Shown here piece after piece: positions 1 to 64,000 of a stretch of 64,000 nt of DNA. The DNA is from Posidoniimonas corsicana (GTDB lineage Bacteria; Planctomycetota; Planctomycetia; Pirellulales; Lacipirellulaceae). The notes beneath the pieces were generated by a model. That model saw only the letters and a program-made list of their open reading frames with translations, had not been told where the DNA came from and searched no databases. The position numbers were made by a program, and so were the translations under genes. Position 1 is the first letter of the stretch, and every line of letters starts with the position of its first letter. The stretch is from contig NZ_SIHJ01000002.1 in assembly GCF_007859765.1 (NCBI RefSeq), positions 186,001-250,000 on the forward strand, written 5' to 3'.

Positions 1-1937
1 TGCAGCGCGACCCGCTCGCGGGTAGTCATCCCCGGATGCAGGTCGGGCGCGGTCGGCGCCACGGCCACGGGCGGCGGGCGGAGCGCCCGCCCCAGGATGT
101 GCCGGGCCAGGAATACCCCGCGGTGTATCGGCGAGGTCTCGCGGAAGTACGAGTGGTTTGCGACCACAAACGGGTGGGTCACGACGCCCGCCCGGTGCTC
201 GGGCTCGAACGAAACCTGCTGAAACCCGTCATCGCCGGGCGGCTCGGCGCCCAGGAACGACGCCAGTCGGTCGTTGAGGTAGATCTGGTTCGACAGGAAC
301 AGCTGGCGGAAGTCGCTGGCTTCGCTACGCAGCACGTCGGTCACGAAAAGCTCGAGCGAGGTGCGCAGGTCGTCCGCCACATGCTCGTCGAAGCCGGCGA
401 ACACGTCCGGGTCGCGGCGGATCGGCTCGGGCAGGTTCATCTCCAGCCAGTTGCGGAAGAACTGCACCAGCTTCGCCTCGGAGCGGGGGTCCCCGAGCAT
501 CCAGTGCGCCTGCTCCAGCGCCTGCGCCAGGGAGTGGATCTCGCCTTTGCGGGCAAGCAAGCTGAGCGTCTCATCGGGCGTCGAGTCCCACAACGAAAGC
601 GCAAGCCGTGACGCCACCCGCCAGTCCGACTCGGGCCCCGCGGCGCCGAGCTCTGGGTACAAAAAGTACGGCGACTTCAGCGTAGTGAGCAGCGACAGCT
701 TGGCGGCCTGCCGCCAGCGGGCGTCCGTGTCGAAGTAAGCGTCCACGCAGCGGCGGCGCTGCTCGTCGGTGAGCGGCCGGCGGAACGCGCGGTCGGCGAA
801 GTCCAGGCAGAAGGTCCGCACCAACGCCCGGTCGTGCTGCGGATCGCCAGAGAGCTTGAGCCGCCCGGGCAGCTCCTCGATCAGCTTGTCGGCCGCTTCC
901 AGGGCGAGGCGCGTCGTCGCCTCCTCCCACTGCGCCGACACGTTGGCGCCGCGCACGAACCCCTCGCTCTGGTCGTCGGCCGGCAGCGCTGTGTCGAGGA
1001 TCAGCAGCTCGGGCTGGTCATGCGGCGTCAGCATCTGTGTCGGGATGAGCTGCTCCACGCCGGTAGGGGTCTTCCACCGCAGGCGGACGTAGACGTCCTC
1101 CTCAAACACCCGGGTGACCTCCAGCCGCACGTGGTAGACACGCCCCTCGACCAGGTTGATGCGGGCGCGGCCACCGTCGGCGTCGCCGCTCTTGACGCGG
1201 CCGTCGATGAGCGGCTCGTCGCGGTCGTTCAGATGGAGCGTGAAACCCGCGTTGGTCTGGACGATGAACTCGTAGGGCCCCGTTTCCGGCGCCCGCACAC
1301 CGCCGCGCCACAGCATCACAACCGAGTGCTTCCTGGCGCGGGGGATCGGGTCGAGGCTCTTGTCCTCGGGCGGGAAGAGGAACTCCTTGCTGAACAGGCC
1401 GGAATCGATCAGCGCAAAATCGACCCGGGCGTCAACCCGCTCGGCCTTGCGACGATCGCCATTGGGTCGGTGCCCCTCGAAGAACTCAGCGGTGAGACCG
1501 CGGCTGCCGTCCTCCTTTCCGCGCCATGAAAACGACTGCGCGAGATCGATCAGCGTCTGCCGGTGCTGCCGCGCCGTGAGCCGCGACAACGCCACCCGCG
1601 GCGGTCGCAGCCGGGCCTGAGCGATCGGCGAGTAGAACGTATCGTAGACGTAGCGGGCGGCCGCCTCGGCCTCAGCGCCGGTGCAGAGCTCCGGCTCGCC
1701 TTCGGGCATGGTGTCGGAGATCACCTCCGAGAGCCGCGACACCGGCAGGTCCCCGGCGAGGGGGATCTCGTAAATGTCCGTTCCCTGCCCCTTGTCGCCG
1801 TGGCAGGCAGCGCACCGCTCGGCGTAGATCGCCGCGCCATCGGGAGGAGTGGCCCCCACGCCGCACGCGAGCTGCGTGACGAGCAACGCCGCGAGTACGA
1901 TCACGGCTCCGCCGGGACTGGATGCTGGCAAACGCAT
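1..1937 (-). CDS. DUF1592-type planctomycete cytochrome c protein, 3' end beyond window
   Basis: Exported multi-domain protein of the planctomycete-expanded cytochrome c/DUF1587-DUF1595-DUF1592-DUF1588 type; substrate unknown. The ATG at 1937 opens a hydrophobic signal-like segment (residues 11-26), followed by a c-type heme motif CAACH at residues 42-46. An insert that reads like a PA14 carbohydrate-binding domain follows (LTAEFFEG, then GVRAPETGPYEF). Further on are a FRRPLTDEQRRR segment (DUF1595-like), SPYFLYPE (DUF1592-like) and ETSPIHRGVFLARHILG (DUF1588-like). The frame is still open at base 1, so the C-terminus (normally DUF1585) is missing. It diverges from the small gene at 2116. 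I saw no stop in the stretches I translated. The family call is from recognisable motifs; electron-transfer-linked degradation at the cell surface is an inference. Confidence 0.85.
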   Translation of the reverse strand, partial: MRLPASSPGGAVIVLAALLVTQLACGVGATPPDGAAIYAERCAACHGDKGQGTDIYEIPLAGDLPVSRLSEVISDTMPEGEPELCTGAEAEAAARYVYDTFYSPIAQARLRPPRVALSRLTARQHRQTLIDLAQSFSWRGKEDGSRGLTAEFFEGHRPNGDRRKAERVDARVDFALIDSGLFSKEFLFPPEDKSLDPIPRARKHSVVMLWRGGVRAPETGPYEFIVQTNAGFTLHLNDRDEPLIDGRVKSGDADGGRARINLVEGRVYHVRLEVTRVFEEDVYVRLRWKTPTGVEQLIPTQMLTPHDQPELLILDTALPADDQSEGFVRGANVSAQWEEATTRLALEAADKLIEELPGRLKLSGDPQHDRALVRTFCLDFADRAFRRPLTDEQRRRCVDAYFDTDARWRQAAKLSLLTTLKSPYFLYPELGAAGPESDWRVASRLALSLWDSTPDETLSLLARKGEIHSLAQALEQAHWMLGDPRSEAKLVQFFRNWLEMNLPEPIRRDPDVFAGFDEHVADDLRTSLELFVTDVLRSEASDFRQLFLSNQIYLNDRLASFLGAEPPGDDGFQQVSFEPEHRAGVVTHPFVVANHSYFRETSPIHRGVFLARHILGRALRPPPVAVAPTAPDLHPGMTTRERVAL

Positions 1938-2115
1938 AGGCAGGATCGGGGCGGCCCGTCGGGCCGCAGGCAGGAGGGTTCCCCCTATTGTGGCGGATCG
2001 GGCGACCGGTGTCGCCCTAGTTTTGCAAGAATTTGACCTGCCGCGGTGCCCCGTCCGAGACCGGTTCTGTGACCTATGCTTGCCGAGATTCACCGCCCCT
2101 ACCCTGGACGCCCCG

Positions 2116-2394
2116 ATGCCGACCGCCAACCCGTATCAAGAGTTGTTCGCCAACTGGCCCGATTCGCTGCCGCGCCGCGGGATTGTCATCAATCAGCTGA
2201 ACGACACCGTCAGCTTCAAGGGGTTTATGATCAAGGGCAGCCTGCTGCTGCTCGAGCGTCAAACGCCTGACGCGATGGGCGGCCGGTTTGTGCTGCTGGA
2301 GTTCGAGACCATCGCCGCGATGAAGCTGACCGACCCGCTCAAGACGGAGAACTTCGCCCCGGTTGGGTTCGAGGGCCGTCTGGCGCTAGCCTAA
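2116..2394 (+). CDS. conserved-looking hypothetical protein, 92 aa
   Basis: Small soluble protein with no signal peptide or membrane segment. It begins MPTANPYQELFANWP and contains a compact alternating hydrophobic/charged pattern (SLLLLERQ, GRFVLLEFETI) suggesting a small beta-rich fold. The frame stays open upstream to 1849, but the ATG at 2116 is chosen because the sequence before it is low-quality Arg/Pro-rich coding and because it fits the intergenic gap from the divergent DUF1592 gene. Function is not recognised. The N-terminal NPYQ recalls the NPYxSP motif of the membrane proteins at 40-42.6 kb, but without the SP and without a membrane segment, so I do not group them. Confidence 0.6.
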   Translation: MPTANPYQELFANWPDSLPRRGIVINQLNDTVSFKGFMIKGSLLLLERQTPDAMGGRFVLLEFETIAAMKLTDPLKTENFAPVGFEGRLALA

Positions 2395-2466
2395 ACCACG
2401 CTTTTCAACCGCGTCGCGAACGGCTAGAACGCTTGGGGTACCCCACTCCCCCACCGGGCCGCCGCC

Positions 2467-3711
2467 ATGCGTAACCTGATCGCCGCCGCTCTACTGCTGA
2501 CCGCCGCCTGCTCCGCCTGTGCCCAAGACTGGCGTCAGTGGCGCGGCCCCACCGGCGACAACCACGCGGCGGCCGGCGCCACAGCGCCGGTCGAGTGGTC
2601 CGAGGACGCGGGCCTGGCCTGGCTGACGCCGATCCCCGGCAGGGGGCACAGCTCGCCCACCATCGTCGGCGACCGCATCTACCTAACCACGGCCGACGAA
2701 CAGGAGCAGACGCAGTCGCTGCTGATCGTCGACAAGGCGACCGGCAGGCTGATCCGCCAGGAGGTCGCGCACCGCGACGGCCTGCCCGCCCGCATCCACG
2801 GCAACAACACCCACGCCAGCCCGACCGTGGCGAGCGACGGCGAGCGCGTGTTCGCACTGTTCTACCAGAAGTCCGGCGCGAGGGTCACCGCCTTCGACCT
2901 GTCCGGCCAGCGGCTGTGGCAGCGTAAGGTCTGCGGGTTCGACCCGCAGATGTACCAGTTTGGCTTCGGGTCCTCGCCCCGCCTGGTTGACGGCAAGCTG
3001 ATCATCAGCGCCGAGTACGACGGCCCCGACGCGGGCGTGTACGCCATCGACCCGGCCGACGGAGGCGAGATCTGGAAGGCGCCGCGCCGGCCTGGCATCA
3101 GCTTCTCAACCCCGATCGACGCACAGCTCGCCGGCCGCCGGCAGCTGATGCTGAGCGGCGACGGACTGATTGTTTCCTACGACCCGGCCACCGGCGAGAA
3201 GCTCTGGTCGCAGATCGCTAGCACGGTCGCCACCTGCGGCACCATGGTGTGGGACGCCGAGAACCAACTCGCGTTCGCGAGCGGCGGCTACCCCGACTCT
3301 TTCACGCTCGCCATCCGAGCCGACGGCGAGCACCAGGTGGTGTGGGACAACAGCGTCAAGTGCTACGAGCAGTCGCTGCTGTTCGCTAACGGGTACGTGT
3401 ACGGCGTTTCGGACCGTGGGGTAGCCTACTGCTGGCGTTCGATCGACGGCGAGGAGATGTGGCGCCAGCGGCTGGGCGGCGGCTACAGCGCGTCCCCGGT
3501 GCTGGTCGGCGACGCCATCTACGTCAGCAGCGAGCAAGGCACGACCTTCGTCTTCCGCGCGACCCACGAGGGCTACCAGCAGCTCGCCGAAAACCAGCTT
3601 GGGACCGACTGCTTCCCCACCACCACCCCCTCGGGCGGCCGCCTGTACCACCGCTACGGCAACGGCCAGGGCGCCCAGCGGCAGGAGTACCTGGCGGCGA
3701 TTGGGGAGTAA
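2467..3711 (+). CDS. exported PQQ-like beta-propeller protein
   Basis: 414-aa secreted beta-propeller. Residues 1-19 are a clean signal peptide (MRNLIAAALLLTAACSACA) followed by QDWRQWRGP, the usual opening of planctomycete PQQ-like/outer membrane-type propellers. Repeated blades read as variants of V-D-G-K-L-I-I-S and Y-A-I-D-P-A-D-G-G-E-I-W (around residues 176-200), D-P-A-T-G-E-K-L-W (around 239) and a blade near 345 (VLVGDAIYVSSEQG). No catalytic PQQ-dehydrogenase motif was seen, so it is probably a structural or binding propeller. It lies 72 bp downstream of the 92-aa gene on the same strand, and a perfect 12-bp palindrome (AACTCCGGAGTT) sits right after the stop. Substrate unknown. Confidence 0.88.
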   Translation: MRNLIAAALLLTAACSACAQDWRQWRGPTGDNHAAAGATAPVEWSEDAGLAWLTPIPGRGHSSPTIVGDRIYLTTADEQEQTQSLLIVDKATGRLIRQEVAHRDGLPARIHGNNTHASPTVASDGERVFALFYQKSGARVTAFDLSGQRLWQRKVCGFDPQMYQFGFGSSPRLVDGKLIISAEYDGPDAGVYAIDPADGGEIWKAPRRPGISFSTPIDAQLAGRRQLMLSGDGLIVSYDPATGEKLWSQIASTVATCGTMVWDAENQLAFASGGYPDSFTLAIRADGEHQVVWDNSVKCYEQSLLFANGYVYGVSDRGVAYCWRSIDGEEMWRQRLGGGYSASPVLVGDAIYVSSEQGTTFVFRATHEGYQQLAENQLGTDCFPTTTPSGGRLYHRYGNGQGAQRQEYLAAIGE

Positions 3712-3928
3712 CTCCGGAGTTCCGCAACCGCCCTGCGGCGCCCTCTCGGACGCCGATTCTCTGGACCGGCGAACCAGCACGACCGCTGCATGCGCAAGTT
3801 GCTTGCGGCGGCGGGTCTCCGTACTTAGTATCAAGGGGTGCTTCTCCTACCACGTCGCACGCCGCGCCCTCTGTGCGCCTCCACTCCACCGCCTGCGGCC
3901 GACACCAACGCTACCCTGATTGCCCCCT

Positions 3929-6742
3929 ATGACTACCTCGCGACTCTGCCGCGCCTTGCTGCTCGCGGCGTTCGTCCCGTTGTTGAACTACGCCCGGCCT
4001 GCCGAGGCTCAAACCAGCGCGGCGCAGCCCAACATCGTGCTGATCATGGTGGACGATGCGGGCTACAACGAGTACGGGTTCGCCAACGACTTGTTTGGCC
4101 AAAGCCGGATCTCTGACACGCCGAACATCAACGCGCTCGCCGCCGGCGGCGCCATCTTTTCACAGGGCTACGTATCGGCGCCCCTCTGCAGCCCCTCCCG
4201 CGCGGCGATGCTGACCGGTCAGTACGCCAACCGGTTCGGATGGGAGAACAACCCCAGCAACGACACCAGCAGCCCGCAGGGCCTAACCGCCAGCCAGCTC
4301 ACGATGGGGCACCACCTTCAGTCGCTTGGCTACACGACCGGCGTGGTGGGCAAGTGGCACCTCGGCTACCAGGACGACCTCAACCGACCTCAGGACATGG
4401 GCTTCGACGAGTTCTACGGTCTGCTCGGAGGGGGACGCGACTACTGGCCTTGGCCGGGCGCCTCGGACCGCTCTCGGATGAGGCGCGGCGACGAGGACAT
4501 CGAACACCTGTGGGGCGCCGAGGGGGATTCTTCTCTGTACGACCCGTCTAGGGGGCGTTACCTGACGGACGCGTTCGGCGAAGAGAGCGCCGATTTCATC
4601 AACCGGAACGCCTCGACCGGGCAGCCCTTCTTCCTCTACACGGCGATCACGGCCCCCCACACGCCGATCCAGGTCAAGCAGTCGGACCTCGACCACTTCG
4701 ACGGGATTATCGACGACCCCGACCGCAAGAAGATCGCAGCGCTCAACTACTCCGCCGACCGCGCGGTGGGGATGATCATGGACGCCCTGGAAGCCAACGG
4801 CGTTGAGGATAACACGGTCGTTGTATTCCTCAACGACAACGGCGCGCCGGCATTCGACATCGGGCAGACCAACAGCCCCTTCTTTGGCACCAAGGGGCAG
4901 ATGTTCGACGGCGGCATACGCGTGCCGTTCTTGATGAAGGCGCCGGGGACCGAGGCCCAGGTTTACGACCAGCCCATCACCACCCGCGACCTGCTCCCAA
5001 CGTTCTACGCGATGGGGGGGGGCGATCCGAGCCAGCTCGATGTCGACGGCGTGGACCTCACCCCGCACCTCAACGGCGTCGACGAGTCCAACCCCCACGA
5101 GGTCCTGTTCTGGCGTGGCACCGACGGCCGATTTGCCGTGAGGAAAGGCGACTGGAAGCTCGTGCGGCCAACGGACCACCCGTTCGCACGACTCAACAAC
5201 ATGGTGTGGGACCCCTCGGAACGGACCTACTTCAATGGCAACGCCAACAACGGCATGTACCAGCACGTCGTCGACGACCTGAACCGCGAGCTCACACACT
5301 GGGAGGCCACGCTGGAACGACCGAAGTGGGACGACCTCGGCGACCTCGACTTCAACACCGAGGACCACTTCGTCTTCCGCAACGACCCCGCCGCTGCGGA
5401 CTGGAGCACAGCGGGCGGGTGGAGCTTCGGAGGGAGCGGCGAGGCCGCGACCCTGATGCCGCAGGACGCGTACGCCAACGCGGTCCTCGAGTTCACCACC
5501 AACGACTCAGGCGACTACACGTCGACGAACAATATGCGTCGCGCTACCCGACGCGAGTTCATGCTCAATCAGGTGCGTTTCACCGGCGAGTTCGCGGGCG
5601 CCGGCGATCACCAGGCGACCATCAACCGCAGCCTGGACATCGGCATGGTGTTCGTCAACAACCTCAGCGGCGAAGGCCCCAAGATCCGCATCGACGCGAC
5701 CTCGACGGGCGGCAACAACTTTGACTTCGTCTTCGACCAGATCGCCTACCTGCTGCACGACCTCGAGATCACCGGCGACGGCACCCAGCTTCCCCGCCTC
5801 ACGGGCGCCACGACCGACTACGATTTGCCCACCCGCATCACCAAGACCGGCGCCAGCACCGTTGTGCTGGAAGGACTGATCGATGTTGGGACCGGAGTGA
5901 CCGTCAACGGGGGCGCCATCATCGTCGACGCCGCCAACGCCGAGCTCACCACCGCTGGCGACATCACGCTCACGCCCGCCGGCTCGCTCGAGCTCCGCAA
6001 CGGTCGCGTGCGGGCCGACAGGCTCAACACGGCCGGCGCGTCGTTCGCGATGACGGGCGGCGTGCTCTCGGCCGACCTCGTCAACGGAGACCTCGCGGTC
6101 TCGGGTGGCGTGCTCGCACCTGGCGAGTCGATCGGCGACACCGTCGTCAGCGGCGGGCTGCTGCTGGACTCCGGCGCAACGCTTGAGATCGAGATCTCCG
6201 CCGCCGGGGGGCAGCTCTCCCACGACAGGCTCTCGGTCACCAACACGGCGGACCTCCGCGGCGCCCTGCAGGTAGTCGCCATCGACGGCTTCACCGCCGC
6301 GGCAGGCCAGGTCTTCCAACTCGCCTTCGCCGATACGATCGTCGACGGCGGCCTGCAGCTCACCGGCGACGCCGGCGGACTGGAGCTGGTCCACATCAGT
6401 GGCGTCTTCGACACGCTCGCCCTGCTCGACACCAACGCCCTGCCGGGCGACTTCAACGGCGACGGCGCTGTCGACGCCGCCGACTACACCGTCTGGCGCG
6501 ACAACCTGGGCGCGGTCGGGGCCCCCGGCCTCCCCGGCGACGGCGACGACGGCTCCGGCTTCGGCGTCCGCGACGGCGTCGTCGACGAGCACGACCTCGC
6601 ATTCTGGCGGACCTGGTACGGGCTCGACTACCAGGCAGTCAGCGGCGGTCAGTTTGCTTCGGTCCCCGAGCCGTCGGCCGGAATGCTGCTGCTCGTTTCC
6701 ATCGGGTTTCTTCGCCGGCGGAAGGCTGCTTTGGTACGATAA
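3929..6742 (+). CDS. secreted sulfatase with dockerin-like region and PEP-CTERM sorting signal
   Basis: 937-aa modular sulfatase for extracellular or cell-surface removal of sulfate esters, probably from algal polysaccharide (inference). Signal peptide 1-28, then the alkaline-phosphatase-fold core: metal ligands D42-D43 in IMVDDAG, and the formylglycine motif C87-S-P-S-R91 followed by AAMLTGQ, which needs FGE-type maturation. The core ends near residue 470. Residues about 480-620 form a beta-rich module, and 625-830 a passenger-like stretch rich in GDITLTPAGSLELRNG-type strands. A dockerin-like calcium-loop pair follows (GDFNGDGAVDAADYTVWRDN, then DGVVDEHDLAFWR; about 836-898). The C-terminus is VPEPSAG (about 911), a hydrophobic helix, then RRRK: a PEP-CTERM signal. 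The ATG at 3929 is preferred to the TTG at 3920. Confidence 0.92.
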   Translation: MTTSRLCRALLLAAFVPLLNYARPAEAQTSAAQPNIVLIMVDDAGYNEYGFANDLFGQSRISDTPNINALAAGGAIFSQGYVSAPLCSPSRAAMLTGQYANRFGWENNPSNDTSSPQGLTASQLTMGHHLQSLGYTTGVVGKWHLGYQDDLNRPQDMGFDEFYGLLGGGRDYWPWPGASDRSRMRRGDEDIEHLWGAEGDSSLYDPSRGRYLTDAFGEESADFINRNASTGQPFFLYTAITAPHTPIQVKQSDLDHFDGIIDDPDRKKIAALNYSADRAVGMIMDALEANGVEDNTVVVFLNDNGAPAFDIGQTNSPFFGTKGQMFDGGIRVPFLMKAPGTEAQVYDQPITTRDLLPTFYAMGGGDPSQLDVDGVDLTPHLNGVDESNPHEVLFWRGTDGRFAVRKGDWKLVRPTDHPFARLNNMVWDPSERTYFNGNANNGMYQHVVDDLNRELTHWEATLERPKWDDLGDLDFNTEDHFVFRNDPAAADWSTAGGWSFGGSGEAATLMPQDAYANAVLEFTTNDSGDYTSTNNMRRATRREFMLNQVRFTGEFAGAGDHQATINRSLDIGMVFVNNLSGEGPKIRIDATSTGGNNFDFVFDQIAYLLHDLEITGDGTQLPRLTGATTDYDLPTRITKTGASTVVLEGLIDVGTGVTVNGGAIIVDAANAELTTAGDITLTPAGSLELRNGRVRADRLNTAGASFAMTGGVLSADLVNGDLAVSGGVLAPGESIGDTVVSGGLLLDSGATLEIEISAAGGQLSHDRLSVTNTADLRGALQVVAIDGFTAAAGQVFQLAFADTIVDGGLQLTGDAGGLELVHISGVFDTLALLDTNALPGDFNGDGAVDAADYTVWRDNLGAVGAPGLPGDGDDGSGFGVRDGVVDEHDLAFWRTWYGLDYQAVSGGQFASVPEPSAGMLLLVSIGFLRRRKAALVR

Positions 6743-6821
6743 AAGTAAAGCCACAAATCCCACTAAGGTGGTTGGCTTCCGGATCTCCCCTTGCAACAGT
6801 TCGCCCCGCAGAGTCGATCTC

Positions 6822-7523
6822 ATGCCACGGCTGCACCGTCTGATCTCTCTGTCAATTAGTCTCCTGTCTATCGGATTGTGTGTCACCAGCGCTCATGCGA
6901 TCACTCGCGGACAGCGGAATTCCTTTGAAGATGGGCTTGCCCATGGTTGGGAATCACCAACCGGGTCGGCATCCGTACAGTCCGGCGACGGGGACGGTCA
7001 CCCGCTCGATCAGTACATCGCGTACACATCCACTGGCAACGACGACCTTTCAGGCCACCTTCTCTTTCGAAACTCAACTGAGTGGGTCGGGGACTATTCC
7101 CTCGGAGGGGGGCCGCTGCTAATCTCGCCCCAGTACACAGGACCAGCCGAGGTTGACCTCTACCTAACAATCTCCAACGGTGACACAACCTACGCAGTAT
7201 CTTGGTTCTTCGGCCCAGCCCTCACACCTGGCGAATGGGAGTCGGGCGAGATGTATTTCCCTCTCGGCGACATTGGCATAGACTCGATTGTGAACCTTTC
7301 GGGAAACGCAACCTTTCAAGAAGTGATGTCGGGCGTTACTGAGACTCGGTTAATTGCAAGTCCCGCCCTCCCCGTGATTGGCGCTGACGGTCCAGTTGGC
7401 AGCCCCATCCCAGGGACTCTCAAGATCAGCAATCTCTCGTTTGCTGCAATGCCGGAACCCATGTCCGCTACACTTCTCTGTGTGGCGATTGGCGCAGCTG
7501 CGGCACACCGTCGCCGCGGCTAG
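6822..7523 (+). CDS. PEP-CTERM sorting domain protein, 233 aa
   Basis: Secreted protein of unknown function. It has a signal peptide (residues about 1-26, ending TSAHA), a beta-rich body beginning NSFEDGLAHGWESP (the form of a lectin-like or carbohydrate-binding jelly-roll start), and a C-terminal MPEPMSAT, hydrophobic helix and RRRG tail typical of PEP-CTERM cargo. The frame is open from 6399, where it overlaps the sulfatase in another frame; the ATG at 6822 immediately before a good signal peptide is the credible start. It follows the sulfatase by 79 bp on the same strand and may be co-expressed with it. Base composition is slightly lower in GC than its neighbours. Confidence 0.82.
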   Translation: MPRLHRLISLSISLLSIGLCVTSAHAITRGQRNSFEDGLAHGWESPTGSASVQSGDGDGHPLDQYIAYTSTGNDDLSGHLLFRNSTEWVGDYSLGGGPLLISPQYTGPAEVDLYLTISNGDTTYAVSWFFGPALTPGEWESGEMYFPLGDIGIDSIVNLSGNATFQEVMSGVTETRLIASPALPVIGADGPVGSPIPGTLKISNLSFAAMPEPMSATLLCVAIGAAAAHRRRG

Positions 7524-7556
7524 GGGCCCCCTTGCTCCCCCGCTATAATCGGCCTT

Positions 7557-9407
7557 ATGGCCGAGTCCGCTTCCCCCGCCGTGCTCAACATTGCCGCGTA
7601 CAAGTTCACGCGGATCGACTCCCTCAAGGAGCTGCGGCACAGCCTGCGCCGGTTCTGCCAGCGGCAGAAGCTCCGCGGCACCATCCTGCTCGCGCCGGAG
7701 GGGATCAACCTGTTTGTGGCCGGCGAGGAGCCGGCCGTGGGAAAGCTGCTCGAGCGGCTCGAGTCCCACCCCGAGATCGGCCCGCTGGAGGTCAAACGCA
7801 GCTCCACCGCCTACCAGCCGTTCAACCGCATGCTGGTCAAGGTGAAGCAGGAGATCATCGCGTTCGGCGTCGACGGCGTAGAGCCCGGCGGGGAGGACTG
7901 CCACAAGATCTCGCCCGCCGAACTCAAGCAGTGGCTGGACGAGGGCCGCGACTTCACGCTGCTCGACACCCGCAACGACTACGAGGTGAAGCTCGGCGCG
8001 TTCGAGCACGCCGAGGTCCCCCACATCGACCACTTCCGCGAGTTCCCGGCGGCCGTGGACCGGTTCCCTGACCACTGGCGCGAGAAGCCGCTGGTGATGT
8101 ACTGCACCGGCGGCATCCGCTGCGAGAAGGCCGGCCCGCTGTTGACGCGCCGCGGCTTCCGCAATGTGTTGCAGCTGGACGGCGGCATCCTCAAGTACTT
8201 CGAGGAGGTCGGCCAGGCGCACTACCGCGGCGACTGCTTTGTGTTCGACCAGCGGGTGGCGGTTGACGCCGCGCTCCGCGAGACCGGCGCCGCCCAGTGC
8301 TACGCCTGCCAGGCGATCCTCACGGAGGAGGAGCAGCGTTCGCCCCACTACGTGAAGAGCGAGAGCTGCCCCCACTGCTACCGGCCGGCCGACGAGGAGC
8401 TCGCCGCGCGGCTCGCCCAGCGGCAGGCCGACCTGCAGGCGGCCGCCACGCCGCTGCCCGGCAGCCTGCCCTACGACAACCTGCGGCCGATCTACGTGCC
8501 CGCCCGCTGCGACGGCATGCCGCTGCCGCGGTTCCTCGCCGCGGTCGCCCAGGCGGGCGCGCTCGAGTGGTGGACCGCGGAGGTCAACGCCGGCCGCCTG
8601 CAGTACGCCGGCCGCACGGTGGACGCCAGCCGCCGGGTCGAGGCCGGCCAGCGGTACGACCACCTGCAGCCCAACCTGGTCGAGCCCGACGTGGACGCCG
8701 GCGTCCGCATCCTCCACGAGGACGAGGCGATCGTCGTGGTCGACAAGCCGGCGCCGCTGCCGATGCACCCCTGTGGGCGGTTCAACCGCAACACGCTCTC
8801 GTTCCTGCTCGGTCAGGTGTACCAGCCGCAACAGCTGCGGAACGCCCACCGCCTGGACAGCAACACCCAGGGCGTGGCGGTGCTGACCCGCACGCGGCGG
8901 ATGGCCCAGCGGCTGCAGCCACAGTTCAGCCAAGGGCTCGTCGAGAAACGCTACTTGGCCCGCGTGCACGGCTCGCCCGCCAAGGACCGGTTCGGCTGCA
9001 CGGCGGCAATCTCCAAGGAAACGGCCGCCGCCGGCATCAAGCTACTCGACGCCGACGGCGCCGCCAGCGAAACCCGCTTCCGCGTCATCCAGCGGTTCGC
9101 CGACGGCACGACGCTCCTGGACGTCCGCCCGCTGACCGGCCGCACCAACCAGATCCGCCTGCACCTGTGGTCGCTCGGCCTGCCAATCGTCGGCGACCCG
9201 ACCTACCGCACCGGCGGCCGCGTCACCAAGCAGCAGGCGCTCGACACCGACGACCCGCCGATGTGCCTGCAGTCGGCCGCCATCCGCTTCACGCACCCGG
9301 CGACCGAGCAGCCGGTCGAGTTCACCGCCGAACCGCCCGAGTGGGCCAGCCCCGACTGGCGCCCCGACCCCAATTCACTGCCGCTCGGCGGCCGCGTGAG
9401 CAGCTAA
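7557..9407 (+). CDS. TrhO-like rhodanese fused to RluA-family pseudouridine synthase
   Basis: 616-aa two-enzyme fusion acting on RNA. The N-terminal half (about 1-275) matches tRNA uridine(34) hydroxylase TrhO/YceA: an acylphosphatase-like start (ILLAPEGINLFVAG), a rhodanese domain with LLDTRNDYE, the active loop C183-TGGIRC-E190, and two CxxC pairs (C248/C251, C271/C274) that look like a zinc ribbon. Residues about 318-370 read as an S4-like RNA-binding segment. The C-terminal half is RluA-type: RILHEDEAIVVVDKPAPLPMHP, then HRLDSNTQG (431-439) with catalytic Asp434, and RPLTGRTNQIRLHL. Frame and both active sites are intact. TrhO makes 5-hydroxyuridine at the wobble position; the target of the pseudouridine half is unknown. 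Confidence 0.93.
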   Translation: MAESASPAVLNIAAYKFTRIDSLKELRHSLRRFCQRQKLRGTILLAPEGINLFVAGEEPAVGKLLERLESHPEIGPLEVKRSSTAYQPFNRMLVKVKQEIIAFGVDGVEPGGEDCHKISPAELKQWLDEGRDFTLLDTRNDYEVKLGAFEHAEVPHIDHFREFPAAVDRFPDHWREKPLVMYCTGGIRCEKAGPLLTRRGFRNVLQLDGGILKYFEEVGQAHYRGDCFVFDQRVAVDAALRETGAAQCYACQAILTEEEQRSPHYVKSESCPHCYRPADEELAARLAQRQADLQAAATPLPGSLPYDNLRPIYVPARCDGMPLPRFLAAVAQAGALEWWTAEVNAGRLQYAGRTVDASRRVEAGQRYDHLQPNLVEPDVDAGVRILHEDEAIVVVDKPAPLPMHPCGRFNRNTLSFLLGQVYQPQQLRNAHRLDSNTQGVAVLTRTRRMAQRLQPQFSQGLVEKRYLARVHGSPAKDRFGCTAAISKETAAAGIKLLDADGAASETRFRVIQRFADGTTLLDVRPLTGRTNQIRLHLWSLGLPIVGDPTYRTGGRVTKQQALDTDDPPMCLQSAAIRFTHPATEQPVEFTAEPPEWASPDWRPDPNSLPLGGRVSS

Positions 9408-9462
9408 CGCCGATAGCCGATTACCAACAGCTACCCGCCACCAACTAAACACCACACCCCAC

Positions 9463-9777
9463 TTGCAACCCACCAACCTAGAACGCACCGACGACGGCCT
9501 GCGGATCACCTGGTCCGACGGCCAGGTCCGCCAGTACACCGCCGGCGAACTCCGCAAGGCCTGCCCGTGCGCGACCTGCCGCGAGAAGCACGGCGCGCCC
9601 GCGCCGCCGGCCAACATGCTGCCGGTGCTCTCGCCCGAGGAGGCCCGCCCGCTGTCAATCCAGGGCATGCGCTCGGCCGGCGGCTACGCGTACGCGATCA
9701 AGTTCTCCGACGGCCACGGCAGCGGCCTCTACCAGTTCGACCTGCTGCGCGAGCTGGGCGAAGCGGTCGACGCGTAA
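9463..9777 (+). CDS. DUF971 domain protein
   Basis: 104-aa stand-alone DUF971 (gamma-butyrobetaine hydroxylase N-terminal-like) protein. Visible features are the opening LRITWSDGQVRQYTAGELR, the cysteine cluster CPCATCREKHG (about residues 35-45) and the closing SDGHGSGLYQFDLLREL. In the wider family this domain binds a metal and is often linked to Fe-S protein assembly; its role here is not shown. The start is a TTG at 9463, since no ATG lies upstream in frame before the preceding gene; an alternative start is possible. It follows the TrhO-RluA gene by 55 bp and is probably co-transcribed. A double-hairpin repeat lies 39 bp after the stop. Confidence 0.85.
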   Translation: MQPTNLERTDDGLRITWSDGQVRQYTAGELRKACPCATCREKHGAPAPPANMLPVLSPEEARPLSIQGMRSAGGYAYAIKFSDGHGSGLYQFDLLRELGEAVDA

Positions 9778-9815
9778 CTTCGGCCCGAGAGGTTCACACC
9801 TCCCCAGTGCCGACT

Positions 9816-9887
9816 CGTAGCCCCCGGCTCTGCCGGGGGACGGCCCGTCCGTTGGTGCGCAATCCCCCGGCGGAGCCGGGGGCTACG
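9816..9887. repeat. double-hairpin dispersed repeat, copy 1
   Basis: Two 25-nt arms in inverted orientation, 9816-9840 (cgtagcccccggctctgccg and on) and 9863-9887, separated by 22 nt. Each arm is itself a palindrome: CCCCCGGC, a 3-nt loop, GCCGGGGG. The whole element can therefore fold as two hairpins or as one long cruciform. A second copy is at 43768-43848 with the same arms and a different spacer. It lies between the DUF971 gene and an HTH gene. REP/MITE-like; it could also act as a transcription terminator. Confidence 0.85.
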
Positions 9888-9990
9888 GGCAACTTGGTTT
9901 GCCTGCGGCACTAGCGAAGCCGCCTTCAGCAGACGGCCGTCACCCGTCGGCGGCCTTCCCCTTTCGCCTTTCCTCTTTCCCCTTTCGCAC

Positions 9991-10037
9991 CGACTTTTGT
10001 CCCTTCTGGCGCTATCGATCCTTAGGGACAAAAGTCG
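9991..10037. repeat. GACTTTTGTCCCT palindromic repeat, copy 1
   Basis: Perfect 14-bp inverted repeat, CGACTTTTGTCCCT at 9991-10004 and AGGGACAAAAGTCG at 10024-10037, with a 19-nt loop. It lies just downstream of the minus-strand HTH gene that ends at 10066. A diverged second copy sits 125 bp away, inside that gene. Confidence 0.85.
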
Positions 10038-10065
10038 ACTCACACCGCTAGCCGGAAGACTCGTT

Positions 10066-10605
10066 TCACGCTTGTACAGCAGTGTCCGGCGCGTCCTGCG
10101 TGGTCGACTCAGCGGCGACTTTTGTCCCCTCGGCGCCCGGCATAGGGACAGAAGTCCCGCCGGCCGCTTCGCCCGCCAGGGTCGCGAACAGCAGGTCGAG
10201 CCCCGGCTGCAGCCGGTCCTGCGTCAGCGGGCAGATCACCTCCCGCTGCACCAGTTGCCGGGCCTTGGCGTGGGCGTCGGTCACCGCCCGCAGAAACTCC
10301 CCGTCACGTCGTTTGTCCTTGCCGCTTTGCCCGCGGCGTTCCTGGCGGTCCAGCATCCAGGCCGCGGCCCGCCAGTGCGTCCCCGACGCGCGGCGCATCG
10401 CCTCGAGCGGGTTCAGGTCGGCGGCCAGCTGGGCCCGCCGCATCCGCTCGTCGAAGTCTGGCTCGCAGTCCCGCAGCCGGCGGATGGTCTTCACGCTGCA
10501 GCCGACGTACATCGCCACCTTGGGCAGCGACATGCCGGCCGAAACCAACGCGCAAACCTCCCGCTGCTTCTGATCGTCTAGGCTCTTTGGTCGCCCCATC
10601 GCCAT
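10066..10605 (-). CDS. helix-turn-helix protein, phage terminase small-subunit-like N-terminus
   Basis: 179-aa putative DNA-binding protein. Residues about 4-60 (GRPKSLDDQKQREVCALVSA, then VAMYVGCSVKTIRRLRD and FDERMRRAQ) form a homeodomain-like helix-turn-helix of the kind seen in terminase small subunits and in many stand-alone planctomycete proteins. The middle (about 70-135) is helical and basic. No catalytic motif was seen. The ATG at 10605 has a GGGGGTGAG-like ribosome site just upstream; an ATG two codons on is also possible. The last about 30 codons are made of the palindromic repeat copy 2 (GTSVPMPGAEGTKVAAEST), so the C-terminus looks recently remodelled. Neighbours give no phage context. 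Confidence 0.72.
   Translation of the reverse strand: MAMGRPKSLDDQKQREVCALVSAGMSLPKVAMYVGCSVKTIRRLRDCEPDFDERMRRAQLAADLNPLEAMRRASGTHWRAAAWMLDRQERRGQSGKDKRRDGEFLRAVTDAHAKARQLVQREVICPLTQDRLQPGLDLLFATLAGEAAGGTSVPMPGAEGTKVAAESTTQDAPDTAVQA
10116..10156. repeat. GACTTTTGTCCC palindromic repeat, copy 2, inside a coding region
   Basis: Arms CGACTTTTGTCCCC at 10116-10129 and AGGGACAGAAGTC at 10144-10156, with one mismatch in the stem (a G where copy 1 has A in the right arm). It lies in the 3' part of the HTH gene at 10066-10605 and is translated in frame there. The spacer (about 14 nt) is shorter than in copy 1. Confidence 0.8.
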
Positions 10606-10729
10606 CGCTCACCCCCCTGTGTAGAACCCGCGCAACACCCCTCAGAACCCTTGATTCTACGGGTCCGGGTGGCCTGGTTTCTACCAAAAAAACAGGGGGA
10701 TTCTGCCGGCCAGTCACCGCCTCCCTCAG

Positions 10730-10773
10730 CCCTAAGAGAACGCCCTGCGCGAGCCGGCGGCACGCGCAGGGCG
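10730..10773 (-). terminator. intrinsic terminator-like hairpin after PEP-CTERM gene
   Basis: An 11-bp perfect stem (CGCCCTGCGCG at 10741-10751, CGCGCAGGGCG at 10763-10773) lies 35 bp after the stop of the minus-strand gene ending at 10808. On the minus strand it is followed by a short pyrimidine-rich run (TTCTCTT). The T-run is weak, so termination efficiency is uncertain. Confidence 0.6.
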
Positions 10774-10807
10774 TGGGCATTCTGGGGATTCAGAAAGCGG
10801 TGAGGTA

Positions 10808-11458
10808 TCAAGCCGCGCGACGGCGGCGGGCCGCTGCGACCGCGCCCACCAGGGCCAGCCACGCCGTGGCTGGCTCGGGCACGACCTGGAAGACGTCGTT
10901 GGCCCCGCCGGTGGTCATCCACGTGAATGGGATGTCCAGCGAGTAGCCGTCGACCTGGCTGGGATCGAGCTTGGGGACGAACGGCTGCGAGACCACCGCG
11001 GTCATCTCGAACGAACCGCCGACAACGCCGTCGAACAACCCAGCCCCGGTCCCGGCGATCGGCGTGAAGTCCGCGACAAACTCCGCGGTGAACTCGGTTG
11101 CGCTGACGGGCGTCAGGGTCACGACGCCCTGGTAGTTCAGCGAGATCTGGCTGCCATCGCCCGGTGCGGTGCTGGAGAAGGTAACCGGAACCGAGTTGCT
11201 GAAATCGGCCACCAACGGGGGGCCGGGGTCGGTAATCATCACGCCCCCCACGTCCGCCGAGGTCAGTTCGTACGGCAGGCTCTCGCCCCGAAAGTTAATC
11301 ATTCCTGTCGCGTTGAACGGCGCGAAATCGGTCGGCACGGCCGACAAGAAATCGGCGGTCCCAGCGCCGTCGATCGACACCGGCAGCGGCGTCTGGGCGG
11401 AGGCCGAGGCGGCGGCAATCAGCGCCGACATCAGCGGGAAACAGATCCAGTGTTTCAT
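10808..11458 (-). CDS. PEP-CTERM sorting domain protein, 216 aa
   Basis: Exported protein of unknown function. The ATG at 11458 follows a good ribosome site (AGGAAGACCTC) and opens a signal peptide, MKHWICFPLMSALIAAASASA. The body is beta-rich and acidic with no recognised enzyme motif (segments TFSSTAPGDGSQISLNYQG and VVTLTPVSATEFTAEFVADF). It ends VPEPATAWLALVGAVAAARRRR, a compact PEP-CTERM signal of the same form as the two at 6.7 and 7.5 kb. The frame is open 26 codons further upstream, but the shorter start is clearly supported. The gene is monocistronic, with a hairpin after its stop. Confidence 0.85.
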   Translation of the reverse strand: MKHWICFPLMSALIAAASASAQTPLPVSIDGAGTADFLSAVPTDFAPFNATGMINFRGESLPYELTSADVGGVMITDPGPPLVADFSNSVPVTFSSTAPGDGSQISLNYQGVVTLTPVSATEFTAEFVADFTPIAGTGAGLFDGVVGGSFEMTAVVSQPFVPKLDPSQVDGYSLDIPFTWMTTGGANDVFQVVPEPATAWLALVGAVAAARRRRAA

Positions 11459-11688
11459 GAGGTCTTCCTGTGGTGTGGTGAGACTTCCGCCTAGGATGCG
11501 GGCAAGCGTATCCGATGCCGGCCTCGCGTCAATCATCTGTGCAGAAAGTTAACCAAACCCGCGGTGGCGTTGCTCAGCCCCAGACGCCTTCCCTCCCCCT
11601 GCACACGCCTGCAAGGAATGCCCCCGCCGTGTCCGCTGCGTGCTATGGCTGCCTGGGGCGACTAAGCTGCTCACCCCCAACCTTGCCC

Positions 11689-12216
11689 ATGAAGTCTGTT
11701 CCCATGCCGTGGTTTGGGCGGATCCGCTTTTCGACCAGGACCCTGCTGCTGCTTACGCCGGCGGTGGCGCTGGCGGTGGCGCTGGCGGTGGTGCTGGTGC
11801 AGGCGTGGCCCAGCCATGGCGAGTGGCTCGGCCCCGCGGTGCTGGCGGGATCATTCCTGCTAACAACAGCGCTGGGCGCCGCCGTATGGATCGCGCCGCG
11901 GCGCCAACGGTGGGCCCGCCGGGCGCTGATCGGAGCACTGGCGGTGCTGCTATCGATTGGGCTGCTGTACCTGTCGTTCGGGCCGGCGTGCTGGGCGATG
12001 GCGTTCTATCACCCTCCTCCGCCAGCGGCCGCCAGGCTGTTCCATCACGTGTACGGCCCCATCGCCACCAACGTGGTGTTCGCCCCGCCGCGGCTCAGGG
12101 AGGCATGCGTCGCGTACCTCGGCTGGTGGATGCCCGCCGGCGCCGACTTCTGGGAGGTCGACCGCGGGATCGGCTTCAACGTTCCTGGGTGGTCCTACAC
12201 GATCATCAGCTACTAG
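11689..12216 (+). CDS. membrane protein, 175 aa, F-S-T-R-T-LL N-terminus
   Basis: Unrecognised integral membrane protein with an ATG at 11689 in the sequence CCCATGAAGTCTGTT. The N-terminus carries IRFSTRTLLLLTP, a planctomycete-style motif also seen in modified form in the proteins at 50604 and 60570. About three hydrophobic segments (residues about 18-38, 45-63, 74-96) precede a roughly 80-residue soluble tail with Trp/Tyr-rich stretches (YLGWWMPAGADFWEVD). No catalytic motifs. It is unlinked in function to its neighbours; the following gene starts 139 bp downstream. Confidence 0.65.
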   Translation: MKSVPMPWFGRIRFSTRTLLLLTPAVALAVALAVVLVQAWPSHGEWLGPAVLAGSFLLTTALGAAVWIAPRRQRWARRALIGALAVLLSIGLLYLSFGPACWAMAFYHPPPPAAARLFHHVYGPIATNVVFAPPRLREACVAYLGWWMPAGADFWEVDRGIGFNVPGWSYTIISY

Positions 12217-12355
12217 GCGGCCGACGATCACCGTTGCGCGCGCCCCGTGCGTTCTGCGCTTTGCGTCGGTTTCCCTTGCAAACGCGAAACGCTTTGCAAC
12301 GGGCCGGTCGTCCGGGTTACAACGCATAGCCCTCCCCTGCCCTCCCGGAGTTGCT

Positions 12356-13840
12356 ATGCCGATAACCGCTCATTGTCCCGCCACGCTGAAACGGTGTGTT
12401 GCGTTCATGATTCTGCTCGTGTCGGCCGGTGGAGCGTTCCCCACCGCGGTCATCGCCACGGAGGTTGTCGACGCCGCGCCGGCCAATGGCTACCGCGGCA
12501 TCTGGTACAGCGTTGGCCGCACCGGCGATGAGTACCGCTACAAGTACTCCGGCGGCCTGGGCACGTACTGCGCCAAGCACGCCCCATTCGCCGTGCACCG
12601 GGCGGAGGTCGGCAAGACGTTCTTTGTGTACGGCGGGGCGGCGAGCGGGACCACCGACCGGCTGGTGCACATGGTGGGCTGCTACGACCACCAGACGGGC
12701 CTCGTCGCGCGGCCGCGGCTGCTGCTCGACAAGCAGACCGGCGACGCGCACGACAACCCGGTCCTGTCGGTCGACGACGAAGGCCACCTATGGGTGTTCT
12801 CCACCTCGCACGGGCGCGGCCGACCGTCGTTTATCCACAAGAGCGTCGAGCCGCACGCCATCGACCGGTTCGAGCGGATCGACGCCGTTTACGGTGGGGC
12901 CGGCGGCGAGACCCCGCTCGACAACTTCTCCTACGTGCAGGCCTGGCGGCGCCCGGCGGGCGGCTTCGCCGCGTTCTTCACGCACTACCAGGACCCGGCC
13001 GACCGAACCAGCATGTTCATGACCAGCGAGGACGGCCGCCGCTGGTCGGCGTGGACCCGACTGGCGGCGATCGAGAAGGGGCACTACCAGATCTCCGCGG
13101 CCCGGGACGGGCTGCTCGCGGCGGCCTTCAACTACCACCCGCGGAGCGGCGGCCTCGACAGCCGCACCAACCTCTACTACCTGCAGACGCCCGACTCGGG
13201 CCACAGCTGGCAGACAGCCGATGGCCAGCCGGTCGACACGCCCGTCACCTCGCCCAACTCGCCCTGCCTGGTGCACGACTTCGCAAGCGAGGGCCGGAAC
13301 GTCTACCTGAAGGATATCCGGCTGGACGGCGCCGGCCGGCCGCTGATCCTGGTGGTCACCAGCGGGGGGCACGCGCCCGGGCCCACCAACGACCCGCGCA
13401 CCTGGGAGCTGTTCCGCTGGACCGGCGACGCCTGGCGGCGGAGCGTGGTGGCGCGGTCGGACAACAACTACGACATGGGCTCGCTCTACCTGGAAGACGG
13501 CCGCCTGCGGGTGATTGCCCCGACGCTGCCCGGGCCGCAGGCGTACAACCCGGGCGGTGAGATCGCCATGCACGTCAGCACCGACGGCGGCCAGGCGTGG
13601 CGGCTCGAGCGGCGCCTTACCGATGGGTCGGAGCACAACCACGGCTACGTGCGGCGGCCGGTGGACGCGGCGGCCGACTTCTACGCCCTGTGGGCCGACG
13701 GTCACGGACGCCAGCCGTCGGAGTCGCGGCTCTACTTCTGCACGCAGGCGGGCGAGGTGTTCCGGCTGCCGACAACCATGGATAGCGCTTGGGCCCGCCC
13801 ACAACCGGTGACGGCCCCGCCCGCTGACGCGCGCCCATAG
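12356..13840 (+). CDS. BNR-4-type repeat (sialidase-like propeller) secreted protein
   Basis: 494-aa secreted protein. A signal peptide covers residues 1 to about 35 (CVAFMILLVSAGGAFPTAVIA), followed by ANGYRGIWYSVG and KYSGGLGTYCAKHAPFAVH, which are hallmark openings of the putative BNR-repeat neuraminidase family (BNR_4). Blades with Asp-box-like elements (STDGGQAW near 415, TPDSGHSW near 283, TSEDGRRW near 223) support a six-bladed beta-propeller. The body is complete. These proteins are usually assumed to bind or cut acidic glycans; activity here is inferred. The frame is open upstream, but the ATG at 12356 directly precedes the signal peptide. Confidence 0.82.
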   Translation: MPITAHCPATLKRCVAFMILLVSAGGAFPTAVIATEVVDAAPANGYRGIWYSVGRTGDEYRYKYSGGLGTYCAKHAPFAVHRAEVGKTFFVYGGAASGTTDRLVHMVGCYDHQTGLVARPRLLLDKQTGDAHDNPVLSVDDEGHLWVFSTSHGRGRPSFIHKSVEPHAIDRFERIDAVYGGAGGETPLDNFSYVQAWRRPAGGFAAFFTHYQDPADRTSMFMTSEDGRRWSAWTRLAAIEKGHYQISAARDGLLAAAFNYHPRSGGLDSRTNLYYLQTPDSGHSWQTADGQPVDTPVTSPNSPCLVHDFASEGRNVYLKDIRLDGAGRPLILVVTSGGHAPGPTNDPRTWELFRWTGDAWRRSVVARSDNNYDMGSLYLEDGRLRVIAPTLPGPQAYNPGGEIAMHVSTDGGQAWRLERRLTDGSEHNHGYVRRPVDAAADFYALWADGHGRQPSESRLYFCTQAGEVFRLPTTMDSAWARPQPVTAPPADARP

Positions 13841-13951
13841 CGACGAGGCCGGCCATGCGCCGCAAGAGTTGCCCCGCCGCCGGTCGGTTCGGTATGCTCG
13901 CACCAGCGGCGCCCCGCCGTCACCGCTCTGTTTTCTACGAAGGGACGCGCC

Positions 13952-14377
13952 ATGTCGATGTACGCGATGATCGAGCTAGACGAGTCGGGCCACCAGCCCC
14001 TCCCCCCGGAGTTCGACCCGGACAACCAGGGCTTTGTCTACGGGCAGAACCTGGGGCAGTGCCGCGGTATCGACGAGCTCAACGCGATCTGCGAGGCGGC
14101 GGGCGTCGAGCCGATCGAGAACTTCCTGGCCGAAGACCTCGACGAAGAGGAGATGGAGGAGTTTGGCCTCGACCCTGACGAGATCGACGAGAAGTGGTCG
14201 CCGCTGGAAGACGGCGTGGCGACACTCAAGGCGCTGATCGCCGAGTTGGAGAAGCGGCCCGCCGACTCCCTCATCGGCGAGCACCCGGCCGAAGCGATCC
14301 TGTGGGACCTGCGGGTCAGCCTGTCGATCCCCCACAACGCACCGCCGGACCAGCTATTCCGCTACGTCGTGGGGTAG
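13952..14377 (+). CDS. acidic hypothetical protein, 141 aa
   Basis: Soluble, strongly acidic protein with no signal or membrane segment: MSMYAMIELDESGHQPLPPE, a central EDLDEEEMEEFGLDPDEIDE run (about residues 62-81) and a helical C-terminus (EAILWDLRVSLSIPHNAPPD). A ribosome site (GAAGGGACGCGCC) precedes the ATG at 13952. Function not recognised; no catalytic motif seen. It begins 111 bp after the BNR gene on the same strand and is followed by the 56-aa glycine-zipper gene, with which it may be co-transcribed. Confidence 0.72.
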   Translation: MSMYAMIELDESGHQPLPPEFDPDNQGFVYGQNLGQCRGIDELNAICEAAGVEPIENFLAEDLDEEEMEEFGLDPDEIDEKWSPLEDGVATLKALIAELEKRPADSLIGEHPAEAILWDLRVSLSIPHNAPPDQLFRYVVG

Positions 14378-14480
14378 CCGTGGCAAGACTCGCTTGTGCG
14401 GGTCGAATACCTGCTAACCACCTAGCGGAGCCGACCATGGCCGCCGCGGAGCAACGGACAGGACCGACGAGGAGAGAGCG

Positions 14481-14651
14481 ATGAGCGGAGCCTCCCCTGA
14501 AAAGTCCAACGGATTCAACCCCACCTGGCTCGCTGCAGGCGTCGCGATCGGCGCGGGGTTGGGGGCGGCGATGGGCAACATCGCCATTGGGGTAGCGTTG
14601 GGAGTGGCGATCGGCGCCGGGATGGCCACCGCCTCTACGAAACAAAACTGA
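14481..14651 (+). CDS. small glycine-zipper membrane protein, 56 aa
   Basis: Reads MSGASPEKSNGFNPTW followed by a roughly 34-residue glycine-zipper segment (AAGVAIGAGLGAAMG, then IAIGVALGVAIGAGMATA) and a TKQN tail. Such repeats pack two membrane helices tightly. The ribosome site GAGGAGAGAGCG immediately precedes the ATG, and codon usage matches its neighbours. It is convergent with the secretin-like gene, whose stop is 17 bp away. Specific function unknown. Confidence 0.7.
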   Translation: MSGASPEKSNGFNPTWLAAGVAIGAGLGAAMGNIAIGVALGVAIGAGMATASTKQN

Positions 14652-14667
14652 CGCCGCCTGCGCCCGC

Positions 14668-17280
14668 CTAGCGGCGGGAGCGTTCTCGCCGGCGGCGGTC
14701 GTCGCGTGTCGGCTCGGCGTCGCTTGGCTGGGCCAGGCCGTCGAGCGCCGCGCGGATGCTCTCGGCCGTGCCGGGCGACATCTGCAGCACGCGCACCACC
14801 GGCTGCGACTTCTGGGCGGCCGTGTCCCGCTCGTCGACAAGCTCGCTGATCTGCTGGAAGAGCTGGTCGTTGCACGAGACCAGCAGCGTGTTGGCGGCCT
14901 CGTCGACGGCCAGCGTAAGCTGGATGCCGAGCGGCCGCAGGCCGGGTGACTGCGACTGCGTGGCGGACACCGACGCCCGCCGCTGGTCGCCCCGCCGGTC
15001 GTCGCGGCGGGCGGCGCGGGCCTCCGCGGCCGGGTCCACCATGAAGTCCTTGTACAGCTCGCGGATGATCTGCGCGACATCGTTGGCGTCGGCGTGCTCG
15101 ACCTGGATCGAGCGGGGCACGCGGTCGCGGAGCGACTCGGGCAGCTCGGTCGTGTCGAGGAACTTGAGGAACCGCTCCGCCCGCGCGACGCGTTCCTCTG
15201 GCCCGCTCACAAAGAGCGAGTTGGTGCGGGCGTCGGGCACGATCCGCATGGTCTGGGTCTCGGAGCTGGAGAAGCCGTAGTCGGGGCCCGAGCCGACGAT
15301 GACGTCGGAGTAGGCGTCGCCGCGGAGCAGCTCGACCAGCGTCTGGGCGGTAGTCTCCGCCGGGGCGGCGCGGAGGAAGAACACGGTCCACCGCTTGCGG
15401 GCGGGCATCTGGCGGACGAGCTCGCGGATGGTGTTCTCGACCTGGTCGAGCGCGACGCCGTCGTTGGAGTACATCAGCAGCTCGTCGCCGCGGACCTCGA
15501 TGGTGACCCGCTCGCCATTCGCGTCAGGGTTCTCGCTGGCCTGCTGATCGGCGGCGGGCGCGGCAGGGCTCGCGGCCGGCTGCTTCGCAACGGCGAACAC
15601 AACCCGCCCCTGCGCGTCCGTCTCGTAGGCTATCGACTTGATCGTCGCCGAGGCGCCGTGTTCGGAGCGCCGCTTGGCCGTGTCGACCGGCGCGCGGCGG
15701 AGGTCGTCGCTCGCGTGCGACTGTTCGCCATTGCCGCCGCCGGGGGCCACCACGCGGATCTGATTGTCGAACTCGTCGTCGGCCTCGAGCAGCTCCTTCA
15801 CCACCCGGGCGACCCGCTCGGCCTCGCCGCTGCCGGACAGCGGCAGGCGGCGGAAGCGGCTGCTGTCGCCGCCGAGGGCAAGCCCCTCGCCCTCCTGGAA
15901 CGAGGTCAACGCCTTCCTCATCTCCGCCACCTGCGCGGACGAGCCGCGCACGATCAGCGAGCGGTTCCGGAAGTTGGGCGTGATCACCGGGCGGTCGTCC
16001 CGGTCCTCGTTGTCGAACAGCTGCGCCAGCAGCTCGCTCATCATCTGCGGGTCGGACTGCGAGAGCGGGATCACCTCGACGCCGGCGCCCATGCCGCCCG
16101 AGTCGATGGTGGTGATCAGCTGCTCGATCTCGGCGTGCTCGGCCGGCGTGGCGAGCACGTGGATGCTGTTGTTGCGGCCGTCCTCGTTGATCACCACGCC
16201 CGGGATGACCGAGTCGACGGTCTCCGCGACGTCGTCCTCGTCGGCGTTCTCGACGGTGTAGACGCGGAGCTCGGGCGTGTTGCTGGTGAAGGCGGACGCG
16301 CGGCCGTCGGGCGAGGGGACGTCGATCGTTTCGAGGATGCTCTCGACGAGTTTGATCGCGGCGGGGGTCGCCGTGACCAGCAGGCTGTTGGTGTGCCGGA
16401 GCGCCGACACCTTCATGTTCATCGCCATCTCCTGCACGAGCGGCGTCGGCGAGGCGGGCTGGTTGCCCTGATCGACGCCGCCGCGGTCGTCACGGCCGCG
16501 GCCCCGCCGCTGCTGCTGCCACTGTGCGCGGCGCTGCATGGCGGCCTGGAACGGGTTGGTGCCGAGCCCGAACAGGTTCTGGATCTGGCGTTCGGCGTCC
16601 GACGCCGCCACGTTGTTCAGCGCGAACGAGCGGAAGATCAGCTCGTCGTCCGCCGGGGGCGGCTCGGCCGAGGCCAGCAGCTCCACCGCCTCGCGGAGAC
16701 TCTTGCCGAAGCCCTGCAGCACCATCGCGCCCGACGAGTCGAGCGGCGCCGCCATGCCGCGTGGGCCGAGCAGCTGCAGCATCTGCTCCGCCACCTCCTG
16801 CGGCTGGAAGCCCTTCACCGGCACGACGATCCGCAGCAGCTCGTTGTCGCCGTACTCGGACAGCGTGGACGCCGGCACGGTCGGGATCAGGTTCGCGAGC
16901 ACAGGGTTGTCGGTCTTCATCGCCACCAGGAACTGGTCGCGCCGCAGCAGCACGTAGCCGCGCGGTAGCAGGTAGCCGTTCAGCACATCCAGCGCCCCCG
17001 GCACCGTGTGCCGCTGATCGTCAATGTAGCTGAAGGTGCCGGGCGGCACGTCGGTCAGGTCGAGCGACAGGCCCGCGTTCTCGGCCATCCACTCCAGCAC
17101 GGTCGGCCACTCGGCGCCCGAGAAGCTGAACTGGATCGGCGCGCCCGGCGCCGCCGTTGCCGCCGGCGGTTCGGCGGCGCCGGCGTCTGGCGTCGCCGCG
17201 GGGTTGTTGGCCCAGGCGGGCGTTGCGGTGAGGAGGGTCGTTAGCAGGAGGTTACGCCACCGATGAGAATCGCGATCCAT
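14668..17280 (-). CDS. secretin N-domain repeat protein lacking a secretin barrel
   Basis: 870-aa exported protein, signal peptide about 1-24 (LLLTTLLTATPAWA). It is a chain of GspD/PilQ-type N-domains: an N0-like domain about 48-125 (FSFSGAEWPTVLEWMAENAG), then repeated alpha-beta modules recognisable by their closing strand-helix (NSLLVTATPAAIKLVESILE; NSIHVLATPAEHAEIEQLI; RSLIVRGSSAQVAEMRKAL; NSLFVSGPEERVARAERFL; NTLLVSCNDQLFQQISELV). About six modules, split by two Arg/Gln/Gly-rich or Pro/Ala-rich linkers (near 255-285 and 560-590). There is no C-terminal secretin pore domain. The C-terminus is basic (DDRRRRERSRR). A periplasmic scaffold is the likely role, not an outer-membrane channel. 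Confidence 0.83.
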   Translation of the reverse strand: MDRDSHRWRNLLLTTLLTATPAWANNPAATPDAGAAEPPAATAAPGAPIQFSFSGAEWPTVLEWMAENAGLSLDLTDVPPGTFSYIDDQRHTVPGALDVLNGYLLPRGYVLLRRDQFLVAMKTDNPVLANLIPTVPASTLSEYGDNELLRIVVPVKGFQPQEVAEQMLQLLGPRGMAAPLDSSGAMVLQGFGKSLREAVELLASAEPPPADDELIFRSFALNNVAASDAERQIQNLFGLGTNPFQAAMQRRAQWQQQRRGRGRDDRGGVDQGNQPASPTPLVQEMAMNMKVSALRHTNSLLVTATPAAIKLVESILETIDVPSPDGRASAFTSNTPELRVYTVENADEDDVAETVDSVIPGVVINEDGRNNSIHVLATPAEHAEIEQLITTIDSGGMGAGVEVIPLSQSDPQMMSELLAQLFDNEDRDDRPVITPNFRNRSLIVRGSSAQVAEMRKALTSFQEGEGLALGGDSSRFRRLPLSGSGEAERVARVVKELLEADDEFDNQIRVVAPGGGNGEQSHASDDLRRAPVDTAKRRSEHGASATIKSIAYETDAQGRVVFAVAKQPAASPAAPAADQQASENPDANGERVTIEVRGDELLMYSNDGVALDQVENTIRELVRQMPARKRWTVFFLRAAPAETTAQTLVELLRGDAYSDVIVGSGPDYGFSSSETQTMRIVPDARTNSLFVSGPEERVARAERFLKFLDTTELPESLRDRVPRSIQVEHADANDVAQIIRELYKDFMVDPAAEARAARRDDRRGDQRRASVSATQSQSPGLRPLGIQLTLAVDEAANTLLVSCNDQLFQQISELVDERDTAAQKSQPVVRVLQMSPGTAESIRAALDGLAQPSDAEPTRDDRRRRERSRR

Positions 17281-17998
17281 GGATCTACCTGTGGGATTAG
17301 CCGCTGCGAGTTGGTTAGTGCGATCCGGGGAGGATCGCGGCTCTCAGCGAGGGCGCCGGCAGAGGCGGCGGGCGGGAATCAAAAACAGCGCCAAAGGCCA
17401 GCGCCGCGTTTTCGGTCCCCACCACTGTAGCAGCCCTGCAGGCCCGTGACCAATCGACTTACTGATTGATGCGCTGGCCCGTGAGAGCACTGCGCGTTAA
17501 TCATGAGAAAGCGCCGTTGAAGCAACATCTGGAACGGGCAGCAGCATTAGTGGTCTCAATCGCACCGCGTTGGCCGCGCGACGCGTGACGGATTAGGCGA
17601 TCATCGCCTAGACAACACCTCGGCGCAAAGCTTCGCCCCAGTTGATACAACCCCGAGCCGGGCGGCAGGTGTCGTGCTGCTGGTAGGTTTCTGCCGGTAA
17701 GCCGTTCCCTGCCAGATCAGCTAGCCCAGTCCCGCCAGACTGTGGGATCGGCGCCGCAGCATGCGCGTTCGCCCGATGGCGTCTGGTAGGTGGCGAACAA
17801 CCCATCGTCCGTGCGGAGGCCACCGCGTCGGCGCCAATTTCGGCGACTGCTTGCTCTAGCCCCCACCCGCGTCCAGATTCTGCCCGACGTGGCGTGTTAA
17901 GCAAGAAGCGGCCGCGACCGACGTTAGCACGCCGGCCGCGGCCGCTGTTGTGAGAAGAAGGTACTCGTCCTCTAAGCGAGTTGCCCCAAGCCGCAGGC
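17281..17998. other. 718-bp non-coding gap
   Basis: No convincing gene, tRNA or terminator seen. One 98-codon minus-strand frame at 17608-17904 has no ribosome site and an Ala/Arg-rich, low-information translation. The stretch near 17400-17560 has a lower GC content and may hold the promoter of the secretin-like gene starting at 17280. Confidence 0.5.
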
Positions 17999-18301
17999 CT
18001 AGCAAGGCAGAACTTGTGGCGCGGCGGTGTGCACGCCGACCGCGGGCGGCCCGAGGTCCGGAGACGGGCCGGCGATCAACGCCCCGACAAACATCAGGAC
18101 GGCGCCCGCTACGTTAATCAGAAACGGCTTGGCCGCCTTGTTCCAGTGCATGATGACAAACACCAGCGCGGCAAACGGGATGAACAGGCTCAGCAGCCCC
18201 CAGACGATGCTCTCCTGGAAGGCCACGACCAGCACCCAGATGCCGCCCACGATGGCCACAATCGCCCCCACGCCCATCAGTAACGAACCGATCACACCCA
18301 T
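17999..18301 (-). CDS. small multi-pass membrane protein, 100 aa
   Basis: Begins MGVIGSLLMGVGAIVAIVGG and shows three hydrophobic helices (about 5-28, 34-52, 62-80), followed by a Pro-rich tail (GPSPDLGPPAVGVHTAAP). Three-helix small membrane proteins of this form are common; none has a known function I can name. The ribosome site CGAAGGAGTTTCTG precedes the ATG at 18301. Upstream neighbour on the same strand is the exported protein at 18464-18976. Confidence 0.72.
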   Translation of the reverse strand: MGVIGSLLMGVGAIVAIVGGIWVLVVAFQESIVWGLLSLFIPFAALVFVIMHWNKAAKPFLINVAGAVLMFVGALIAGPSPDLGPPAVGVHTAAPQVLPC

Positions 18302-18463
18302 CAGAAACTCCTTCGTGTAAGGGTTAGTGACGCCGGCCCCACGGACGCGGCGTTCAGTGCGCCTCCCGTCCTCCGCGAACGCGACGACGCGGGTCGGCGA
18401 AGGTATCCCAACGCCCCATGACGGGCGTTGTGTTGGTCTGACCGCGTATTCGTCGCAGGGTTG

Positions 18464-18976
18464 TCAATCTTGCCCCGGCTCGGGGACATCCCGCTCGCTG
18501 ATGGCTGCCGCGATCCGCGACACGGCATTGAACCTGTTTGACACTCCGAAGTCGAACTCCAGCTCCGGCAGCATGGTCGGGGTAGCGCCCAGGCGGATGT
18601 AGCGGATCGCTTCCTTGTGCACCGCGGCGCCGAGCAGCTCTTGCTGCTCGTTGTAAACGGCCAACGAGATCCAGTAGTCGACCTCGCTGTACTGCACAAC
18701 CGCGGCGTGGACCTTCGCCCGCAAACGGCTGTCGGCGTCGAGGGTCAGCCGGCACTTGCCGAGGCTGACCAGGCTGAACCTGGCGCCGCCCTGCACCACC
18801 GGCGACGATTGCATCGACAGCGAGAACTCTTTGTCGAGCTCCACATCGAACATGCCCGGCATCGCCCGCGGCGGTCCGGTGTCCTTAGCGGGCGCGCCGT
18901 GCACGGCGTTGCCGCCTACCGCGAGACCCGCCGCTGCGAGTAGCGTTCGTCGATTCACTGCGCGACCTCCAATCAA
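18464..18976 (-). CDS. exported hypothetical protein with Tat-like leader, 170 aa
   Basis: The N-terminus VNRRTLLAAAGLAVGGNAVHG has a twin-arginine followed by a hydrophobic stretch and an Ala/Gly-rich cleavage region, so a Tat-type leader is possible (the motif is short: N-R-R-T-L-L). The body is a beta-rich domain (FDVELDKEFSLSM, RLTLDADSRLRAKVHAAVVQ, YWISLAVYNEQQELLGAAVH) with no recognised catalytic residues. The ATG at 18976 is used; a GTG six codons later is equally placed. Function unknown. Confidence 0.65.
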   Translation of the reverse strand: MIGGRAVNRRTLLAAAGLAVGGNAVHGAPAKDTGPPRAMPGMFDVELDKEFSLSMQSSPVVQGGARFSLVSLGKCRLTLDADSRLRAKVHAAVVQYSEVDYWISLAVYNEQQELLGAAVHKEAIRYIRLGATPTMLPELEFDFGVSNRFNAVSRIAAAISERDVPEPGQD

Positions 18977-19020
18977 GGATACGAACCGCGGCGCGCCCGT
19001 TGCTGCGACTCTGACGGGCG

Positions 19021-19218
19021 TCAGGACCGCTGCGTCCGTTCAGCCTGCTGCGCTCGCGAGGCCAGCACGCTGATCGGCACAAACCACACGGCGACCATCA
19101 GGTACGTGACGGTCTGGTTCCACGGCGTCCCTTCCGTTAGCCGGTCGAGGACGACGATCGCCGTGGCGAACAACAACGATAGCGCAAGGATCCAGACAAC
19201 GGTGTGCTTAAGCTGCAT
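19021..19218 (-). CDS. small two-helix membrane protein, 65 aa
   Basis: MQLKHTVVWILALSLLFATA begins a first membrane helix (about 5-23), a short polar loop (DRLTEGTPWNQT) follows, then a second helix (VTYLMVAVWFVPISVLA) and a short charged tail. The ATG at 19218 has AGGAGTCCCCGGTA before it, a good ribosome site. Function not recognised. Lies upstream of the exported protein at 18464-18976 on the same strand, 44 bp away. Confidence 0.65.
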   Translation of the reverse strand: MQLKHTVVWILALSLLFATAIVVLDRLTEGTPWNQTVTYLMVAVWFVPISVLASRAQQAERTQRS

Positions 19219-19344
19219 TACCGGGGACTCCTAAATGAGAAGAGAGGAGCACGTGCCGCGGAAGCCAATCAGAGAAGACGCCCCCATTCTACCACCCGTC
19301 CGGGCGGGCGCCAGCGCGCGTTTCTACCGGGTCGAGGCGGGCCG

Positions 19345-19839
19345 CTACGCCCGCTCAGCCCGGAGCACGGCCCGCAGCTGCTGGTCCCGGGCGAGGTCCC
19401 CCGGCGTCTGGCCGCTCTTGTTGGTCGCCTGGGGGTCGGCGCCGTGGGCGAGGAGCAGCTCTGCCAGCCGGATCGCGGCGTCGGTCTTGCCGGCGGTGGC
19501 CGGCGCTCCGGAGCTGACGGCGGTGCGGTGCAGCGGCGTGGCGCGGCTCCGTTTATCAGCGGCGTTCACGTCCGCGCCATGGGTGATGAGTTCCTCCGCG
19601 GCAGCCGGCGACCGGAACCGGACCGCGCGGTGCAGCGGCGTCACGCCGTTCTTGTCGGCCTCGTTCACCGGAACGCCGGCGCCGATCAGCAGCCTGATGG
19701 CCTCCCGCTGCGCGGAAGGGTCGGGATCATACGCGGAGCTCGCCGCGAGCAGCCCGCCGGCGGCATCGTGCCCGGCGGCGATCAGCCGCTTTAGGTCGGC
19801 GATCCGGAGCTCAAACGCGGCCTCTTGCAGCTCGTTCAT
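19345..19839 (-). CDS. ankyrin repeat protein, 164 aa
   Basis: Cytoplasmic protein of about three to four ankyrin repeats: residues about 50-70 (AIRLLIGAGVPVNEADKNG), 66-98 (VTPLHRAVRFRSPAAAEELI, then THGADVNAADKRS) and 100-145 (ATPLHRTAV, LAELLLAHGADPQATNKSG). The canonical TPLHxA and LLxxGADxN elements are clear. It has no signal peptide. Ankyrin proteins mediate protein-protein binding; the partner is unknown. Same strand as, and 33 bp downstream of, the DUF4340 gene stop, so possibly the last gene of that cluster. Confidence 0.88.
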   Translation of the reverse strand: MNELQEAAFELRIADLKRLIAAGHDAAGGLLAASSAYDPDPSAQREAIRLLIGAGVPVNEADKNGVTPLHRAVRFRSPAAAEELITHGADVNAADKRSRATPLHRTAVSSGAPATAGKTDAAIRLAELLLAHGADPQATNKSGQTPGDLARDQQLRAVLRAERA

Positions 19840-19872
19840 GGGATGCCGCCTAGGGGTGCCGCGGAGGGAGCA

Positions 19873-21816
19873 CTAGCCCTGAGGCTGCTCTTCGCCTGCT
19901 GACTCGTCGGCAGTTGACCCGTCGGCTGCGGGTTGTTCGCTTGCCGGCTCGCTGGCTGCAGGCTCGTCGCTCGAAGCCTCTTCGCCTGTCGGCTCGCCGG
20001 TTGTCGCCTCTTCGCCTGTCGGCTCATCGGTTGTCGCCTCTTCGCCTGTCGGCTCATCGGTTGTCGCCTCTTCGCCTGTCGGCTCATCGGTTGTCGCCTC
20101 TTCGCCTGTCGGCTCATCGGAGGCAGCGGGCTGGTCGGCGGGCGGAGCGCCGAGGCCGCCGAAGTTGGGCATCCCGGGGATGGCCGAACCCGCGGTGCCG
20201 AGGGGGCTGGCGTCCGACTCGCCGCCGTCGTCTTCGTCGGCGTCCTTCTGCTTGATCACGTCGTCGCGACTGAGGTGGATCTTCTTGAAGACGTCGTTCG
20301 AGATCACGTAGTACCAGTCACCGAAGCGGGCGTTCAGGTCCGAGACCTTCTGCTTGCCCTCGGCGACCTTGTCGGCGTACTCGTCCAGCTTGCGCTGGTT
20401 GCGTTGCTCGATCTCCTTCCGCTCTGCGGTCAGCTCCTCGGTCGACGCGTCCGGCTCGGCGTCGGCTTCCTCACCGCCGTCGTCGTTGCCCTCGCTTTCC
20501 TCGGAGGGCTCTTCGGGCTGCTGCTCGACGTCGCCCTCGGCGTCGTCGGTCGGGTCGCCGGACTCCTCCTGGGCCTCCGCTTCCTGGACGGTCTCGGGGA
20601 GCTCGGGCAGGTCCTCCAGCTCGGGCTTGGCGATGGCGTCCTCGTTGAAGCGGGCCATGACGAACAGGTAGCGGTTGACGGCCTCACGCTCGGCGTCGCC
20701 CTCGGCGGGGGCCGCGCCGGTTTCGACCTGGGGGTTGCCGAAGCGGAGCACGTACTCGACGCCGTCCTTCATGGTGCAGATCACCTCGCCCGAGCTGGCC
20801 AGCAGGTCGGACGCGCCGGACTGCGTGCCCACGGGGGCGAAGCCGCGCTGGATGAGGCTCAGCAGCGCCTCGTTGTCGCGCATGAAATCTTCGCCGGCCT
20901 TGAGGTCCTTCGACAGGCCGGCGGGCTTCTTCGCGACGTCGACGATCCGCAGGTCGTCCAGCGCGTTCTTGAGGTCGCCCAGCTTGTCGGCGTTCAGTTC
21001 CTGGTCCTCGCCAAGGGTGAACTCCTCGAACACGCCGCGGCGGGGGTTGGTGGCCTGCTTGAGGGTGACCGGCGCCCACTTCGAGTCGCTGTCGTCGTAG
21101 CGGAGGGTCATGTCGGTGCGGTAGTCGGTCTCGACGCCCAGGCCCCCCTGCTGGCTCAGGTACATCTCGGCCGAGTAGTCGTTGATCTCAACCTGGGCGA
21201 TGTCCCAGGGGCTGATCTTGAGCAGGTCGTCCTCGATCCAGTCCTCGAACGTGGTGGAGAAGTCCTCCGGGTTGATCTTCACCACGTAGACAAAGTCCTG
21301 GTTGGCGCGGCGGACGAAGTGGTTGCCGTCCGAGTCCTTGACCTCGTGGCCGATGATCAGGTCGACCAGCGGGCCGTCCTCCTCGCCGGTCACGGTGACC
21401 CGGGTCCCCACGCCGGTCTGGCCGGCGTCCAGCTTGGGCGACTCGGGGTCCACCACGCCGTACGTGGCGTGCTCGGCCGGGTTACCGGTCACGACCCGCA
21501 GGATCTCGCGGTCCAGCACGCCGGTGCGGGCCTCGGCCATCTGGGTCTGCGCGTCGGCGGGGTAGCCACCCTTGGACGGGATAGTCCACAAGTTGCCATC
21601 GCGGGCGACTTCAAACTTGCTGAGGCTGGCGGCGTCCTCGTCGAAGCGGGTGATCTTCATCCGGTCCGCCTTGTCGACATCGAAGGCCTTGGTGAGCTGA
21701 CGCCCGACCTCGTCGTCGGCGTTGAACTCGGCCGACTTGGGCACGCTCAGGTAGGCCGCAAGGCAGGCCGCCGCGGCGACGGCCAGGAAGGTGACGGTCT
21801 TGCTCGATTCGTTCAT
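19873..21816 (-). CDS. DUF4340 domain protein with acidic repeat tail
   Basis: 647-aa membrane-anchored protein, single N-terminal helix (TVTFLAVAAAACLAAYLSVP) and a periplasmic region. DUF4340-type core about 40-420: repeated phrases like FEVARDGNLWTIPSKGGYPA, VRRANQDFVYVVKI, LLKISPWDIAQVEI, DLKNALDDLRIVDVAKKPA. A Glu/Asp-rich stretch at about 430-480 and a C-terminal tract of E-P-T-G-E-E-A-T-T-D decapeptides follow. DUF4340 proteins regularly accompany GldF/GldG-type ABC permeases, and this gene is immediately downstream of one (104 bp). Exact function unknown; probably the accessory subunit of that transporter. Confidence 0.88.
   Translation of the reverse strand: MNESSKTVTFLAVAAAACLAAYLSVPKSAEFNADDEVGRQLTKAFDVDKADRMKITRFDEDAASLSKFEVARDGNLWTIPSKGGYPADAQTQMAEARTGVLDREILRVVTGNPAEHATYGVVDPESPKLDAGQTGVGTRVTVTGEEDGPLVDLIIGHEVKDSDGNHFVRRANQDFVYVVKINPEDFSTTFEDWIEDDLLKISPWDIAQVEINDYSAEMYLSQQGGLGVETDYRTDMTLRYDDSDSKWAPVTLKQATNPRRGVFEEFTLGEDQELNADKLGDLKNALDDLRIVDVAKKPAGLSKDLKAGEDFMRDNEALLSLIQRGFAPVGTQSGASDLLASSGEVICTMKDGVEYVLRFGNPQVETGAAPAEGDAEREAVNRYLFVMARFNEDAIAKPELEDLPELPETVQEAEAQEESGDPTDDAEGDVEQQPEEPSEESEGNDDGGEEADAEPDASTEELTAERKEIEQRNQRKLDEYADKVAEGKQKVSDLNARFGDWYYVISNDVFKKIHLSRDDVIKQKDADEDDGGESDASPLGTAGSAIPGMPNFGGLGAPPADQPAASDEPTGEEATTDEPTGEEATTDEPTGEEATTDEPTGEEATTGEPTGEEASSDEPAASEPASEQPAADGSTADESAGEEQPQG
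19981..20120. repeat. 30-bp coding tandem repeat, about 4.7 copies
   Basis: Unit ttcgcctgtcggctcatcgg plus ttgtcgcctc, nearly identical from 19981 to 20120, encoding the decapeptide EEATTDEPTG on the minus strand within the DUF4340 gene. The first unit differs by two bases. Length in multiples of 3 preserves the frame, so copy number can vary without breaking the gene. Confidence 0.9.
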
Positions 21817-21920
21817 GGCTTCTTCAGTGGTTCGTCAGCGGCCGCTTTGGCGGTCAATCAGGTTCGAACTTCTGTGAACTGTGGTGGCTGTGTCGCCCGC
21901 GGGCGCCGGTGGGATTTGCG

Positions 21921-24728
21921 TCAGGCGGCCGTGGGGCCCTCTTTCTTGCCTTCCTTGCTCCCGTAACGCAGGCGGCTCTGGGCCACGCCCTCCTTCTCCT
22001 GCTGCCGGCGGTGGAAGAACACCCAGGCGGCCAGCAGGATCGGCAGGATGGGCGGCACCAGCACGGCGGCCATCTTGTAGGATCCCTGCACGCCGCGGAT
22101 CTTGGCCGCCAGCTCGCGCTCGTTCTGGCGGACCTGCGTGTCGCGTTCGTCCTCCAGCCGCTTGATCTTGACGTCGCGTTTGCGGGACTCGCGGATGCGG
22201 GTCTCCTCGAGCAGCAGCTGCTTCTCGATCGGCGAGAGGTCCGTGCGGGACTCGATGGTCGCGATCGCCTTCTCGAAGCTCCGCCCGGCCTCCTCGATCT
22301 GGGCCTTCGCGTCGGCCTGGAACTTCTCTTGTTGCTTCTGCGAGGCCGCGCGGTAGTCGGCGGTCTGCTGCTCGATCTGCTCCAGCGTCCGGTAGTTCTT
22401 GGCCCGCTTCCGCAGCTCGATGAAGCGGTCGTCGCCGGCGAGCGAGTCGAGCGCGTTGAGCACGAACGCCACGTTCTGGATCCGCCACTTCACGACCATG
22501 TCGTCCTCACCGGCGCGACGCAGGTCGAAGAACTGGTCGGACAGGCAGTCGATGTCGGCCACCACCACCGCGTTGAACTTGACCGGCTCCTTCATTTCTT
22601 TCTTCTCGTCGGCCGCGTCTGACTCGGCGGTCAGCTCCTCCTGGGCCTTGGCCAGCTCCTCGTCGCTGACGCTCTCCTCGAGCTGCAGGTCCTCGTCCTC
22701 GGCCACGGTGCCGCGGACGTGGGCGGCCAGGATGTACGACTTGCCGGTCGGGCGGTGGGCGGGGGTCAGGTCGCCGCTCATCAGGATCGGCCCCGGCGAG
22801 GACGCCGGCACCACGCCGGTCTGGTCACCGGTGACCGCCAGGTTGGTGAAAGTGACGTCCTCGCGGCCCATGTTGCTGAGGCCGCCGGCGTAGAAGAACA
22901 GCAGCTGGTTCAGCCCGGAGCTGATCGGGTCATCGGTGCTGAACGGGTGCAGCGCGCCGTTGTTGCCATCGATGAACACCCACTGGGGGTTCCAGTACGC
23001 GCCGAACACCGGGTAGGGGTTGTACCCCTGCCAAACCAGCTCGGCGCCGTTGAGCCGCACGCCGAGTACGTCCCACAACTGGTTGATGTCGCCCTTGGGC
23101 TCGGGCTGCCCGCCGCCGAACATCGCCATCGGACCGCCGGCCTGCTTGGGCTGCGCGGTGCCGGGCACGCCGGCGATCATGCCGGGCAGCGGGTCCTCGA
23201 AGATCGCCACCGGCTGGCCGGAGCGGACGAACTCGACGAAGTTGACCATCGCTTCCGGGCTCAGCGAGCTGGGCTGCACGGCCAGCAGCACGTCGACCTT
23301 CTCGGTGATCGGGTTGGCCGGGTCGATCTCGACCAGGTCGTACTGCTTCTTGAGCTCGGTGATGATGAGGGCCTCCTCGGTGGGGCCCTGCATGGTGAAG
23401 CCGCCCATCAGGGGCGCGTCGGTCTTCAGCACGCCGACCTTCTTGCGTTCCTGCTGCGCGACGGTCGCGATCGAGCGGACCAGCTCGTACTCCACCGGCA
23501 CGCCGCGGTCGAAGAACGGCACAACCACCTTGTCCAGGCCGCTGGTGATCGCGGCGCCCATGAAGATCTCCTCCTGGGACTGCGCGCCCTGCACGGTGCT
23601 GATCACCTCGCGGGGCTCGATGCCGTAGGCCTGCTCGGCCACGGTGGCCTCCTCGCTGTAGACCTCGATCTGGTTGATGTTGGCCTGGACCTTGCCGCCG
23701 GAGATCGACTCGAGCTCCTGCAGCGTGCTCAGCAGCTCGCGTTTCTGTTTGGCGTACTCCGCGGGCACGGTGGGGCTGACGAACACGTCGACCTTGACCG
23801 GTTTGACCTCATCGTCGCGGCCGAGCTCACGCACCAGCGTGCGGCTGCTATCCGCCAGCGAGTTGATCTCGCCCTCGGTGGCGTCGAAGCGGAACAGGTT
23901 GTTGTTGGACAGGAAGATGTTGACGGCGCCGACGGTCACCAGCAGCGCGAGCGTGCGGAGGAAGAAGTGCGACCCGAGCGACTCGCCCTGCTCGCTGCCG
24001 GCCCAGTGGCGGCGGCCGATCAGCACCATGCAGAGGTACAACGCGACCAGCGCGATGCTGACGAAGTACACGATGCCGCTGAGCGTCACGACGCCGCGGG
24101 AGAAGTCCGCGAACTGCTCGGCCGCGCTCCATTGGCGGATCGCCTGCACGACCGTGCGGTTGGAGATGAACGCGTCCGCCTGCCCGGCCAGCGCCAGCGG
24201 TAGGTTGAACAGCATGCCCAGGATAAAGCCGACTGTCAGGTTGCTGGTCAGGAACGACGCCACCATGCCGATGCCCAGCATCGCGACGCCCACCAAGAAG
24301 TACCCCAGGTAGGTGCACAGGAACTGCCCCACGTCCGGCGAGCCGAGGCCGTAGGAGAACACCAGGAAGATGGAGAACATCGAGAACAGCAGCGCGACCA
24401 GGAAGATCGCCACGCCCGCCTTGAACTTGCCAAGCACCACGTCGAAGTCGCTGGCGGGCAGCGTCAGCAGCAGCTCGTCGGTGCCCTGCCGCCGCTCCTC
24501 CGCCCAGATGCTCATCGTGATCGCCGGGATGAAGATGATCAGGATGAACGGCATCCACTCGCTGAGCTGGTCGAGGTTCGCCAGGTTGTTGCTGAAGAAC
24601 GCCGGTGGCCAGAACGCGGCCACCGAGCTCAGCACCACGAACACGCCGATAAAGACGTAGCCCGTCGGGTTCGAGAAGTAGCTGATGAAGTCGCGTTTGA
24701 AGATCGCTTTGATAACGGTCGGGTTCAT
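21921..24728 (-). CDS. GldF-GldG fusion, ABC transporter permease plus auxiliary domain
   Basis: 935-aa fusion. Residues 1-250 are an ABC-2-type permease (GldF-like), with six helices and MNPTVIKAIFKRDFISYFSN and IWAEERRQGTDELLLTLPAS. A seventh helix near 265 leads to the GldG-like auxiliary domain (about 300-670: VDVFVSPTVPAEY, VFDKVVVPFFDRGVPVEYEL-like strands, VQPSSLSPEAMVNFVEFV). It ends with a charged coiled coil (about 770-875) and a final helix (AAVLVPPILPILLAAWVFF). Gld proteins were named for Bacteroidetes gliding; planctomycetes carry them without gliding. It lies between the ATPase gene (92 bp upstream) and the DUF4340 gene, forming one transporter operon. Substrate unknown. Confidence 0.92.
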   Translation of the reverse strand: MNPTVIKAIFKRDFISYFSNPTGYVFIGVFVVLSSVAAFWPPAFFSNNLANLDQLSEWMPFILIIFIPAITMSIWAEERRQGTDELLLTLPASDFDVVLGKFKAGVAIFLVALLFSMFSIFLVFSYGLGSPDVGQFLCTYLGYFLVGVAMLGIGMVASFLTSNLTVGFILGMLFNLPLALAGQADAFISNRTVVQAIRQWSAAEQFADFSRGVVTLSGIVYFVSIALVALYLCMVLIGRRHWAGSEQGESLGSHFFLRTLALLVTVGAVNIFLSNNNLFRFDATEGEINSLADSSRTLVRELGRDDEVKPVKVDVFVSPTVPAEYAKQKRELLSTLQELESISGGKVQANINQIEVYSEEATVAEQAYGIEPREVISTVQGAQSQEEIFMGAAITSGLDKVVVPFFDRGVPVEYELVRSIATVAQQERKKVGVLKTDAPLMGGFTMQGPTEEALIITELKKQYDLVEIDPANPITEKVDVLLAVQPSSLSPEAMVNFVEFVRSGQPVAIFEDPLPGMIAGVPGTAQPKQAGGPMAMFGGGQPEPKGDINQLWDVLGVRLNGAELVWQGYNPYPVFGAYWNPQWVFIDGNNGALHPFSTDDPISSGLNQLLFFYAGGLSNMGREDVTFTNLAVTGDQTGVVPASSPGPILMSGDLTPAHRPTGKSYILAAHVRGTVAEDEDLQLEESVSDEELAKAQEELTAESDAADEKKEMKEPVKFNAVVVADIDCLSDQFFDLRRAGEDDMVVKWRIQNVAFVLNALDSLAGDDRFIELRKRAKNYRTLEQIEQQTADYRAASQKQQEKFQADAKAQIEEAGRSFEKAIATIESRTDLSPIEKQLLLEETRIRESRKRDVKIKRLEDERDTQVRQNERELAAKIRGVQGSYKMAAVLVPPILPILLAAWVFFHRRQQEKEGVAQSRLRYGSKEGKKEGPTAA

Positions 24729-24820
24729 GGCTTGGTAGCTGTTAGCTGTTGGCTATTGGCTGTTAGCGGCAGACGGAGGCGCTGTCAGGAGCTCCGAGCA
24801 TCGGCTCGGGGAGCCGATCC

Positions 24821-25579
<759 letters not shown>

Positions 25580-25952
25580 CGACGGGCAGCTCCCTGTGGA
25601 GGTCTCGGTCGGTCTCGTGTGTGGGCGGGGGCGCAACGAGCCGCCCGGGGCACACGCCGTCAGAGGACGGGCGGCCAGCGGAATGCTCACTACGCCTGTG
25701 GCCGGGCAGGACGCCCGGCCGAACCGCTGGGGGCTTCCCGGCGGTAGAAGCCGGGGCGGGCAGCCCCCAGTAAGCCCAGCAGCCTAATCGGTCTGGGCCC
25801 GAATTGTCTATACCGCCCTACTCTTACAGGCTTCTTTGGCTACGCACGGGCCGCCGGGAGGGTTCGGGGCAGCGGGTATCGGGCTTGGGGCGCCGGGATT
25901 CAGAAGAAGAGGAGCGTGAGAGCGCGCCTCTCCGAGACCCGAGACCCGACCC
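25580..25952. other. 373-bp intergenic stretch with paired hairpins
   Basis: Between nadB (ends 25953) and the ABC ATPase gene. It holds a hairpin at 25700-25720 (GGCCGGGC, 5-nt loop, GCCCGGCC) directly followed by a larger imperfect hairpin at 25727-25770 with outer stem CTGGGGGC/GCCCCCAG and inner CCCGGC/GCCGGG. These may end the nadB transcript; no T-run is present. The rest shows nothing recognisable. Confidence 0.6.
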
Positions 25953-27608
25953 CTACAACGGCTCGTCCAGCCGCGAGGCGATCTGCCCCTGCTCCAGCCG
26001 CAGCAGGATCCGCCGCCGCCAGGCCGGGTCGGTCTCCGGAAAATCAGTCCGCAGGTGCACGCCCCGCGACTCGGTCCGCTGGCGGGCGGCGTGGATCATC
26101 AGCTCCGCCACGACCAGCATGTTCTGCAGCTCCCAGCCGGCCGGGTCGATCAGCTGGCGGGGCAGCACGTACCGCCGCCAGCTCTCGAGGTTGCCGTCGG
26201 CCTCGTCCAGCCCACCCTGGTCCCGCCACACGCTGGCCCGCCGCCACATGAGCGCCTTGAGCGAATTGCGTATGTCCTGCAGGTCCAGGAGCTCCGCCTT
26301 CGGCTCGACAGCCGGGTTCTCGAGCGGGATGGCGCGGAAGCTGTCGTCCTCGCCGAGCGCGGCGTCGCACGCGGCGCGGCCGGCCCGCGCGCCGTACACC
26401 AGCCCCTCCAGCAGGCTGTTGGACGCCAGCCGGTTGGCGCCGTGCAGGCCGCTGCTGGTCGCCTCGCCCGCGGCCCACAGCCGCGGCAGGCTGGACGCGC
26501 CGTGCTCGTCCACCACCACGCCGCCCAGCATGTAGTGCGCGCCGGGCCGCACCGGGATGCGGTCCTTGGTGATGTCGATGCCGAACTCCAAGCAGGTCTT
26601 GGCGATGCCCGGGAACCGTTGCTTGACGAACGCGGCGTCCAGGTGGCTGAGGTCGAGGTACACGTTCGGGTGCTTGGTTTTCTCCATCTGCGCGACGATC
26701 GCCTGGCTCACCACGTCGCGGGGGGCGAGCTCGGCGCGCTGGTCGTACTCGGGCATGAAGCGGCGGCCCTCGGAGTCGAGCAGCACCGCGCCCTCGCCGC
26801 GCATCGCCTCGGTTACCAGGCTGCGGCTGCTGCCGGCGATGTACAGCACCGTGGGGTGGAACTGCATGAACTCCATATCGGCCAGCTCGGCGCCGGCCCG
26901 AAACGCGATCGCGTGGCCGTCGCCGGTGGCCACCGGCGGATTGGTGGTCTCGCGGAAGATCTGCCCCGCTCCGCCGGTGCAGAGGATGGTCTGCTTGGCC
27001 CAGATGAAGGTCTTGCCGTGGTAGGGGTTCCACACCAGCGCGCCGCGGCACTCCTCCGGACCGTCAGGGCCGGGGTGGGTGAGCAGGTCGATGGTGAACG
27101 TGTTCTGCCACACCTGGGCGCCCATCACCTGCTTGGCGTGGGTCCACATGGCGCGCATGATCTCGCGGCCGGTCGAGTCGCCCAGCGCATGCACAATCCG
27201 GTTGTGGCTGTGCCCCCCCTCGCGGCCGAGCAGCAGGTCGCCGTCGGGCGCGGTGTCGAACCGCGCCCCCCACTCGATGAGCTGACGGATGTGCGCGGGC
27301 GCCTCGCGGACCACCATCTCGACCACCCCGCGGTCGCACAGGTTGGCGCCGGCGGTGAGCGTGTCCTCGACGTGGTTCGAGAAATCGTCGGTGGCGTCCA
27401 GCACGCCGGCGATGCCGCCCTGCGCGTAGGTGCTGTTGGACTCCCGCTCGACGTCCTTCGTGACTATAAGCACCGACAGGTCCGCCGGCGCCTGCATGGC
27501 CGCCCGCAGCCCGGCGATGCCGCCGCCGATCACCAGCACATCGACAAAGTGGTGCGGGATCTTCTTGGGGTGGAACGGGACAAGGTACCGCGGGATCGGC
27601 TGGGGCAT
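25953..27608 (-). CDS. nadB: L-aspartate oxidase
   Basis: 551-aa FAD enzyme of de novo NAD synthesis, oxidising L-aspartate to iminoaspartate for quinolinate synthase. Visible features: FAD dinucleotide site VLVIGGGIAGLRAA (residues about 25-38), STYAQGGIAGV (about 59-69), the active-site block GREGGHSHNRIVHALGDSTG (about 128-147), PTVLYIAG and RGEGAVLLDSEGRRF, and HGANRLASNSLLEGLVYGARAG (about 395-416). Length matches the family (about 530-560). The ATG at 27608 is the natural start. Neighbours give no nadA or nadC. Fumarate reductase flavoprotein is excluded by the overall pattern. Confidence 0.95.
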   Translation of the reverse strand: MPQPIPRYLVPFHPKKIPHHFVDVLVIGGGIAGLRAAMQAPADLSVLIVTKDVERESNSTYAQGGIAGVLDATDDFSNHVEDTLTAGANLCDRGVVEMVVREAPAHIRQLIEWGARFDTAPDGDLLLGREGGHSHNRIVHALGDSTGREIMRAMWTHAKQVMGAQVWQNTFTIDLLTHPGPDGPEECRGALVWNPYHGKTFIWAKQTILCTGGAGQIFRETTNPPVATGDGHAIAFRAGAELADMEFMQFHPTVLYIAGSSRSLVTEAMRGEGAVLLDSEGRRFMPEYDQRAELAPRDVVSQAIVAQMEKTKHPNVYLDLSHLDAAFVKQRFPGIAKTCLEFGIDITKDRIPVRPGAHYMLGGVVVDEHGASSLPRLWAAGEATSSGLHGANRLASNSLLEGLVYGARAGRAACDAALGEDDSFRAIPLENPAVEPKAELLDLQDIRNSLKALMWRRASVWRDQGGLDEADGNLESWRRYVLPRQLIDPAGWELQNMLVVAELMIHAARQRTESRGVHLRTDFPETDPAWRRRILLRLEQGQIASRLDEPL

Positions 27609-27808
27609 GGTCGGATTGCGATGAGGGGGAACGCAGCGTGGGACTACTAGTTGACCATAGTAGCACTCCCTCCCCTAGCCCAGGGCGGTCGCCGTGTGAA
27701 GCTGGGCGTGCGGCCGCGGCACTTCAGCGCCCTTTCACGCCCAGCGCCCAGGACCTACATTCGGTGACTCGATGCATCGCCGCTGGGCAGCCTGCTGGAG
27801 CCACTCCA

Positions 27809-28375
27809 ATGTCGAAACCCAAACTAGTCTTCCTAGCGCTCGCGGCCGTAGCGGCATTGGGTTTGCTAACCGTTGGCTCCTGCGTCGCCCTCATCTACTC
27901 TGGCTTCACCAACGCCGACGCGGCGGTGTCGCCCCGGATCGATGCTCTGTTCGCCGCGATCGAGGCCGACACGCTAGCCAGCACCTACGATTCAGCGACA
28001 ACGCAAGAGCTGCGTGACGCGTCGACTAGGGAGCAGTACGTTGCTGTAGGCAAAATGATCAAGAATCGACTTGGACGGCTGGAATCAAAGTCGTTGCGCA
28101 GCGTTAACTACCGATACGACAATGGCGCCGCGTACTACGATGTGACGTACAGCGCAACGTTCGAAAACGGAGCCGGAGATGTCGTGGCCAAGATGAAGAA
28201 GTCAGACGGCGAGTGGAAGTTTGTCACCTTCAGGGTGAACTCACCTTTGCTGCAGCAGGGCCAAGCGATGACCGCCTGCCCCAATTGCAGCAACCCCTTC
28301 CCCGCCAACGCCAGCTTCTGTCCATCATGTGGCTTCGCATTGAGCCAAGCGGAGAACAGCCCGCTGGGCGAATAA
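27809..28375 (+). CDS. membrane-anchored protein with C-terminal zinc ribbon, 188 aa
   Basis: N-terminal hydrophobic anchor (LVFLALAAVAALGLLTVGSC) exposes a soluble domain (about 40-150) resembling a DUF4864/NTF2-like fold (VSPRIDALFAAIEADTLAST, then YRYDNGAAYYDVTYSATFEN). The end is a double-CxxC zinc ribbon, CPNCSNPFPANASFCPSCG (about 155-173). The ATG at 27809 follows CTGGAGCCACTCCA. Function not recognised. Lower GC than its neighbours in the middle; possibly recently acquired, but this is weak evidence. Confidence 0.75.
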   Translation: MSKPKLVFLALAAVAALGLLTVGSCVALIYSGFTNADAAVSPRIDALFAAIEADTLASTYDSATTQELRDASTREQYVAVGKMIKNRLGRLESKSLRSVNYRYDNGAAYYDVTYSATFENGAGDVVAKMKKSDGEWKFVTFRVNSPLLQQGQAMTACPNCSNPFPANASFCPSCGFALSQAENSPLGE

Positions 28376-28527
28376 CGCCATCTGGCGAGCGCACAGGCGA
28401 CTCTGGCGCCCTACGGGGGCTTCGAGAACTGCGGTCTAGCGATACGTTTTGAAGAGCTGCTAGACTCGCGTGTTCCCCCACGGCTCACACCCCCAGAGAC
28501 TCGCCGCCACCAACTCTTCGCAGCCGA

Positions 28528-29184
28528 ATGGACAATCACATAGACCTGCCACGAAAGCTCGACTACCTCATCGACGCTTCTCGGAGGTTCGGCATCCACC
28601 AGTCTGATGCCCAGGTCGACGCATTCTTAGCGGACGCAACGCCCGCACAAATGGAGGAGCTTGCGGGCATTGCCGAGCGTCTGCGATGTGGTGGCCATCT
28701 GAGCGAACTCATGAGCTATCTCGACCAGCGCCCGATTGATGAGTACGCGGAGTCGGCACAGCTCTACTTCCTCCTCGGAGTGCTTGATACGGCGGGATTG
28801 AAGTTCGAACCTCCCGACTGGAACAGCGTCGAATCGCATGTCCGCTCGCTGCAGCGTTTCGGCAGCTTCCGGCTTGCTTCCGAGCGTATGCACGCAGCAC
28901 AGTTTCTGGCTGAAATGGGACAGGCAGCGGCGCCCGCGATTCCGTTGCTTGGAGCAGCTTGCTCAGATGAGGATGAACGAGTTCAGGTCTGGGCCCATTT
29001 CCCGCTCGCTAGGCTCGTCGGCGACGATGAGTCACACTCCCGCGCAATCCGCCAGATACTCTCCAAACACGGCCAGGTAGACGAGTTCGGTGACTTGGAC
29101 GAGATCGGCGAAGAGGCATCCGAAGCTCTGGAGCAGTTGCAAGGCAGCGTGGACGGCCGTTCCGACGATCGAGGGGAGCAATGA
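28528..29184 (+). CDS. hypothetical protein with HEAT-like helical pairs, 218 aa
   Basis: All-alpha soluble protein. Paired amphipathic helices (SVESHVRSLQRFGSFRLASE; MHAAQFLAEMGQAAAPAIPL; ERVQVWAHFPLARLVGDDES) resemble HEAT repeats, including the GxAAAPAIPLL turn. Acidic tail (EFGDLDEIGEEASEALEQLQ). No signal peptide. GC is slightly lower than its neighbours. Plausible scaffold or immunity-like role, but no toxin gene is adjacent. Function not recognised. Confidence 0.68.
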   Translation: MDNHIDLPRKLDYLIDASRRFGIHQSDAQVDAFLADATPAQMEELAGIAERLRCGGHLSELMSYLDQRPIDEYAESAQLYFLLGVLDTAGLKFEPPDWNSVESHVRSLQRFGSFRLASERMHAAQFLAEMGQAAAPAIPLLGAACSDEDERVQVWAHFPLARLVGDDESHSRAIRQILSKHGQVDEFGDLDEIGEEASEALEQLQGSVDGRSDDRGEQ

Positions 29185-29273
29185 GGATGGAGGTAACGAG
29201 CGCAAAGCGACATCGGCGCGTGTTAACTTCCATTGCCGTAACCGTGCAGCGAGTCACACAGCCTACGGCGCCG

Positions 29274-32200
29274 CTACTCCACGCCCCCGCTCACGCCCTG
29301 GTTGTACCGCTGCAGCCGCTCGCGCCACTTCAGCGGCGCGGGGGCGTTGCGGGCGCCGGCGTTGTTGCGGAGCTCGTCGACCGTGCGGTCGGTTTGGCTG
29401 GCCGGGCTGCCGGGCAACCTTCCTAGCCCACGCAGCGCGTCGTCGAGCTCGGCCTGGGCCTTGGAACTGTTCGGCCGCCGGGCGGCCTGCTTCCGCTGGT
29501 TCCAGCGCTGGACGAACCGCCGCAGCTGGTCCTCGTTCCAGCCGAGCTTGTCGAGCAGGTCCGGGTCGACCTCGTCCTTCTTGAGCTGGTCGGCCAGCCG
29601 CTCCAGCACCAGGTCGGTCTTCTGCCGGGCGTAGTCGAGGTTGGCCTTGTCGCCGCCGACGTCGCCCCCCTCGGTCGGGCCGGTCGACGGGGCGCCGCTG
29701 GCGCCGATGTCCGACTGGTCGCCGTCGGTTCCCTCCTGCTGCGACTGGCCTGGTGCGCCGCGGCCGGGCTGACTGGCGTCGGAGGGCTGCTGCTGGTTGT
29801 TGTCGGCGGGCCGGGGCCGAGGCTGGCCCTCCTGCTGCGGCGTTGCCTGTACTGGCGAACGCCCCCCTTCCGCCTGGTCCTGCGACTCGCCGGCTTGATC
29901 GCCGCCGGCCTTGTCGCCTTGGCCCTGCTGCTGGGTCGAGCCCTCGCCCGAGTCGCGGCCCCGCTCGCCGGTCTGCTGGTCGGCGACCTGGTCTGTGCCG
30001 CCGCGCTCTCCCGCCTCGCCCTGGCCCTGCTCGGAAGCGCGGCCGGCGCCCTCGTCGGACGCGGTGTTCTGCCCAGCGCTGCCGGTTCCCTCCTGGTCGC
30101 CGCGTTGGCCTCCCCCCTCAGCGCCGGCGCCGGACTTCTCGCCGCCCTGGTCGCCTTGCTCGTCCATCTCGGTCTTGTTCTTGTCGGACGCGGGCGACTG
30201 CGCCTCCTCGTTGTTCTGCTTGTCGGGGGCCGGGCTGTCCTTGAACTTCTCGGTGGGGGCGCGGTCGTTCTCGATGGTAGGCGACCCCTTGGGCTTGCCG
30301 GCCGACCCAGGGGTCGACTGATCGCCTCGCGGCGACTGCTGCTTGCCGCCCGGCGCCTCGCTCGATTCGGCTCCGCCCTGGTCTTCCTGGGGCTTGTTGT
30401 TCAGGTCGCCGCCCATGGTGTCGGCGCCAGCGCCGTCCGAACGGTCTGCACTCTCGCCGTTGTCGGCGGGGTGGTCCTGCGGCGCGGCGTCACGGGGCTT
30501 GCCCTGCTGACCTTCCTGCTGCATGTGCTCGAGCATCCGCTCGAAGGCCTCGCCGTCGTCGGCGCCGGAATCATCGATCGGCTGCTCCTGCGGGGTGGGC
30601 GTGCCGCCGCCCGAGGCGTTGTCTTCCGGCTTGACGTGCGACCCGCCCTGTTTGCCGGACTCGTTGCCGCCGGCGCCCCGTTGGCGGTTCTGCTGGCCGC
30701 TGTTGCGGCGGCTGTCGTTCTGCCCGCCGGAAGACTGGCCGTTGTTCTCGCCGGACGACTGCTCGTTGCCGCTATCCTGCCCCTGCTGTGGGTTCTCCGA
30801 GTTGGGCGCGGCGCCGCGATCCTGGGTCTGCAGGCCATCGCCCCCTTCGTTGGAACCCTGCTCCTGCTGCTCGTTGCCCTCCTCGCCCTCGGGCTGCTGC
30901 TGGCTGCCGGTCTCGCTCGGCTTATTGGAGTCGCCCTGCTGCTGGTTCGAATCGCCCTGGCCCTGCTGGTTCTCGGCGTCCTGCTCTTCCCCGCCCTGGC
31001 CGCGCTGCAGCTCGCCCTGCTGGCGGTCGCCCTCGGTCGGCTGCTGATTCTGGTCCTGCGGCTGGCCCTCCCCGCCTTCGCCGTTTTGTCCATCGGGCGA
31101 TTGGCCTTCTTCGCTGGGATCGCCCTCGTCTGCCTCGCCGCCGTTCTCGCCGGGCTGGCGCTGGTCCTGACTGTCCTGCCCGGCGTCGCCGGTGTCGCCC
31201 GCGTCGGCCATTTCCTCTCGCCGGCGGTCGCCACGAGCGTCGGGCGATGCGATGCGGAAGGTCTGCCGACGGGTCACCACGGTCTGCGGCTCCGGCTGAC
31301 GGTTGTCGGAGGCCTCGAGCCAGTACTCCACCACATCGCCGGCACGCAAACCGTGGTCGGTGGGGGTGAAGGCGTACTGGGCCTCGTACTTGCCGCGGAA
31401 CGTGCGCGTGAGCAGCCGTTTGTGCAGCACCCGGCGGCCGTCCCGCTCGGCGAACACCCGCACGTCGGACAGGCCGAAGTCGGGGTCGCGGGCCGTGCCG
31501 CGGATGTCGACGGTGTCGTTCTGCCGGATCGTGAGCTCGGGCTCTTCCGGGGCGGTCAGCTCGGCCTCCGGGGGGTAGTCCGGGTACACCTCGATCGCGT
31601 GCTTGGCCGGCTTGGCGTTGGTGAGGCCGCCGGCAGTCTTGAGCCGCAGCACGTAGCCGCCGTGCTTTGGGGTTTGGCGGTCGTCGCGGAGCGCGAGGTC
31701 GAATCTGACCGTGGCGGAGTCGCCTTCAACCTCCATCTGCAGGTCGCGACTGCCGTCGGCGTCGAAGTCAACGTAGGCGCTCTCGAGCGTGGTGTTCGCC
31801 TGGGCGTGCAGCGTGACGCGGGTCCCCTCGATGGCGCGGAGGTCGCCCGACTTCTCCTGCGTGTAGTCCAACAGGCCCGTGTAGGCAGGAAAGCGGTAGT
31901 CGACCGAGCCCACCACAATGGCCGGAGCGGGCAGCACGTTGACAACAAACGTGGGGGTGCGGCCGTCGCCGGCCTCGACGCGGTACCGCACACGGCCCGA
32001 CAGTCCGGCCCGCTTGCCGGGCTCGGCGAGGGTCGGCAGCGACAGCGTGAAGCGGTTGACGCCCTCATCGAACGTCAGCGGCTGGCGGTCGTCCAGCCGC
32101 TGGCCGTCGTCCGAGGTGAGCACCACGTCGACCTGCTCGCCATCGGCGAGCCCGTCGACACGGGCCTCGATGTCCAGCGTCTGGCCCTCGACCAGCGTCG

Positions 32201-32885
32201 TGTCGCCGGGGGTGACGTCGGTGATGCGGACGCGGCTCGGCGGGGCGATCTTGGCCCACGGTGCGACAATCCGCGCGGCGGTGGTGAACGGGTCCTTGGT
32301 CGACGCCAGCGTGTACACGGCGACCGCCGCCAGCAGGCCGACCATCACGGCCGCCATGCGGACCACGCGCGAGCGGTCGACGACCGCCTCTTCCGGCGCG
32401 CGAGAGATCCCCTCGGCGGCCTGCTGCTCCAGGGTGGCCAGCACCGCGGGCGGGAGCGGCCGACCGCTGCCGCGGAGCGTGAGCAGGTTGATCAGGCTGT
32501 TCTTGAGCGACGGGGCGCTCTCCTCGATCGACTTGGCCGTGTAAAGCGGGTTGATGCGTCCGGTGACCAGCGGCCACAGCAGCGTCTTGGCATACCAGCC
32601 GGTGGCCAGCATCGCGGCGGCGAACAGCACGTATCGGAACGCGTCCGAGAAGCCCCGCTGGGTGAGCCAGTGCTCGGCCACCGCCGCGGTCAGCAGGAAC
32701 ACCAGCCAGCCGACCGCTAGCCCCATCATCGCGTAGGCGATCTCGGTCGCCTGAACGGCCCGCCCGGTCCGCCGGATATGGTCGGTGACGTAGCGGTCGT
32801 ACTCCACTACCTGCGGCCCCTCGTCGGCCGAGCGGATTGCCTGCAGGATAGAGGAGCGTTCGAGAGCGGCGGGGAGCTTGGGCAT
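29274..32885 (-). CDS. large membrane protein with about 500-residue low-complexity tract, DUF4175-like
   Basis: 1203 aa. Three hydrophobic segments in the first 215 residues (about 45-70, 80-98, 190-210), then an Ig-like/beta-rich region (220-545; repeats such as YPDYPPEAELTAPEEPELTI and DPDFGLSDVRVFAERDG), resembling the DUF4175 group of large planctomycete membrane proteins. Residues about 555-1075 are a Gln/Gly/Glu/Asp/Asn/Ser-rich disordered run. A conserved, helical C-terminal domain follows (about 1080-1190: DYARQKTDLVLERLADQLKK; LGWNEDQLRRFVQRWNQRKQ). Such proteins often sit with MoxR/DUF58 genes, but none is present here. The long tract makes a long open frame on the other strand, which is an artefact. 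Confidence 0.82.
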   Translation of the reverse strand: MPKLPAALERSSILQAIRSADEGPQVVEYDRYVTDHIRRTGRAVQATEIAYAMMGLAVGWLVFLLTAAVAEHWLTQRGFSDAFRYVLFAAAMLATGWYAKTLLWPLVTGRINPLYTAKSIEESAPSLKNSLINLLTLRGSGRPLPPAVLATLEQQAAEGISRAPEEAVVDRSRVVRMAAVMVGLLAAVAVYTLASTKDPFTTAARIVAPWAKIAPPSRVRITDVTPGDTTLVEGQTLDIEARVDGLADGEQVDVVLTSDDGQRLDDRQPLTFDEGVNRFTLSLPTLAEPGKRAGLSGRVRYRVEAGDGRTPTFVVNVLPAPAIVVGSVDYRFPAYTGLLDYTQEKSGDLRAIEGTRVTLHAQANTTLESAYVDFDADGSRDLQMEVEGDSATVRFDLALRDDRQTPKHGGYVLRLKTAGGLTNAKPAKHAIEVYPDYPPEAELTAPEEPELTIRQNDTVDIRGTARDPDFGLSDVRVFAERDGRRVLHKRLLTRTFRGKYEAQYAFTPTDHGLRAGDVVEYWLEASDNRQPEPQTVVTRRQTFRIASPDARGDRRREEMADAGDTGDAGQDSQDQRQPGENGGEADEGDPSEEGQSPDGQNGEGGEGQPQDQNQQPTEGDRQQGELQRGQGGEEQDAENQQGQGDSNQQQGDSNKPSETGSQQQPEGEEGNEQQEQGSNEGGDGLQTQDRGAAPNSENPQQGQDSGNEQSSGENNGQSSGGQNDSRRNSGQQNRQRGAGGNESGKQGGSHVKPEDNASGGGTPTPQEQPIDDSGADDGEAFERMLEHMQQEGQQGKPRDAAPQDHPADNGESADRSDGAGADTMGGDLNNKPQEDQGGAESSEAPGGKQQSPRGDQSTPGSAGKPKGSPTIENDRAPTEKFKDSPAPDKQNNEEAQSPASDKNKTEMDEQGDQGGEKSGAGAEGGGQRGDQEGTGSAGQNTASDEGAGRASEQGQGEAGERGGTDQVADQQTGERGRDSGEGSTQQQGQGDKAGGDQAGESQDQAEGGRSPVQATPQQEGQPRPRPADNNQQQPSDASQPGRGAPGQSQQEGTDGDQSDIGASGAPSTGPTEGGDVGGDKANLDYARQKTDLVLERLADQLKKDEVDPDLLDKLGWNEDQLRRFVQRWNQRKQAARRPNSSKAQAELDDALRGLGRLPGSPASQTDRTVDELRNNAGARNAPAPLKWRERLQRYNQGVSGGVE

Positions 32886-33125
32886 GCGGAGGGGGCTGGG
32901 AGTCGCGGGCTTTCTTCGATTATACCGCCTGACGGCCGGCGGCCACGCGGCGGGCGGCCGCGGGGCTCAGCCCGGCGAGCGCGGCGCCGAGGGGTTGTGC
33001 CGCCTCGGCTGCTGGTGCGGGCCGGACGCGGGTCAATCTGGCCCACAGCCGCCCGGCCCCCTACCATGGGGCCCTGCCGGGAGTCCCCCGGGTCGGTTCA
33101 GTCCCCGCCGCTTCCCTATTCGCCC

Positions 33126-34202
33126 TTGAACGAGCAATTCTTCCACGACCTGGTCAGCGGCCGTCGGCGCGGCCCCGTTGCGGCGGCGTTGCGGGCCGGG
33201 CTGTGGGGCGCCCAGTGGCCCTACCGCGCGGTAGTGGCCGCCCGCAACCGGAGGTACGACCACTCTTCCGACGCGGTGACGAGGGCATCGGTTCCCGTGA
33301 TCAGCATCGGCAACCTAACGGTCGGCGGCACCGGCAAGACGCCTATGGTCAAGTGGGTCGCCCGTCGGCTCCGCGAGCAGCACGTCCGGGTGGCGATCCT
33401 GAGCCGCGGCTACGGCGCCGAAGAAGGCGGCCTGAACGACGAGGCGATCGAGCTCGAGGAGTCGCTGCCCGATGTGCCGCACGTGCAGGACCCAGACCGG
33501 GTCGCGTCGGCGGCAATCGCGATCGAGGAGCTGGAGTCGCAGCTGCTCCTGCTGGACGACGCCTTCCAGCACCGCCGGCTGGGCCGCGACCTGGACATCG
33601 TGCTGCTGGACGCCACCTGCCCGTTCGGGCATGGACACCTCCTCCCACGAGGCCTGCTGCGGGAGCCGGTCGGGTCGCTCCGGCGCGCAGACGTGGTCTG
33701 CCTGACGCGGGCCGACATGGCTAGCGAGCCCGACCGCGAGGCGATCAGGCGGCGGGTAGCACAGGCCGCGCCGGAAGCACTGTGGTGCGAAGCCGCCCAC
33801 GCGCCGCAGCGGCTCATAAACGCCGCCGGCGCCCAGGCAGAACTGGCCGCGGCGTCCGGCAGACGTGTCGCTGCGTTCTGCGGGATTGGAAACCCAGCCG
33901 CGTTCCGTCGCACGGTAGAAGAACTAGGCGGCGAGGTGGTCGCCTGGCGCGAGTTTCCCGACCATCACCGCTACACGCGTGAAGATATTGAGAAGATCAC
34001 CGCCGACGCCGAGCCGGCGGAGTTGGTGCTCTGCACCCACAAGGACCTGGCGAAGGTGCAATCGGAAGAACTCGGTCAGCGGCCGCTGTGGGCGGTCGAG
34101 ATCGAGATGCGACTGCTCCTAGGGGAAGAACCGCTGTCCGCGCTGATTAACGAAATCGCGGCGCGAGCCCTAGAAGCCGGTGAACGGGGAGAGAGCTGCT
34201 AG
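33126..34202 (+). CDS. lpxK: tetraacyldisaccharide 4'-kinase
   Basis: Phosphorylates the 4' position of the lipid A disaccharide at the inner membrane. Key features: VISIGNLTVGGTGKTPMVKW with Walker A (about residues 62-73), AILSRGYGAEEGG, DDAFQHRRLGRDLDIVLLDA, PRGLLREPVGSLRRADVVCL and FPDHHRYTREDIEKI. About 358 aa, family-normal (330-380). Start uncertain: TTG at 33126 gives MNEQFFHDLVSGRRRG, matching where family homologues begin; an ATG at 33066 would add 20 Pro/Ser-rich residues. Neither has a clear ribosome site. Its presence fits an outer membrane with lipid A. The BON gene beyond is on the other strand. Confidence 0.93.
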   Translation: MNEQFFHDLVSGRRRGPVAAALRAGLWGAQWPYRAVVAARNRRYDHSSDAVTRASVPVISIGNLTVGGTGKTPMVKWVARRLREQHVRVAILSRGYGAEEGGLNDEAIELEESLPDVPHVQDPDRVASAAIAIEELESQLLLLDDAFQHRRLGRDLDIVLLDATCPFGHGHLLPRGLLREPVGSLRRADVVCLTRADMASEPDREAIRRRVAQAAPEALWCEAAHAPQRLINAAGAQAELAAASGRRVAAFCGIGNPAAFRRTVEELGGEVVAWREFPDHHRYTREDIEKITADAEPAELVLCTHKDLAKVQSEELGQRPLWAVEIEMRLLLGEEPLSALINEIAARALEAGERGESC

Positions 34203-34277
34203 CACGCCGTCAGCGCAGCCTGATCCCGTATAGATCGGGCAGTAGCCAGCGCAACGCTCACCGGATTAAAGCTATCG

Positions 34278-34559
34278 CTAGTGGAGCAGACCCACCAGGA
34301 TCTCGTTCTCTAGCCGCTCGTCCTCGAGCACACCGAGCGCCGCGTGCTGAGCCAGCTGCTTGGAGTAGTAGGTGGCGCATCGCCCCGCTAGCGTAACGTG
34401 TTTGTCATCAACGCTAACCCTCAGACCCTGGATCCGATCACCCAGCCGGCGTTCGATGCGGCTCTGAATCCGCGACGCGAGGCAAGGCATGGGGGCCGCG
34501 AAGCTGTCGGCTTCGGTTGCGTAAGACGAAACGCGGCGCTGGTTCGATAGGGGCGGCAA
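34278..34559 (-). CDS. BON domain protein, 93 aa
   Basis: Short single BON-type domain. The core reads RIQSRIERRLGDRIQGLRVS, then VDDKHVTLAGRCATYYSKQL and AQHAALGVLEDERLENEILV, with the typical V-x-L-x-G-x-V/C pattern. No signal peptide, so cytoplasmic or unusual export. BON domains associate with membranes or lipids; in planctomycetes they are common as single-domain proteins. A convergent neighbour (lpxK) ends 75 bp away. Confidence 0.8.
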   Translation of the reverse strand: MPPLSNQRRVSSYATEADSFAAPMPCLASRIQSRIERRLGDRIQGLRVSVDDKHVTLAGRCATYYSKQLAQHAALGVLEDERLENEILVGLLH

Positions 34560-34836
34560 ATCTAAACCCTCCGTAGATAGGGACGTCCCGCCAAAGACAT
34601 ATTCATGGTTGTTTCGCCAGCTGCACTCGTCGCGCTTCAGCGAGCGCGGTCCAATCGAGTGTCACGGGTCAATCAACCGCAGCAGGATCCGTCTGTCCAA
34701 CCGCAAAACCGGCGCCAATTGTGGGGAGAGCAAGCATCCGGTGGGTGTTCCGTCAGGAAACATTGGCGCCACGCGTCCCTTGCGGCCGGGTAGTCTACTC
34801 TTCCGACTCGGCAGGTGTCAAATCGTTAGCGCACTA

Positions 34837-35508
34837 TTAATCCTGCTTTTGGCAAATCTTTCCTGACCGGCGCAGGTACTGGACCACCTCATCTGCTAGT
34901 GAAGTAATATCCTTTTCCGCGGTCGCCAGCCGCAGCTCCGGAGCGACCGGCGCCTCGTAGGGGTCATCGATGCCGGTAAAGCCCTTGATCTCGCCCGCCC
35001 GGGCCTTCTTGTACAACCCTTTGGGGTCGCGGCTCTCGCACACCTCGAGTGGGGTGTCGACAAACACTTCGATAAAATCCCCCTCCGGCAGGCTGGCTCG
35101 CACCGCGTCCCGGTCGGCTTGGTAGGGGCTGACAAACGCCGTCAGGGTTGCGACGCCGGCGTCGGCGAACAAACCGGCCACCGCGCCGATCCGGCGGATA
35201 TTCTCCTCACGGTCCTGCTTGCCAAACCCGAGGCCGAACCGCTGGGCGAACTCGTCGCCGTAGCGTTCGGAGAGCATCTTCGGCGCCGCGTTGAGGCCGT
35301 GCCGCACGTTGTCGCCGTCCAGCAGGTACGTCCGCACGCCCTTGGCGAACAGCAGCTGGTCCACCGCCCCGGCGATGGTGCTCTTGCCCGACCCGCTCAG
35401 GCCGGTGAACCACAGCACAAAGCCGCGGTGACCGGACTGCTGCTCGCGCAGCTCGCGGGTCACGGCGTGCTGGTGCCACACTACTTGCGGGTCGGTCGGG
35501 TCGGGCAT
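34837..35508 (-). CDS. cysC: adenylylsulfate kinase
   Basis: Phosphorylates adenosine 5'-phosphosulfate to PAPS for sulfate assimilation or sulfation. Walker [10 protein letters not shown] (residues 36-44), [25 protein letters not shown] (lid/substrate loop) and [25 protein letters not shown]: all characteristic. 223 aa, slightly longer than usual. Start at 35508 ([20 protein letters not shown]) because residues before it are unrelated Pro-rich sequence. Stand-alone, not fused to CysN; no cysD/cysN in the window. Sulfated glycan degradation by the sulfatase at 3.9 kb would release sulfate, so a link is possible but only inferred. Confidence 0.95.
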
Positions 35509-35621
35509 AGGGCTGGTCGGGGCGGAGGGTGTTCTCCCCCACGGTCGTGGGGGCGGCAGTGCGATACTATACGCCTCAACACCCGCATCATCCAGGAACC
35601 CCACGCCAGGAGCCCGCCAGC

Positions 35622-36125
35622 ATGGGACACGCCATGAAAGCCCAAGACGCCCTCCGCGCCACCGCCGCCACCAGCAAGATGGTGGTCACCAAGTACTGCG
35701 AGGACCTGTCCGACCAGGAGCTGCTGACCCGCCCGGCCGCTGGCTGCAACCACCTGGCCTGGCAGCTGGGGCACCTGATCTCGTCGGAGCACCAGCTGCT
35801 GGAGTCCGTGTGCCCCGGCGCCGCGCCGGAACTGCCCGATGGCTTCGCCGAACGGCACAGCAAGGAGGCCACCGCCAGCGACGACGCCAGCCAGTTCTGC
35901 GGCACGGCCGAGTACCTCGAGCTGCTGAGCAGGGTGCAGGACGCGACCGTCGCGGCGCTCGACAAGCTCAGCGACGCCGACCTCGACCAGCCCGGCCCGG
36001 AGCACATGCGGCCGATGTTCTCCACCGTAGGCGACATCTTCGTGCTGATCGCCACCCACCCGATGATGCACGCCGGGCAGTTTGTGCCGGTACGCCGGGC
36101 GCTGGGCAAGCCGATCGTGATCTAG
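35622..36125 (+). CDS. DinB family protein, 167 aa
   Basis: Four-helix-bundle metalloprotein of the DinB/YfiT-like superfamily. Metal-binding His-like positions are in [19 protein letters not shown] (about 47-65) and [19 protein letters not shown] (about 145-163), the classic spacing. The ATG at 35622 ([11 protein letters not shown]) has AGGAGCCCGCCAGC before it. DinB proteins include thiol-dependent S-transferases and DNA-damage-induced proteins; here the enzyme activity is unknown. A strong bidirectional terminator follows (36151-36186). Confidence 0.88.
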
Positions 36126-36150
36126 CGGCGGTCGGTAGAGGCCCTACACG

Positions 36151-36186
36151 AAAAAAGCAGCACGGCCCCAACGGCCGTGCTGCTTT
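36151..36186. terminator. bidirectional intrinsic terminator
   Basis: 11-bp perfect stem, GCAGCACGGCC (36157-36167) and GGCCGTGCTGC (36173-36183), loop CCAAC, with AAAAAA on one side and TTT on the other. It lies between the convergent DinB gene (plus) and the sodium:solute symporter (minus), so it probably serves both. Confidence 0.85.
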
Positions 36187-36212
36187 GGCAAAACGCTTTG
36201 CTAGGCCCGCTG

Positions 36213-38120
36213 CTAGTTCAGCCAGAAGCTGAAGTACAGGTACATGCCGCCCACGCACAGCAGAATCAGGCCGGCCAGCAGCTTGTTGCCCCAGTCCCAG
36301 CTGCCGGAGATCTCGTCCTCGGCCAGCTCGTGGATCGAGCCGTAGGTCAGGCCACGGGTCTTCTCTTCGGCTGGCGGCGCGGTGATCAGCGAGACCCCGA
36401 TCATCACCAAGATGCTGATCAGCATCAGCACACCCGTGGCGTACAGGAAGTTGAAGTCGCCGATCGCGGCCAGCAGTGCCGGGTCGTGGATCTTGCCCTC
36501 GCCGGCGCCGTACATCGCCTGCACGGTCAGCTTAAACATGCCAAGCACGAAGCCGATGGCCAGGGCCGCCGTGGCGCCGGCGGCGTTCATCCGCGGCCAG
36601 AACAAGCCCAGCAGGAACACCGCGGTGATCGGCGGCGCCAGGTAGCCCTGCACGCTCTGCAGGTACTGGTACAGCCCGCCGCCGGCGATCGCCTTCATGA
36701 CCGGGATCCAGATGATGCCGGCGCCCACCACCACGGTGGTCGCCACGCGGCCGACCGTCAGCAGGTGGCTCTGCGACATGCCGGGGCGGATCTTCTCGTA
36801 GACGTCCACCGTGAACAGCGCGGCGCTGGAGTTGAACAGCGACGCCAGCGAGCTCATCAGCGCCGACAGCAGGCACGCCACGATCAGGCCGCGGATGCCC
36901 GGTGGCAGGAGCTGCGACACCAGCGACGGGAACACCTGGTCGCCGTCGATATCAAAGACGTATTCGCCCGCTTCGTTCTTCACCAGCTTGCGGGGGATGA
37001 AGAAGCCGGGAGTGGCTCCCTCGGCCTCGGCCAGGTTGGCGTCGCGGAGCAACACGTTGGCGTCGGCTACCGACTTGGCGCGTTCCTCCGGCGACGAATC
37101 CTGCGCGAAGGTGGCCGCCAGGGCCGGGTCTTCCATGCCGCGGTTAAACTCCTTGTCGAGAGTCCAGCCGATCATGCCCGGGATCAGGAAGATCAGCACC
37201 GGCCACACCTTCAGCAGGCCGCCGAACAAGGCGCCACGCCGGGCGGTGGCGAGGTCCTTGGCGGCCAGCGTCCGCTGCACGATGTACTGGTCGGTACACC
37301 AGTACCAGATGCCGATAATCGGCGACGCGATCAGCACGCCGAGCCACGGGAAGTCGGGGTCGGACAGCGGACGCCACAGCGCAAACTGCACGGCGTTCTC
37401 ACCGGCCTCGTTGACCAGCTCGCCCCAGCCCGCCGTCACGCCGGCGTCGCCGCCAAGGCGGCCGAGGCCGATGTACGTGATCACAAACGAGCCGAACAGG
37501 ATGATCACCGCCTGCGGCGTGGCGGTCGCCATGATGGCCCGCATGCCGCCGAACACCGTGTACAAGCCGGTCAGGATGACGGTCGAGAAGGCGCCGATCC
37601 AGAACGCGTCGAGGTACACAAAGCCGAGGTCGAGGTTGATCTCCGGCAGCAGCGCCTTGAACACGATGGCGCCGGCGTACACGGTGACGCTCACCTTGGT
37701 GAAGATGTACGCCACCAGCGAAACCAGCGACAGCAGCAGACGCGTCGTGGCGTTGAAGCGTTTCTCGAGGAACTCTGGGATCGTCTGCACGCCCGACTTG
37801 TAATAAAACGGCACGAAGATGCCCGCAAGCAGGATCAGCACCCACGCGTGCAGCTCCCAGTGGGCCATCGCCATGCCGGTCGCGGCGCCCTGCCCCGCCA
37901 GGCCGACGATGTGCTCCGAGCCGATGTTCGACGTGAAGATCGACGCCCCGATCACCACCCAGCCGGCGTTACGGCCCGCCAGGAAGAAGTCGTCGGTGTC
38001 CTGCTGGTTCCGCCCGTACCACCAGGCCACAAACCCGATGATGGCGAAGTAAACGCCGATGACGCCCCAGTCGAGCGGCTCCATCGCGGCGAGCGTAATC
38101 CAGTTCAGGTTCGTCAGCAT
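36213..38120 (-). CDS. sodium:solute symporter (SSS family)
   Basis: 635-aa integral membrane transporter with 13-15 predicted helices. SGLT-type signatures: FFLAGRNAGWVVIGASIFTS (about 45-64), NIGSEHIVGLAGQGAATGMA, TIPEFLEKRFNATTRLLLS, GGMRAIMATATPQAVIILFG, WYWCTDQYIVQRTLAAKDLA, and LSALMSSLASLFNSSAALFT with a helix after. These fit sugar or inositol-type Na+ symporters in this family; substrate not determinable. A soluble loop at about 325-400 is longer than usual. The ATG at 38120 is used, with an alternative at 38084 (MEPLDWGV). No operon partner. Confidence 0.92.
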   Translation of the reverse strand: MLTNLNWITLAAMEPLDWGVIGVYFAIIGFVAWWYGRNQQDTDDFFLAGRNAGWVVIGASIFTSNIGSEHIVGLAGQGAATGMAMAHWELHAWVLILLAGIFVPFYYKSGVQTIPEFLEKRFNATTRLLLSLVSLVAYIFTKVSVTVYAGAIVFKALLPEINLDLGFVYLDAFWIGAFSTVILTGLYTVFGGMRAIMATATPQAVIILFGSFVITYIGLGRLGGDAGVTAGWGELVNEAGENAVQFALWRPLSDPDFPWLGVLIASPIIGIWYWCTDQYIVQRTLAAKDLATARRGALFGGLLKVWPVLIFLIPGMIGWTLDKEFNRGMEDPALAATFAQDSSPEERAKSVADANVLLRDANLAEAEGATPGFFIPRKLVKNEAGEYVFDIDGDQVFPSLVSQLLPPGIRGLIVACLLSALMSSLASLFNSSAALFTVDVYEKIRPGMSQSHLLTVGRVATTVVVGAGIIWIPVMKAIAGGGLYQYLQSVQGYLAPPITAVFLLGLFWPRMNAAGATAALAIGFVLGMFKLTVQAMYGAGEGKIHDPALLAAIGDFNFLYATGVLMLISILVMIGVSLITAPPAEEKTRGLTYGSIHELAEDEISGSWDWGNKLLAGLILLCVGGMYLYFSFWLN

Positions 38121-38534
38121 TGCTTAAGGGGCCCAGAGGCCCTGTTGGAGAAGAGAAAGAGAAAAAGTCCGCCCGTCGGATTTCACATTCTGATTTAGCT
38201 TTCCGACAAAGTCTACCCCGCGGCGAGCATAATCTTGGTCAAAGCCCGACCACCCGCGGGTGGCCAGATACTAAGCCCCGGCCCGACCGAACACAAGCAG
38301 ATCGGACGGCCGTTGGTCGCAGACGCACGGCCCATCGGAACGCGCCTGAGAAGACATGCCGGTCAGAGGGTCTGCGACCACGTCCCGAGCGATCGCTCTT
38401 TTCACTCACGCAGGCGAAAACGAATCTGCGCTAGTAATGCACGCCGTTTCGTCCCCGTCCATCAGCTGCCATGAGTGTTCCCTCTACGACCGCCCAAACG
38501 CCGGAACTGCACTGCGTTGGTTCCGGCCTACAAC
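38121..38534. other. 414-bp non-coding gap
   Basis: Between the transporter start and the stop of the radical SAM gene. No convincing gene, hairpin or tRNA seen. It likely contains the transporter promoter (upstream of 38120). The short plus-strand frames here are unconvincing. Confidence 0.4.
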
Positions 38535-40016
38535 CTACGGGTTGGCGACGTTTAGTTTCTTGTTCAGTGGCGGTAGCGGTACGTGCCCCTCACGGTAGAG
38601 GACGTTGTACGCGCTGAACGGGATCAGGTGGCCGGAGGGCAGCACAAAGTGGACGCAGCTCTTCATCAGCTGCCGCACGTCGAAGTTGTACGCGTCCATG
38701 AACGAGGTGGTGGTGATGCGGAACATGTCGGCCGGGGTGAGCCGTTCGGTCATCGCCCGCTCGAAGAACTCCGCTGCTACGCGCTGTCCCCCAACCTGTC
38801 CTAACTGGATCAGGTCGTGATCACCGGCCCCCCCAAGCTCCACCGGCCCACAACCGCAGCCTTCGCCGCAGGTCAGCCGGCTCATCACCTGCTCGATCAG
38901 CTGCTTCGCCCGCGGGCGGGTGAAGGTGATGCCGCCGGACAGCAGGTCAAGGTTGCGGTCGATATCCACGAACCTTGCGAGCGGCGTGACCTGCTGGCCG
39001 TCGCGGTAGCCGTACGCGAGCGTGTGCGCGTTGGGGTGCGCGCACGGCAGCGGCGTGAAGTCGTCGGCACGCCAGACATCGCCGCACTGATCCTCCAGCG
39101 CGCGCAACACATCGGGGAACGTGACGCGGTCCTCCAGGTCCTCCGGCAAGAAGTGTCGCCCGGTGTAGCAGGCGGGCTGAAAGCTCACACCAGAGACCGT
39201 GGGCCGCTGCATGCCGTAGCGGACGATCGGACCTACTTGATCCACGTTCACGCCCGCCTGCAGCGTGGCGACCAGGATCACGTTCAGCCCGACGGCGGCG
39301 CACGCTTCGACCGCCTGGTGCTTGATGTCCAGCAGGGACGAGCCCCCAGCAGACGGATCCCGCAGCGACGCGTAGTTCGACTCCTCCAGGCCATCAAACT
39401 GCAGGTAGACCTCCACCCGGTGTCGCTGCTCCGCCAGCCGCTCGGCGAACGCGCGGTCCCGCGCCAGCCGCAGGCCGTTGGTGTTGATCATCACGTAGTC
39501 GATCGGCTGGCTGCACGCGTAGTCGTAGATATCAAAGAAGTGAGGGTGGATCGTCGGCTCGCCGCCGGAGAGCTGCAGGATCTCCGGCCGGCCCTCGGCG
39601 GCCACCAGGTGGTCGATCGCCGCGCGGCACTCGTCGACCGTCAGGTGCTTGCCGCCGGGCCCGCTCGACGCGAAGCAGATGGGGCACTCCAGGTTGCAGG
39701 TGGAGGTGATCTCCAGCAGCCCCAGGCAGGTGTGCTGCTCGTGCTCGGTGCACAGGCCGCAGTCGTAGGGGCAGCCGCGGTCGGGTTCGACGGCCATCAC
39801 GTGCGGCTGCCGCGCCGGGGTGTGGTAGCCCGGCTTGTCGAACCAGCGGCTGTCGGAGCAGACAAAGTCCTCCCGGTCGCCATGCTCCGGGCAGCGTTTG
39901 CGGAAGTACACCCGGCCCCGCCGATCAATAATCTTCGCCGGAACAAGCCGGAGGCACTCCGGGCAGAGGCTCTGCGTGGCGCCAAGGAACGTGTAGTCGC
40001 GGAACGGGAGCGTCAT
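38535..40016 (-). CDS. radical SAM protein of the Tes/MJ0619-like family
   Basis: 493-aa radical SAM enzyme. A rubredoxin-like Cys4 (C18, C21, C42, C53 in SLCPECLR and RCPEHG), a second cluster at GCPYDCGLCTEHEQHTC (C82, C86, C89, C97), the AdoMet site C107-NLE-C111-PI-C114 (CNLECPICFASSG), GGEPTIHP (151-158), and a C-terminal CGEGCGCG. This arrangement is that of archaeal tetraether lipid synthase (Tes) and the MJ0619-type family, which act on lipids or pterins. Reaction here is unknown. The ATG at 40016 (MTLPFRDY) overlaps the previous stop as ATGA, so translation is coupled; an ATG six codons upstream is possible. About 490 residues fits the family. Confidence 0.85.
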   Translation of the reverse strand: MTLPFRDYTFLGATQSLCPECLRLVPAKIIDRRGRVYFRKRCPEHGDREDFVCSDSRWFDKPGYHTPARQPHVMAVEPDRGCPYDCGLCTEHEQHTCLGLLEITSTCNLECPICFASSGPGGKHLTVDECRAAIDHLVAAEGRPEILQLSGGEPTIHPHFFDIYDYACSQPIDYVMINTNGLRLARDRAFAERLAEQRHRVEVYLQFDGLEESNYASLRDPSAGGSSLLDIKHQAVEACAAVGLNVILVATLQAGVNVDQVGPIVRYGMQRPTVSGVSFQPACYTGRHFLPEDLEDRVTFPDVLRALEDQCGDVWRADDFTPLPCAHPNAHTLAYGYRDGQQVTPLARFVDIDRNLDLLSGGITFTRPRAKQLIEQVMSRLTCGEGCGCGPVELGGAGDHDLIQLGQVGGQRVAAEFFERAMTERLTPADMFRITTTSFMDAYNFDVRQLMKSCVHFVLPSGHLIPFSAYNVLYREGHVPLPPLNKKLNVANP

Positions 40017-40327
40017 TTCATGTCCTTTCGCCAAAGCAGGCGTCTACCGAGTCGCCAAGCCACGATTCCGGCGGCTGCCAACCCACACAATGCGGCAAGC
40101 GGGTAAATCACCCATCCGCCCTCGCCAAACAACGGCCGCAGCCACTCCGGCCCGTTCAGCGCCGCGGCGACGCCGCCAAGACAAACCGACACGCAGCAGA
40201 TCACGAACGATACCCCCACGGCGCCGGCGACCAGCAGGAACGTCAGAAACTGCCAGAGCAAACCGACCTGCCTCACCGGAGGCTTCGACCGCGGGGACTC
40301 GTACGGGTTCTCGTTGTGCTCAGCCAC
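40013..40327 (-). CDS. NPYxSP small membrane protein (paralogue 1), 104 aa
   Basis: Begins MAEHNENPYESPRSK: the NPYESP motif at residues 7-12 precedes two to three membrane helices (about 20-50, 70-93). Cysteine-containing first helix (SFVICCVSVCLGG), as in its relatives upstream. Ends in a basic tail (RRLLWRKDMK). The stop overlaps the radical SAM start (ATGA), so it is translated with it. Function unknown. Part of a tandem family at 40.0-42.6 kb. Confidence 0.78.
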   Translation of the reverse strand: MAEHNENPYESPRSKPPVRQVGLLWQFLTFLLVAGAVGVSFVICCVSVCLGGVAAALNGPEWLRPLFGEGGWVIYPLAALCGLAAAGIVAWRLGRRLLWRKDMK

Positions 40328-40368
40328 TGCGAGTCACCCGCTCCCCACCCGCGACGATTCCGTCAACG

Positions 40369-40686
40369 TCATCGATCCCTGCTCCACTTCACCCATTTGC
40401 GGTAGAGCACCCGCGCAACCAAGACTGCTACGACAATGCCAACCAGCACGGAAAAACCGACCATCAGCCACAGGCCCGTATCTGTGAGGCGCCGGTTAGT
40501 GCCTGGCCCGTAAAACCCGAGGTAGAGCCCTCCGTAGCAGATGGTGTTAAAGCAGATCCGCGTGGACACCACGGCAACAACAGCCGCGACTACCCCCACG
40601 ACGCACCTGCCAATCAGCCCGAACCGGTAGATTGGCGGCACACTCGCCCGCGGCGACTCGTACGGGTTGGGTTCTTGCTCGTCCAC
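40369..40686 (-). CDS. NPYxSP small membrane protein (paralogue 2), 105 aa
   Basis: GTG at 40686 gives MDEQEPNPYESPRASV; NPYESP is again at residues 7-12. GGGAG ribosome site upstream. Two or more helices (about 25-55 and 70-95). The frame is open 17 codons further (to an ATG at 40737), but a start putting the motif at residue 7 matches its relatives. Ends KWVKWSRDR. It starts 42 bp before the paralogue-1 start and lies on the same strand. Confidence 0.75.
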   Translation of the reverse strand: MDEQEPNPYESPRASVPPIYRFGLIGRCVVGVVAAVVAVVSTRICFNTICYGGLYLGFYGPGTNRRLTDTGLWLMVGFSVLVGIVVAVLVARVLYRKWVKWSRDR

Positions 40687-40776
40687 GCTGCAGGGGACTC
40701 CCTCGCGACATCGTCGATCAGGGCGTGTGTGCGGCAATCTACAACGGAGATTCTAACAAATCAGAGCTGCCGACGT

Positions 40777-41064
40777 TCATCGCCTTCGCCAGACTGCTCG
40801 AGCAGCAAAGTAGGCGGCGAGGAAACCGCTGATGACCGCCGGCCCAGCGGCAATCAATGCGACCAGGTAGTTGGCGTTGCCGGGACTGCTTGTCATCGCG
40901 ATTGGAACCTAAGCAACCGGGATACAGGTCACGCAGAACGCAACTACCCCCGCTGCAATCGAGAGTGGCAACGCCACCCAAACGCCAAGCCGTCGCGCGG
41001 CCCGTTGTGCGGGCGTGGGCTTGGACTGGGGCGATTTGTACGGGTTGTCATTCCGTCGGCTCAC
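40777..41064 (-). pseudogene. NPYxSP paralogue interrupted by an in-frame TAG
   Basis: GTG at 41064 (overlapping the previous stop as GTGA) gives MSRRNDNPYKSPQSKPTPAQ, RAARRLGVWVALPLSIAAGV and AFCVTCIPVA, then TAG (40909-40911), then the same frame continues VPIAMTSSPGNANYLVALIA and ends ARAVWRRR with TGA at 40777. So the frame has one internal stop exactly where its relatives continue into PTAFVAYG-type sequence. A 51-residue truncated product with one helix could be made. An internal ATG at 40896 could restart the second half. Either recent inactivation or a split gene; a sequencing error must be excluded. Confidence 0.75.
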
Positions 41065-41387
41065 AATTGCTCAGATTCCCTATCAACCGGCCGCCGGGCG
41101 GCGGACCACACCGCGAAGCCGGCCACCGCCCCAACCACCCCGCCGAATACCCACGCCGCCCACATCAAGACTTCGCCCTGAGTCGTTAAGGGCGCCGCTT
41201 CGCCCTGATAGCCAACGCCAAAACCAACAAAGCCGATCGGAAAGCACGTGCAGCAGAACGCCGCCCCGGCCGCCACAATCACCAGCGGGACCGCGGCCAC
41301 GAGGCTCATACGCCGCGCCACCCGGTGCACGGGCGATGGCTCGCTTTGCGGCGGCTCATATGGGTTGCCTTGGTGATCGACTGTCAC
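41061..41387 (-). CDS. NPYxSP small membrane protein (paralogue 4), 108 aa
   Basis: GTG at 41387 gives MTVDHQGNPYEPPQSEPSP with the motif at residues 8-13 (NPYEPP, a variant). Helices: about 30-60, with the block FCCTCFPIGFVGFG, and about 78-98 (VLMWAAWVFGGVVGAVAGFA). It aligns with the interrupted paralogue and with paralogue 5 over the RxARR, PL and FCxxC-P blocks. GAGG upstream is a modest ribosome site. It ends 4 bp inside the following start (GTGA). Confidence 0.75.
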   Translation of the reverse strand: MTVDHQGNPYEPPQSEPSPVHRVARRMSLVAAVPLVIVAAGAAFCCTCFPIGFVGFGVGYQGEAAPLTTQGEVLMWAAWVFGGVVGAVAGFAVWSAARRPVDRESEQL

Positions 41388-41401
41388 TCGTCGAAGCCTC
41401 G

Positions 41402-41719
41402 CTACTTCAACCGCCAAATCGCGCGGCCAACCAACACGGCGACGCCGATCCCCAACAACCACGGCAGCGCGATCAGCGGGTAGGCCAACCACGACCACGG
41501 CGACGATTCGTACGACACGCCGTAGGCCATCCCGTACGCCACGAACGCCGTTGGGTAGCAGGCCCCGCAGAAGGCGATGAGCGCGGCGACCAGGCTCAGC
41601 GGCGCCGCAAACCAGGCCCCAAGCCGACGCGCGGTCCGCTGCGCCGGCGACGGGTCTGCGCGGGGCGACTCGTACGGGTTGCTCCGTTGCTCGCGCGTCG
41701 ACTCGTCGTCTGGTCTCAT
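41402..41719 (-). CDS. NPYxSP small membrane protein (paralogue 5), 105 aa
   Basis: ATG at 41719 gives MRPDDESTREQRSNPYESPR, so the NPYESP motif is at residues 14-19, slightly further in than the others. Then RTARRLGAWFAAPLSLVAAL and FCGACYPTAFVAYGMAYG (first helix and loop) and a second helix (WLAYPLIALPWLLGIGVAVL). GAGG precedes the ATG by about 9 nt. 14 bp from the paralogue-4 start. Confidence 0.78.
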   Translation of the reverse strand: MRPDDESTREQRSNPYESPRADPSPAQRTARRLGAWFAAPLSLVAALIAFCGACYPTAFVAYGMAYGVSYESSPWSWLAYPLIALPWLLGIGVAVLVGRAIWRLK

Positions 41720-41787
41720 CGCCGGACCTCGCAGTGAGTCATCGGATTCATTGCCTTCAACGGCGTCGCGAGTTCTCTACCCGATCT

Positions 41788-42561
41788 CTAGCGATCGCTC
41801 TGTTTGCGTCGCCAGCGACAAGCGGCCACCCCGACTGCAATCCACGCCCCAATGATCGCCGTCGCAACGCTCACAGTAGACCAGGATCCCTCCGTATTAT
41901 CCATCACAGTAGCGACCAGCTGCCAAGAGGCTAACAACGCGGCTGGGATCGCAACGCACAACGCCAAGGCTTGCCAGGATGGTCCCTCCGGCGGCAGCAA
42001 CTCGCCTCGATCTTGAATCTCGTTCGAGGGAACCGGAAGTTCCCCAGCTACCCCGGGAGCGGGCGACGATGTAGCGTCTGGCGCCCGCTCGTCCTCGGAG
42101 CTAATTGCCCTGCGCCAGCGATGCCGGACCCACCGGCTACCAACCACCAAGGTGACCAACACCGTCCCCAGCCCTCCGCCGATTAGCACCAGCGGCGCAG
42201 CAGACGAGGAATTGGAGCAGGCCATGCCAACCGCCACTACGACCGACACAAACAACCCAAGTGCGGCGCCGCCAAGAATGACGGCGGTTACGATCGCAGA
42301 CCCAAAAAGCATCGCTACCTTCTGGCCACGCGATGTCGGAATGCCGCGGCGCCGCCGCTCATGAAAAACTCGCAGTGACCGCACTGCAACTGGAACGGCC
42401 AGCACGGTAGCGGCGATGCCAGCGCCACGTGAGTGCCACCATGCCCCAGCAACCACCACCGCCATCCCCAGCACTAGCAGCCAATCGAACGCCGCCAGGT
42501 CGTCCTCTGCATCTTCCTGACTGGCTGGAGACTGGTACGGGTTGTCGCTTGAATCCGACAC
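41788..42561 (-). CDS. larger NPYxSP membrane protein (paralogue 6), 257 aa
   Basis: GTG at 42561 gives MSDSSDNPYQSPASQED, motif at residues 7-12. The body is longer than its relatives: about five to six helices (about 25-60, 85-120, 125-140, 205-250) with an acidic linker (SSEDERAPDATSSPAPG, near 158-174). It looks like two membrane units joined. The ATG at 42612 is an alternative start but would push the motif to residue 24. First gene of the NPYxSP run; 68 bp before the paralogue-5 start. Confidence 0.72.
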   Translation of the reverse strand: MSDSSDNPYQSPASQEDAEDDLAAFDWLLVLGMAVVVAGAWWHSRGAGIAATVLAVPVAVRSLRVFHERRRRGIPTSRGQKVAMLFGSAIVTAVILGGAALGLFVSVVVAVGMACSNSSSAAPLVLIGGGLGTVLVTLVVGSRWVRHRWRRAISSEDERAPDATSSPAPGVAGELPVPSNEIQDRGELLPPEGPSWQALALCVAIPAALLASWQLVATVMDNTEGSWSTVSVATAIIGAWIAVGVAACRWRRKQSDR

Positions 42562-42643
42562 GCGTTTCACTGGGGCAGCGACTGAAAGATGTGTGGCCCA
42601 CTCCGCTCCCATTCGCGCGCTCGTCGAGCGTTGCGTAGCCGAT

Positions 42644-43627
42644 TCAGTCGTAGATCGGGCAGAACGTGTTGAAGAGGTCCTCGCAGAACGCGCCGGGGTC
42701 GTTGAAGCGGCGGTTCTCGTTGAGCGCCGTGATCCGCTGCATCTGGTCGGCGGACAGCTCGAAGTCGAACAACGCGATGTTCTCCTCCAGGCGGTCGAGG
42801 CTCGAAGTCTTGGGGATCACGGCCGTGCCGCGCTGCACGCCCCACCGCAGCAGCACCTGGGCCGGGGTCTTGCTGTGCCGGGCGGCGATCTCCTTGACCG
42901 TGCCGTGGGTCAGCAGCGACTCGTCCTCCGCGGCCCTGCCCGACGACACGTACGACGGCGCGCCCAGCGGGCTGAACCCGGTGACCGTGACGTCCCGCTC
43001 GCGGGCGAAGCGGACCAGCCGCTCCTGGGTCAGCAGCGGGTGCAGCTCGACCTGCAGCACGTCGGGCCGCACGCGGGCGTAGTTCAGCAGGTCGTGCAGC
43101 ATGGCCGTGCCGTAGTTGCAGACGCCGATGTGCTTGGCGAGCCCGGCGTCGACCAGCTCCTCCATCGCCCGCCAGGTCTCGTGCAGGGGCGTGGGGTCGA
43201 ACTCCATGGCCGGCTCGTCGGCGTTGGGCTCGAAGAACCAGCCGGGCGGGTACCGCTTCTCGAACGGCACGAACCGCAGCGAGATCGGGAAGTGGATCAA
43301 GTACAGGTCAAGGTAGTCGAGCCGCAGGTCGGAGAGCGTGCGCTCGATCGCCGGCCGCACGTTCTGCGGCGCGTGGTAGGTGTTCCACAGCTTGGAGGTG
43401 ACCCACAGGTCTTCCCGCCGGCACAGGCCGTCGGTGACGGCCTGCTCGAGCGCGGCGCCCGCCGCGGGCTCGTTGCCGTAGTCGCACGCGCTGTCGAAGT
43501 GGCGGTAACCGAGCTCGATCGCCCGGCGGGCAATCGGGCCGACCTTCTCGTTCTCAAGCTTCCAGAGCCCGAGCCCCAGGGACGGAAGCTCGCCGCCGCT
43601 TGCCGTGGTGAAGGTTTCAACCGCCAT
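42644..43627 (-). CDS. aldo/keto reductase
   Basis: 327-aa NADPH-dependent oxidoreductase, (beta/alpha)8 barrel. AKR catalytic residues: Asp and Tyr in RHFDSACDYGNE, Lys in WVTSKLWNTYH, His in YLIHFPISLRF; NADPH-binding IPKTSSLDRLEENI near residue 265. The KRYPPGWFF and FDPTPLHETWRAMEELVDAG region resembles xylose reductase-like AKRs. ATG at 43627 (MAVETFTTA) is chosen; upstream frame is Pro/Ser/Arg-rich. Substrate not determined. Follows the double-hairpin repeat and precedes the NPYxSP run by 83 bp. Confidence 0.92.
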   Translation of the reverse strand: MAVETFTTASGGELPSLGLGLWKLENEKVGPIARRAIELGYRHFDSACDYGNEPAAGAALEQAVTDGLCRREDLWVTSKLWNTYHAPQNVRPAIERTLSDLRLDYLDLYLIHFPISLRFVPFEKRYPPGWFFEPNADEPAMEFDPTPLHETWRAMEELVDAGLAKHIGVCNYGTAMLHDLLNYARVRPDVLQVELHPLLTQERLVRFARERDVTVTGFSPLGAPSYVSSGRAAEDESLLTHGTVKEIAARHSKTPAQVLLRWGVQRGTAVIPKTSSLDRLEENIALFDFELSADQMQRITALNENRRFNDPGAFCEDLFNTFCPIYD

Positions 43628-43767
43628 GACTCGTTCCGTGTGGTTGTAGTGCGAGGGAGCGTCGCTGCTGCTATTAGACCAGATCGGCGGCCGGGCACCA
43701 CTGCTCCGAGGCCGACACCTAGGCAAGAGTCCGACGCTGCCGCCACGCGCTGAGGCATCGCAGGCCA

Positions 43768-43848
43768 GTAGCCCCCGGCCCTGCCGGGGGATGAACCTGT
43801 CGCTGCGATTGGCTGCAAAGCAATCCCCCGGCAGAGCCGGGGGCTACG
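43768..43848. repeat. double-hairpin dispersed repeat, copy 2
   Basis: Arms gtagcccccggccctgccgg plus gggga (43768-43791) and tcccccggcagagccggggg plus ctac (43824-43847), separated by 32 nt. Each arm is a hairpin with the same sequence as copy 1 at 9816-9887; the spacer differs. It sits between the HemW-like gene end (43886) and the aldo/keto reductase start. Confidence 0.85.
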
Positions 43849-43885
43849 GGTCGAAGCGCGGGCGAACGCAATTGGCAGTACCCGA

Positions 43886-45184
43886 CTACGTGTACCGCAC
43901 GCCTTGGTGCTCTTCTTCGAAGAAGGCCGGCAACAGGCCGTCGACGCGCAGCAGGCCCGCGCGGGTCAGCTCGATGCGGTCGCCCTCGACGGAGAGCCAG
44001 TCGTTCTCGGCGAACTCCTTCCAGGCGGGCGCCCACATCTGCAGGATCTCGGCGTCGAACTTGTCGCGGAAGTAGCCCGCGTCGAGCCAGCCCTTCTTGA
44101 GCTGCAGGATCATCTCGCGGATGAGCGCCTGGTGGGGCGTGATGCGGAGCGCGCGGTTGAGTGGCATCTTCCCCTCCTCGAGCGCGCCGCAGTAGTCCTC
44201 CCACTCCGGCTGGTTCTGGTAATGCACGCCCGACACGTGGCCGAAGCTGGCGATGCCGGTGGCCAACAGGTCGGAGCCGCGCCACAGGTTGTCGCGGTAG
44301 CTGAACTTCACGTCCGGCGACTTCACCATGGTGTACGCGCTGGACACGCTGTAGCCCTGCTCGGCGAACTGGTCGAACGCCCAGTCCACCCACTCGCGCT
44401 TGAGCGGCCAGTCGGCGACCGGCGTTTCGATCTGGCCGCCGAGGATGTCCTTGGAGTAGACCGTGTTGAACGGCAGCTCCATCTGGTAGATCGTGACGCT
44501 GTCCGGCGCCATGTCGAGCGCCTTCTTCACCGCGTCACGCCAGGTCTCCCAGGTCTCGCCGACCATGCCGGCGATGAGGTCGATGTTGACGCTGTCGAAG
44601 CCAGCGGCCTGGATCCAGGGGTAGACCTTGTAGACCTCGGCCGACAGGTGCGCACGGCCGTTGGCCTCGAGGATCTCGTCGGTGAAGTGCTCGACGCCCA
44701 GGCTCAGCCGCGTGACGCCGATCTCACGGAGCGTGCCGACCTTGGCCTCGCTGAGGGTGCCGGGCTCGCACTCGAAGGTGACCTCCTCGGCCAGCGACCA
44801 GTCGATGTTCGCCCGCAGCCGGTCGACCAGCCGGTGGAGCTGCCGGCTGGACAGGTACGACGGCGTGCCGCCGCCGAAGTAGACGAACCGGAACGGCCGC
44901 CCACCCATCACGGGCTGCTGGCTGACCAGCTCGATCTCGCGCGACAGCGCGGCCAGGTACCGCTCGATGTTCTCAGCGTTCTTGTCGGTGAACACCTTGA
45001 AGTAGCAGAACTTGCACCGCTTGCGGCAGAACGGGATGTGCAGGTAGAGCCCCAGCGGCACGTCGGCCGGCGGCGCGGCCATCGCCTGCTCGATCTCAGC
45101 CAGGTGGTCGGTCGACCACTGCGAGAACGGCGGGTAGTTGCTGATGAAGTAGCTGCCGACGTCGGTTTTGGTGGATTCTGGCAT
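43886..45184 (-). CDS. coproporphyrinogen III oxidase-like (HemW/HemN-type) radical SAM protein
   Basis: 432-aa radical SAM enzyme. AdoMet site C53-RKR-C57-KF-C60-YF, VYFGGGTPSYLS, EVTFECEPGTLSEAKVGTLR, GVTRLSLGVEHFTDEIL, and VNIDLIAGMVGETWETW. The CxxxCxxCxF pattern with no fourth Cys is the HemW type rather than true HemN. HemW is a heme chaperone; genuine heme synthesis would need HemN. Complete length, with a C-terminal winged-helix-like segment (about 350-420). ATG at 45184 (MPESTKTDVG). Not linked to heme genes here. Confidence 0.88.
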   Translation of the reverse strand: MPESTKTDVGSYFISNYPPFSQWSTDHLAEIEQAMAAPPADVPLGLYLHIPFCRKRCKFCYFKVFTDKNAENIERYLAALSREIELVSQQPVMGGRPFRFVYFGGGTPSYLSSRQLHRLVDRLRANIDWSLAEEVTFECEPGTLSEAKVGTLREIGVTRLSLGVEHFTDEILEANGRAHLSAEVYKVYPWIQAAGFDSVNIDLIAGMVGETWETWRDAVKKALDMAPDSVTIYQMELPFNTVYSKDILGGQIETPVADWPLKREWVDWAFDQFAEQGYSVSSAYTMVKSPDVKFSYRDNLWRGSDLLATGIASFGHVSGVHYQNQPEWEDYCGALEEGKMPLNRALRITPHQALIREMILQLKKGWLDAGYFRDKFDAEILQMWAPAWKEFAENDWLSVEGDRIELTRAGLLRVDGLLPAFFEEEHQGVRYT

Positions 45185-45320
45185 AGGTCCATTCTAACGG
45201 CAGAGCGATGTGCGTGTTACCTGCCCGGGGGCCGCAATCACCAACGAGCGGCGCCGGCCGTACTCCCCTGCCCGACAACGGAGGGGTAATAGATCGCCTG
45301 ACGGCGAACGCTAGCGGTTT

Positions 45321-46445
45321 TTATTGCTTCTTCCCGAAGCAGTACAGCCGGCCGTCGTCGTTGGTGATCAGCAGTCGGCCGTCGACCGCGGCGGCGCCGG
45401 ACAGGAACTTGCCGCCGGCGTTGTACTGCCAGGTCTCCTCCCCGTTGGCCAGGTCCAGCAGCAGCAGGCGGCCGCGGCTGGTGCCGATCACCACCCGGTC
45501 GCCGACGATGATGGGCGAGGCCTCGACGCGGCTGCGGGTGGGGGTCTCCCACAGGGGTTCGCCGGTGGCCGGGTTGAGGGCGAACACGGTCTTGGCCTCA
45601 TTGGCGAACACGATCGCCTGCTCGGAGGCCGCCGCCGCGGTGCGGATGCCGGACGCGCGGCGGGGGTTGTTGAACTGCCAGGCCTCGGCGAGCCGCCCCT
45701 TGGCGTTCACGGCCAGGAAGGCGCCCCCCTCGGTCCCGAAGAACGACCGCCCGCCCGACGCGGCTGCGGAGTTGCCGGTCTGCGAACCGATGTCAACGCT
45801 GCTGACCTCCTTGCCGGTCGACGCGTCGATGGCGTGAAGCTTGGCGTCGCAGCCGGCCAGCAGGATGCGTCCCTCGGCGATGGTCGGCGAGCACCGCAGC
45901 GGCGCGTCGATCGTGAACCGCCACCGCTCCTCGCCCGACTCCATGTCGAAGGCGACCAGCAGCCCGCCCTCGGTGGTGACCAGCGCCAGGCCCCCGGCGA
46001 TGGTGGGGCCGGCGTTCACCTCGTTCTCTGCGTCGGCGGTCCACAGCTCGCCGCCGTCCTTGGTCGACAGGCACCGGACGATGCCGTCCAGGTCCGCAAC
46101 CACCACCCGCTCGCCCTCGACCGCGGCGGCGGCGATGAAGATCGCGTCCTCGAACTCTTGTGACCAGAGCTTCGACCCGTCGGCCAGCTTCACGGCGTAG
46201 AACGTGCCGCCGGCGTCGCCCAGGTAGGCCACCCCACCGGCGGTGACGGGCGTCACCTCCAGCGCGTTGCCGGCCTTAAACTCCCACAGCAGCTCCGGCT
46301 CGGCCGGCAGCTTGGTGGCGGCCACGCCGGCGCCGGCGGCGTCGCCGCGTTCGAAGGGCCAGTCTCCGGCGACCGCGGAAACCGCGGCCAGCGTCAGCGC
46401 GGCACTGCAGAGCCAGGACAGGCGGAAGGTGCGGGCGGCGGTCAT
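45321..46445 (-). CDS. exported PQQ-like beta-propeller protein
   Basis: 374-aa secreted propeller with a signal peptide (LSWLCSAALTLAAVSAVAG, about 8-26) and blades of the form YAVKLADGSKLWSQEF, LLVAFDMESGEERWRFTI, LHAIDASTGKEVSSVD, FALNPATGEPLWET, LLLLDLANGEETWQYN. BamB-like/PQQ-like repeats; no dehydrogenase site. ATG at 46445; upstream open frame is Arg/Pro-rich. Lies 27 bp after the iron alcohol dehydrogenase stop on the same strand, so likely co-transcribed with it. Structural or substrate-binding partner is an inference. Confidence 0.9.
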   Translation of the reverse strand: MTAARTFRLSWLCSAALTLAAVSAVAGDWPFERGDAAGAGVAATKLPAEPELLWEFKAGNALEVTPVTAGGVAYLGDAGGTFYAVKLADGSKLWSQEFEDAIFIAAAAVEGERVVVADLDGIVRCLSTKDGGELWTADAENEVNAGPTIAGGLALVTTEGGLLVAFDMESGEERWRFTIDAPLRCSPTIAEGRILLAGCDAKLHAIDASTGKEVSSVDIGSQTGNSAAASGGRSFFGTEGGAFLAVNAKGRLAEAWQFNNPRRASGIRTAAAASEQAIVFANEAKTVFALNPATGEPLWETPTRSRVEASPIIVGDRVVIGTSRGRLLLLDLANGEETWQYNAGGKFLSGAAAVDGRLLITNDDGRLYCFGKKQ

Positions 46446-46471
46446 GTTGAATGGCCTGGGTCGGGGGGTGA

Positions 46472-47629
46472 TCAGTACGCGGCTTCGTAGAGCCGGCGGA
46501 AGTCGTCGGCGGTCATCTCGACCGGGTTGAAGTTGCCGGTCCACTGCGTGGCGGCCTGGGTGGCGAGCTCGGGCAGCTTCTCGCGGTCGACGCCGAGCTC
46601 CGACAGCGTCGGCTTGAGCCCGGCCTCTTCCAGCAGGCTGAACAGGAACGCCTCGAGCTCAAGCTCGCCCGACGCGTAGAGCGGCGCCTCTTCCGGGGTG
46701 ATCTCCCCGCCGAGCGACTGGTAGGCCGCCCGCGCCGAGTCGGACTCGGCGGCGTTGTGCGACACCACGTGCGGCAGCATCATGCCGACCGCCTGGCCGT
46801 GCACGATGCCGTAGGCGGCGGTGAGCGGGTTGGCCAGCGCGTGCGCGGCGCCCAGCATCGAGTTCTCAATGGCAAAACCAGCGAAGCAGGCGCCCTGCTG
46901 CATCAGGCCGCGGGCGGCGAGGTCGGCCGGGTCAGAGAGCACGCGGGGGAACCCCTGCGACAGGAGCCGCCACGCCTCGCGGCTGAACGCGAGCGACAGC
47001 TGGTTGCGTTTCTTGGTGACCAGGGTCTCGATGGTGTGCGCGATGGCGTCGATGCCCGTCAGCGCGGTGACGCTGGCCGGCTGGGTGAGCGTGAGCTCGG
47101 GGTCGAGCAACGCCAGGCGGAACGCGGCCCGCTTGTCGCCACAGGCCATCTTGGCGTGGGTCTGCGCGTCGGAGATCAGCGCGAACGACTGGGCCTCGCT
47201 GCCGGTGCCGGAAGTGGTCGGCACGGCGACCATCGGCAGCATGTCGGCGGTCGCCTTGCCGACGCCCCAGTACCGCTGCATGGGCGGTCCGCAGGAGTGG
47301 ACGAAGTTGATCCCCTTCGCGCAGTCCATGCTGCTGCCGCCGCCGATCGCTACGATCACGTCGGGCCGGTAATCCTCTGCGACCGCCACGCCGGCCTCGA
47401 CGTTGTCGGTGGTGGGGTTCTCCTGCACGCCGTCAAAGACGAGCGTTTCGAGCCCGGCCGCCAGCAGATGATTCACGCCGCGCTGCGTGTGCCCCGCCTG
47501 GATGATGCCGGGGTCGGAAACCACCATCGCCCGCTTCAGCCCCAGCCCGGCGACCAGTTCGCCCAGCTCCTTGATGCGGCCGGCGCCGAAGACAATCCGT
47601 GTCGGGCAGTGGAAGTCGAAGGGGAGCAT
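46472..47629 (-). CDS. iron-containing alcohol dehydrogenase
   Basis: 385-aa NAD(P)-dependent, metal-dependent dehydrogenase. VIVAIGGGSSMDCAKG (nucleotide binding), PTTSGTGSEAQ, metal ligands in TALTGIDAIAHTIETL and AAHALANPLTAAYGIVHGQA with the HGQAVGMMLPHV block. About 385 aa is family-normal. ATG at 47629 (MLPFDFHCPTR). Group: aldehyde/alcohol interconversion; substrate unknown. It sits with an aldehyde dehydrogenase on the same strand (48216-49634), the two separated by the DUF559 insertion. Together they could run a short alcohol to aldehyde to acid path. Confidence 0.93.
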   Translation of the reverse strand: MLPFDFHCPTRIVFGAGRIKELGELVAGLGLKRAMVVSDPGIIQAGHTQRGVNHLLAAGLETLVFDGVQENPTTDNVEAGVAVAEDYRPDVIVAIGGGSSMDCAKGINFVHSCGPPMQRYWGVGKATADMLPMVAVPTTSGTGSEAQSFALISDAQTHAKMACGDKRAAFRLALLDPELTLTQPASVTALTGIDAIAHTIETLVTKKRNQLSLAFSREAWRLLSQGFPRVLSDPADLAARGLMQQGACFAGFAIENSMLGAAHALANPLTAAYGIVHGQAVGMMLPHVVSHNAAESDSARAAYQSLGGEITPEEAPLYASGELELEAFLFSLLEEAGLKPTLSELGVDREKLPELATQAATQWTGNFNPVEMTADDFRRLYEAAY

Positions 47630-47694
47630 GCGGGCGTAGGGAGGTATTTGGGGAGAGGTTAGTCGCGATGCCTTAGCGCAGCGGAGGCGGGCCG

Positions 47695-48096
47695 TTAAGT
47701 CCCCTCCCCCACTGGGGGAGGGTTAGGGTGGGGGCGCCCCGAAACACGGTCAACCAACACTCTAGCAATCGCTTCAAGCACCGCGTCGGTGTCGTCCGTT
47801 ACGTCGGTGTTCCAGTAGCGAAGCACCTGATACCCGCGGGACTCCAGATACTGAGTACGACGCTGGTCGCGTTGTCGTTCGGCTTCGGTGTTGTGCCCTC
47901 CACCGTCGAGCTCGACAACGACCTGGCGCTCGCTGCACTCGAAGTCGACTACAAACGGCCCAACCGCGAACTGGCGCCGGAACCGGCAGTCACAGAGCTG
48001 CCGCTTTCGCAGCCTGCTCCAAAGCTGTCGTTCAGCCTCGGTTTGGTTGCTCCGCAGCGCTCGGGCGAATGCGCGTTGGTCGTTGGATTGGTACAT
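47695..48096 (-). CDS. DUF559 endonuclease-domain protein, repeat-flanked
   Basis: 133-aa PD-(D/E)XK-type protein of the DUF559/vsr-like group: RSNQTEAERQLWSRLRKRQL, FVVDFECSERQVVVELDGGG (metal-binding D..E.E cluster, about 52-70), and QYLESRGYQVLRYWNTDV. Nuclease activity not proven for most members. The last residues, HPNPPPVGEG, are encoded by a palindromic repeat (47701-47736), and a second copy in the opposite orientation lies 20 bp before the start (48117-48151). ATG at 48096 (MYQSNDQR). Sits between two metabolic genes whose order suggests they were once neighbours: possible recent insertion. Confidence 0.85.
   Translation of the reverse strand: MYQSNDQRAFARALRSNQTEAERQLWSRLRKRQLCDCRFRRQFAVGPFVVDFECSERQVVVELDGGGHNTEAERQRDQRRTQYLESRGYQVLRYWNTDVTDDTDAVLEAIARVLVDRVSGRPHPNPPPVGEGT
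47701..47736. repeat. GC-rich palindromic repeat, copy 1 (inside DUF559 3' end)
   Basis: On the plus strand cccctcccccactgggggag, then ggttagggtgggggcg; a CCCTCCCCC/GGGGGAGGG palindrome with loop ACT plus a C5-A-C3 flank. The reverse complement matches copy 2 at 48117-48151 at all but about five positions. Translated as HPNPPPVGEG in the DUF559 gene. Confidence 0.8.
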
Positions 48097-48116
48097 CGGC
48101 TAAGCCAACCCTGGTT

Positions 48117-48151
48117 CACCCCCACCCCGGCCCTCCCCCAAAGGGGGAGGG
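48117..48151. repeat. GC-rich palindromic repeat, copy 2 (upstream of DUF559)
   Basis: Plus strand cacccccaccccggccctcc, then cccaaagggggaggg; in the opposite orientation to copy 1. Same palindrome core CCCTCCCCC-3 nt-GGGGGAGGG and the same CCCCCACCC flank. Flanks the DUF559 gene 20 bp before its start codon. Confidence 0.8.
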
Positions 48152-48215
48152 AGTAGACCGCTCGCCCCGCTGCGCGGGACGTCGCGGCCAACTACCAACC
48201 ACAACCAGCACCGCC

Positions 48216-49634
48216 CTACCCTACCTGCACCGCGCGGTTGCGGTACAGGAACTCGATCAGGTTCCCCTCGTGCGGCTGCAGCCAGTCGACTTGGGGGGTG
48301 GGGATCGGGCCGAGGTTCAGGCGGTCGATGTCGGTGCAGTCGATCAGGTCGGCGCGGAACGACTCGTCGTTGGTGATCGCGGTGCCGATCAGCGTCGTGC
48401 CGATGGCGTCTAGCATCTTCTCCTGCGGGCACTCGACCACGCTGACCGCCGGGAACATATACTCCTTGTTGGCGGCGGGCGCGTCGGGGCTGTCGCAGTG
48501 CAGCACCACCGGGCGGAGGTACGCGACCGGGTCCTTCTCCACCAGGCGGTCACCGTAGGCCTCGGTCATGTGCGTGGTTTGCGGGTCGTTGATGTCGGCC
48601 TCGATCGCTCCCCAGATGGCTGGCGCCGCGCCGGGGATGGTGAACGCGGCGAGCTGCGACTGCGGGTCGTCGGGCGGCAGCACCTCGACCGGGCCGAGCC
48701 GCTCCGCCAGCGCCTGGGCGATTTCACGCGTGTGCCGCGAGGCGTAGATGCTGCTGCAGTTGATGCAGCTGCGGCCGCCATTCTTCAGCACGCTGTCGAC
48801 CATCAGGTCGATGTGCTGCTCCCACTGGTCGACGCAGTCGTCGCCGAAGAGGATCTTGCTGTAGCCCGGGCCGTGCGGCTGCACGCGGGGGTTCCCCTCG
48901 TACTGCGCGATGGTCTGGGGGCCGCCGAAGATCATGCTGCGGCGGCAGCTGGCCAGGATGGCGCCGCCGATCTCGGCGCCGGCGCCGGGGTACAAACAGA
49001 ACGCCTCCCTGGGAATGCCGGCCTGGACCATAGCGGAGTAAACCCGGTACGGCGTCCAGGGTTCCGAAGATCCCGGCTTCAGCACCAGGCCCATCTGCAG
49101 CGCGATCACCGGCAGCCACAGCGTGTGCACGCCCGGCGAGTTGCTCGGCAGCACGGCGCCCAGCGCGTCGCACTGCGCGGCGTAGCTGACGGTCACCCCG
49201 CGGCCCTCCTCGCCGTAGCCGCGGGCCAGGATGTTCAGGTCCAGGCCGCGGGTCAGGCAGTCCAGGATCCGCTCCATGTTCTTCAGCACGAACGCGTTCT
49301 TCGTGACGTTCGCCTCGCACATGCTGACCGGCATGCCGGTGGTGGCGGACTGCTGCTGCACAAAGTCGGCGGGCGTCTGCTGCGAGTCGCCCACGGCCAG
49401 CGTGCCCGACTCAAACAGCTCGCCCGCCTCGGCGCACCTGGCGATCAGCTCGGCCGGCGACATCGCCTGCAGCGCCCGGCGGGCGTGCTTGGCCTTCTTG
49501 GCGTCTCGGCGGACGATGCCGGAGCCGACCGTGTGGACCTTGGCGATCGGCTCGCCGGTGTAGAAGTGCGAGACCTGGTCAACGTCGAGAGACTCGTAGG
49601 GCTCGCCCCAACGGATAGCTGGCAGCTCGATCAT
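48216..49634 (-). CDS. aldehyde dehydrogenase
   Basis: 472-aa NAD(P)-dependent aldehyde dehydrogenase family protein. Features: VLPSNSPGVHTLWLP (near 165), LVLKPGSSEPWTPY, catalytic Cys in GGRSCINCSSIYA, and the closing segment EGNLIEFLYRNRAVQVG. About 470 residues, family-typical. Catalytic Glu block partly divergent (FGGPQTIAQYEGNPRVQPHG), so it is an atypical ALDH subclass. ATG at 49634 (MIELPAIRWG) preferred over the upstream start at 49697. Same strand as the Fe-ADH and the PQQ gene: probable oxidative pathway. Confidence 0.92.
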   Translation of the reverse strand: MIELPAIRWGEPYESLDVDQVSHFYTGEPIAKVHTVGSGIVRRDAKKAKHARRALQAMSPAELIARCAEAGELFESGTLAVGDSQQTPADFVQQQSATTGMPVSMCEANVTKNAFVLKNMERILDCLTRGLDLNILARGYGEEGRGVTVSYAAQCDALGAVLPSNSPGVHTLWLPVIALQMGLVLKPGSSEPWTPYRVYSAMVQAGIPREAFCLYPGAGAEIGGAILASCRRSMIFGGPQTIAQYEGNPRVQPHGPGYSKILFGDDCVDQWEQHIDLMVDSVLKNGGRSCINCSSIYASRHTREIAQALAERLGPVEVLPPDDPQSQLAAFTIPGAAPAIWGAIEADINDPQTTHMTEAYGDRLVEKDPVAYLRPVVLHCDSPDAPAANKEYMFPAVSVVECPQEKMLDAIGTTLIGTAITNDESFRADLIDCTDIDRLNLGPIPTPQVDWLQPHEGNLIEFLYRNRAVQVG

Positions 49635-49772
49635 CTGGGAACCGGTAAGAGGCGGGAGAACAGTGAGGGCCGCCCCTGCGCTGGGGCGCAGCCACATTCT
49701 ACCGGCATCCTAGGCGGGGCGAAACACTCCGCCAAGCTGGCCGCGGCCGCCCGACGCCTACCGTACGCCAGC

Positions 49773-50405
49773 TTACCGAAGTGTGCTGCCGATCATGGTG
49801 CGGGCCTGCTGCTCGGACTGGTCGCCCGGCTTGGCGTGGATCACCAAGAAGTAGTTGTACTGCGACGACGGCGTCGGCAGCTGGAAGTAGTCCTGGAAGC
49901 TGACGCCTTCGCGGCGGGTCTTCATCAGGAACCGCACCCCCGATACGCTCTTGCGGCCGATGGTCATCCGCGTGGTGTTGCGGCTCAGGTCGGACACCTC
50001 CGGGAGCCCCTCGTAGAACTCGGCCATGTGGTCCGCCAGGAAGTTGAGCGTGGTGCCCTTCGCCTTGCGGTGGATGGTGATCTGGCAGGTCCTGCCCTTG
50101 AGCATCCACGAAGCGGACGTCGGGGCGCCCTCGCTTGCGCTGTTGAGCACCGTGAAGCCCGTCGGATAGCTAAACGAGAAGTTGTCCACGTGCAGACGCT
50201 GAGCGGGCTGCAGCTCGACCTTCACTGGGACCGACCGCCCGTTCACCTGGATATTGCTGCTCACGCCCTCGACCAGCACGTGCTTCGTGCGGCCGATGGT
50301 CAGCTCCACCTCCGACGGCGCGGCCTCGTAGCCACTCGCCTGGGCGCTCGGCGCACACGCGGTAGTCAGGCTGATACAAAGCATCTGGAGCAGGCGTCGC
50401 CGCAT
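49773..50405 (-). CDS. exported hypothetical protein, 210 aa
   Basis: Signal peptide MRRRLLQMLCISLTTACAPS (cleavage near AQA). Body about 30-210 is beta-rich (VELTIGRTKHVLVEGVSSNI; FSYPTGFTVLNSASEGAPTS; RKSVSGVRFLMKTRREGVSF). No recognised motif. AAAGGGACACCG precedes the ATG at 50405; the frame opens at a TTG five codons earlier. The gene is preceded by a 198-bp gap from the divergent membrane protein gene at 50604. Function unknown. Confidence 0.7.
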   Translation of the reverse strand: MRRRLLQMLCISLTTACAPSAQASGYEAAPSEVELTIGRTKHVLVEGVSSNIQVNGRSVPVKVELQPAQRLHVDNFSFSYPTGFTVLNSASEGAPTSASWMLKGRTCQITIHRKAKGTTLNFLADHMAEFYEGLPEVSDLSRNTTRMTIGRKSVSGVRFLMKTRREGVSFQDYFQLPTPSSQYNYFLVIHAKPGDQSEQQARTMIGSTLR

Positions 50406-50603
50406 CGGTGTCCCTTTCAATTCTCGGCCCGGGTGGTCAACGCAAAGCTAGCCCGCCGACGGAAAGTCGCATGACCAAACTGGGTGTTTGCCGATCAACG
50501 CAACCGGGCCTCGGCCGGAACAGCCGGCGCCGCCGGTTTGGTTGTTAACACCCGCAGGTGCTACGATGCGGGCTGCCCCCTACCGCCGCGAGGCCTCGGA
50601 GCT

Positions 50604-51206
50604 ATGCAGAACGGGTTTTCACTTAAGTGGCTGCTGTTGGGCGTTACTTATGCGGCGCTGGCAGCGGCCGCCTGCAGCCAGCAGGGCAAGCTCTGGGAGC
50701 AGTTCCTGTGGCTGCTCACCGGACTGGTCACAGCCTACGCGGTGCTGGCGGCTTGTCTGCTGGCGGGCCGCGCACGGGCGATGGCGCTCGGGTTCTCGCT
50801 GTTCGCGTTGTCTTACGGCGCGGCTTTGTGGTGGTTCCCGGCGATGTCGCCGGTCACGTTTGTGGCCTACGCGCGGGGCTTCGACGACCCGGCCGGCCAG
50901 GACATGACCGAGCGGGCCCAGTCACGCCGACTGAGCATGGCGTACGAGCTGCGGATCGCCCTGCAGGCGGCGAACGAAGAGTACCGCGAGCGGGCAAAGC
51001 GTCAGTCCGAAGCGCTCAAGCTGCGCGAGGACTTCTACGCGCGGCTCGAGGCGCTAGAGGGCTCGGCCAACGCGATCGGCATCGCCGGCATAGGGCTGCT
51101 GGGGCTGGTGCTCGCCGCGCGGCTCACAGCAACGGGCAGCCCCACGCGGCCCACGGAGGAGGAGTCGCGTCACCCGCTGGACGACGCCGAGCCGGAGTCA
51201 GACTGA
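50604..51206 (+). CDS. membrane protein with FSLKWLLL N-terminus, 200 aa
   Basis: MQNGFSLKWLLLGVTYAALA opens two to three membrane helices (about 8-28, 32-55, 60-78), then a charged helical domain (about 100-150: AYELRIALQAANEEYRERAK, then RQSEALKLREDFYARLEALE), then one more helix (GIAGIGLLGLVLAARLTA) and a Pro/Glu tail. The N-terminus is a variant of the planctomycete F-S-x-[RK]-x-LL motif also at 11689 and 60570. Function unknown. The ATG at 50604 is well placed; upstream sequence is low-quality coding. Confidence 0.72.
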   Translation: MQNGFSLKWLLLGVTYAALAAAACSQQGKLWEQFLWLLTGLVTAYAVLAACLLAGRARAMALGFSLFALSYGAALWWFPAMSPVTFVAYARGFDDPAGQDMTERAQSRRLSMAYELRIALQAANEEYRERAKRQSEALKLREDFYARLEALEGSANAIGIAGIGLLGLVLAARLTATGSPTRPTEEESRHPLDDAEPESD

Positions 51207-51212
51207 CGTCGA

Positions 51213-52499
<1,287 letters not shown>

Positions 52500-52923
52500 C
52501 GACAACTCCTTCGCTGTGTCGCCTTATTTGTCGCTCTAGTATCTGCTCCGCGCCCGCGGCGGCCGCCAGGGCCGACGCCGCGGAGCGGGTAGTGTAACCC
52601 GTTTGGTGGCTGATCAGCAATCGTCCAGACCGCCGCCCCGCGCCGCATTCCGCCTGTCTACGACGTCTGCGCAAGGGTTTTCGCACGGCTGTGGGGGTTG
52701 CTCCGGCCCGCTGAAGAGACGCCACACACCGGCGGCGGGGCCGGGCCTCAACGGCGCGCCCGGGGCATCGCTGCCCAGCGGACGCGCCGTATCGTGGCCA
52801 AGTGGCAAAGCCGCCTAATCGTTGCTCCCGGCCGGCGGCCCGGCGGCGCCCGCCGACTCAGAATGAGGCGGATTCTCCAGCCGGGGCGCCGGTTGCGCCG
52901 ATTAGCTCCGTCCGCAACGCGTC
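52500..52923. other. 424-bp non-coding gap
   Basis: Very GC-rich stretch (many GGCCGGCGG runs, 52820-52860). No convincing gene or terminator. Probably contains the promoter for gltA. No tRNA-like sequence seen. Confidence 0.4.
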
Positions 52924-53217
52924 TTACGCCGCCCGCCGAGCACGAGGCGCCACGCCCAACCGGCCGCGGGACACGTAGGCAACCGTGCGGCAGTACACGC
53001 ACGGCAGCTCCACCCGCATGCCGCAGCCGGGGCAACGCAGGTAGACCGGCTGGCCCCCGTCAGGGTCGCCGTCGGCTACGCCTGACCGGCGGACGCCGGT
53101 CGCAACCGCGTCGACCGCCCACCGGCTCACGCCCACCTGCCTGGCGATCGCCCGCCGCGACAGGCGGCCCTCGCCAAGCAGATCCTCAATCTCCGAAACC
53201 ACGGGATAAGGCAGCAT
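52924..53217 (-). CDS. helix-turn-helix protein with C-terminal zinc ribbon, 97 aa
   Basis: MLPYPVVSEIEDLLGEGRLS leads into an HTH (RRAIARQVGVSRWAVDAVAT, about residues 19-39), followed by a four-Cys zinc ribbon (CPGCGMRVELPCVYC, about 66-80) and an Arg-rich tail. The ATG at 53217 has GGGGGGAG directly upstream. Family resembles planctomycete single-domain regulators, not assigned. It may relate to the other HTH gene at 10066-10605, but the sequences are not alike enough to say. Confidence 0.78.
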   Translation of the reverse strand: MLPYPVVSEIEDLLGEGRLSRRAIARQVGVSRWAVDAVATGVRRSGVADGDPDGGQPVYLRCPGCGMRVELPCVYCRTVAYVSRGRLGVAPRARRAA

Positions 53218-53736
53218 CTCCCCCCCTGCTGTGAAAGTCCCACTCGGACAAACCAACCACCGCCCACAACCGCTACCCCTCATCGCGTCCCTCGTCGCGT
53301 TCTTCGAGCCCCGGCCCATCGGCGCCCAACAGGCGATGCCACGGCTGCGCTGACAATCTGCGGAGCGCGGCGGCCGGCGCCGCAGTAGTCACAACTGATA
53401 GGCAACGCACCGCCACGCCGGTCATTCAGCACAGCCCAAACACTGAACTAACGTTCACCAACCAGGCGCCAGCCTAACATTTACGGCGGCCGATTTCTAG
53501 CAACAAACCCAAGAAATAAAGCCACTTTTGTGCGGCAGGAGCGAGGCTTTGCAGTCTGCAAGCTGGGCGGGGAGGAGACGGTGACAGTGAGGGGGCTTTG
53601 CGGGATGTGGAGGCTTTAACGGCGCCCGCGGCGCACCTCACCCGCTGCTGGCCCGCTTGTCGATGAACGACCAACAGTATGGATTGCCAGCGATTGCCGC
53701 ATGGAGGCTGCGCGACCCATCCCTACGGAGCCGCCC
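53218..53736. other. 519-bp non-coding gap
   Basis: Between the HTH/zinc gene and a small membrane gene. The middle (about 53380-53530) is lower in GC than its surroundings. No supported gene, hairpin or RNA seen. Confidence 0.4.
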
Positions 53737-53940
53737 GTGTCGTACCACATCCTGCAATCGATTCTCGGCGCCGCGTTCTTGGCGGTGTGGTCGTTCATTG
53801 CAGTCACGATGCTGCGCGACAAACTGTCGGAGGCCCGCCGCAAGCGGCTCTCGAGCCAGCCGACCGCGCCGCCCGCCCCTAAGTACAGCAAGCGTCGCCG
53901 GCGGCGGCGCGACCGCGACCAGGCGGTCGCCGGGGCGTAG
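53737..53940 (+). CDS. small basic membrane protein, 67 aa
   Basis: GTG at 53737 gives MSYHILQSILGAAFLAVWSF, a single helix (residues about 4-25), then a basic tail rich in Arg/Lys (SKRRRRRRDRDQ). Ribosome site GGAG 8 nt upstream. The frame is also open from an ATG at 53701. It overlaps nothing and is convergent with the kinase gene. Function unknown; the Arg run would bind acidic partners. Confidence 0.55.
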   Translation: MSYHILQSILGAAFLAVWSFIAVTMLRDKLSEARRKRLSSQPTAPPAPKYSKRRRRRRDRDQAVAGA

Positions 53941-53962
53941 CGGGTGGAGAACTCGCGCCGCG

Positions 53963-55462
53963 CTACAGCTGGGCGTGGGTCGAGCCCTGTGAGTCGAGGC
54001 GTTCGAGCGCCTCGTTGAACATCCGGTAGAGCTGTGGCTCGAGCTGCTCGAGCTCGATCAGGTCGTCGGCCGCCAGGAACTGGCCGGCCGCCTCGCGGGC
54101 CTGGTCCCAGTACTCCATGCCGACAAACGCAACGGTCAGTCCGGCGGCCGCAAAGCGACGCACGTAGGGGTCGGAATCGCCGGCCATGTCGTACAGGCGG
54201 AGGCAGACGTCGCGCGCCTCCTCGTAGCGGCCCTGCCCCAGATACAAACGCGCCAGCCCCTGGTCGGCCATCATCTCGTGGCGGACGTCGAGGTCTTCGG
54301 AGAAGTAGGTCTTCACTGCTTTCCAGGCCGCCTCGGTGTCGACCTGCTTGGCGAAGTAGAGCTGGCTGAGCACGTCGTCGCGTTCTTCGATCAGCGTGCG
54401 CTCGCTGGACAACAGCGGCGCGGGCTGGGTCGCCATGCCGACCAGTCCGCCGGCCATCAGCAGCGCGGCCACCACCGCCACGCGACGCCCCCAGGGCGAG
54501 CGGCCCAGCGACAGCGCGCTGGCCTGCTTCATCAGCTGGTCCAGCTCCTGGGTCGCGGCGTGCCCGTCGCGGAGCACGCTCAGGTCCACCGCGGTCCAGT
54601 GCTCGGGCCCGTCGGCCCAGCCCTCGTCGGCGGCCTGCCGCGCCAGCTCGCGCAGGTCGGCCAGCAGGTCGGCCGGCGTTTGGTAGCGGTGGCCCGGCTC
54701 CTTGGCCATCAGCTTCTCGACCACCTGCGACAGCCGGACAGGCATGTCGGGCTCGGTGTCGGCCAGCGGCGTGGCGCGGTTGTTGAGGTGCTGCACCGCC
54801 ACGGCGAGCGGCGTTTCGCCGCGGAAGGGCGCCTCGCCCGACAGCAAGTGGTACGCCGTGACGCCTAACGAGTAGAGGTCGCTCCGCGCGTCGACCGGGC
54901 GGCCCTCGATCTGCTCGGGGCTCATGTACAGCGGCGTGCCCATCGTGACGCCCACCTGGGTGAGCTGCTGTTCGGTCGGCGTCGAGACGCGCGCCAGGCC
55001 GAAGTCGGCGACCTTCAGCTCGCCGCTCTGGGTCAGCATCAGGTTCTCGGGCTTGATGTCGCGGTGCACGACGCCCACCTCCTGGGCGCGGTGCAGCGCG
55101 GCGGCGCTCTGCCGCAGGATGTCCAGCACCACGCCGGGCTGCAGCCGGCCCTGCTGCTGGACCAGCTCGCCCAGGTTCTTGCCGGATACGTATTCCTGCG
55201 CAATGAAGTGGGCGTCGCCGGAGCGGCCCACCTCGTACACCTGCACGATGTTGGCGTGCACCAGCTTGGCGGCCGAGCGGGCCTCGTGCTGGAACCGGCT
55301 GACGTACGTGGCGTCCGACGCCAGGTCCGACTTGAGGATCTTCAGCGCGATCTGCCGCCCCAGCGACTGCTGCTCCGCCAGGTATACGTCGGCCATCGCG
55401 CCGCGGCCGAGCCGCCGCAGCACCAGGTAGTCGCCGATCTGCTGGCCGGTGTAGTCTTGCAA
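53963..55462 (-). CDS. Hanks-type Ser/Thr protein kinase with helical C-terminal region
   Basis: 499 aa. Kinase domain about 11-270: glycine loop LGRGAMADVYLA, Lys41 (IALKIL), catalytic HRDIKPEN (Asp135), DFG at 153-155, MGTPLYMSPEQIEG, HRYQTPADLLADLREL. A single helix near 330-348 (VAVVAALLMAGGLVGM) and then a TPR/helical extracytoplasmic region (360-480). Typical planctomycete receptor-kinase architecture. ATG at 55462 (MQDYTGQQIGDYLVLRRLGR). Ligand and targets unknown. It is transcribed away from metF, ending 24 bp from the small membrane gene. Confidence 0.94.
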   Translation of the reverse strand: MQDYTGQQIGDYLVLRRLGRGAMADVYLAEQQSLGRQIALKILKSDLASDATYVSRFQHEARSAAKLVHANIVQVYEVGRSGDAHFIAQEYVSGKNLGELVQQQGRLQPGVVLDILRQSAAALHRAQEVGVVHRDIKPENLMLTQSGELKVADFGLARVSTPTEQQLTQVGVTMGTPLYMSPEQIEGRPVDARSDLYSLGVTAYHLLSGEAPFRGETPLAVAVQHLNNRATPLADTEPDMPVRLSQVVEKLMAKEPGHRYQTPADLLADLRELARQAADEGWADGPEHWTAVDLSVLRDGHAATQELDQLMKQASALSLGRSPWGRRVAVVAALLMAGGLVGMATQPAPLLSSERTLIEERDDVLSQLYFAKQVDTEAAWKAVKTYFSEDLDVRHEMMADQGLARLYLGQGRYEEARDVCLRLYDMAGDSDPYVRRFAAAGLTVAFVGMEYWDQAREAAGQFLAADDLIELEQLEPQLYRMFNEALERLDSQGSTHAQL

Positions 55463-55525
55463 AGAACGGCGGGCGGGGGATGGGAGGGGCGACGGGCCAG
55501 AGTCCGCGGCTGCTTCTACGCGGTT

Positions 55526-56398
55526 TCAGCCGCGGAGGTTCACGCTCTGGAGCACCCGCGACGCGGCTTCCGACTTATTCAGTACATAATAATGGATGCC
55601 GGGCACGCCCTGATCCAGCAATTCAACCGTCTGCCGGGTGGCGATTTCTACACCGGCCTCAAACTGGGAGTCGGGGTCCTCGCCGGCCGCCTCGAGGCGA
55701 TCGACCAGCTCCGCGGGCAGCCGTGCGCCGCACAAGGCGGTGATCCGCTTGATCTGGGCCGTGTTGGTGATCGGCAGCAGCCCGGGCACGATGGGGGCCT
55801 CGATGCCGGCCCGCCGGCAGTCGTCGCGGAAGCGGAAGAAGTCCTGGTTGTCGTAGAACAGCTGGGTGATGACGGCGTCGGCCCCGGCGTCGACCTTCCG
55901 CTTGAGGTTCTCCAGGTCCGCCTCGCGGCTGGGGGCCTCCTGGTGGACCTCCGGGTAGCCGGCCACCGCGATGCCCAGCGTGGGGAACTCGCCGCGGATC
56001 ATCGCCACCAGCTCGTTGGCGTACGCGAAGCCGCCGGCGGTCTGGCGGAACTGCTCCTCCCCCTTGGGCGGGTCGCCCCTCAGGGCCACAACATTCTGGA
56101 CTCCCGCCGCAACCGCGTCCGATAAGTAGGAGCGGAGCTGGTCGGCCGTGCTCCCGACACAGGTGAGGTGCGTGGCCACCGGCACGTCGAAGTCCTGGTG
56201 GACCCGCGAGACGATCTGCAGCGTCTTGTCCTGGGTCGATCCGCCGGCCCCGTAGGTGCACGTGACGAAGCTCGGCCGGAACTCCATCAACCGCGCGACG
56301 TGCTTCAGCAGGGCGGCGTCGCCCTGGTCGGTCTTAGGAGGGAAGAGCTCGAAGGAGAGCGCAACTCTGTCGGGTCCGTAGGCCGCGGCGATGGTCAT
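55526..56398 (-). CDS. metF: methylenetetrahydrofolate reductase
   Basis: 290-aa FAD enzyme making 5-methyl-THF from 5,10-methylene-THF, for methionine synthesis. Marks: SFELFPPKTD (Glu), FVTCTYGAGGSTQDKTL, VATHLTCVGSTADQLRSYL, VALRGDPPKGEEQFR, AVAGYPEVHQEA, VDAGADAVITQLFYDNQDFF. Length and order match the bacterial enzyme. ATG at 56398 (MTIAAAYGPDRV). It precedes the kinase gene by 63 bp on the same strand. No methionine synthase in the window. Confidence 0.96.
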   Translation of the reverse strand: MTIAAAYGPDRVALSFELFPPKTDQGDAALLKHVARLMEFRPSFVTCTYGAGGSTQDKTLQIVSRVHQDFDVPVATHLTCVGSTADQLRSYLSDAVAAGVQNVVALRGDPPKGEEQFRQTAGGFAYANELVAMIRGEFPTLGIAVAGYPEVHQEAPSREADLENLKRKVDAGADAVITQLFYDNQDFFRFRDDCRRAGIEAPIVPGLLPITNTAQIKRITALCGARLPAELVDRLEAAGEDPDSQFEAGVEIATRQTVELLDQGVPGIHYYVLNKSEAASRVLQSVNLRG

Positions 56399-56627
56399 CG
56401 TCTGCTAAGCATCCTCGTTGTGAGTGGCGGCGCCGGGCGGGGCGCCGGTGGGCGTCCGCGGATTATATCAGTCGCCTGGCCCCTCAGGCAGTGGAGGCGT
56501 CGCAACCCCGACAACCGGCGGAGCAGGCGCCAACCCGCCCCCGATTGGCGCCCCGACCACGCCGCGCGGGCGCGTCGGGCGTTGTAGCCTGTCGGTAGAC
56601 GACAGACCCAGGAGGCCCGACGAACAC

Positions 56628-57683
56628 GTGTCTACCACGATCCTGATCACCGGACTCGCGCTGGGCGCCCTGCAGCTTATCGCTGGGGTCGCTATCGGGC
56701 GATGGACCGCTACGCCCCGCCGCGCGCTCCGCGCCGCCGGCGAGGACCGCCGCCGCGCCAGGCGTCTGGCCGGCGAGCTGCAGACGCTCACGGCCGACCT
56801 GTCCGCGCAGGCGCGGGCCCAGGGCGAGCAGCTCTCCCGCGTCGACGAGCGTCTGCAGTCCGAGGCCGCGTCGCTGGACGCCGACTCCGCCGAGCACCCG
56901 CTGACGTCGCTGGTGAGCGGCGTGGTCCGCGAGATGCTGCGGGCCAACCAGTCGCTGCAGGAGCGGCTGGCCTCCGCCGAGCTGGAGCTCGAGGCCCGCA
57001 CCGCCGAGGTCGCCGAGCACCTGCAGACCGCCATGACGGACCCGCTCACCGGTTTGCCAAACCGCCGCGCGCTGGACGACCACCTCAACGTCCGCGCCGA
57101 CGCGTGGCGGAAGCACCAAACGCCGTTCTCGGTGGTGATGGTGGACGTCGACCACTTCAAGCAATTCAACGACACCCACGGGCACGCGGCGGGGGACCAG
57201 GCGCTGCGGTCCATCGGCGCCGCCCTGCGCGGGGCGCTTCGTCACCACGACGTTGTCGCGCGGTACGGCGGCGAGGAGTTCGCCGTGGTGCTGCCGCACA
57301 CCGACCTGTCGACCGCGCACGCCGCGGTCCGCAAGACGATCGACGCGGTCCGCTCGACCGTGGTCGAGGTGCACGGCGAGACCATCCCCGTGACCGCCAG
57401 CGTCGGCCTCGCCAGCGTCCGACCGTCGGAGCGGCTCGAGTCGCTCATGCGGCGCGCCGACCAGGCCCTGTACGCCGCCAAGCAGGCCGGCCGTGATCGG
57501 GCCTGGCTGCACGACGGGCACGACCTATCCCCCCTGGAGCACCGCGTCGGGTCGACGGAGAGTCCCCCCGGGCCGGGCGGCGGGCTCCGCGGGATCAGCC
57601 CCGACCTCCAGCAGGCGTGCTCGGCCCTGTCCAGCAGCATGACAGCCCTGCTGGAACCCGAGACGGGGACCCACGCCCCCTAG
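56628..57683 (+). CDS. diguanylate cyclase (GGDEF), membrane-anchored
   Basis: 351 aa. GTG at 56628 follows AGGAGG (12 nt upstream), so the shorter start is preferred over an open frame to 56424. N-terminal helix (about 4-22), a coiled-coil stretch (about 30-135: ELQTLTADLSAQARAQGEQL), GGDEF domain about 140-310 with MTDPLTGLPNRRALDDHL, the active loop ARYGGEEFAVVLPH, and an allosteric I-site RHHD five residues before GGEEF. So an active, product-inhibited c-di-GMP synthase is expected. Pro-rich tail. Divergent from metF. Confidence 0.92.
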   Translation: MSTTILITGLALGALQLIAGVAIGRWTATPRRALRAAGEDRRRARRLAGELQTLTADLSAQARAQGEQLSRVDERLQSEAASLDADSAEHPLTSLVSGVVREMLRANQSLQERLASAELELEARTAEVAEHLQTAMTDPLTGLPNRRALDDHLNVRADAWRKHQTPFSVVMVDVDHFKQFNDTHGHAAGDQALRSIGAALRGALRHHDVVARYGGEEFAVVLPHTDLSTAHAAVRKTIDAVRSTVVEVHGETIPVTASVGLASVRPSERLESLMRRADQALYAAKQAGRDRAWLHDGHDLSPLEHRVGSTESPPGPGGGLRGISPDLQQACSALSSSMTALLEPETGTHAP

Positions 57684-57866
57684 CCTCAGGGTCCTTCCCA
57701 TCCGACCCGAATCGATTACGCTTACAGTCGACCGGCGGCAGGGAACCCGTGTTTTTTACCCCCCAACCGCCCGGCCTGCGAGAGTTGGATCGCAGCACGT
57801 TGCTTCCCCGCGGGGAAGGTACTTAGCCTAGGCGGCTATCAACTTCCGAAACTGAGAGGGATCGTT

Positions 57867-60065
57867 ATGAGTCGTGCTGAAGCCGCAGAGCCCAACGTGG
57901 AGCGCGTCAACTGGACCGAGGTCACCCCAGAAACCCTCTACGCGAAGCTGACGACCGTCGCTCGCAACCTCTGGTGGAGCTGGCACCCGGAAGTCGTCTC
58001 GCTGTTCCGAGACCTCGACCCCGTCCGCTGGCGCCAGCTCGATCACAACCCGATCGCGCTCTTGTCGGAGATGACCCCGCAGCAGGTCGCCGACCGCGCG
58101 AACGAGATGGTCCTCTACACCCGCATCAACCAGGCCCACCGCCGGTTGAAGGAGTACCTGTCGGACACCACGCACACCTGGGGCGCCCGCCACGCCGGCG
58201 TGCTGGGCGCCAAGCCGGTGGCCTACTTCTCCGCCGAGTTCGGCATCCACGAGTGCGTGCCGATCTACTCCGGCGGCCTGGGCGTGCTGTCCGGCGACCA
58301 CATCAAGAGCGCCAGCGGGCTGGGCGTGCCGCTGGTGGCCATCGGCCTGTTCTACGACCAGGGCTACTTCCGCCAGCACCTCGACGGCGACGGCTACCAG
58401 CAAGAAGAGTACGTCGACACCCGCGTTGAGAACCTGCCGATGGAGCAGGCGGTCGGCGAGGACGGCGAGCACATCACCGTCAAGATCGACACCCGCGACG
58501 GCGCCCTCCTGGCCAAGGTCTGGCTGATGCGGGTCGGCCGCATCAACCTGTACCTGCTCGACTGCGACGTCGAGGGCAACAGCCCCCAGGACCGCCAGCT
58601 CACCTCCCGCCTGTACGGCGGCGACCAGCGGACCCGCATCCGCCAGGAGATGGTCCTCGGCGTTGGCGGCGTGAAGGCGCTGCGGGCGTTGGGCATCGAC
58701 GCCGGCGTGTACCACCTGAACGAGGGCCACAGCGCGTTCGCGCCGCTGGAGGTGATCCGCGGCGTCATGGAGCACGACGGCCTGTCCTTCGACGACGCGC
58801 TGCGTGAGGTGGCCCAGATGACCACCTTCACCACGCACACGCCGGTCCCCGCCGGCCACGACCGCTTCGACGCGGCCCTGATCGAGGAGCACCTCGGCCC
58901 GCTCCGCGACTCGCTCGGCATCTCGCACGAGCAGCTGATGGGCCTCGGCCGGGTCGAGCCGCAGAACGAGCAAGAGACCTTCTGCATGACCGTTATCGGC
59001 CTGAAGCTCTCGCGCAAGGCCAACGCGGTCAGCTCGCTGCACGGCAAGGTGTCGCGCCGCATGTGGGCCCACCTCTGGCCCTGGCGGGTGGAGGAAGAAG
59101 TCCCCATCGGCCACATCACCAACGGCGTGCACATGGCGAGCTGGCTGGCCCAGCCGATGCGTCAGCTGTACGACAAGATCCTGCCGGCCGACTGGGGCTT
59201 CCACCAGGGCGACACCCAGGCCTGGCAGAACATCTACAACGTCGACCGCGGCGAGCTGTGGGAGACCCACAACGCCCTCAAGAGCCGGCTGCTGGAGTTC
59301 GTCCGCCGCCGCCTCAGCCGCCAGTGCCGCCGCCGCAACGAGGACGAGTCCCGCGTCGACGCCGCCCGCACCGCGCTGGACCCCAGCGCGCTGACCATCG
59401 GTTTCGCGCGGCGGTTCGCCACCTACAAGCGGGCGGACCTGTTCCTGCGGCAGCTCGACGCGATCTCCGAGCTGATCAACGACGCCAACCGCCCGGTGCA
59501 GTTCATCTTCTCAGGCAAGGCCCACCCGGCCGACGAGGGGGGCAAGAGCTTCATCAAGCGGATCGCCAACCTGCGGAACGACCCGCGCTTCGCCGGCCGC
59601 ATCGTGTTTGTCGAGGACTACGACATCAACGTCGCACGCCACCTGGTGCAGGGCGTTGACGTCTGGCTCAACAACCCCCGCCGTCCGCTGGAGGCCTCCG
59701 GCACCAGCGGCATGAAGGCCGTGCTCAACGGCGGCCTGAACTGCTCCATCCTGGACGGCTGGTGGGCCGAGGCCTACAACGGCCAGAACGGCTTCGCCAT
59801 CGGCAAGGGCACGCAGCACGTCGACGACCACATCACCGACGAGCGTGACGCCGAGGACCTGTTCGCAGTCCTCCGCGACGAGGTGATCCCGCTCTACTAC
59901 GACCGCGACACCGACGGCCTGCCCCACGCCTGGCTGGAGTTCATGATCGACTCCATCGTGACCCTCGCCGCCCGGTTCAGCGCCCACCGCATGGTGATCG
60001 ACTACGTGCGTCACAGCTACGTGCCGGCCGCCGGCGGCCTGTCGAGTGACATGTCCGTGCGGTAA
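57867..60065 (+). CDS. glgP: alpha-glucan phosphorylase, GT35, short DUF3417 type
   Basis: 732-aa glycogen/maltodextrin phosphorylase (releases glucose-1-phosphate). Starts with the DUF3417 region ([26 protein letters not shown]), then [73 protein letters not shown], and the PLP-lysine block [20 protein letters not shown]. Catalytic Lys in [11 protein letters not shown] at 57867 with GAGAGGGATCGTT upstream. Terminator at 60091-60131. No glgA/B/X genes in view. Confidence 0.95.
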
Positions 60066-60090
60066 CGCCGCCGCGACAACCTAGAAACCC

Positions 60091-60131
60091 GCAACGCCCC
60101 GCCCGGCCCCGCCGAGCGGGGCGTTGCTCTT
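60091..60131 (+). terminator. intrinsic terminator after glgP
   Basis: 12-bp perfect stem (GCAACGCCCCGC at 60091-60102, GCGGGGCGTTGC at 60116-60127) with 13-nt loop, followed by TCTT. Strong hairpin, weak T-run; 26 nt after the glgP stop. Confidence 0.75.
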
Positions 60132-60203
60132 GCGCGGCCGCCCAGCCCCCTGCCGTGAGCTAGCAGCTGCTCCCCGCTAAAGAAAAATCTTGACGCAATG
60201 ATC

Positions 60204-60232
60204 TTGCCGGTTTGTCCTACCGATCATATACA
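60204..60232 (+). promoter_or_regulatory. sigma-70-like promoter upstream of the 32-aa gene
   Basis: TTGCCG (60204-60209), 17-nt spacer, TATACA (60227-60232), each 4 of 6 to consensus. The region is AT-rich relative to its surroundings. It lies 84 bp before the ATG at 60316. A candidate only, not mapped. Confidence 0.4.
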
Positions 60233-60315
60233 TCGATTAACCGCGTGGGGCATGGACTACCGGCCCGCTTGACAGCGGGCCCCCCCGGCGGGAATGTCGT
60301 ACAGGAGTTGCGACA

Positions 60316-60414
60316 ATGGCTGCTAAGCCCGTGAAGAATGCTGTGAAGGCTGCCCCGTCCCCCAAGTCGAAGCCGGCCACGCCGAGCAAGACCCCGGCCA
60401 AGAAGGGCAAGTAG
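60316..60414 (+). CDS. 32-aa lysine/alanine/proline-rich peptide
   Basis: MAAKPVKNAVKAAPSPKSKP, then ATPSKTPAKKGK: nine Lys in 32, no hydrophobic core; reads like a histone H1-type tail. AGGAGTTGCGACA ribosome site before the ATG, its own promoter-like site, and a strong terminator 37 nt downstream, so the gene is independently transcribed. DNA or RNA binding is inferred. Too short for family assignment. Confidence 0.7.
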   Translation: MAAKPVKNAVKAAPSPKSKPATPSKTPAKKGK

Positions 60415-60450
60415 CCCCCGCTCAGGCATTCTGAGACAAGCCAACAGCAA

Positions 60451-60486
60451 CAGGCGCCGCGGGCCTCCCGTGGCGCCTGTTTTTTT
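60451..60486 (+). terminator. strong intrinsic terminator
   Basis: 13-bp stem (60451-60463 with 60467-60479; one G-T pair) with 3-nt loop, followed by TTTTTTT (60480-60486). The strongest terminator seen in the window; ends the 32-aa peptide gene. Confidence 0.92.
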
Positions 60487-60569
60487 GTTGGACCCGCATC
60501 CCGCGGGAAACGGGCGTGACCGGCGACCTACCCACACCAGCCCCCTCCCCCGGCCCCCCGCGTCGCGTT

Positions 60570-61850
60570 ATGCAACAACTTACCCCCCGGCTCGCGGCCG
60601 CGCTGGCGGCGGCGCTCGCCACGCCGGTAGTCGGGGCGGCGGCGTTCGCGTCGCTGCTGTGGCTGGTGCACCTCTGGGACCTGCCGGCGTGGGTGGTGTT
60701 CGCCGCCACGGCGGTGGTGACGCTGCTCGGCGCCGCGGCCGCCGGCAGGGCCGCGTTCAACTGGTCGCGGGGCGCGGCGCGGTACCGGCTCCGCCACCTG
60801 CTGGTCGTCACGACGCTGCTGGCCGTGCTGTTCGGGACCATCGGTCGCACGCTGCTGCGGCAGTCGATGGCCGTGCACGACCTCTACCAGTCGGGCGTGT
60901 ACGTGGAGGACCTTGTGTCCGACGACGACGACTGGCTGAAGCAGCGGCTCGGCTTCGACCCGTTCGAGGTCACCCGGCTCGAGGTGCGCGGCCCCGGCGG
61001 GGTCGACGCCATCCTCCGGCACGCCGACAGCCTGCGTCATCTCGAGAGCGTCGCCTTCTACCGCCGCGCGGGCGACTCGGCGCTCGCCCGGGTCGCCGAG
61101 CTCAACGGGCTGCCCAACCTGACGCAGGCGGCGGTCTACTCGCCGGCCGTGACCGACGAGGGCATCGCCCGCCTGGGCGAGTGGAACAACCTGACGCACC
61201 TGTTCATCAACGGCCCGCGGATCACCGACCGCGGCCTGGAGCACATCGGGCGGATGCACCACCTCGAGTCGCTGGTGGTGATGTCCGAGCGGAACCTGCC
61301 CCCGCTGCCCATCACCGACGCCGGCCTGGCGTCGATCGCCGAACTGCCGCGGCTGTCGAGGCTGTGGATCTTGAACACGCCGGTCACAGCGGACGGGCTG
61401 CTGCAGCTCAGCGGCCTCCCCCGGCTCAAGTGGCTGCACGCGCCCGCCAACGGCCTCACGACCGAGGAGCACCGCCGGCTCTGCCTGGCGATGCCCAACT
61501 GCCTGGTGAGCACCGACGAGCGCCGGCTCTGCCTCCCCGAGCAGGTGGCCCGGCTGGTCGTCGTCGAAGGGGACCCCGAGGGCACGCCGAACGGCGCCGT
61601 CAACGACGCCGGCACGATCGCGGCGGTGCTGGACCTGCTGGAGCAGTGGGCCGCCGACCAGCAGATCGCCTGGGAGGAGTACGACCCCGCCGCGGGCGAG
61701 CCCCCGGGGCTGTGGCTGCGGTTCATCGGACCCGAGTCGCAGATCATCCAGTGCGGGCTGTGCGACGGCCACTTCTACCGGCCCTGGCTGTCGCGCAAGG
61801 GCGCCATCAGCGACGCCGAGCAGGAGAAGCTGCGAACCCTGCTGCCGTAG
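60570..61850 (+). CDS. membrane protein with leucine-rich repeats
   Basis: 426 aa from the ATG at 60570 (MQQLTPRLAAALAAALATPV); a GTG at 60516 is an alternative start. Three helices in the first 110 residues, including RYRLRHLLVVTTLLAVLFGT, a variant of the F-S-x-R-x-LL motif. Then LRR-like units: AELNGLPNLTQAAVYSPAVT; LGEWNNLTHLFINGPRIT; IAELPRLSRLWILNTPVT; LSGLPRLKWLHAPANGLT (about 190-310), and an about 100-residue domain with a CGLCDGHFYRPW element. Planctomycete LRR proteins are common; partner unknown. Follows the peptide-gene terminator. Confidence 0.78.
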   Translation: MQQLTPRLAAALAAALATPVVGAAAFASLLWLVHLWDLPAWVVFAATAVVTLLGAAAAGRAAFNWSRGAARYRLRHLLVVTTLLAVLFGTIGRTLLRQSMAVHDLYQSGVYVEDLVSDDDDWLKQRLGFDPFEVTRLEVRGPGGVDAILRHADSLRHLESVAFYRRAGDSALARVAELNGLPNLTQAAVYSPAVTDEGIARLGEWNNLTHLFINGPRITDRGLEHIGRMHHLESLVVMSERNLPPLPITDAGLASIAELPRLSRLWILNTPVTADGLLQLSGLPRLKWLHAPANGLTTEEHRRLCLAMPNCLVSTDERRLCLPEQVARLVVVEGDPEGTPNGAVNDAGTIAAVLDLLEQWAADQQIAWEEYDPAAGEPPGLWLRFIGPESQIIQCGLCDGHFYRPWLSRKGAISDAEQEKLRTLLP

Positions 61851-61959
61851 ACACTTCGTACGGCGCCGGCGGGCTTCGTCGGCCGCGGGGGCTGGCGCCA
61901 AGGGCAGAACATGGCATCAATAGTAAGGTCCCGCCGCCACCGAACCCGCTCCCAATCGC

Positions 61960-63045
61960 ATGAAGATCACCTCGCCCGACTCCCCTGCCCTCGAGCAGCT
62001 CTGCGCCGAGCTCGCCGCCCGGGCCGACGAGACCGACGCCAGCGGCCGCTTCCCCGCCGAGCAGATCCGCCTGTGCGGCGAGGCCGGCGTGTACGAGTGG
62101 TTCCTGGCGCCGGAGTGGGGCGGCCAGGCGTGGACCGACGCCGACATCGTCCGCGGCTACCTGGCGCTCAGCCGGGCCTGCCTGAGCACGACCTTCGCCA
62201 TCACCCAGCGGACCGGCGCGTGCCGCCGGATCGCCGGCAGCGACAACCAGCAGCTCAAGGAGCGGCTGCTGCCGGAGCTGGCCACCAGCCGGTCGTTTGC
62301 GACCGTCGGCATCAGCCACCTCACCACCAGCGGCCGGCACCTGGCCAAGCCGATGCTGTCCGCGCGGCCGGCCGACGGCGGTTGGCGGCTGACCGGCCGG
62401 GCGCCGTGGGTCACCGGCGGTGTGGCGGCCGACTGGGTGGTGCTGGGCGCGTCGGTGGTGGACGGCGAGACGGCGACCGGCGAGGAACTGCTGATCGCCG
62501 TCCCCCGCGACGCGGCCGGCCTGACCGTGGGCGACCCCTTCGCGCTGGTGGGCGTCACGGCCAGCTCGACCGGGCCGGTGCTGCTAGAGGAGGTCTTCGT
62601 GCCGCGCGAGCAGCTGATCAACGGCCCCGCCGAGAAGGTGATGTCGATCGGCCGCGGCGGCAACACCGGCGGTTACGAGACCTCGACCCTGGCGCTCGGC
62701 CTGGCGTCGGCGGCGTTGGGCTACCTCGGCGAGGAGGCGTCCAAACGCCCCGACCTGAGCGAGGCCCACCTGCGGCTCGACTCCGAACGCGAAGGCCTGC
62801 GCGAGGACCTGCTGGCCACCGCCGCGGGCCAGCCCGCCTGCAGCAACGAGTCGCTCCGCACGCGGGCCAACAGCCTCGTGCTGCGGGCGACGCAGGCCGC
62901 GCTGTCCGCGGCCAAGGGACGCGGCTATGTGGCCGGCCACCCGGTGGGCCGCTGGTGCCGCGAGGCGCTGTTCTTCATGGTCTGGAGCTGCCCGGCGCCG
63001 GTCGCCAACGCCAATCTGTGCGAGCTGGCGGGCATCGCCGAGTAG
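61960..63045 (+). CDS. acyl-CoA dehydrogenase family protein
   Basis: 361-aa flavoprotein-like enzyme. N-terminal helices with YEWFLAPEWGGQAWTDADIV, AITQRTGACRRIAGSDNQQL, the FAD/substrate region TVGISHLTTSG and RLTGRAPWVTGGVAADWVVL, GVTASSTGPVLLEEVFVPRE (about 190-210), and a helical C-terminus. About 360 aa (short for a typical 380-aa ACAD) with the C-terminal catalytic Glu region not obvious. So it may be a related ACAD-fold protein. ATG at 61960; the next gene is convergent (ends 20 bp away). Confidence 0.85.
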   Translation: MKITSPDSPALEQLCAELAARADETDASGRFPAEQIRLCGEAGVYEWFLAPEWGGQAWTDADIVRGYLALSRACLSTTFAITQRTGACRRIAGSDNQQLKERLLPELATSRSFATVGISHLTTSGRHLAKPMLSARPADGGWRLTGRAPWVTGGVAADWVVLGASVVDGETATGEELLIAVPRDAAGLTVGDPFALVGVTASSTGPVLLEEVFVPREQLINGPAEKVMSIGRGGNTGGYETSTLALGLASAALGYLGEEASKRPDLSEAHLRLDSEREGLREDLLATAAGQPACSNESLRTRANSLVLRATQAALSAAKGRGYVAGHPVGRWCREALFFMVWSCPAPVANANLCELAGIAE

Positions 63046-63064
63046 GCGCCGGAGCGGGCCGTAG

Positions 63065-63574
63065 CTACGGCATGATCAGCGGGCGGAATGGCCTGAGTGT
63101 GGGCAGCCAGCCCGAGCGCCGGCTGCGGCGTGACTCGGTCCGCCTGAGCGATTCGGGCGCGACGCCCGGCGGGAGCTTGCCCAGGCGGTGGAGCTCGTTG
63201 AGCAGCACCCGCATGTTCTTGCGGTTGGACCGCCACGCGACGTCGGCCAGGTCGCCGACTACCGGCACCGCGCCGACCAGGAAGTCGACGCCTGAGTTGG
63301 CCAGCATTGTGAGCAGCACGCGTTTGCGGGCGCCCAGCCGGTGGGCCTCCCACATGTAGTAGGCGGTGATGCCGGTGCTGAGGGCGTCGCCGCCGACAGG
63401 GATCAGGCCGAGCACCACATCCCAACCGAAGCGGATGTCGGTGCCGGGGATGCGGAGCGCGTCGTCAAACAGGCGGCTGATCCGCTCCAGCCGCGCGAGC
63501 GTGCGGCGCGCCTCGTGGTGCGGCGGCTCGCTGGGATCGGCCGTGAAGCGGTGCTCGGTGGTGGGCGGTTTCAT
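63065..63574 (-). CDS. DUF4112 domain protein
   Basis: 169-aa membrane protein. The DUF4112 core FDDALRIPGTDIRFGWDVVL, GLIPVGGDALSTGITAYYMW, LLTMLANSGVDFLVGAVPVV (about 35-115) contains two to three short helices, followed by a basic tail (ESLRRTESRRSRRSGW). Start at 63574 (MKPPTTEHRFTADPSEPPHH); the open frame continues upstream but into the hairpin region. Function unknown. Confidence 0.9.
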   Translation of the reverse strand: MKPPTTEHRFTADPSEPPHHEARRTLARLERISRLFDDALRIPGTDIRFGWDVVLGLIPVGGDALSTGITAYYMWEAHRLGARKRVLLTMLANSGVDFLVGAVPVVGDLADVAWRSNRKNMRVLLNELHRLGKLPPGVAPESLRRTESRRSRRSGWLPTLRPFRPLIMP

Positions 63575-63601
63575 CTGACTTCGCGGTTTGCATTGAATGT
63601 A

Positions 63602-63637
63602 ATCCCCAGCGGCGGGCCGGAGGCCGCCGCTGGGGAT
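63602..63637 (-). terminator. hairpin between the truncated right-edge gene and the DUF4112 gene
   Basis: 14-bp perfect stem (ATCCCCAGCGGCGG at 63602-63615; CCGCCGCTGGGGAT at 63624-63637), 8-nt loop. It lies 34 bp after the stop of the right-edge minus-strand gene. T-run weak (TTACATT follows on the minus strand). Confidence 0.6.
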
Positions 63638-63670
63638 CGAGAGAATCATAGGGGTGTAATTGGCATCGGC

Positions 63671-64000
63671 CTACTGGTCGCCGCTGATGATCCCACCGCT
63701 TGGCGCCGAGCCGACGCCAGGTCCGCTGGCGGTGCCGATGCCGCTGCCGCTGGCGGGGCTCGACGGCCCGGCGGCGCCGCCGGCGCCTGCGGGCCCACCG
63801 GCCGGCGCCCCGCCCGGCTGCATCGCGGCGTTGGGGTACGGCACGGCGCCACGCGGCACGCCCGCGGAGAAGCGGTTCAGGTTCCGCTGCAGCTGCTGGA
63901 AACGGGCGGCCTGCTGCGGGTTGAACTGCTGCCCGCTGCGGAGCATCCGCTGGGCCGACTGGTACTCGTTGCGGAGCTGACGGGCGAGCTGGCTCTGGTT
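63671..64000 (-). CDS. truncated protein, Gln-rich C-terminus, 5' end beyond window
   Basis: Only the C-terminal about 109 residues are in view: NQSQLARQLRNEYQSAQRML, a Gln/Asn/Arg-rich helical stretch, then GGAPAGGPAGAGGAAGPSSP low-complexity tail ending SGGIISGDQ. The frame is open to base 64000. Nature unknown; a hydrophilic, possibly secreted or scaffolding protein. Confidence 0.65.
   Translation of the reverse strand, partial: NQSQLARQLRNEYQSAQRMLRSGQQFNPQQAARFQQLQRNLNRFSAGVPRGAVPYPNAAMQPGGAPAGGPAGAGGAAGPSSPASGSGIGTASGPGVGSAPSGGIISGDQ

Follow-up and report, generated by a model that had tools for sequence, protein, structure and literature searches.

According to published accounts, the double NPF motif of SCAMP5, with an acidic region between its two copies, binds an EH domain and steers the internalisation of the protein (PMC8144573); the Asn-Pro pair is reported to form a turn, and SCAMP1 repeats to be bound with micromolar affinity (PMC8927860); and EH domains can bind NPY too, with POLE2 being another NPF reader (PMC12808100). 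A further account places the planctomycete N-terminal motif RRLxxExLExRxLLA (PF07595) on cell-surface proteins, some of them very long, where it is thought to act as an export signal (PMC8567305). As regards the enzyme encoded beside the genes discussed below, another study reports Tes homologues in Black Sea Planctomycetota genomes, their activity being untested there (PMC11868695). We found no mention of eleven NPY-type tag strings in the literature searched.

The tagged gene array and its neighbours

The window, by which we mean the whole analysed stretch of 64,000 nucleotides from Posidoniimonas corsicana, contains on its minus strand six consecutive frames whose products carry NPYx[S/P]P in a short tail at the N-terminus, preceding the first membrane helix (NPYESP in three, and NPYKSP, NPYEPP and NPYQSP in the others), which bears out what a sequence-only reading had described, down to the interruption of one frame. 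Judging from predicted helices, the 5′ gene (41788..42561) encodes a multi-helix membrane protein (MSDSSDNPYQSP with the GTG start at 42561), the Asn of its tag being residue 7 with that start and residue 24 with the alternative ATG start at 42612. The remaining frames, on the same strand, code for a small two-helix membrane protein (41402..41719) recognised from its sequence, the family alignment and a structure model, with NPYESP at residue 14 and FCGACYP ending helix 1; a second such protein (41061..41387) with NPYEPP at residue 8 and FCCTCFP; an interrupted member (40909..41064) with NPYKSP at residue 7 and FCVTCIP; and two more small two-helix proteins with NPYESP at residue 7 (40369..40686, assigned from sequence and family alignment, and 40013..40327). 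Read from 3′ to 5′, the Asn positions in these five are thus 7, 7, 7, 8 and 14. Both gene overlaps noted earlier are present, namely GTGA at 41061-41064 and ATGA at 40013-40016, the latter leading into the radical SAM gene. The signature FCxxC[YFI]P had been credited to four array proteins; it is exact in three of the six. The interruption consists of one in-frame TAG, past which the family match runs on in the same frame (282 bases), under a family model whose input included the front part of this very gene.

Five of the six array proteins form one diverged family, with 27-39% identity to the first member in the alignment, and are diverged tandem paralogues. Homology therefore accounts for part of the window pattern, and common descent remains the cause of tag sharing among these five. 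The 5′ gene represents a second family, found again in the array of a genus mate (L249) both with and without the tail. Pfam and NCBIfam profile searches of the six array frames returned nothing above cut-off, and GYF_2 likewise had no match in them. An AlphaFold2 model of the 41402..41719 product shows a two-helix hairpin (helices 25-66 and 76-104; pTM 0.45).

Absence of the motif from close relatives had been named as an outcome that would tell against it, and is not what we observe: of eight membrane-protein frames in the array of the genus mate, six retain NPYxSP, another carries NPFGVP and the last lacks a tail. One protein of this array (L249 9715-10137), from the family of the 5′ gene, starts at the first helix, without the tail, and in two other genomes (G174 and G162) a zinc-ribbon-like stretch lies ahead of NPYASP in the same frame; based on these cases we take the tail to be modular and, as far as the sequences indicate, separable from the membrane protein.

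Upstream of the array lies an aldo/keto reductase gene (42644..43726, minus strand), which also neighbours the genus mate's array and has no match at loci L250 or L251. On the other side, a minus-strand gene (38535..40016) encodes a protein in which an HMPTM-type zinc ribbon and a radical SAM domain exceed the Pfam cut-offs. This domain pair and its best NCBIfam matches, to TrsS (NF045646; 341.8 bits against a cut-off of 490) and Tes (NF045702; 292 against 450), make the protein Tes/TrsS-like, but as it falls under both curated cut-offs it is by that measure a member of neither family. The motif had been described as coupled to this gene. This holds for the window array, as an array next to a Tes-like radical SAM gene is found again in three other genomes, but not for the motif generally: G161, which has 41 NPYxSP places, the most of the 118 order genomes, has no match to the window's radical SAM protein, and we accordingly reject the gene as the tag's general partner. 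Of 30 radical SAM loci, the present one included, only 7 show NP[YF]x[SATP]P in the upstream frames. Within the window, the tagged two-helix proteins are co-encoded with the Tes-like enzyme and would probably recruit it, or its adaptor, to the membrane.

Occurrence of the tag across proteins and genomes

The pattern reaches well beyond what the sequence-only reading had described. In the genome of P. corsicana NPYxSP is found at 31 places as against 2 for the reversed pattern; the other outcome named against the motif, that it be no commoner than chance, thus did not occur. With starts and helices predicted by simple rules, a helix follows within the next 100 residues at 29 of these 31 places, compared with 426 of 3693 positions sampled from long frames of the window, and 28 of the 31 combine such a helix with a start-like codon within 15 residues; the start-like codon test by itself is weak, as 1376 of the 3693 background positions pass it. 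Across three genomes taken whole, the tag lies 1-7 residues past the nearest start used in 49 of 54 start-proximal proteins, with spacings spread from 1 to 14 residues, and Ala is the commonest residue at position 4 of the tag. In one genome (G153) the simple rule places a helix at only 9 of 15 tag places.

The residues of the tag are themselves selective. When position 3 is opened to all NNY codon boxes (NP[NNY]xSP), Tyr accounts for 31 places in P. corsicana and Phe for 12, the other fourteen boxes together contributing 35; the start-plus-helix test is passed by 9 of the 12 NPF places versus 1 of 9 non-aromatic places fetched from those 35. Position 1 favours Asn (31 of 49 in the same genome).

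Based on BLAST clustering, the 30 start-proximal P. corsicana proteins fall into 25 clusters and 120 pooled proteins into 87, and the Pfam folds represented among tagged proteins include RDD, Yip1, Bax1-I, MatE, YcxB-like and DUF4328, while an NCBIfam scan of 26 P. corsicana tagged proteins gave one weak MFS match. By these sequence comparisons the tag sits on membrane proteins of many unrelated kinds, both in this genome and in some planctomycete relatives. A second NP[YF] is present in the tail of 1 of the 120 pooled proteins. Over the 118 order genomes NPYxSP exceeds the reversed pattern in 81 and falls below it in 21 (502 to 137 in sum), and the excess differs widely, strongly so within one family; many relatives are at background, including the family members G197 (0 versus 1 reversed) and G216 (0 versus 4 reversed), while 28 of the 118 show an excess of 5 or more. 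A motif-rich example is the cultured planctomycete strain CA13 (G281), whose genome has NPYx[SATP]P at 57 places and the reversed form at 3.

Lys and Arg are more numerous before the first helix than after it in 87 of the 120 pooled proteins, equal in 14 and fewer in 19 (p 5e-10), with the same tendency in the three whole genomes (more in 28, equal in 5 and fewer in 8 of 41; p 3e-4). In light of the positive-inside rule, the tail is predicted to lie in the cytoplasm, where it is probably disordered.

Alternative explanations of the tag

The tag might be a leftover of tandem duplication without any signal function. The paralogy of five of the six window proteins and the similar arrays in G189 and G168 would agree with this, but the large numbers of clusters and the different Pfam folds do not, and the window family keeps NP[YF]x[SP]P in 13 of 13 aligned members at a mean column identity of 33%, these rows having been picked for carrying the tag (the G168 array has two or more members without it). 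As homology as the sole cause is rejected genome-wide by the clustering and the folds, we regard this explanation as highly improbable. A signal in the mRNA or at the translation start, with the peptide a mere by-product, could account for a tag that mostly lies close to a start codon; however, the 31 P. corsicana places draw on either codon for Asn and for Tyr and on each of the four CCN and four TCN codons, and comprise 29 distinct 17-mers, from which variety it follows that selection acts on the protein. The spread of start distances, the inner positions seen at L007 and L015 and the enrichment of both the TAY and the TTY box over the fourteen others likewise argue against a codon- or mRNA-level signal, which we consider extremely unlikely. 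GYF_2 domains, which are common in genomes of the order and often stand ahead of membrane helices, were considered as readers of the tag, with matches in 113 of the 118 genomes and a raw rank correlation with tag count of 0.27 (p 0.003). This correlation drops to a partial value of 0.05 once genome size is removed, the tag is present in 1 of 28 GYF_2 frames examined, and G161, with the highest tag count in the sample, has only 3 GYF_2 matches; GYF_2, which also had no match among 26 tagged P. corsicana proteins scanned, is hence rejected as reader, its chance of being so being very slight.

The tag could also act within its own molecule, packing on the membrane domain or the lipid surface, as its short distance from the first helix might suggest. 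Yet residues 1-24 of the one modelled window tail are without helix or strand (pLDDT 60 for the first block of ten residues and 69 for the second), and as the same tag residues occur on different folds a common intramolecular partner is unlikely; we thus think packing of this kind improbable. The alternative to which we allow the most, as possible though unlikely, is a biogenesis or quality-control signal, in which the tail would be recognised while the protein is being inserted, or by a chaperone or membrane protease, and would govern insertion, topology or turnover instead of location. It would be in keeping with a tag that lies close to the N-terminus and precedes helix 1 in membrane proteins of many folds, at a median Asn-to-helix distance of 29 residues in the pool and 27 in the three whole genomes. 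On the other hand, general insertion and degradation machines are, to our knowledge, present in all bacteria, whereas the tag excess is lineage-limited and strongly variable in one family, and the tag is also seen behind a zinc-ribbon-like stretch or within an inner loop (L015, L007).

Proposed function and comparison with known systems

We propose, giving it about an even chance, that NP[Y/F]xSP serves as a short linear motif for docking, borne by many unrelated membrane proteins in an N-terminal tail that is predicted to be cytosolic and is probably disordered. The Asn-Pro would form a tight turn, offering the aromatic side chain to the pocket of an adaptor, cytosolic or membrane-peripheral, which would gather, sort or retain the tagged proteins in the manner of EH domains reading NPF in SCAMP tails. 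The targeting, sorting or interaction signal suggested by the sequence-only reading fits such a motif, of fixed composition and on unrelated, separable proteins, although its sharing within the window is partly a matter of paralogy. The membranes of planctomycetes are heavily invaginated, and a bolder and in our view unlikely extension is a planctomycete cargo code, in which a dedicated adaptor or coat reads NP[Y/F]xSP and directs membrane proteins that are unrelated to one another to a given membrane domain, convergently with eukaryotic NPF sorting. Should the tag be a sorting or docking code, it would offer a handle on how proteins are distributed over the folded inner membrane of these bacteria; it also unites small membrane proteins, most of them uncharacterised, in a single class open to testing, and can itself be used as a bait for its reader. 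Among the candidates looked at in the 118 order genomes (EH domain and GYF_2), no reader was found; the EH domain (PF12763) had a match in none of them, the control genomes being without a match as well.

Like the PF07595 motif, the present tag is a lineage-specific N-terminal motif common to many otherwise different planctomycete proteins. The carriers of PF07595 are surface proteins, whereas the tag is predicted to be cytosolic and lies ahead of helices, and PF07595 had no match at E 0.001 in 77 scanned tagged proteins (26 from P. corsicana and 51 others). On our best reading, which is one of analogy, the tag resembles the eukaryotic NPF ligand of EH domains: both have an Asn-Pro-aromatic core with a strong aromatic preference, located in a cytosolic, unstructured tail at the N-terminus of membrane proteins with several helices (SCAMP5 and SCAMP1 in the eukaryotic case), the bacterial tail being placed and described thus by prediction, from the positive-inside rule and one modelled tail. 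The present tag differs in being bacterial, in preferring Tyr to Phe, in its extension by x-S-P and in its usually single copy; if the proposal is correct, bacteria would seem to have evolved tail motifs of the Asn-Pro-aromatic type on their own, without a link to EH domains.

Excess and residue specificity of the motif

The genome of Posidoniimonas corsicana (6.77 Mb in 13 contigs) contains NPYxSP with a TCN-encoded serine at 31 places and the reversed control pattern at 2; these counts become 38 and 6 once position 5 is widened to Ala, Thr or Pro. The motif is hence more frequent than chance, one of the two points on which the sequence-only reading had beforehand let its proposal of a shared N-terminal signal depend. 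A start-like codon lies at most 15 residues upstream in 30 of the 31 places, a predicted helix at most 100 residues downstream in 29, and both in 28. As 3693 positions taken as background from the window's long frames passed the start test in 1376 and the helix test in 426 cases, the former is weak by itself and the latter strong. With the same script, all listed places of two further genomes gave 15/15 starts and 9/15 helices (G153), and 10/12 and 11/12 (G165). Among the exceptions at home, one locus (L015) has no nearby start, its tag following a zinc-ribbon-like stretch; another (L007) passes the start test, yet its tag sits in a loop between helices of a membrane protein that probably resembles CPBP-type proteases; no helix is predicted for L026, and those of L025 are all distant. 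The variants NPYAAP (L002), NPY-stop (L008), NPYAPP (L009) and NPYITP (L029) look like chance matches.

With the third residue opened to any NNY codon (NP[NNY]xSP), 78 places are found, 31 with Tyr, 12 with Phe and 35 in the other fourteen codon boxes together; opening the first residue instead ([NNY]PYxSP) gives 49, of which 31 have Asn. The combined start-plus-helix test was passed by 9/12 NPF places, one of which (L349) looks internal, versus 1/9 non-aromatic places, these nine being those fetched out of the 35. The most fitting notation is therefore NP[Y/F]xSP. Across 54 start-proximal tags from three whole genomes, residue 4 is Ala (16), Glu (14), Gln (13), Arg (6), Ser (2), Lys (2) or Asp (1); in the 49 whose Asn lies 1-7 residues past the start used, an acidic residue intervenes 36 times. 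Codon use within the tag is varied.

A tag on unrelated membrane proteins

BLAST groups the 30 start-proximal proteins of P. corsicana into 25 clusters; a larger pool of tagged membrane proteins (120, every member collected via the motif or via arrays) gives 87. Pfam scans (E 0.001) left most tagged proteins without a family match; the 26 scanned from P. corsicana yielded Yip1 (2), RDD (1) and a weak MFS match (1), and 51 from named contigs (4 of 55 frames omitted; 4 of the 51 from contigs labelled just "bacterium") yielded Bax1-I (2), YcxB-like (2), MatE, DUF4328, PQQ-type and two weak matches. Tagged RDD proteins also occur in Moraxella and another gammaproteobacterium, and the RDD and Bax1-I matches start at residues 23-31, downstream of the tag. 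On these sequence comparisons, homology does not account for the sharing of the tag across the genome. A recurrent tagged family has an NPYASP tail, a cysteine-pair stretch (PxxCxxC) and then helices (L016, L283-L285, and L036 1484-2590, minus strand, where two members stand in tandem).

Lysine plus arginine per 15 residues averages 2.57 before helix 1 and 1.21 after it in the pool of 120, about half of which came from a scan specifying M-x-x-NPY[EQ]SP (greater before in 87, equal in 14, less in 19; p 5e-10); the three whole genomes alone show the same excess (28, 5 and 8 of 41; p 3e-4), from which the tagged tail is predicted to be cytoplasmic. The Asn lies a median of 29 residues (pool) or 27 (three genomes) from helix 1. 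An AlphaFold2 model of one window protein (mean pLDDT 78.8, pTM 0.45) has helices at 25-66 and 76-104, with residues 1-24 lacking structure. The tag is a short motif of fixed composition on unrelated membrane proteins, predicted to be cytosolic and separable from the membrane domain.

The array and its radical SAM neighbour

Six consecutive minus-strand frames (40013-42561), with an aldo/keto reductase gene on one side (42644-43726) and the radical SAM gene on the other (38535-40016), carry, in gene order, NPYQSP, NPYESP, NPYEPP, NPYKSP, NPYESP and NPYESP. The sequence-only reading described these frames and their overlaps (GTGA and ATGA) correctly; FCxxC[YFI]P, which it ascribed to four frames, matches exactly in three only. 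Alignment places five of the six in one diverged family of two-helix proteins. The 5' gene belongs to a different family, present again in the array of the genus mate (G189), where one member (L249 9715-10137, minus strand) begins at the first helix without tail or tag; an ARAGORN tRNA-Ala (ggc) at 42372-42457 (minus strand), inside the coding frame of this 5' gene, is probably a false call. One array gene is broken by an in-frame TAG beyond which the family match runs on. Gene spacing makes a single operon likely; a search of 39900-42750 detected no promoter-like site but 8 terminator-like ones, versus 3.0 (sd 2.2) in shuffled sequence.

A profile built from the five window paralogues recovered a syntenic array in G189, flanked as in the window by the reductase and radical SAM genes. 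It also recovered, in G168, eight small frames, six with NP[YF]x[PA]P, immediately preceding the gene of a radical SAM protein that shares 72% identity with that of the window, and in G187 a single NPYQSP gene immediately before the orthologue. Of the 118 genomes of the order, 37 have a strong radical SAM match (E < 1e-80). In 27 of 30 loci, the own included, a co-directional frame with at least two predicted helices ends just upstream, a count that carries no control rate for random genes; the remaining three include G205, which starts too close to a contig end. NP[YF]x[SATP]P is present in the upstream frames of seven of the 30 (the own genome G000, G189, G168, G228, G174, G187 and G162), and the other loci have an upstream CxxC...CWxC zinc-ribbon-like tail or neither tail. 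The constant feature therefore looks like a small membrane partner, of which the tag is one of the tails. Small membrane proteins with a CxxCG...CWxC N-terminal tail (for example L295 and L296) occupy the position held by tagged proteins in P. corsicana, and in G174 and G162 a zinc-ribbon-like stretch and NPYASP share one frame ahead of the helices. The longer G174 protein (L297) ends in a TCFPLGLAGF stretch and a helix resembling the FCxxCFP region of the window two-helix proteins, which may match its back half. The window enzyme is Tes/TrsS-like; because it scores below both curated cut-offs, membrane-lipid chemistry is a lead and not a result.

Spread across genomes and candidate readers

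Summed over the 118 genomes of the order there are 502 places versus 137 reversed (greater in 81, equal in 16, less in 21), with an excess of at least 5 in 28; counts increase with genome size (rank correlation 0.54) and are highest in G161 (41/0), G189 (35/1), P. corsicana (31/2) and G179 (24/3); several genomes from the family of P. corsicana are at background level. In a phylum sample 89 of 148 genomes have any match, at counts mostly like the control. A named-genome scan for M-x-x-NPY[EQ]SP gave at least 118 stretches; among the matches listed, titles indicate 57 planctomycete, 56 other and 5 unclear, and frames of at least 50 residues with a helix number 52/60 for planctomycete NPYxSP frames versus 12/50 for others. 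In 29 further genomes reached through these matches, with position 5 relaxed, places versus reversed were 57/3 in CA13, 51/5 in G285, 48/6 in G283 (Planctomycetaceae), 45/9 in G284 (Blastopirellula) and 31/5 in G288; G289, planctomycete by title too, has by contrast 4/3. The deltaproteobacterium G271 (16/5), Moraxella oblonga (13/5), Haloferula (12/4) and Paenibacillus (11/3) also show more places than reversed, the remaining non-planctomycetes being nearer the control. A planctomycete origin of the window, as the sequence-only reading held, is consistent with this distribution.

GYF_2 domains as reader of the tag are not supported by counts across genomes or by the GYF_2 frames examined; in L240, the sole one of 28 such frames with NPYQSP, this motif separates the GYF_2 domain from the helix. 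A search for EH domains, run without a positive control, found no match among the 118 genomes. A search of open-licence PubMed Central text found no mention of eleven NPY strings (NPYQSP, NPYESP, NPYASP, NPYAAP, NPYQAP, NPYAPP, NPYxSP, NPYXXP, NPYRSP, NPYKSP and NPYDSP) or of NPFASP; NPFESP appears there in an ergonomics guide and in the human NPF-reader paper. By analogy with NPF ligands, as presented in PMC8144573, PMC8927860 and PMC12808100, the tail may dock on an adaptor, in which case the Asn-Pro would form a turn and the aromatic residue would serve as the anchor.
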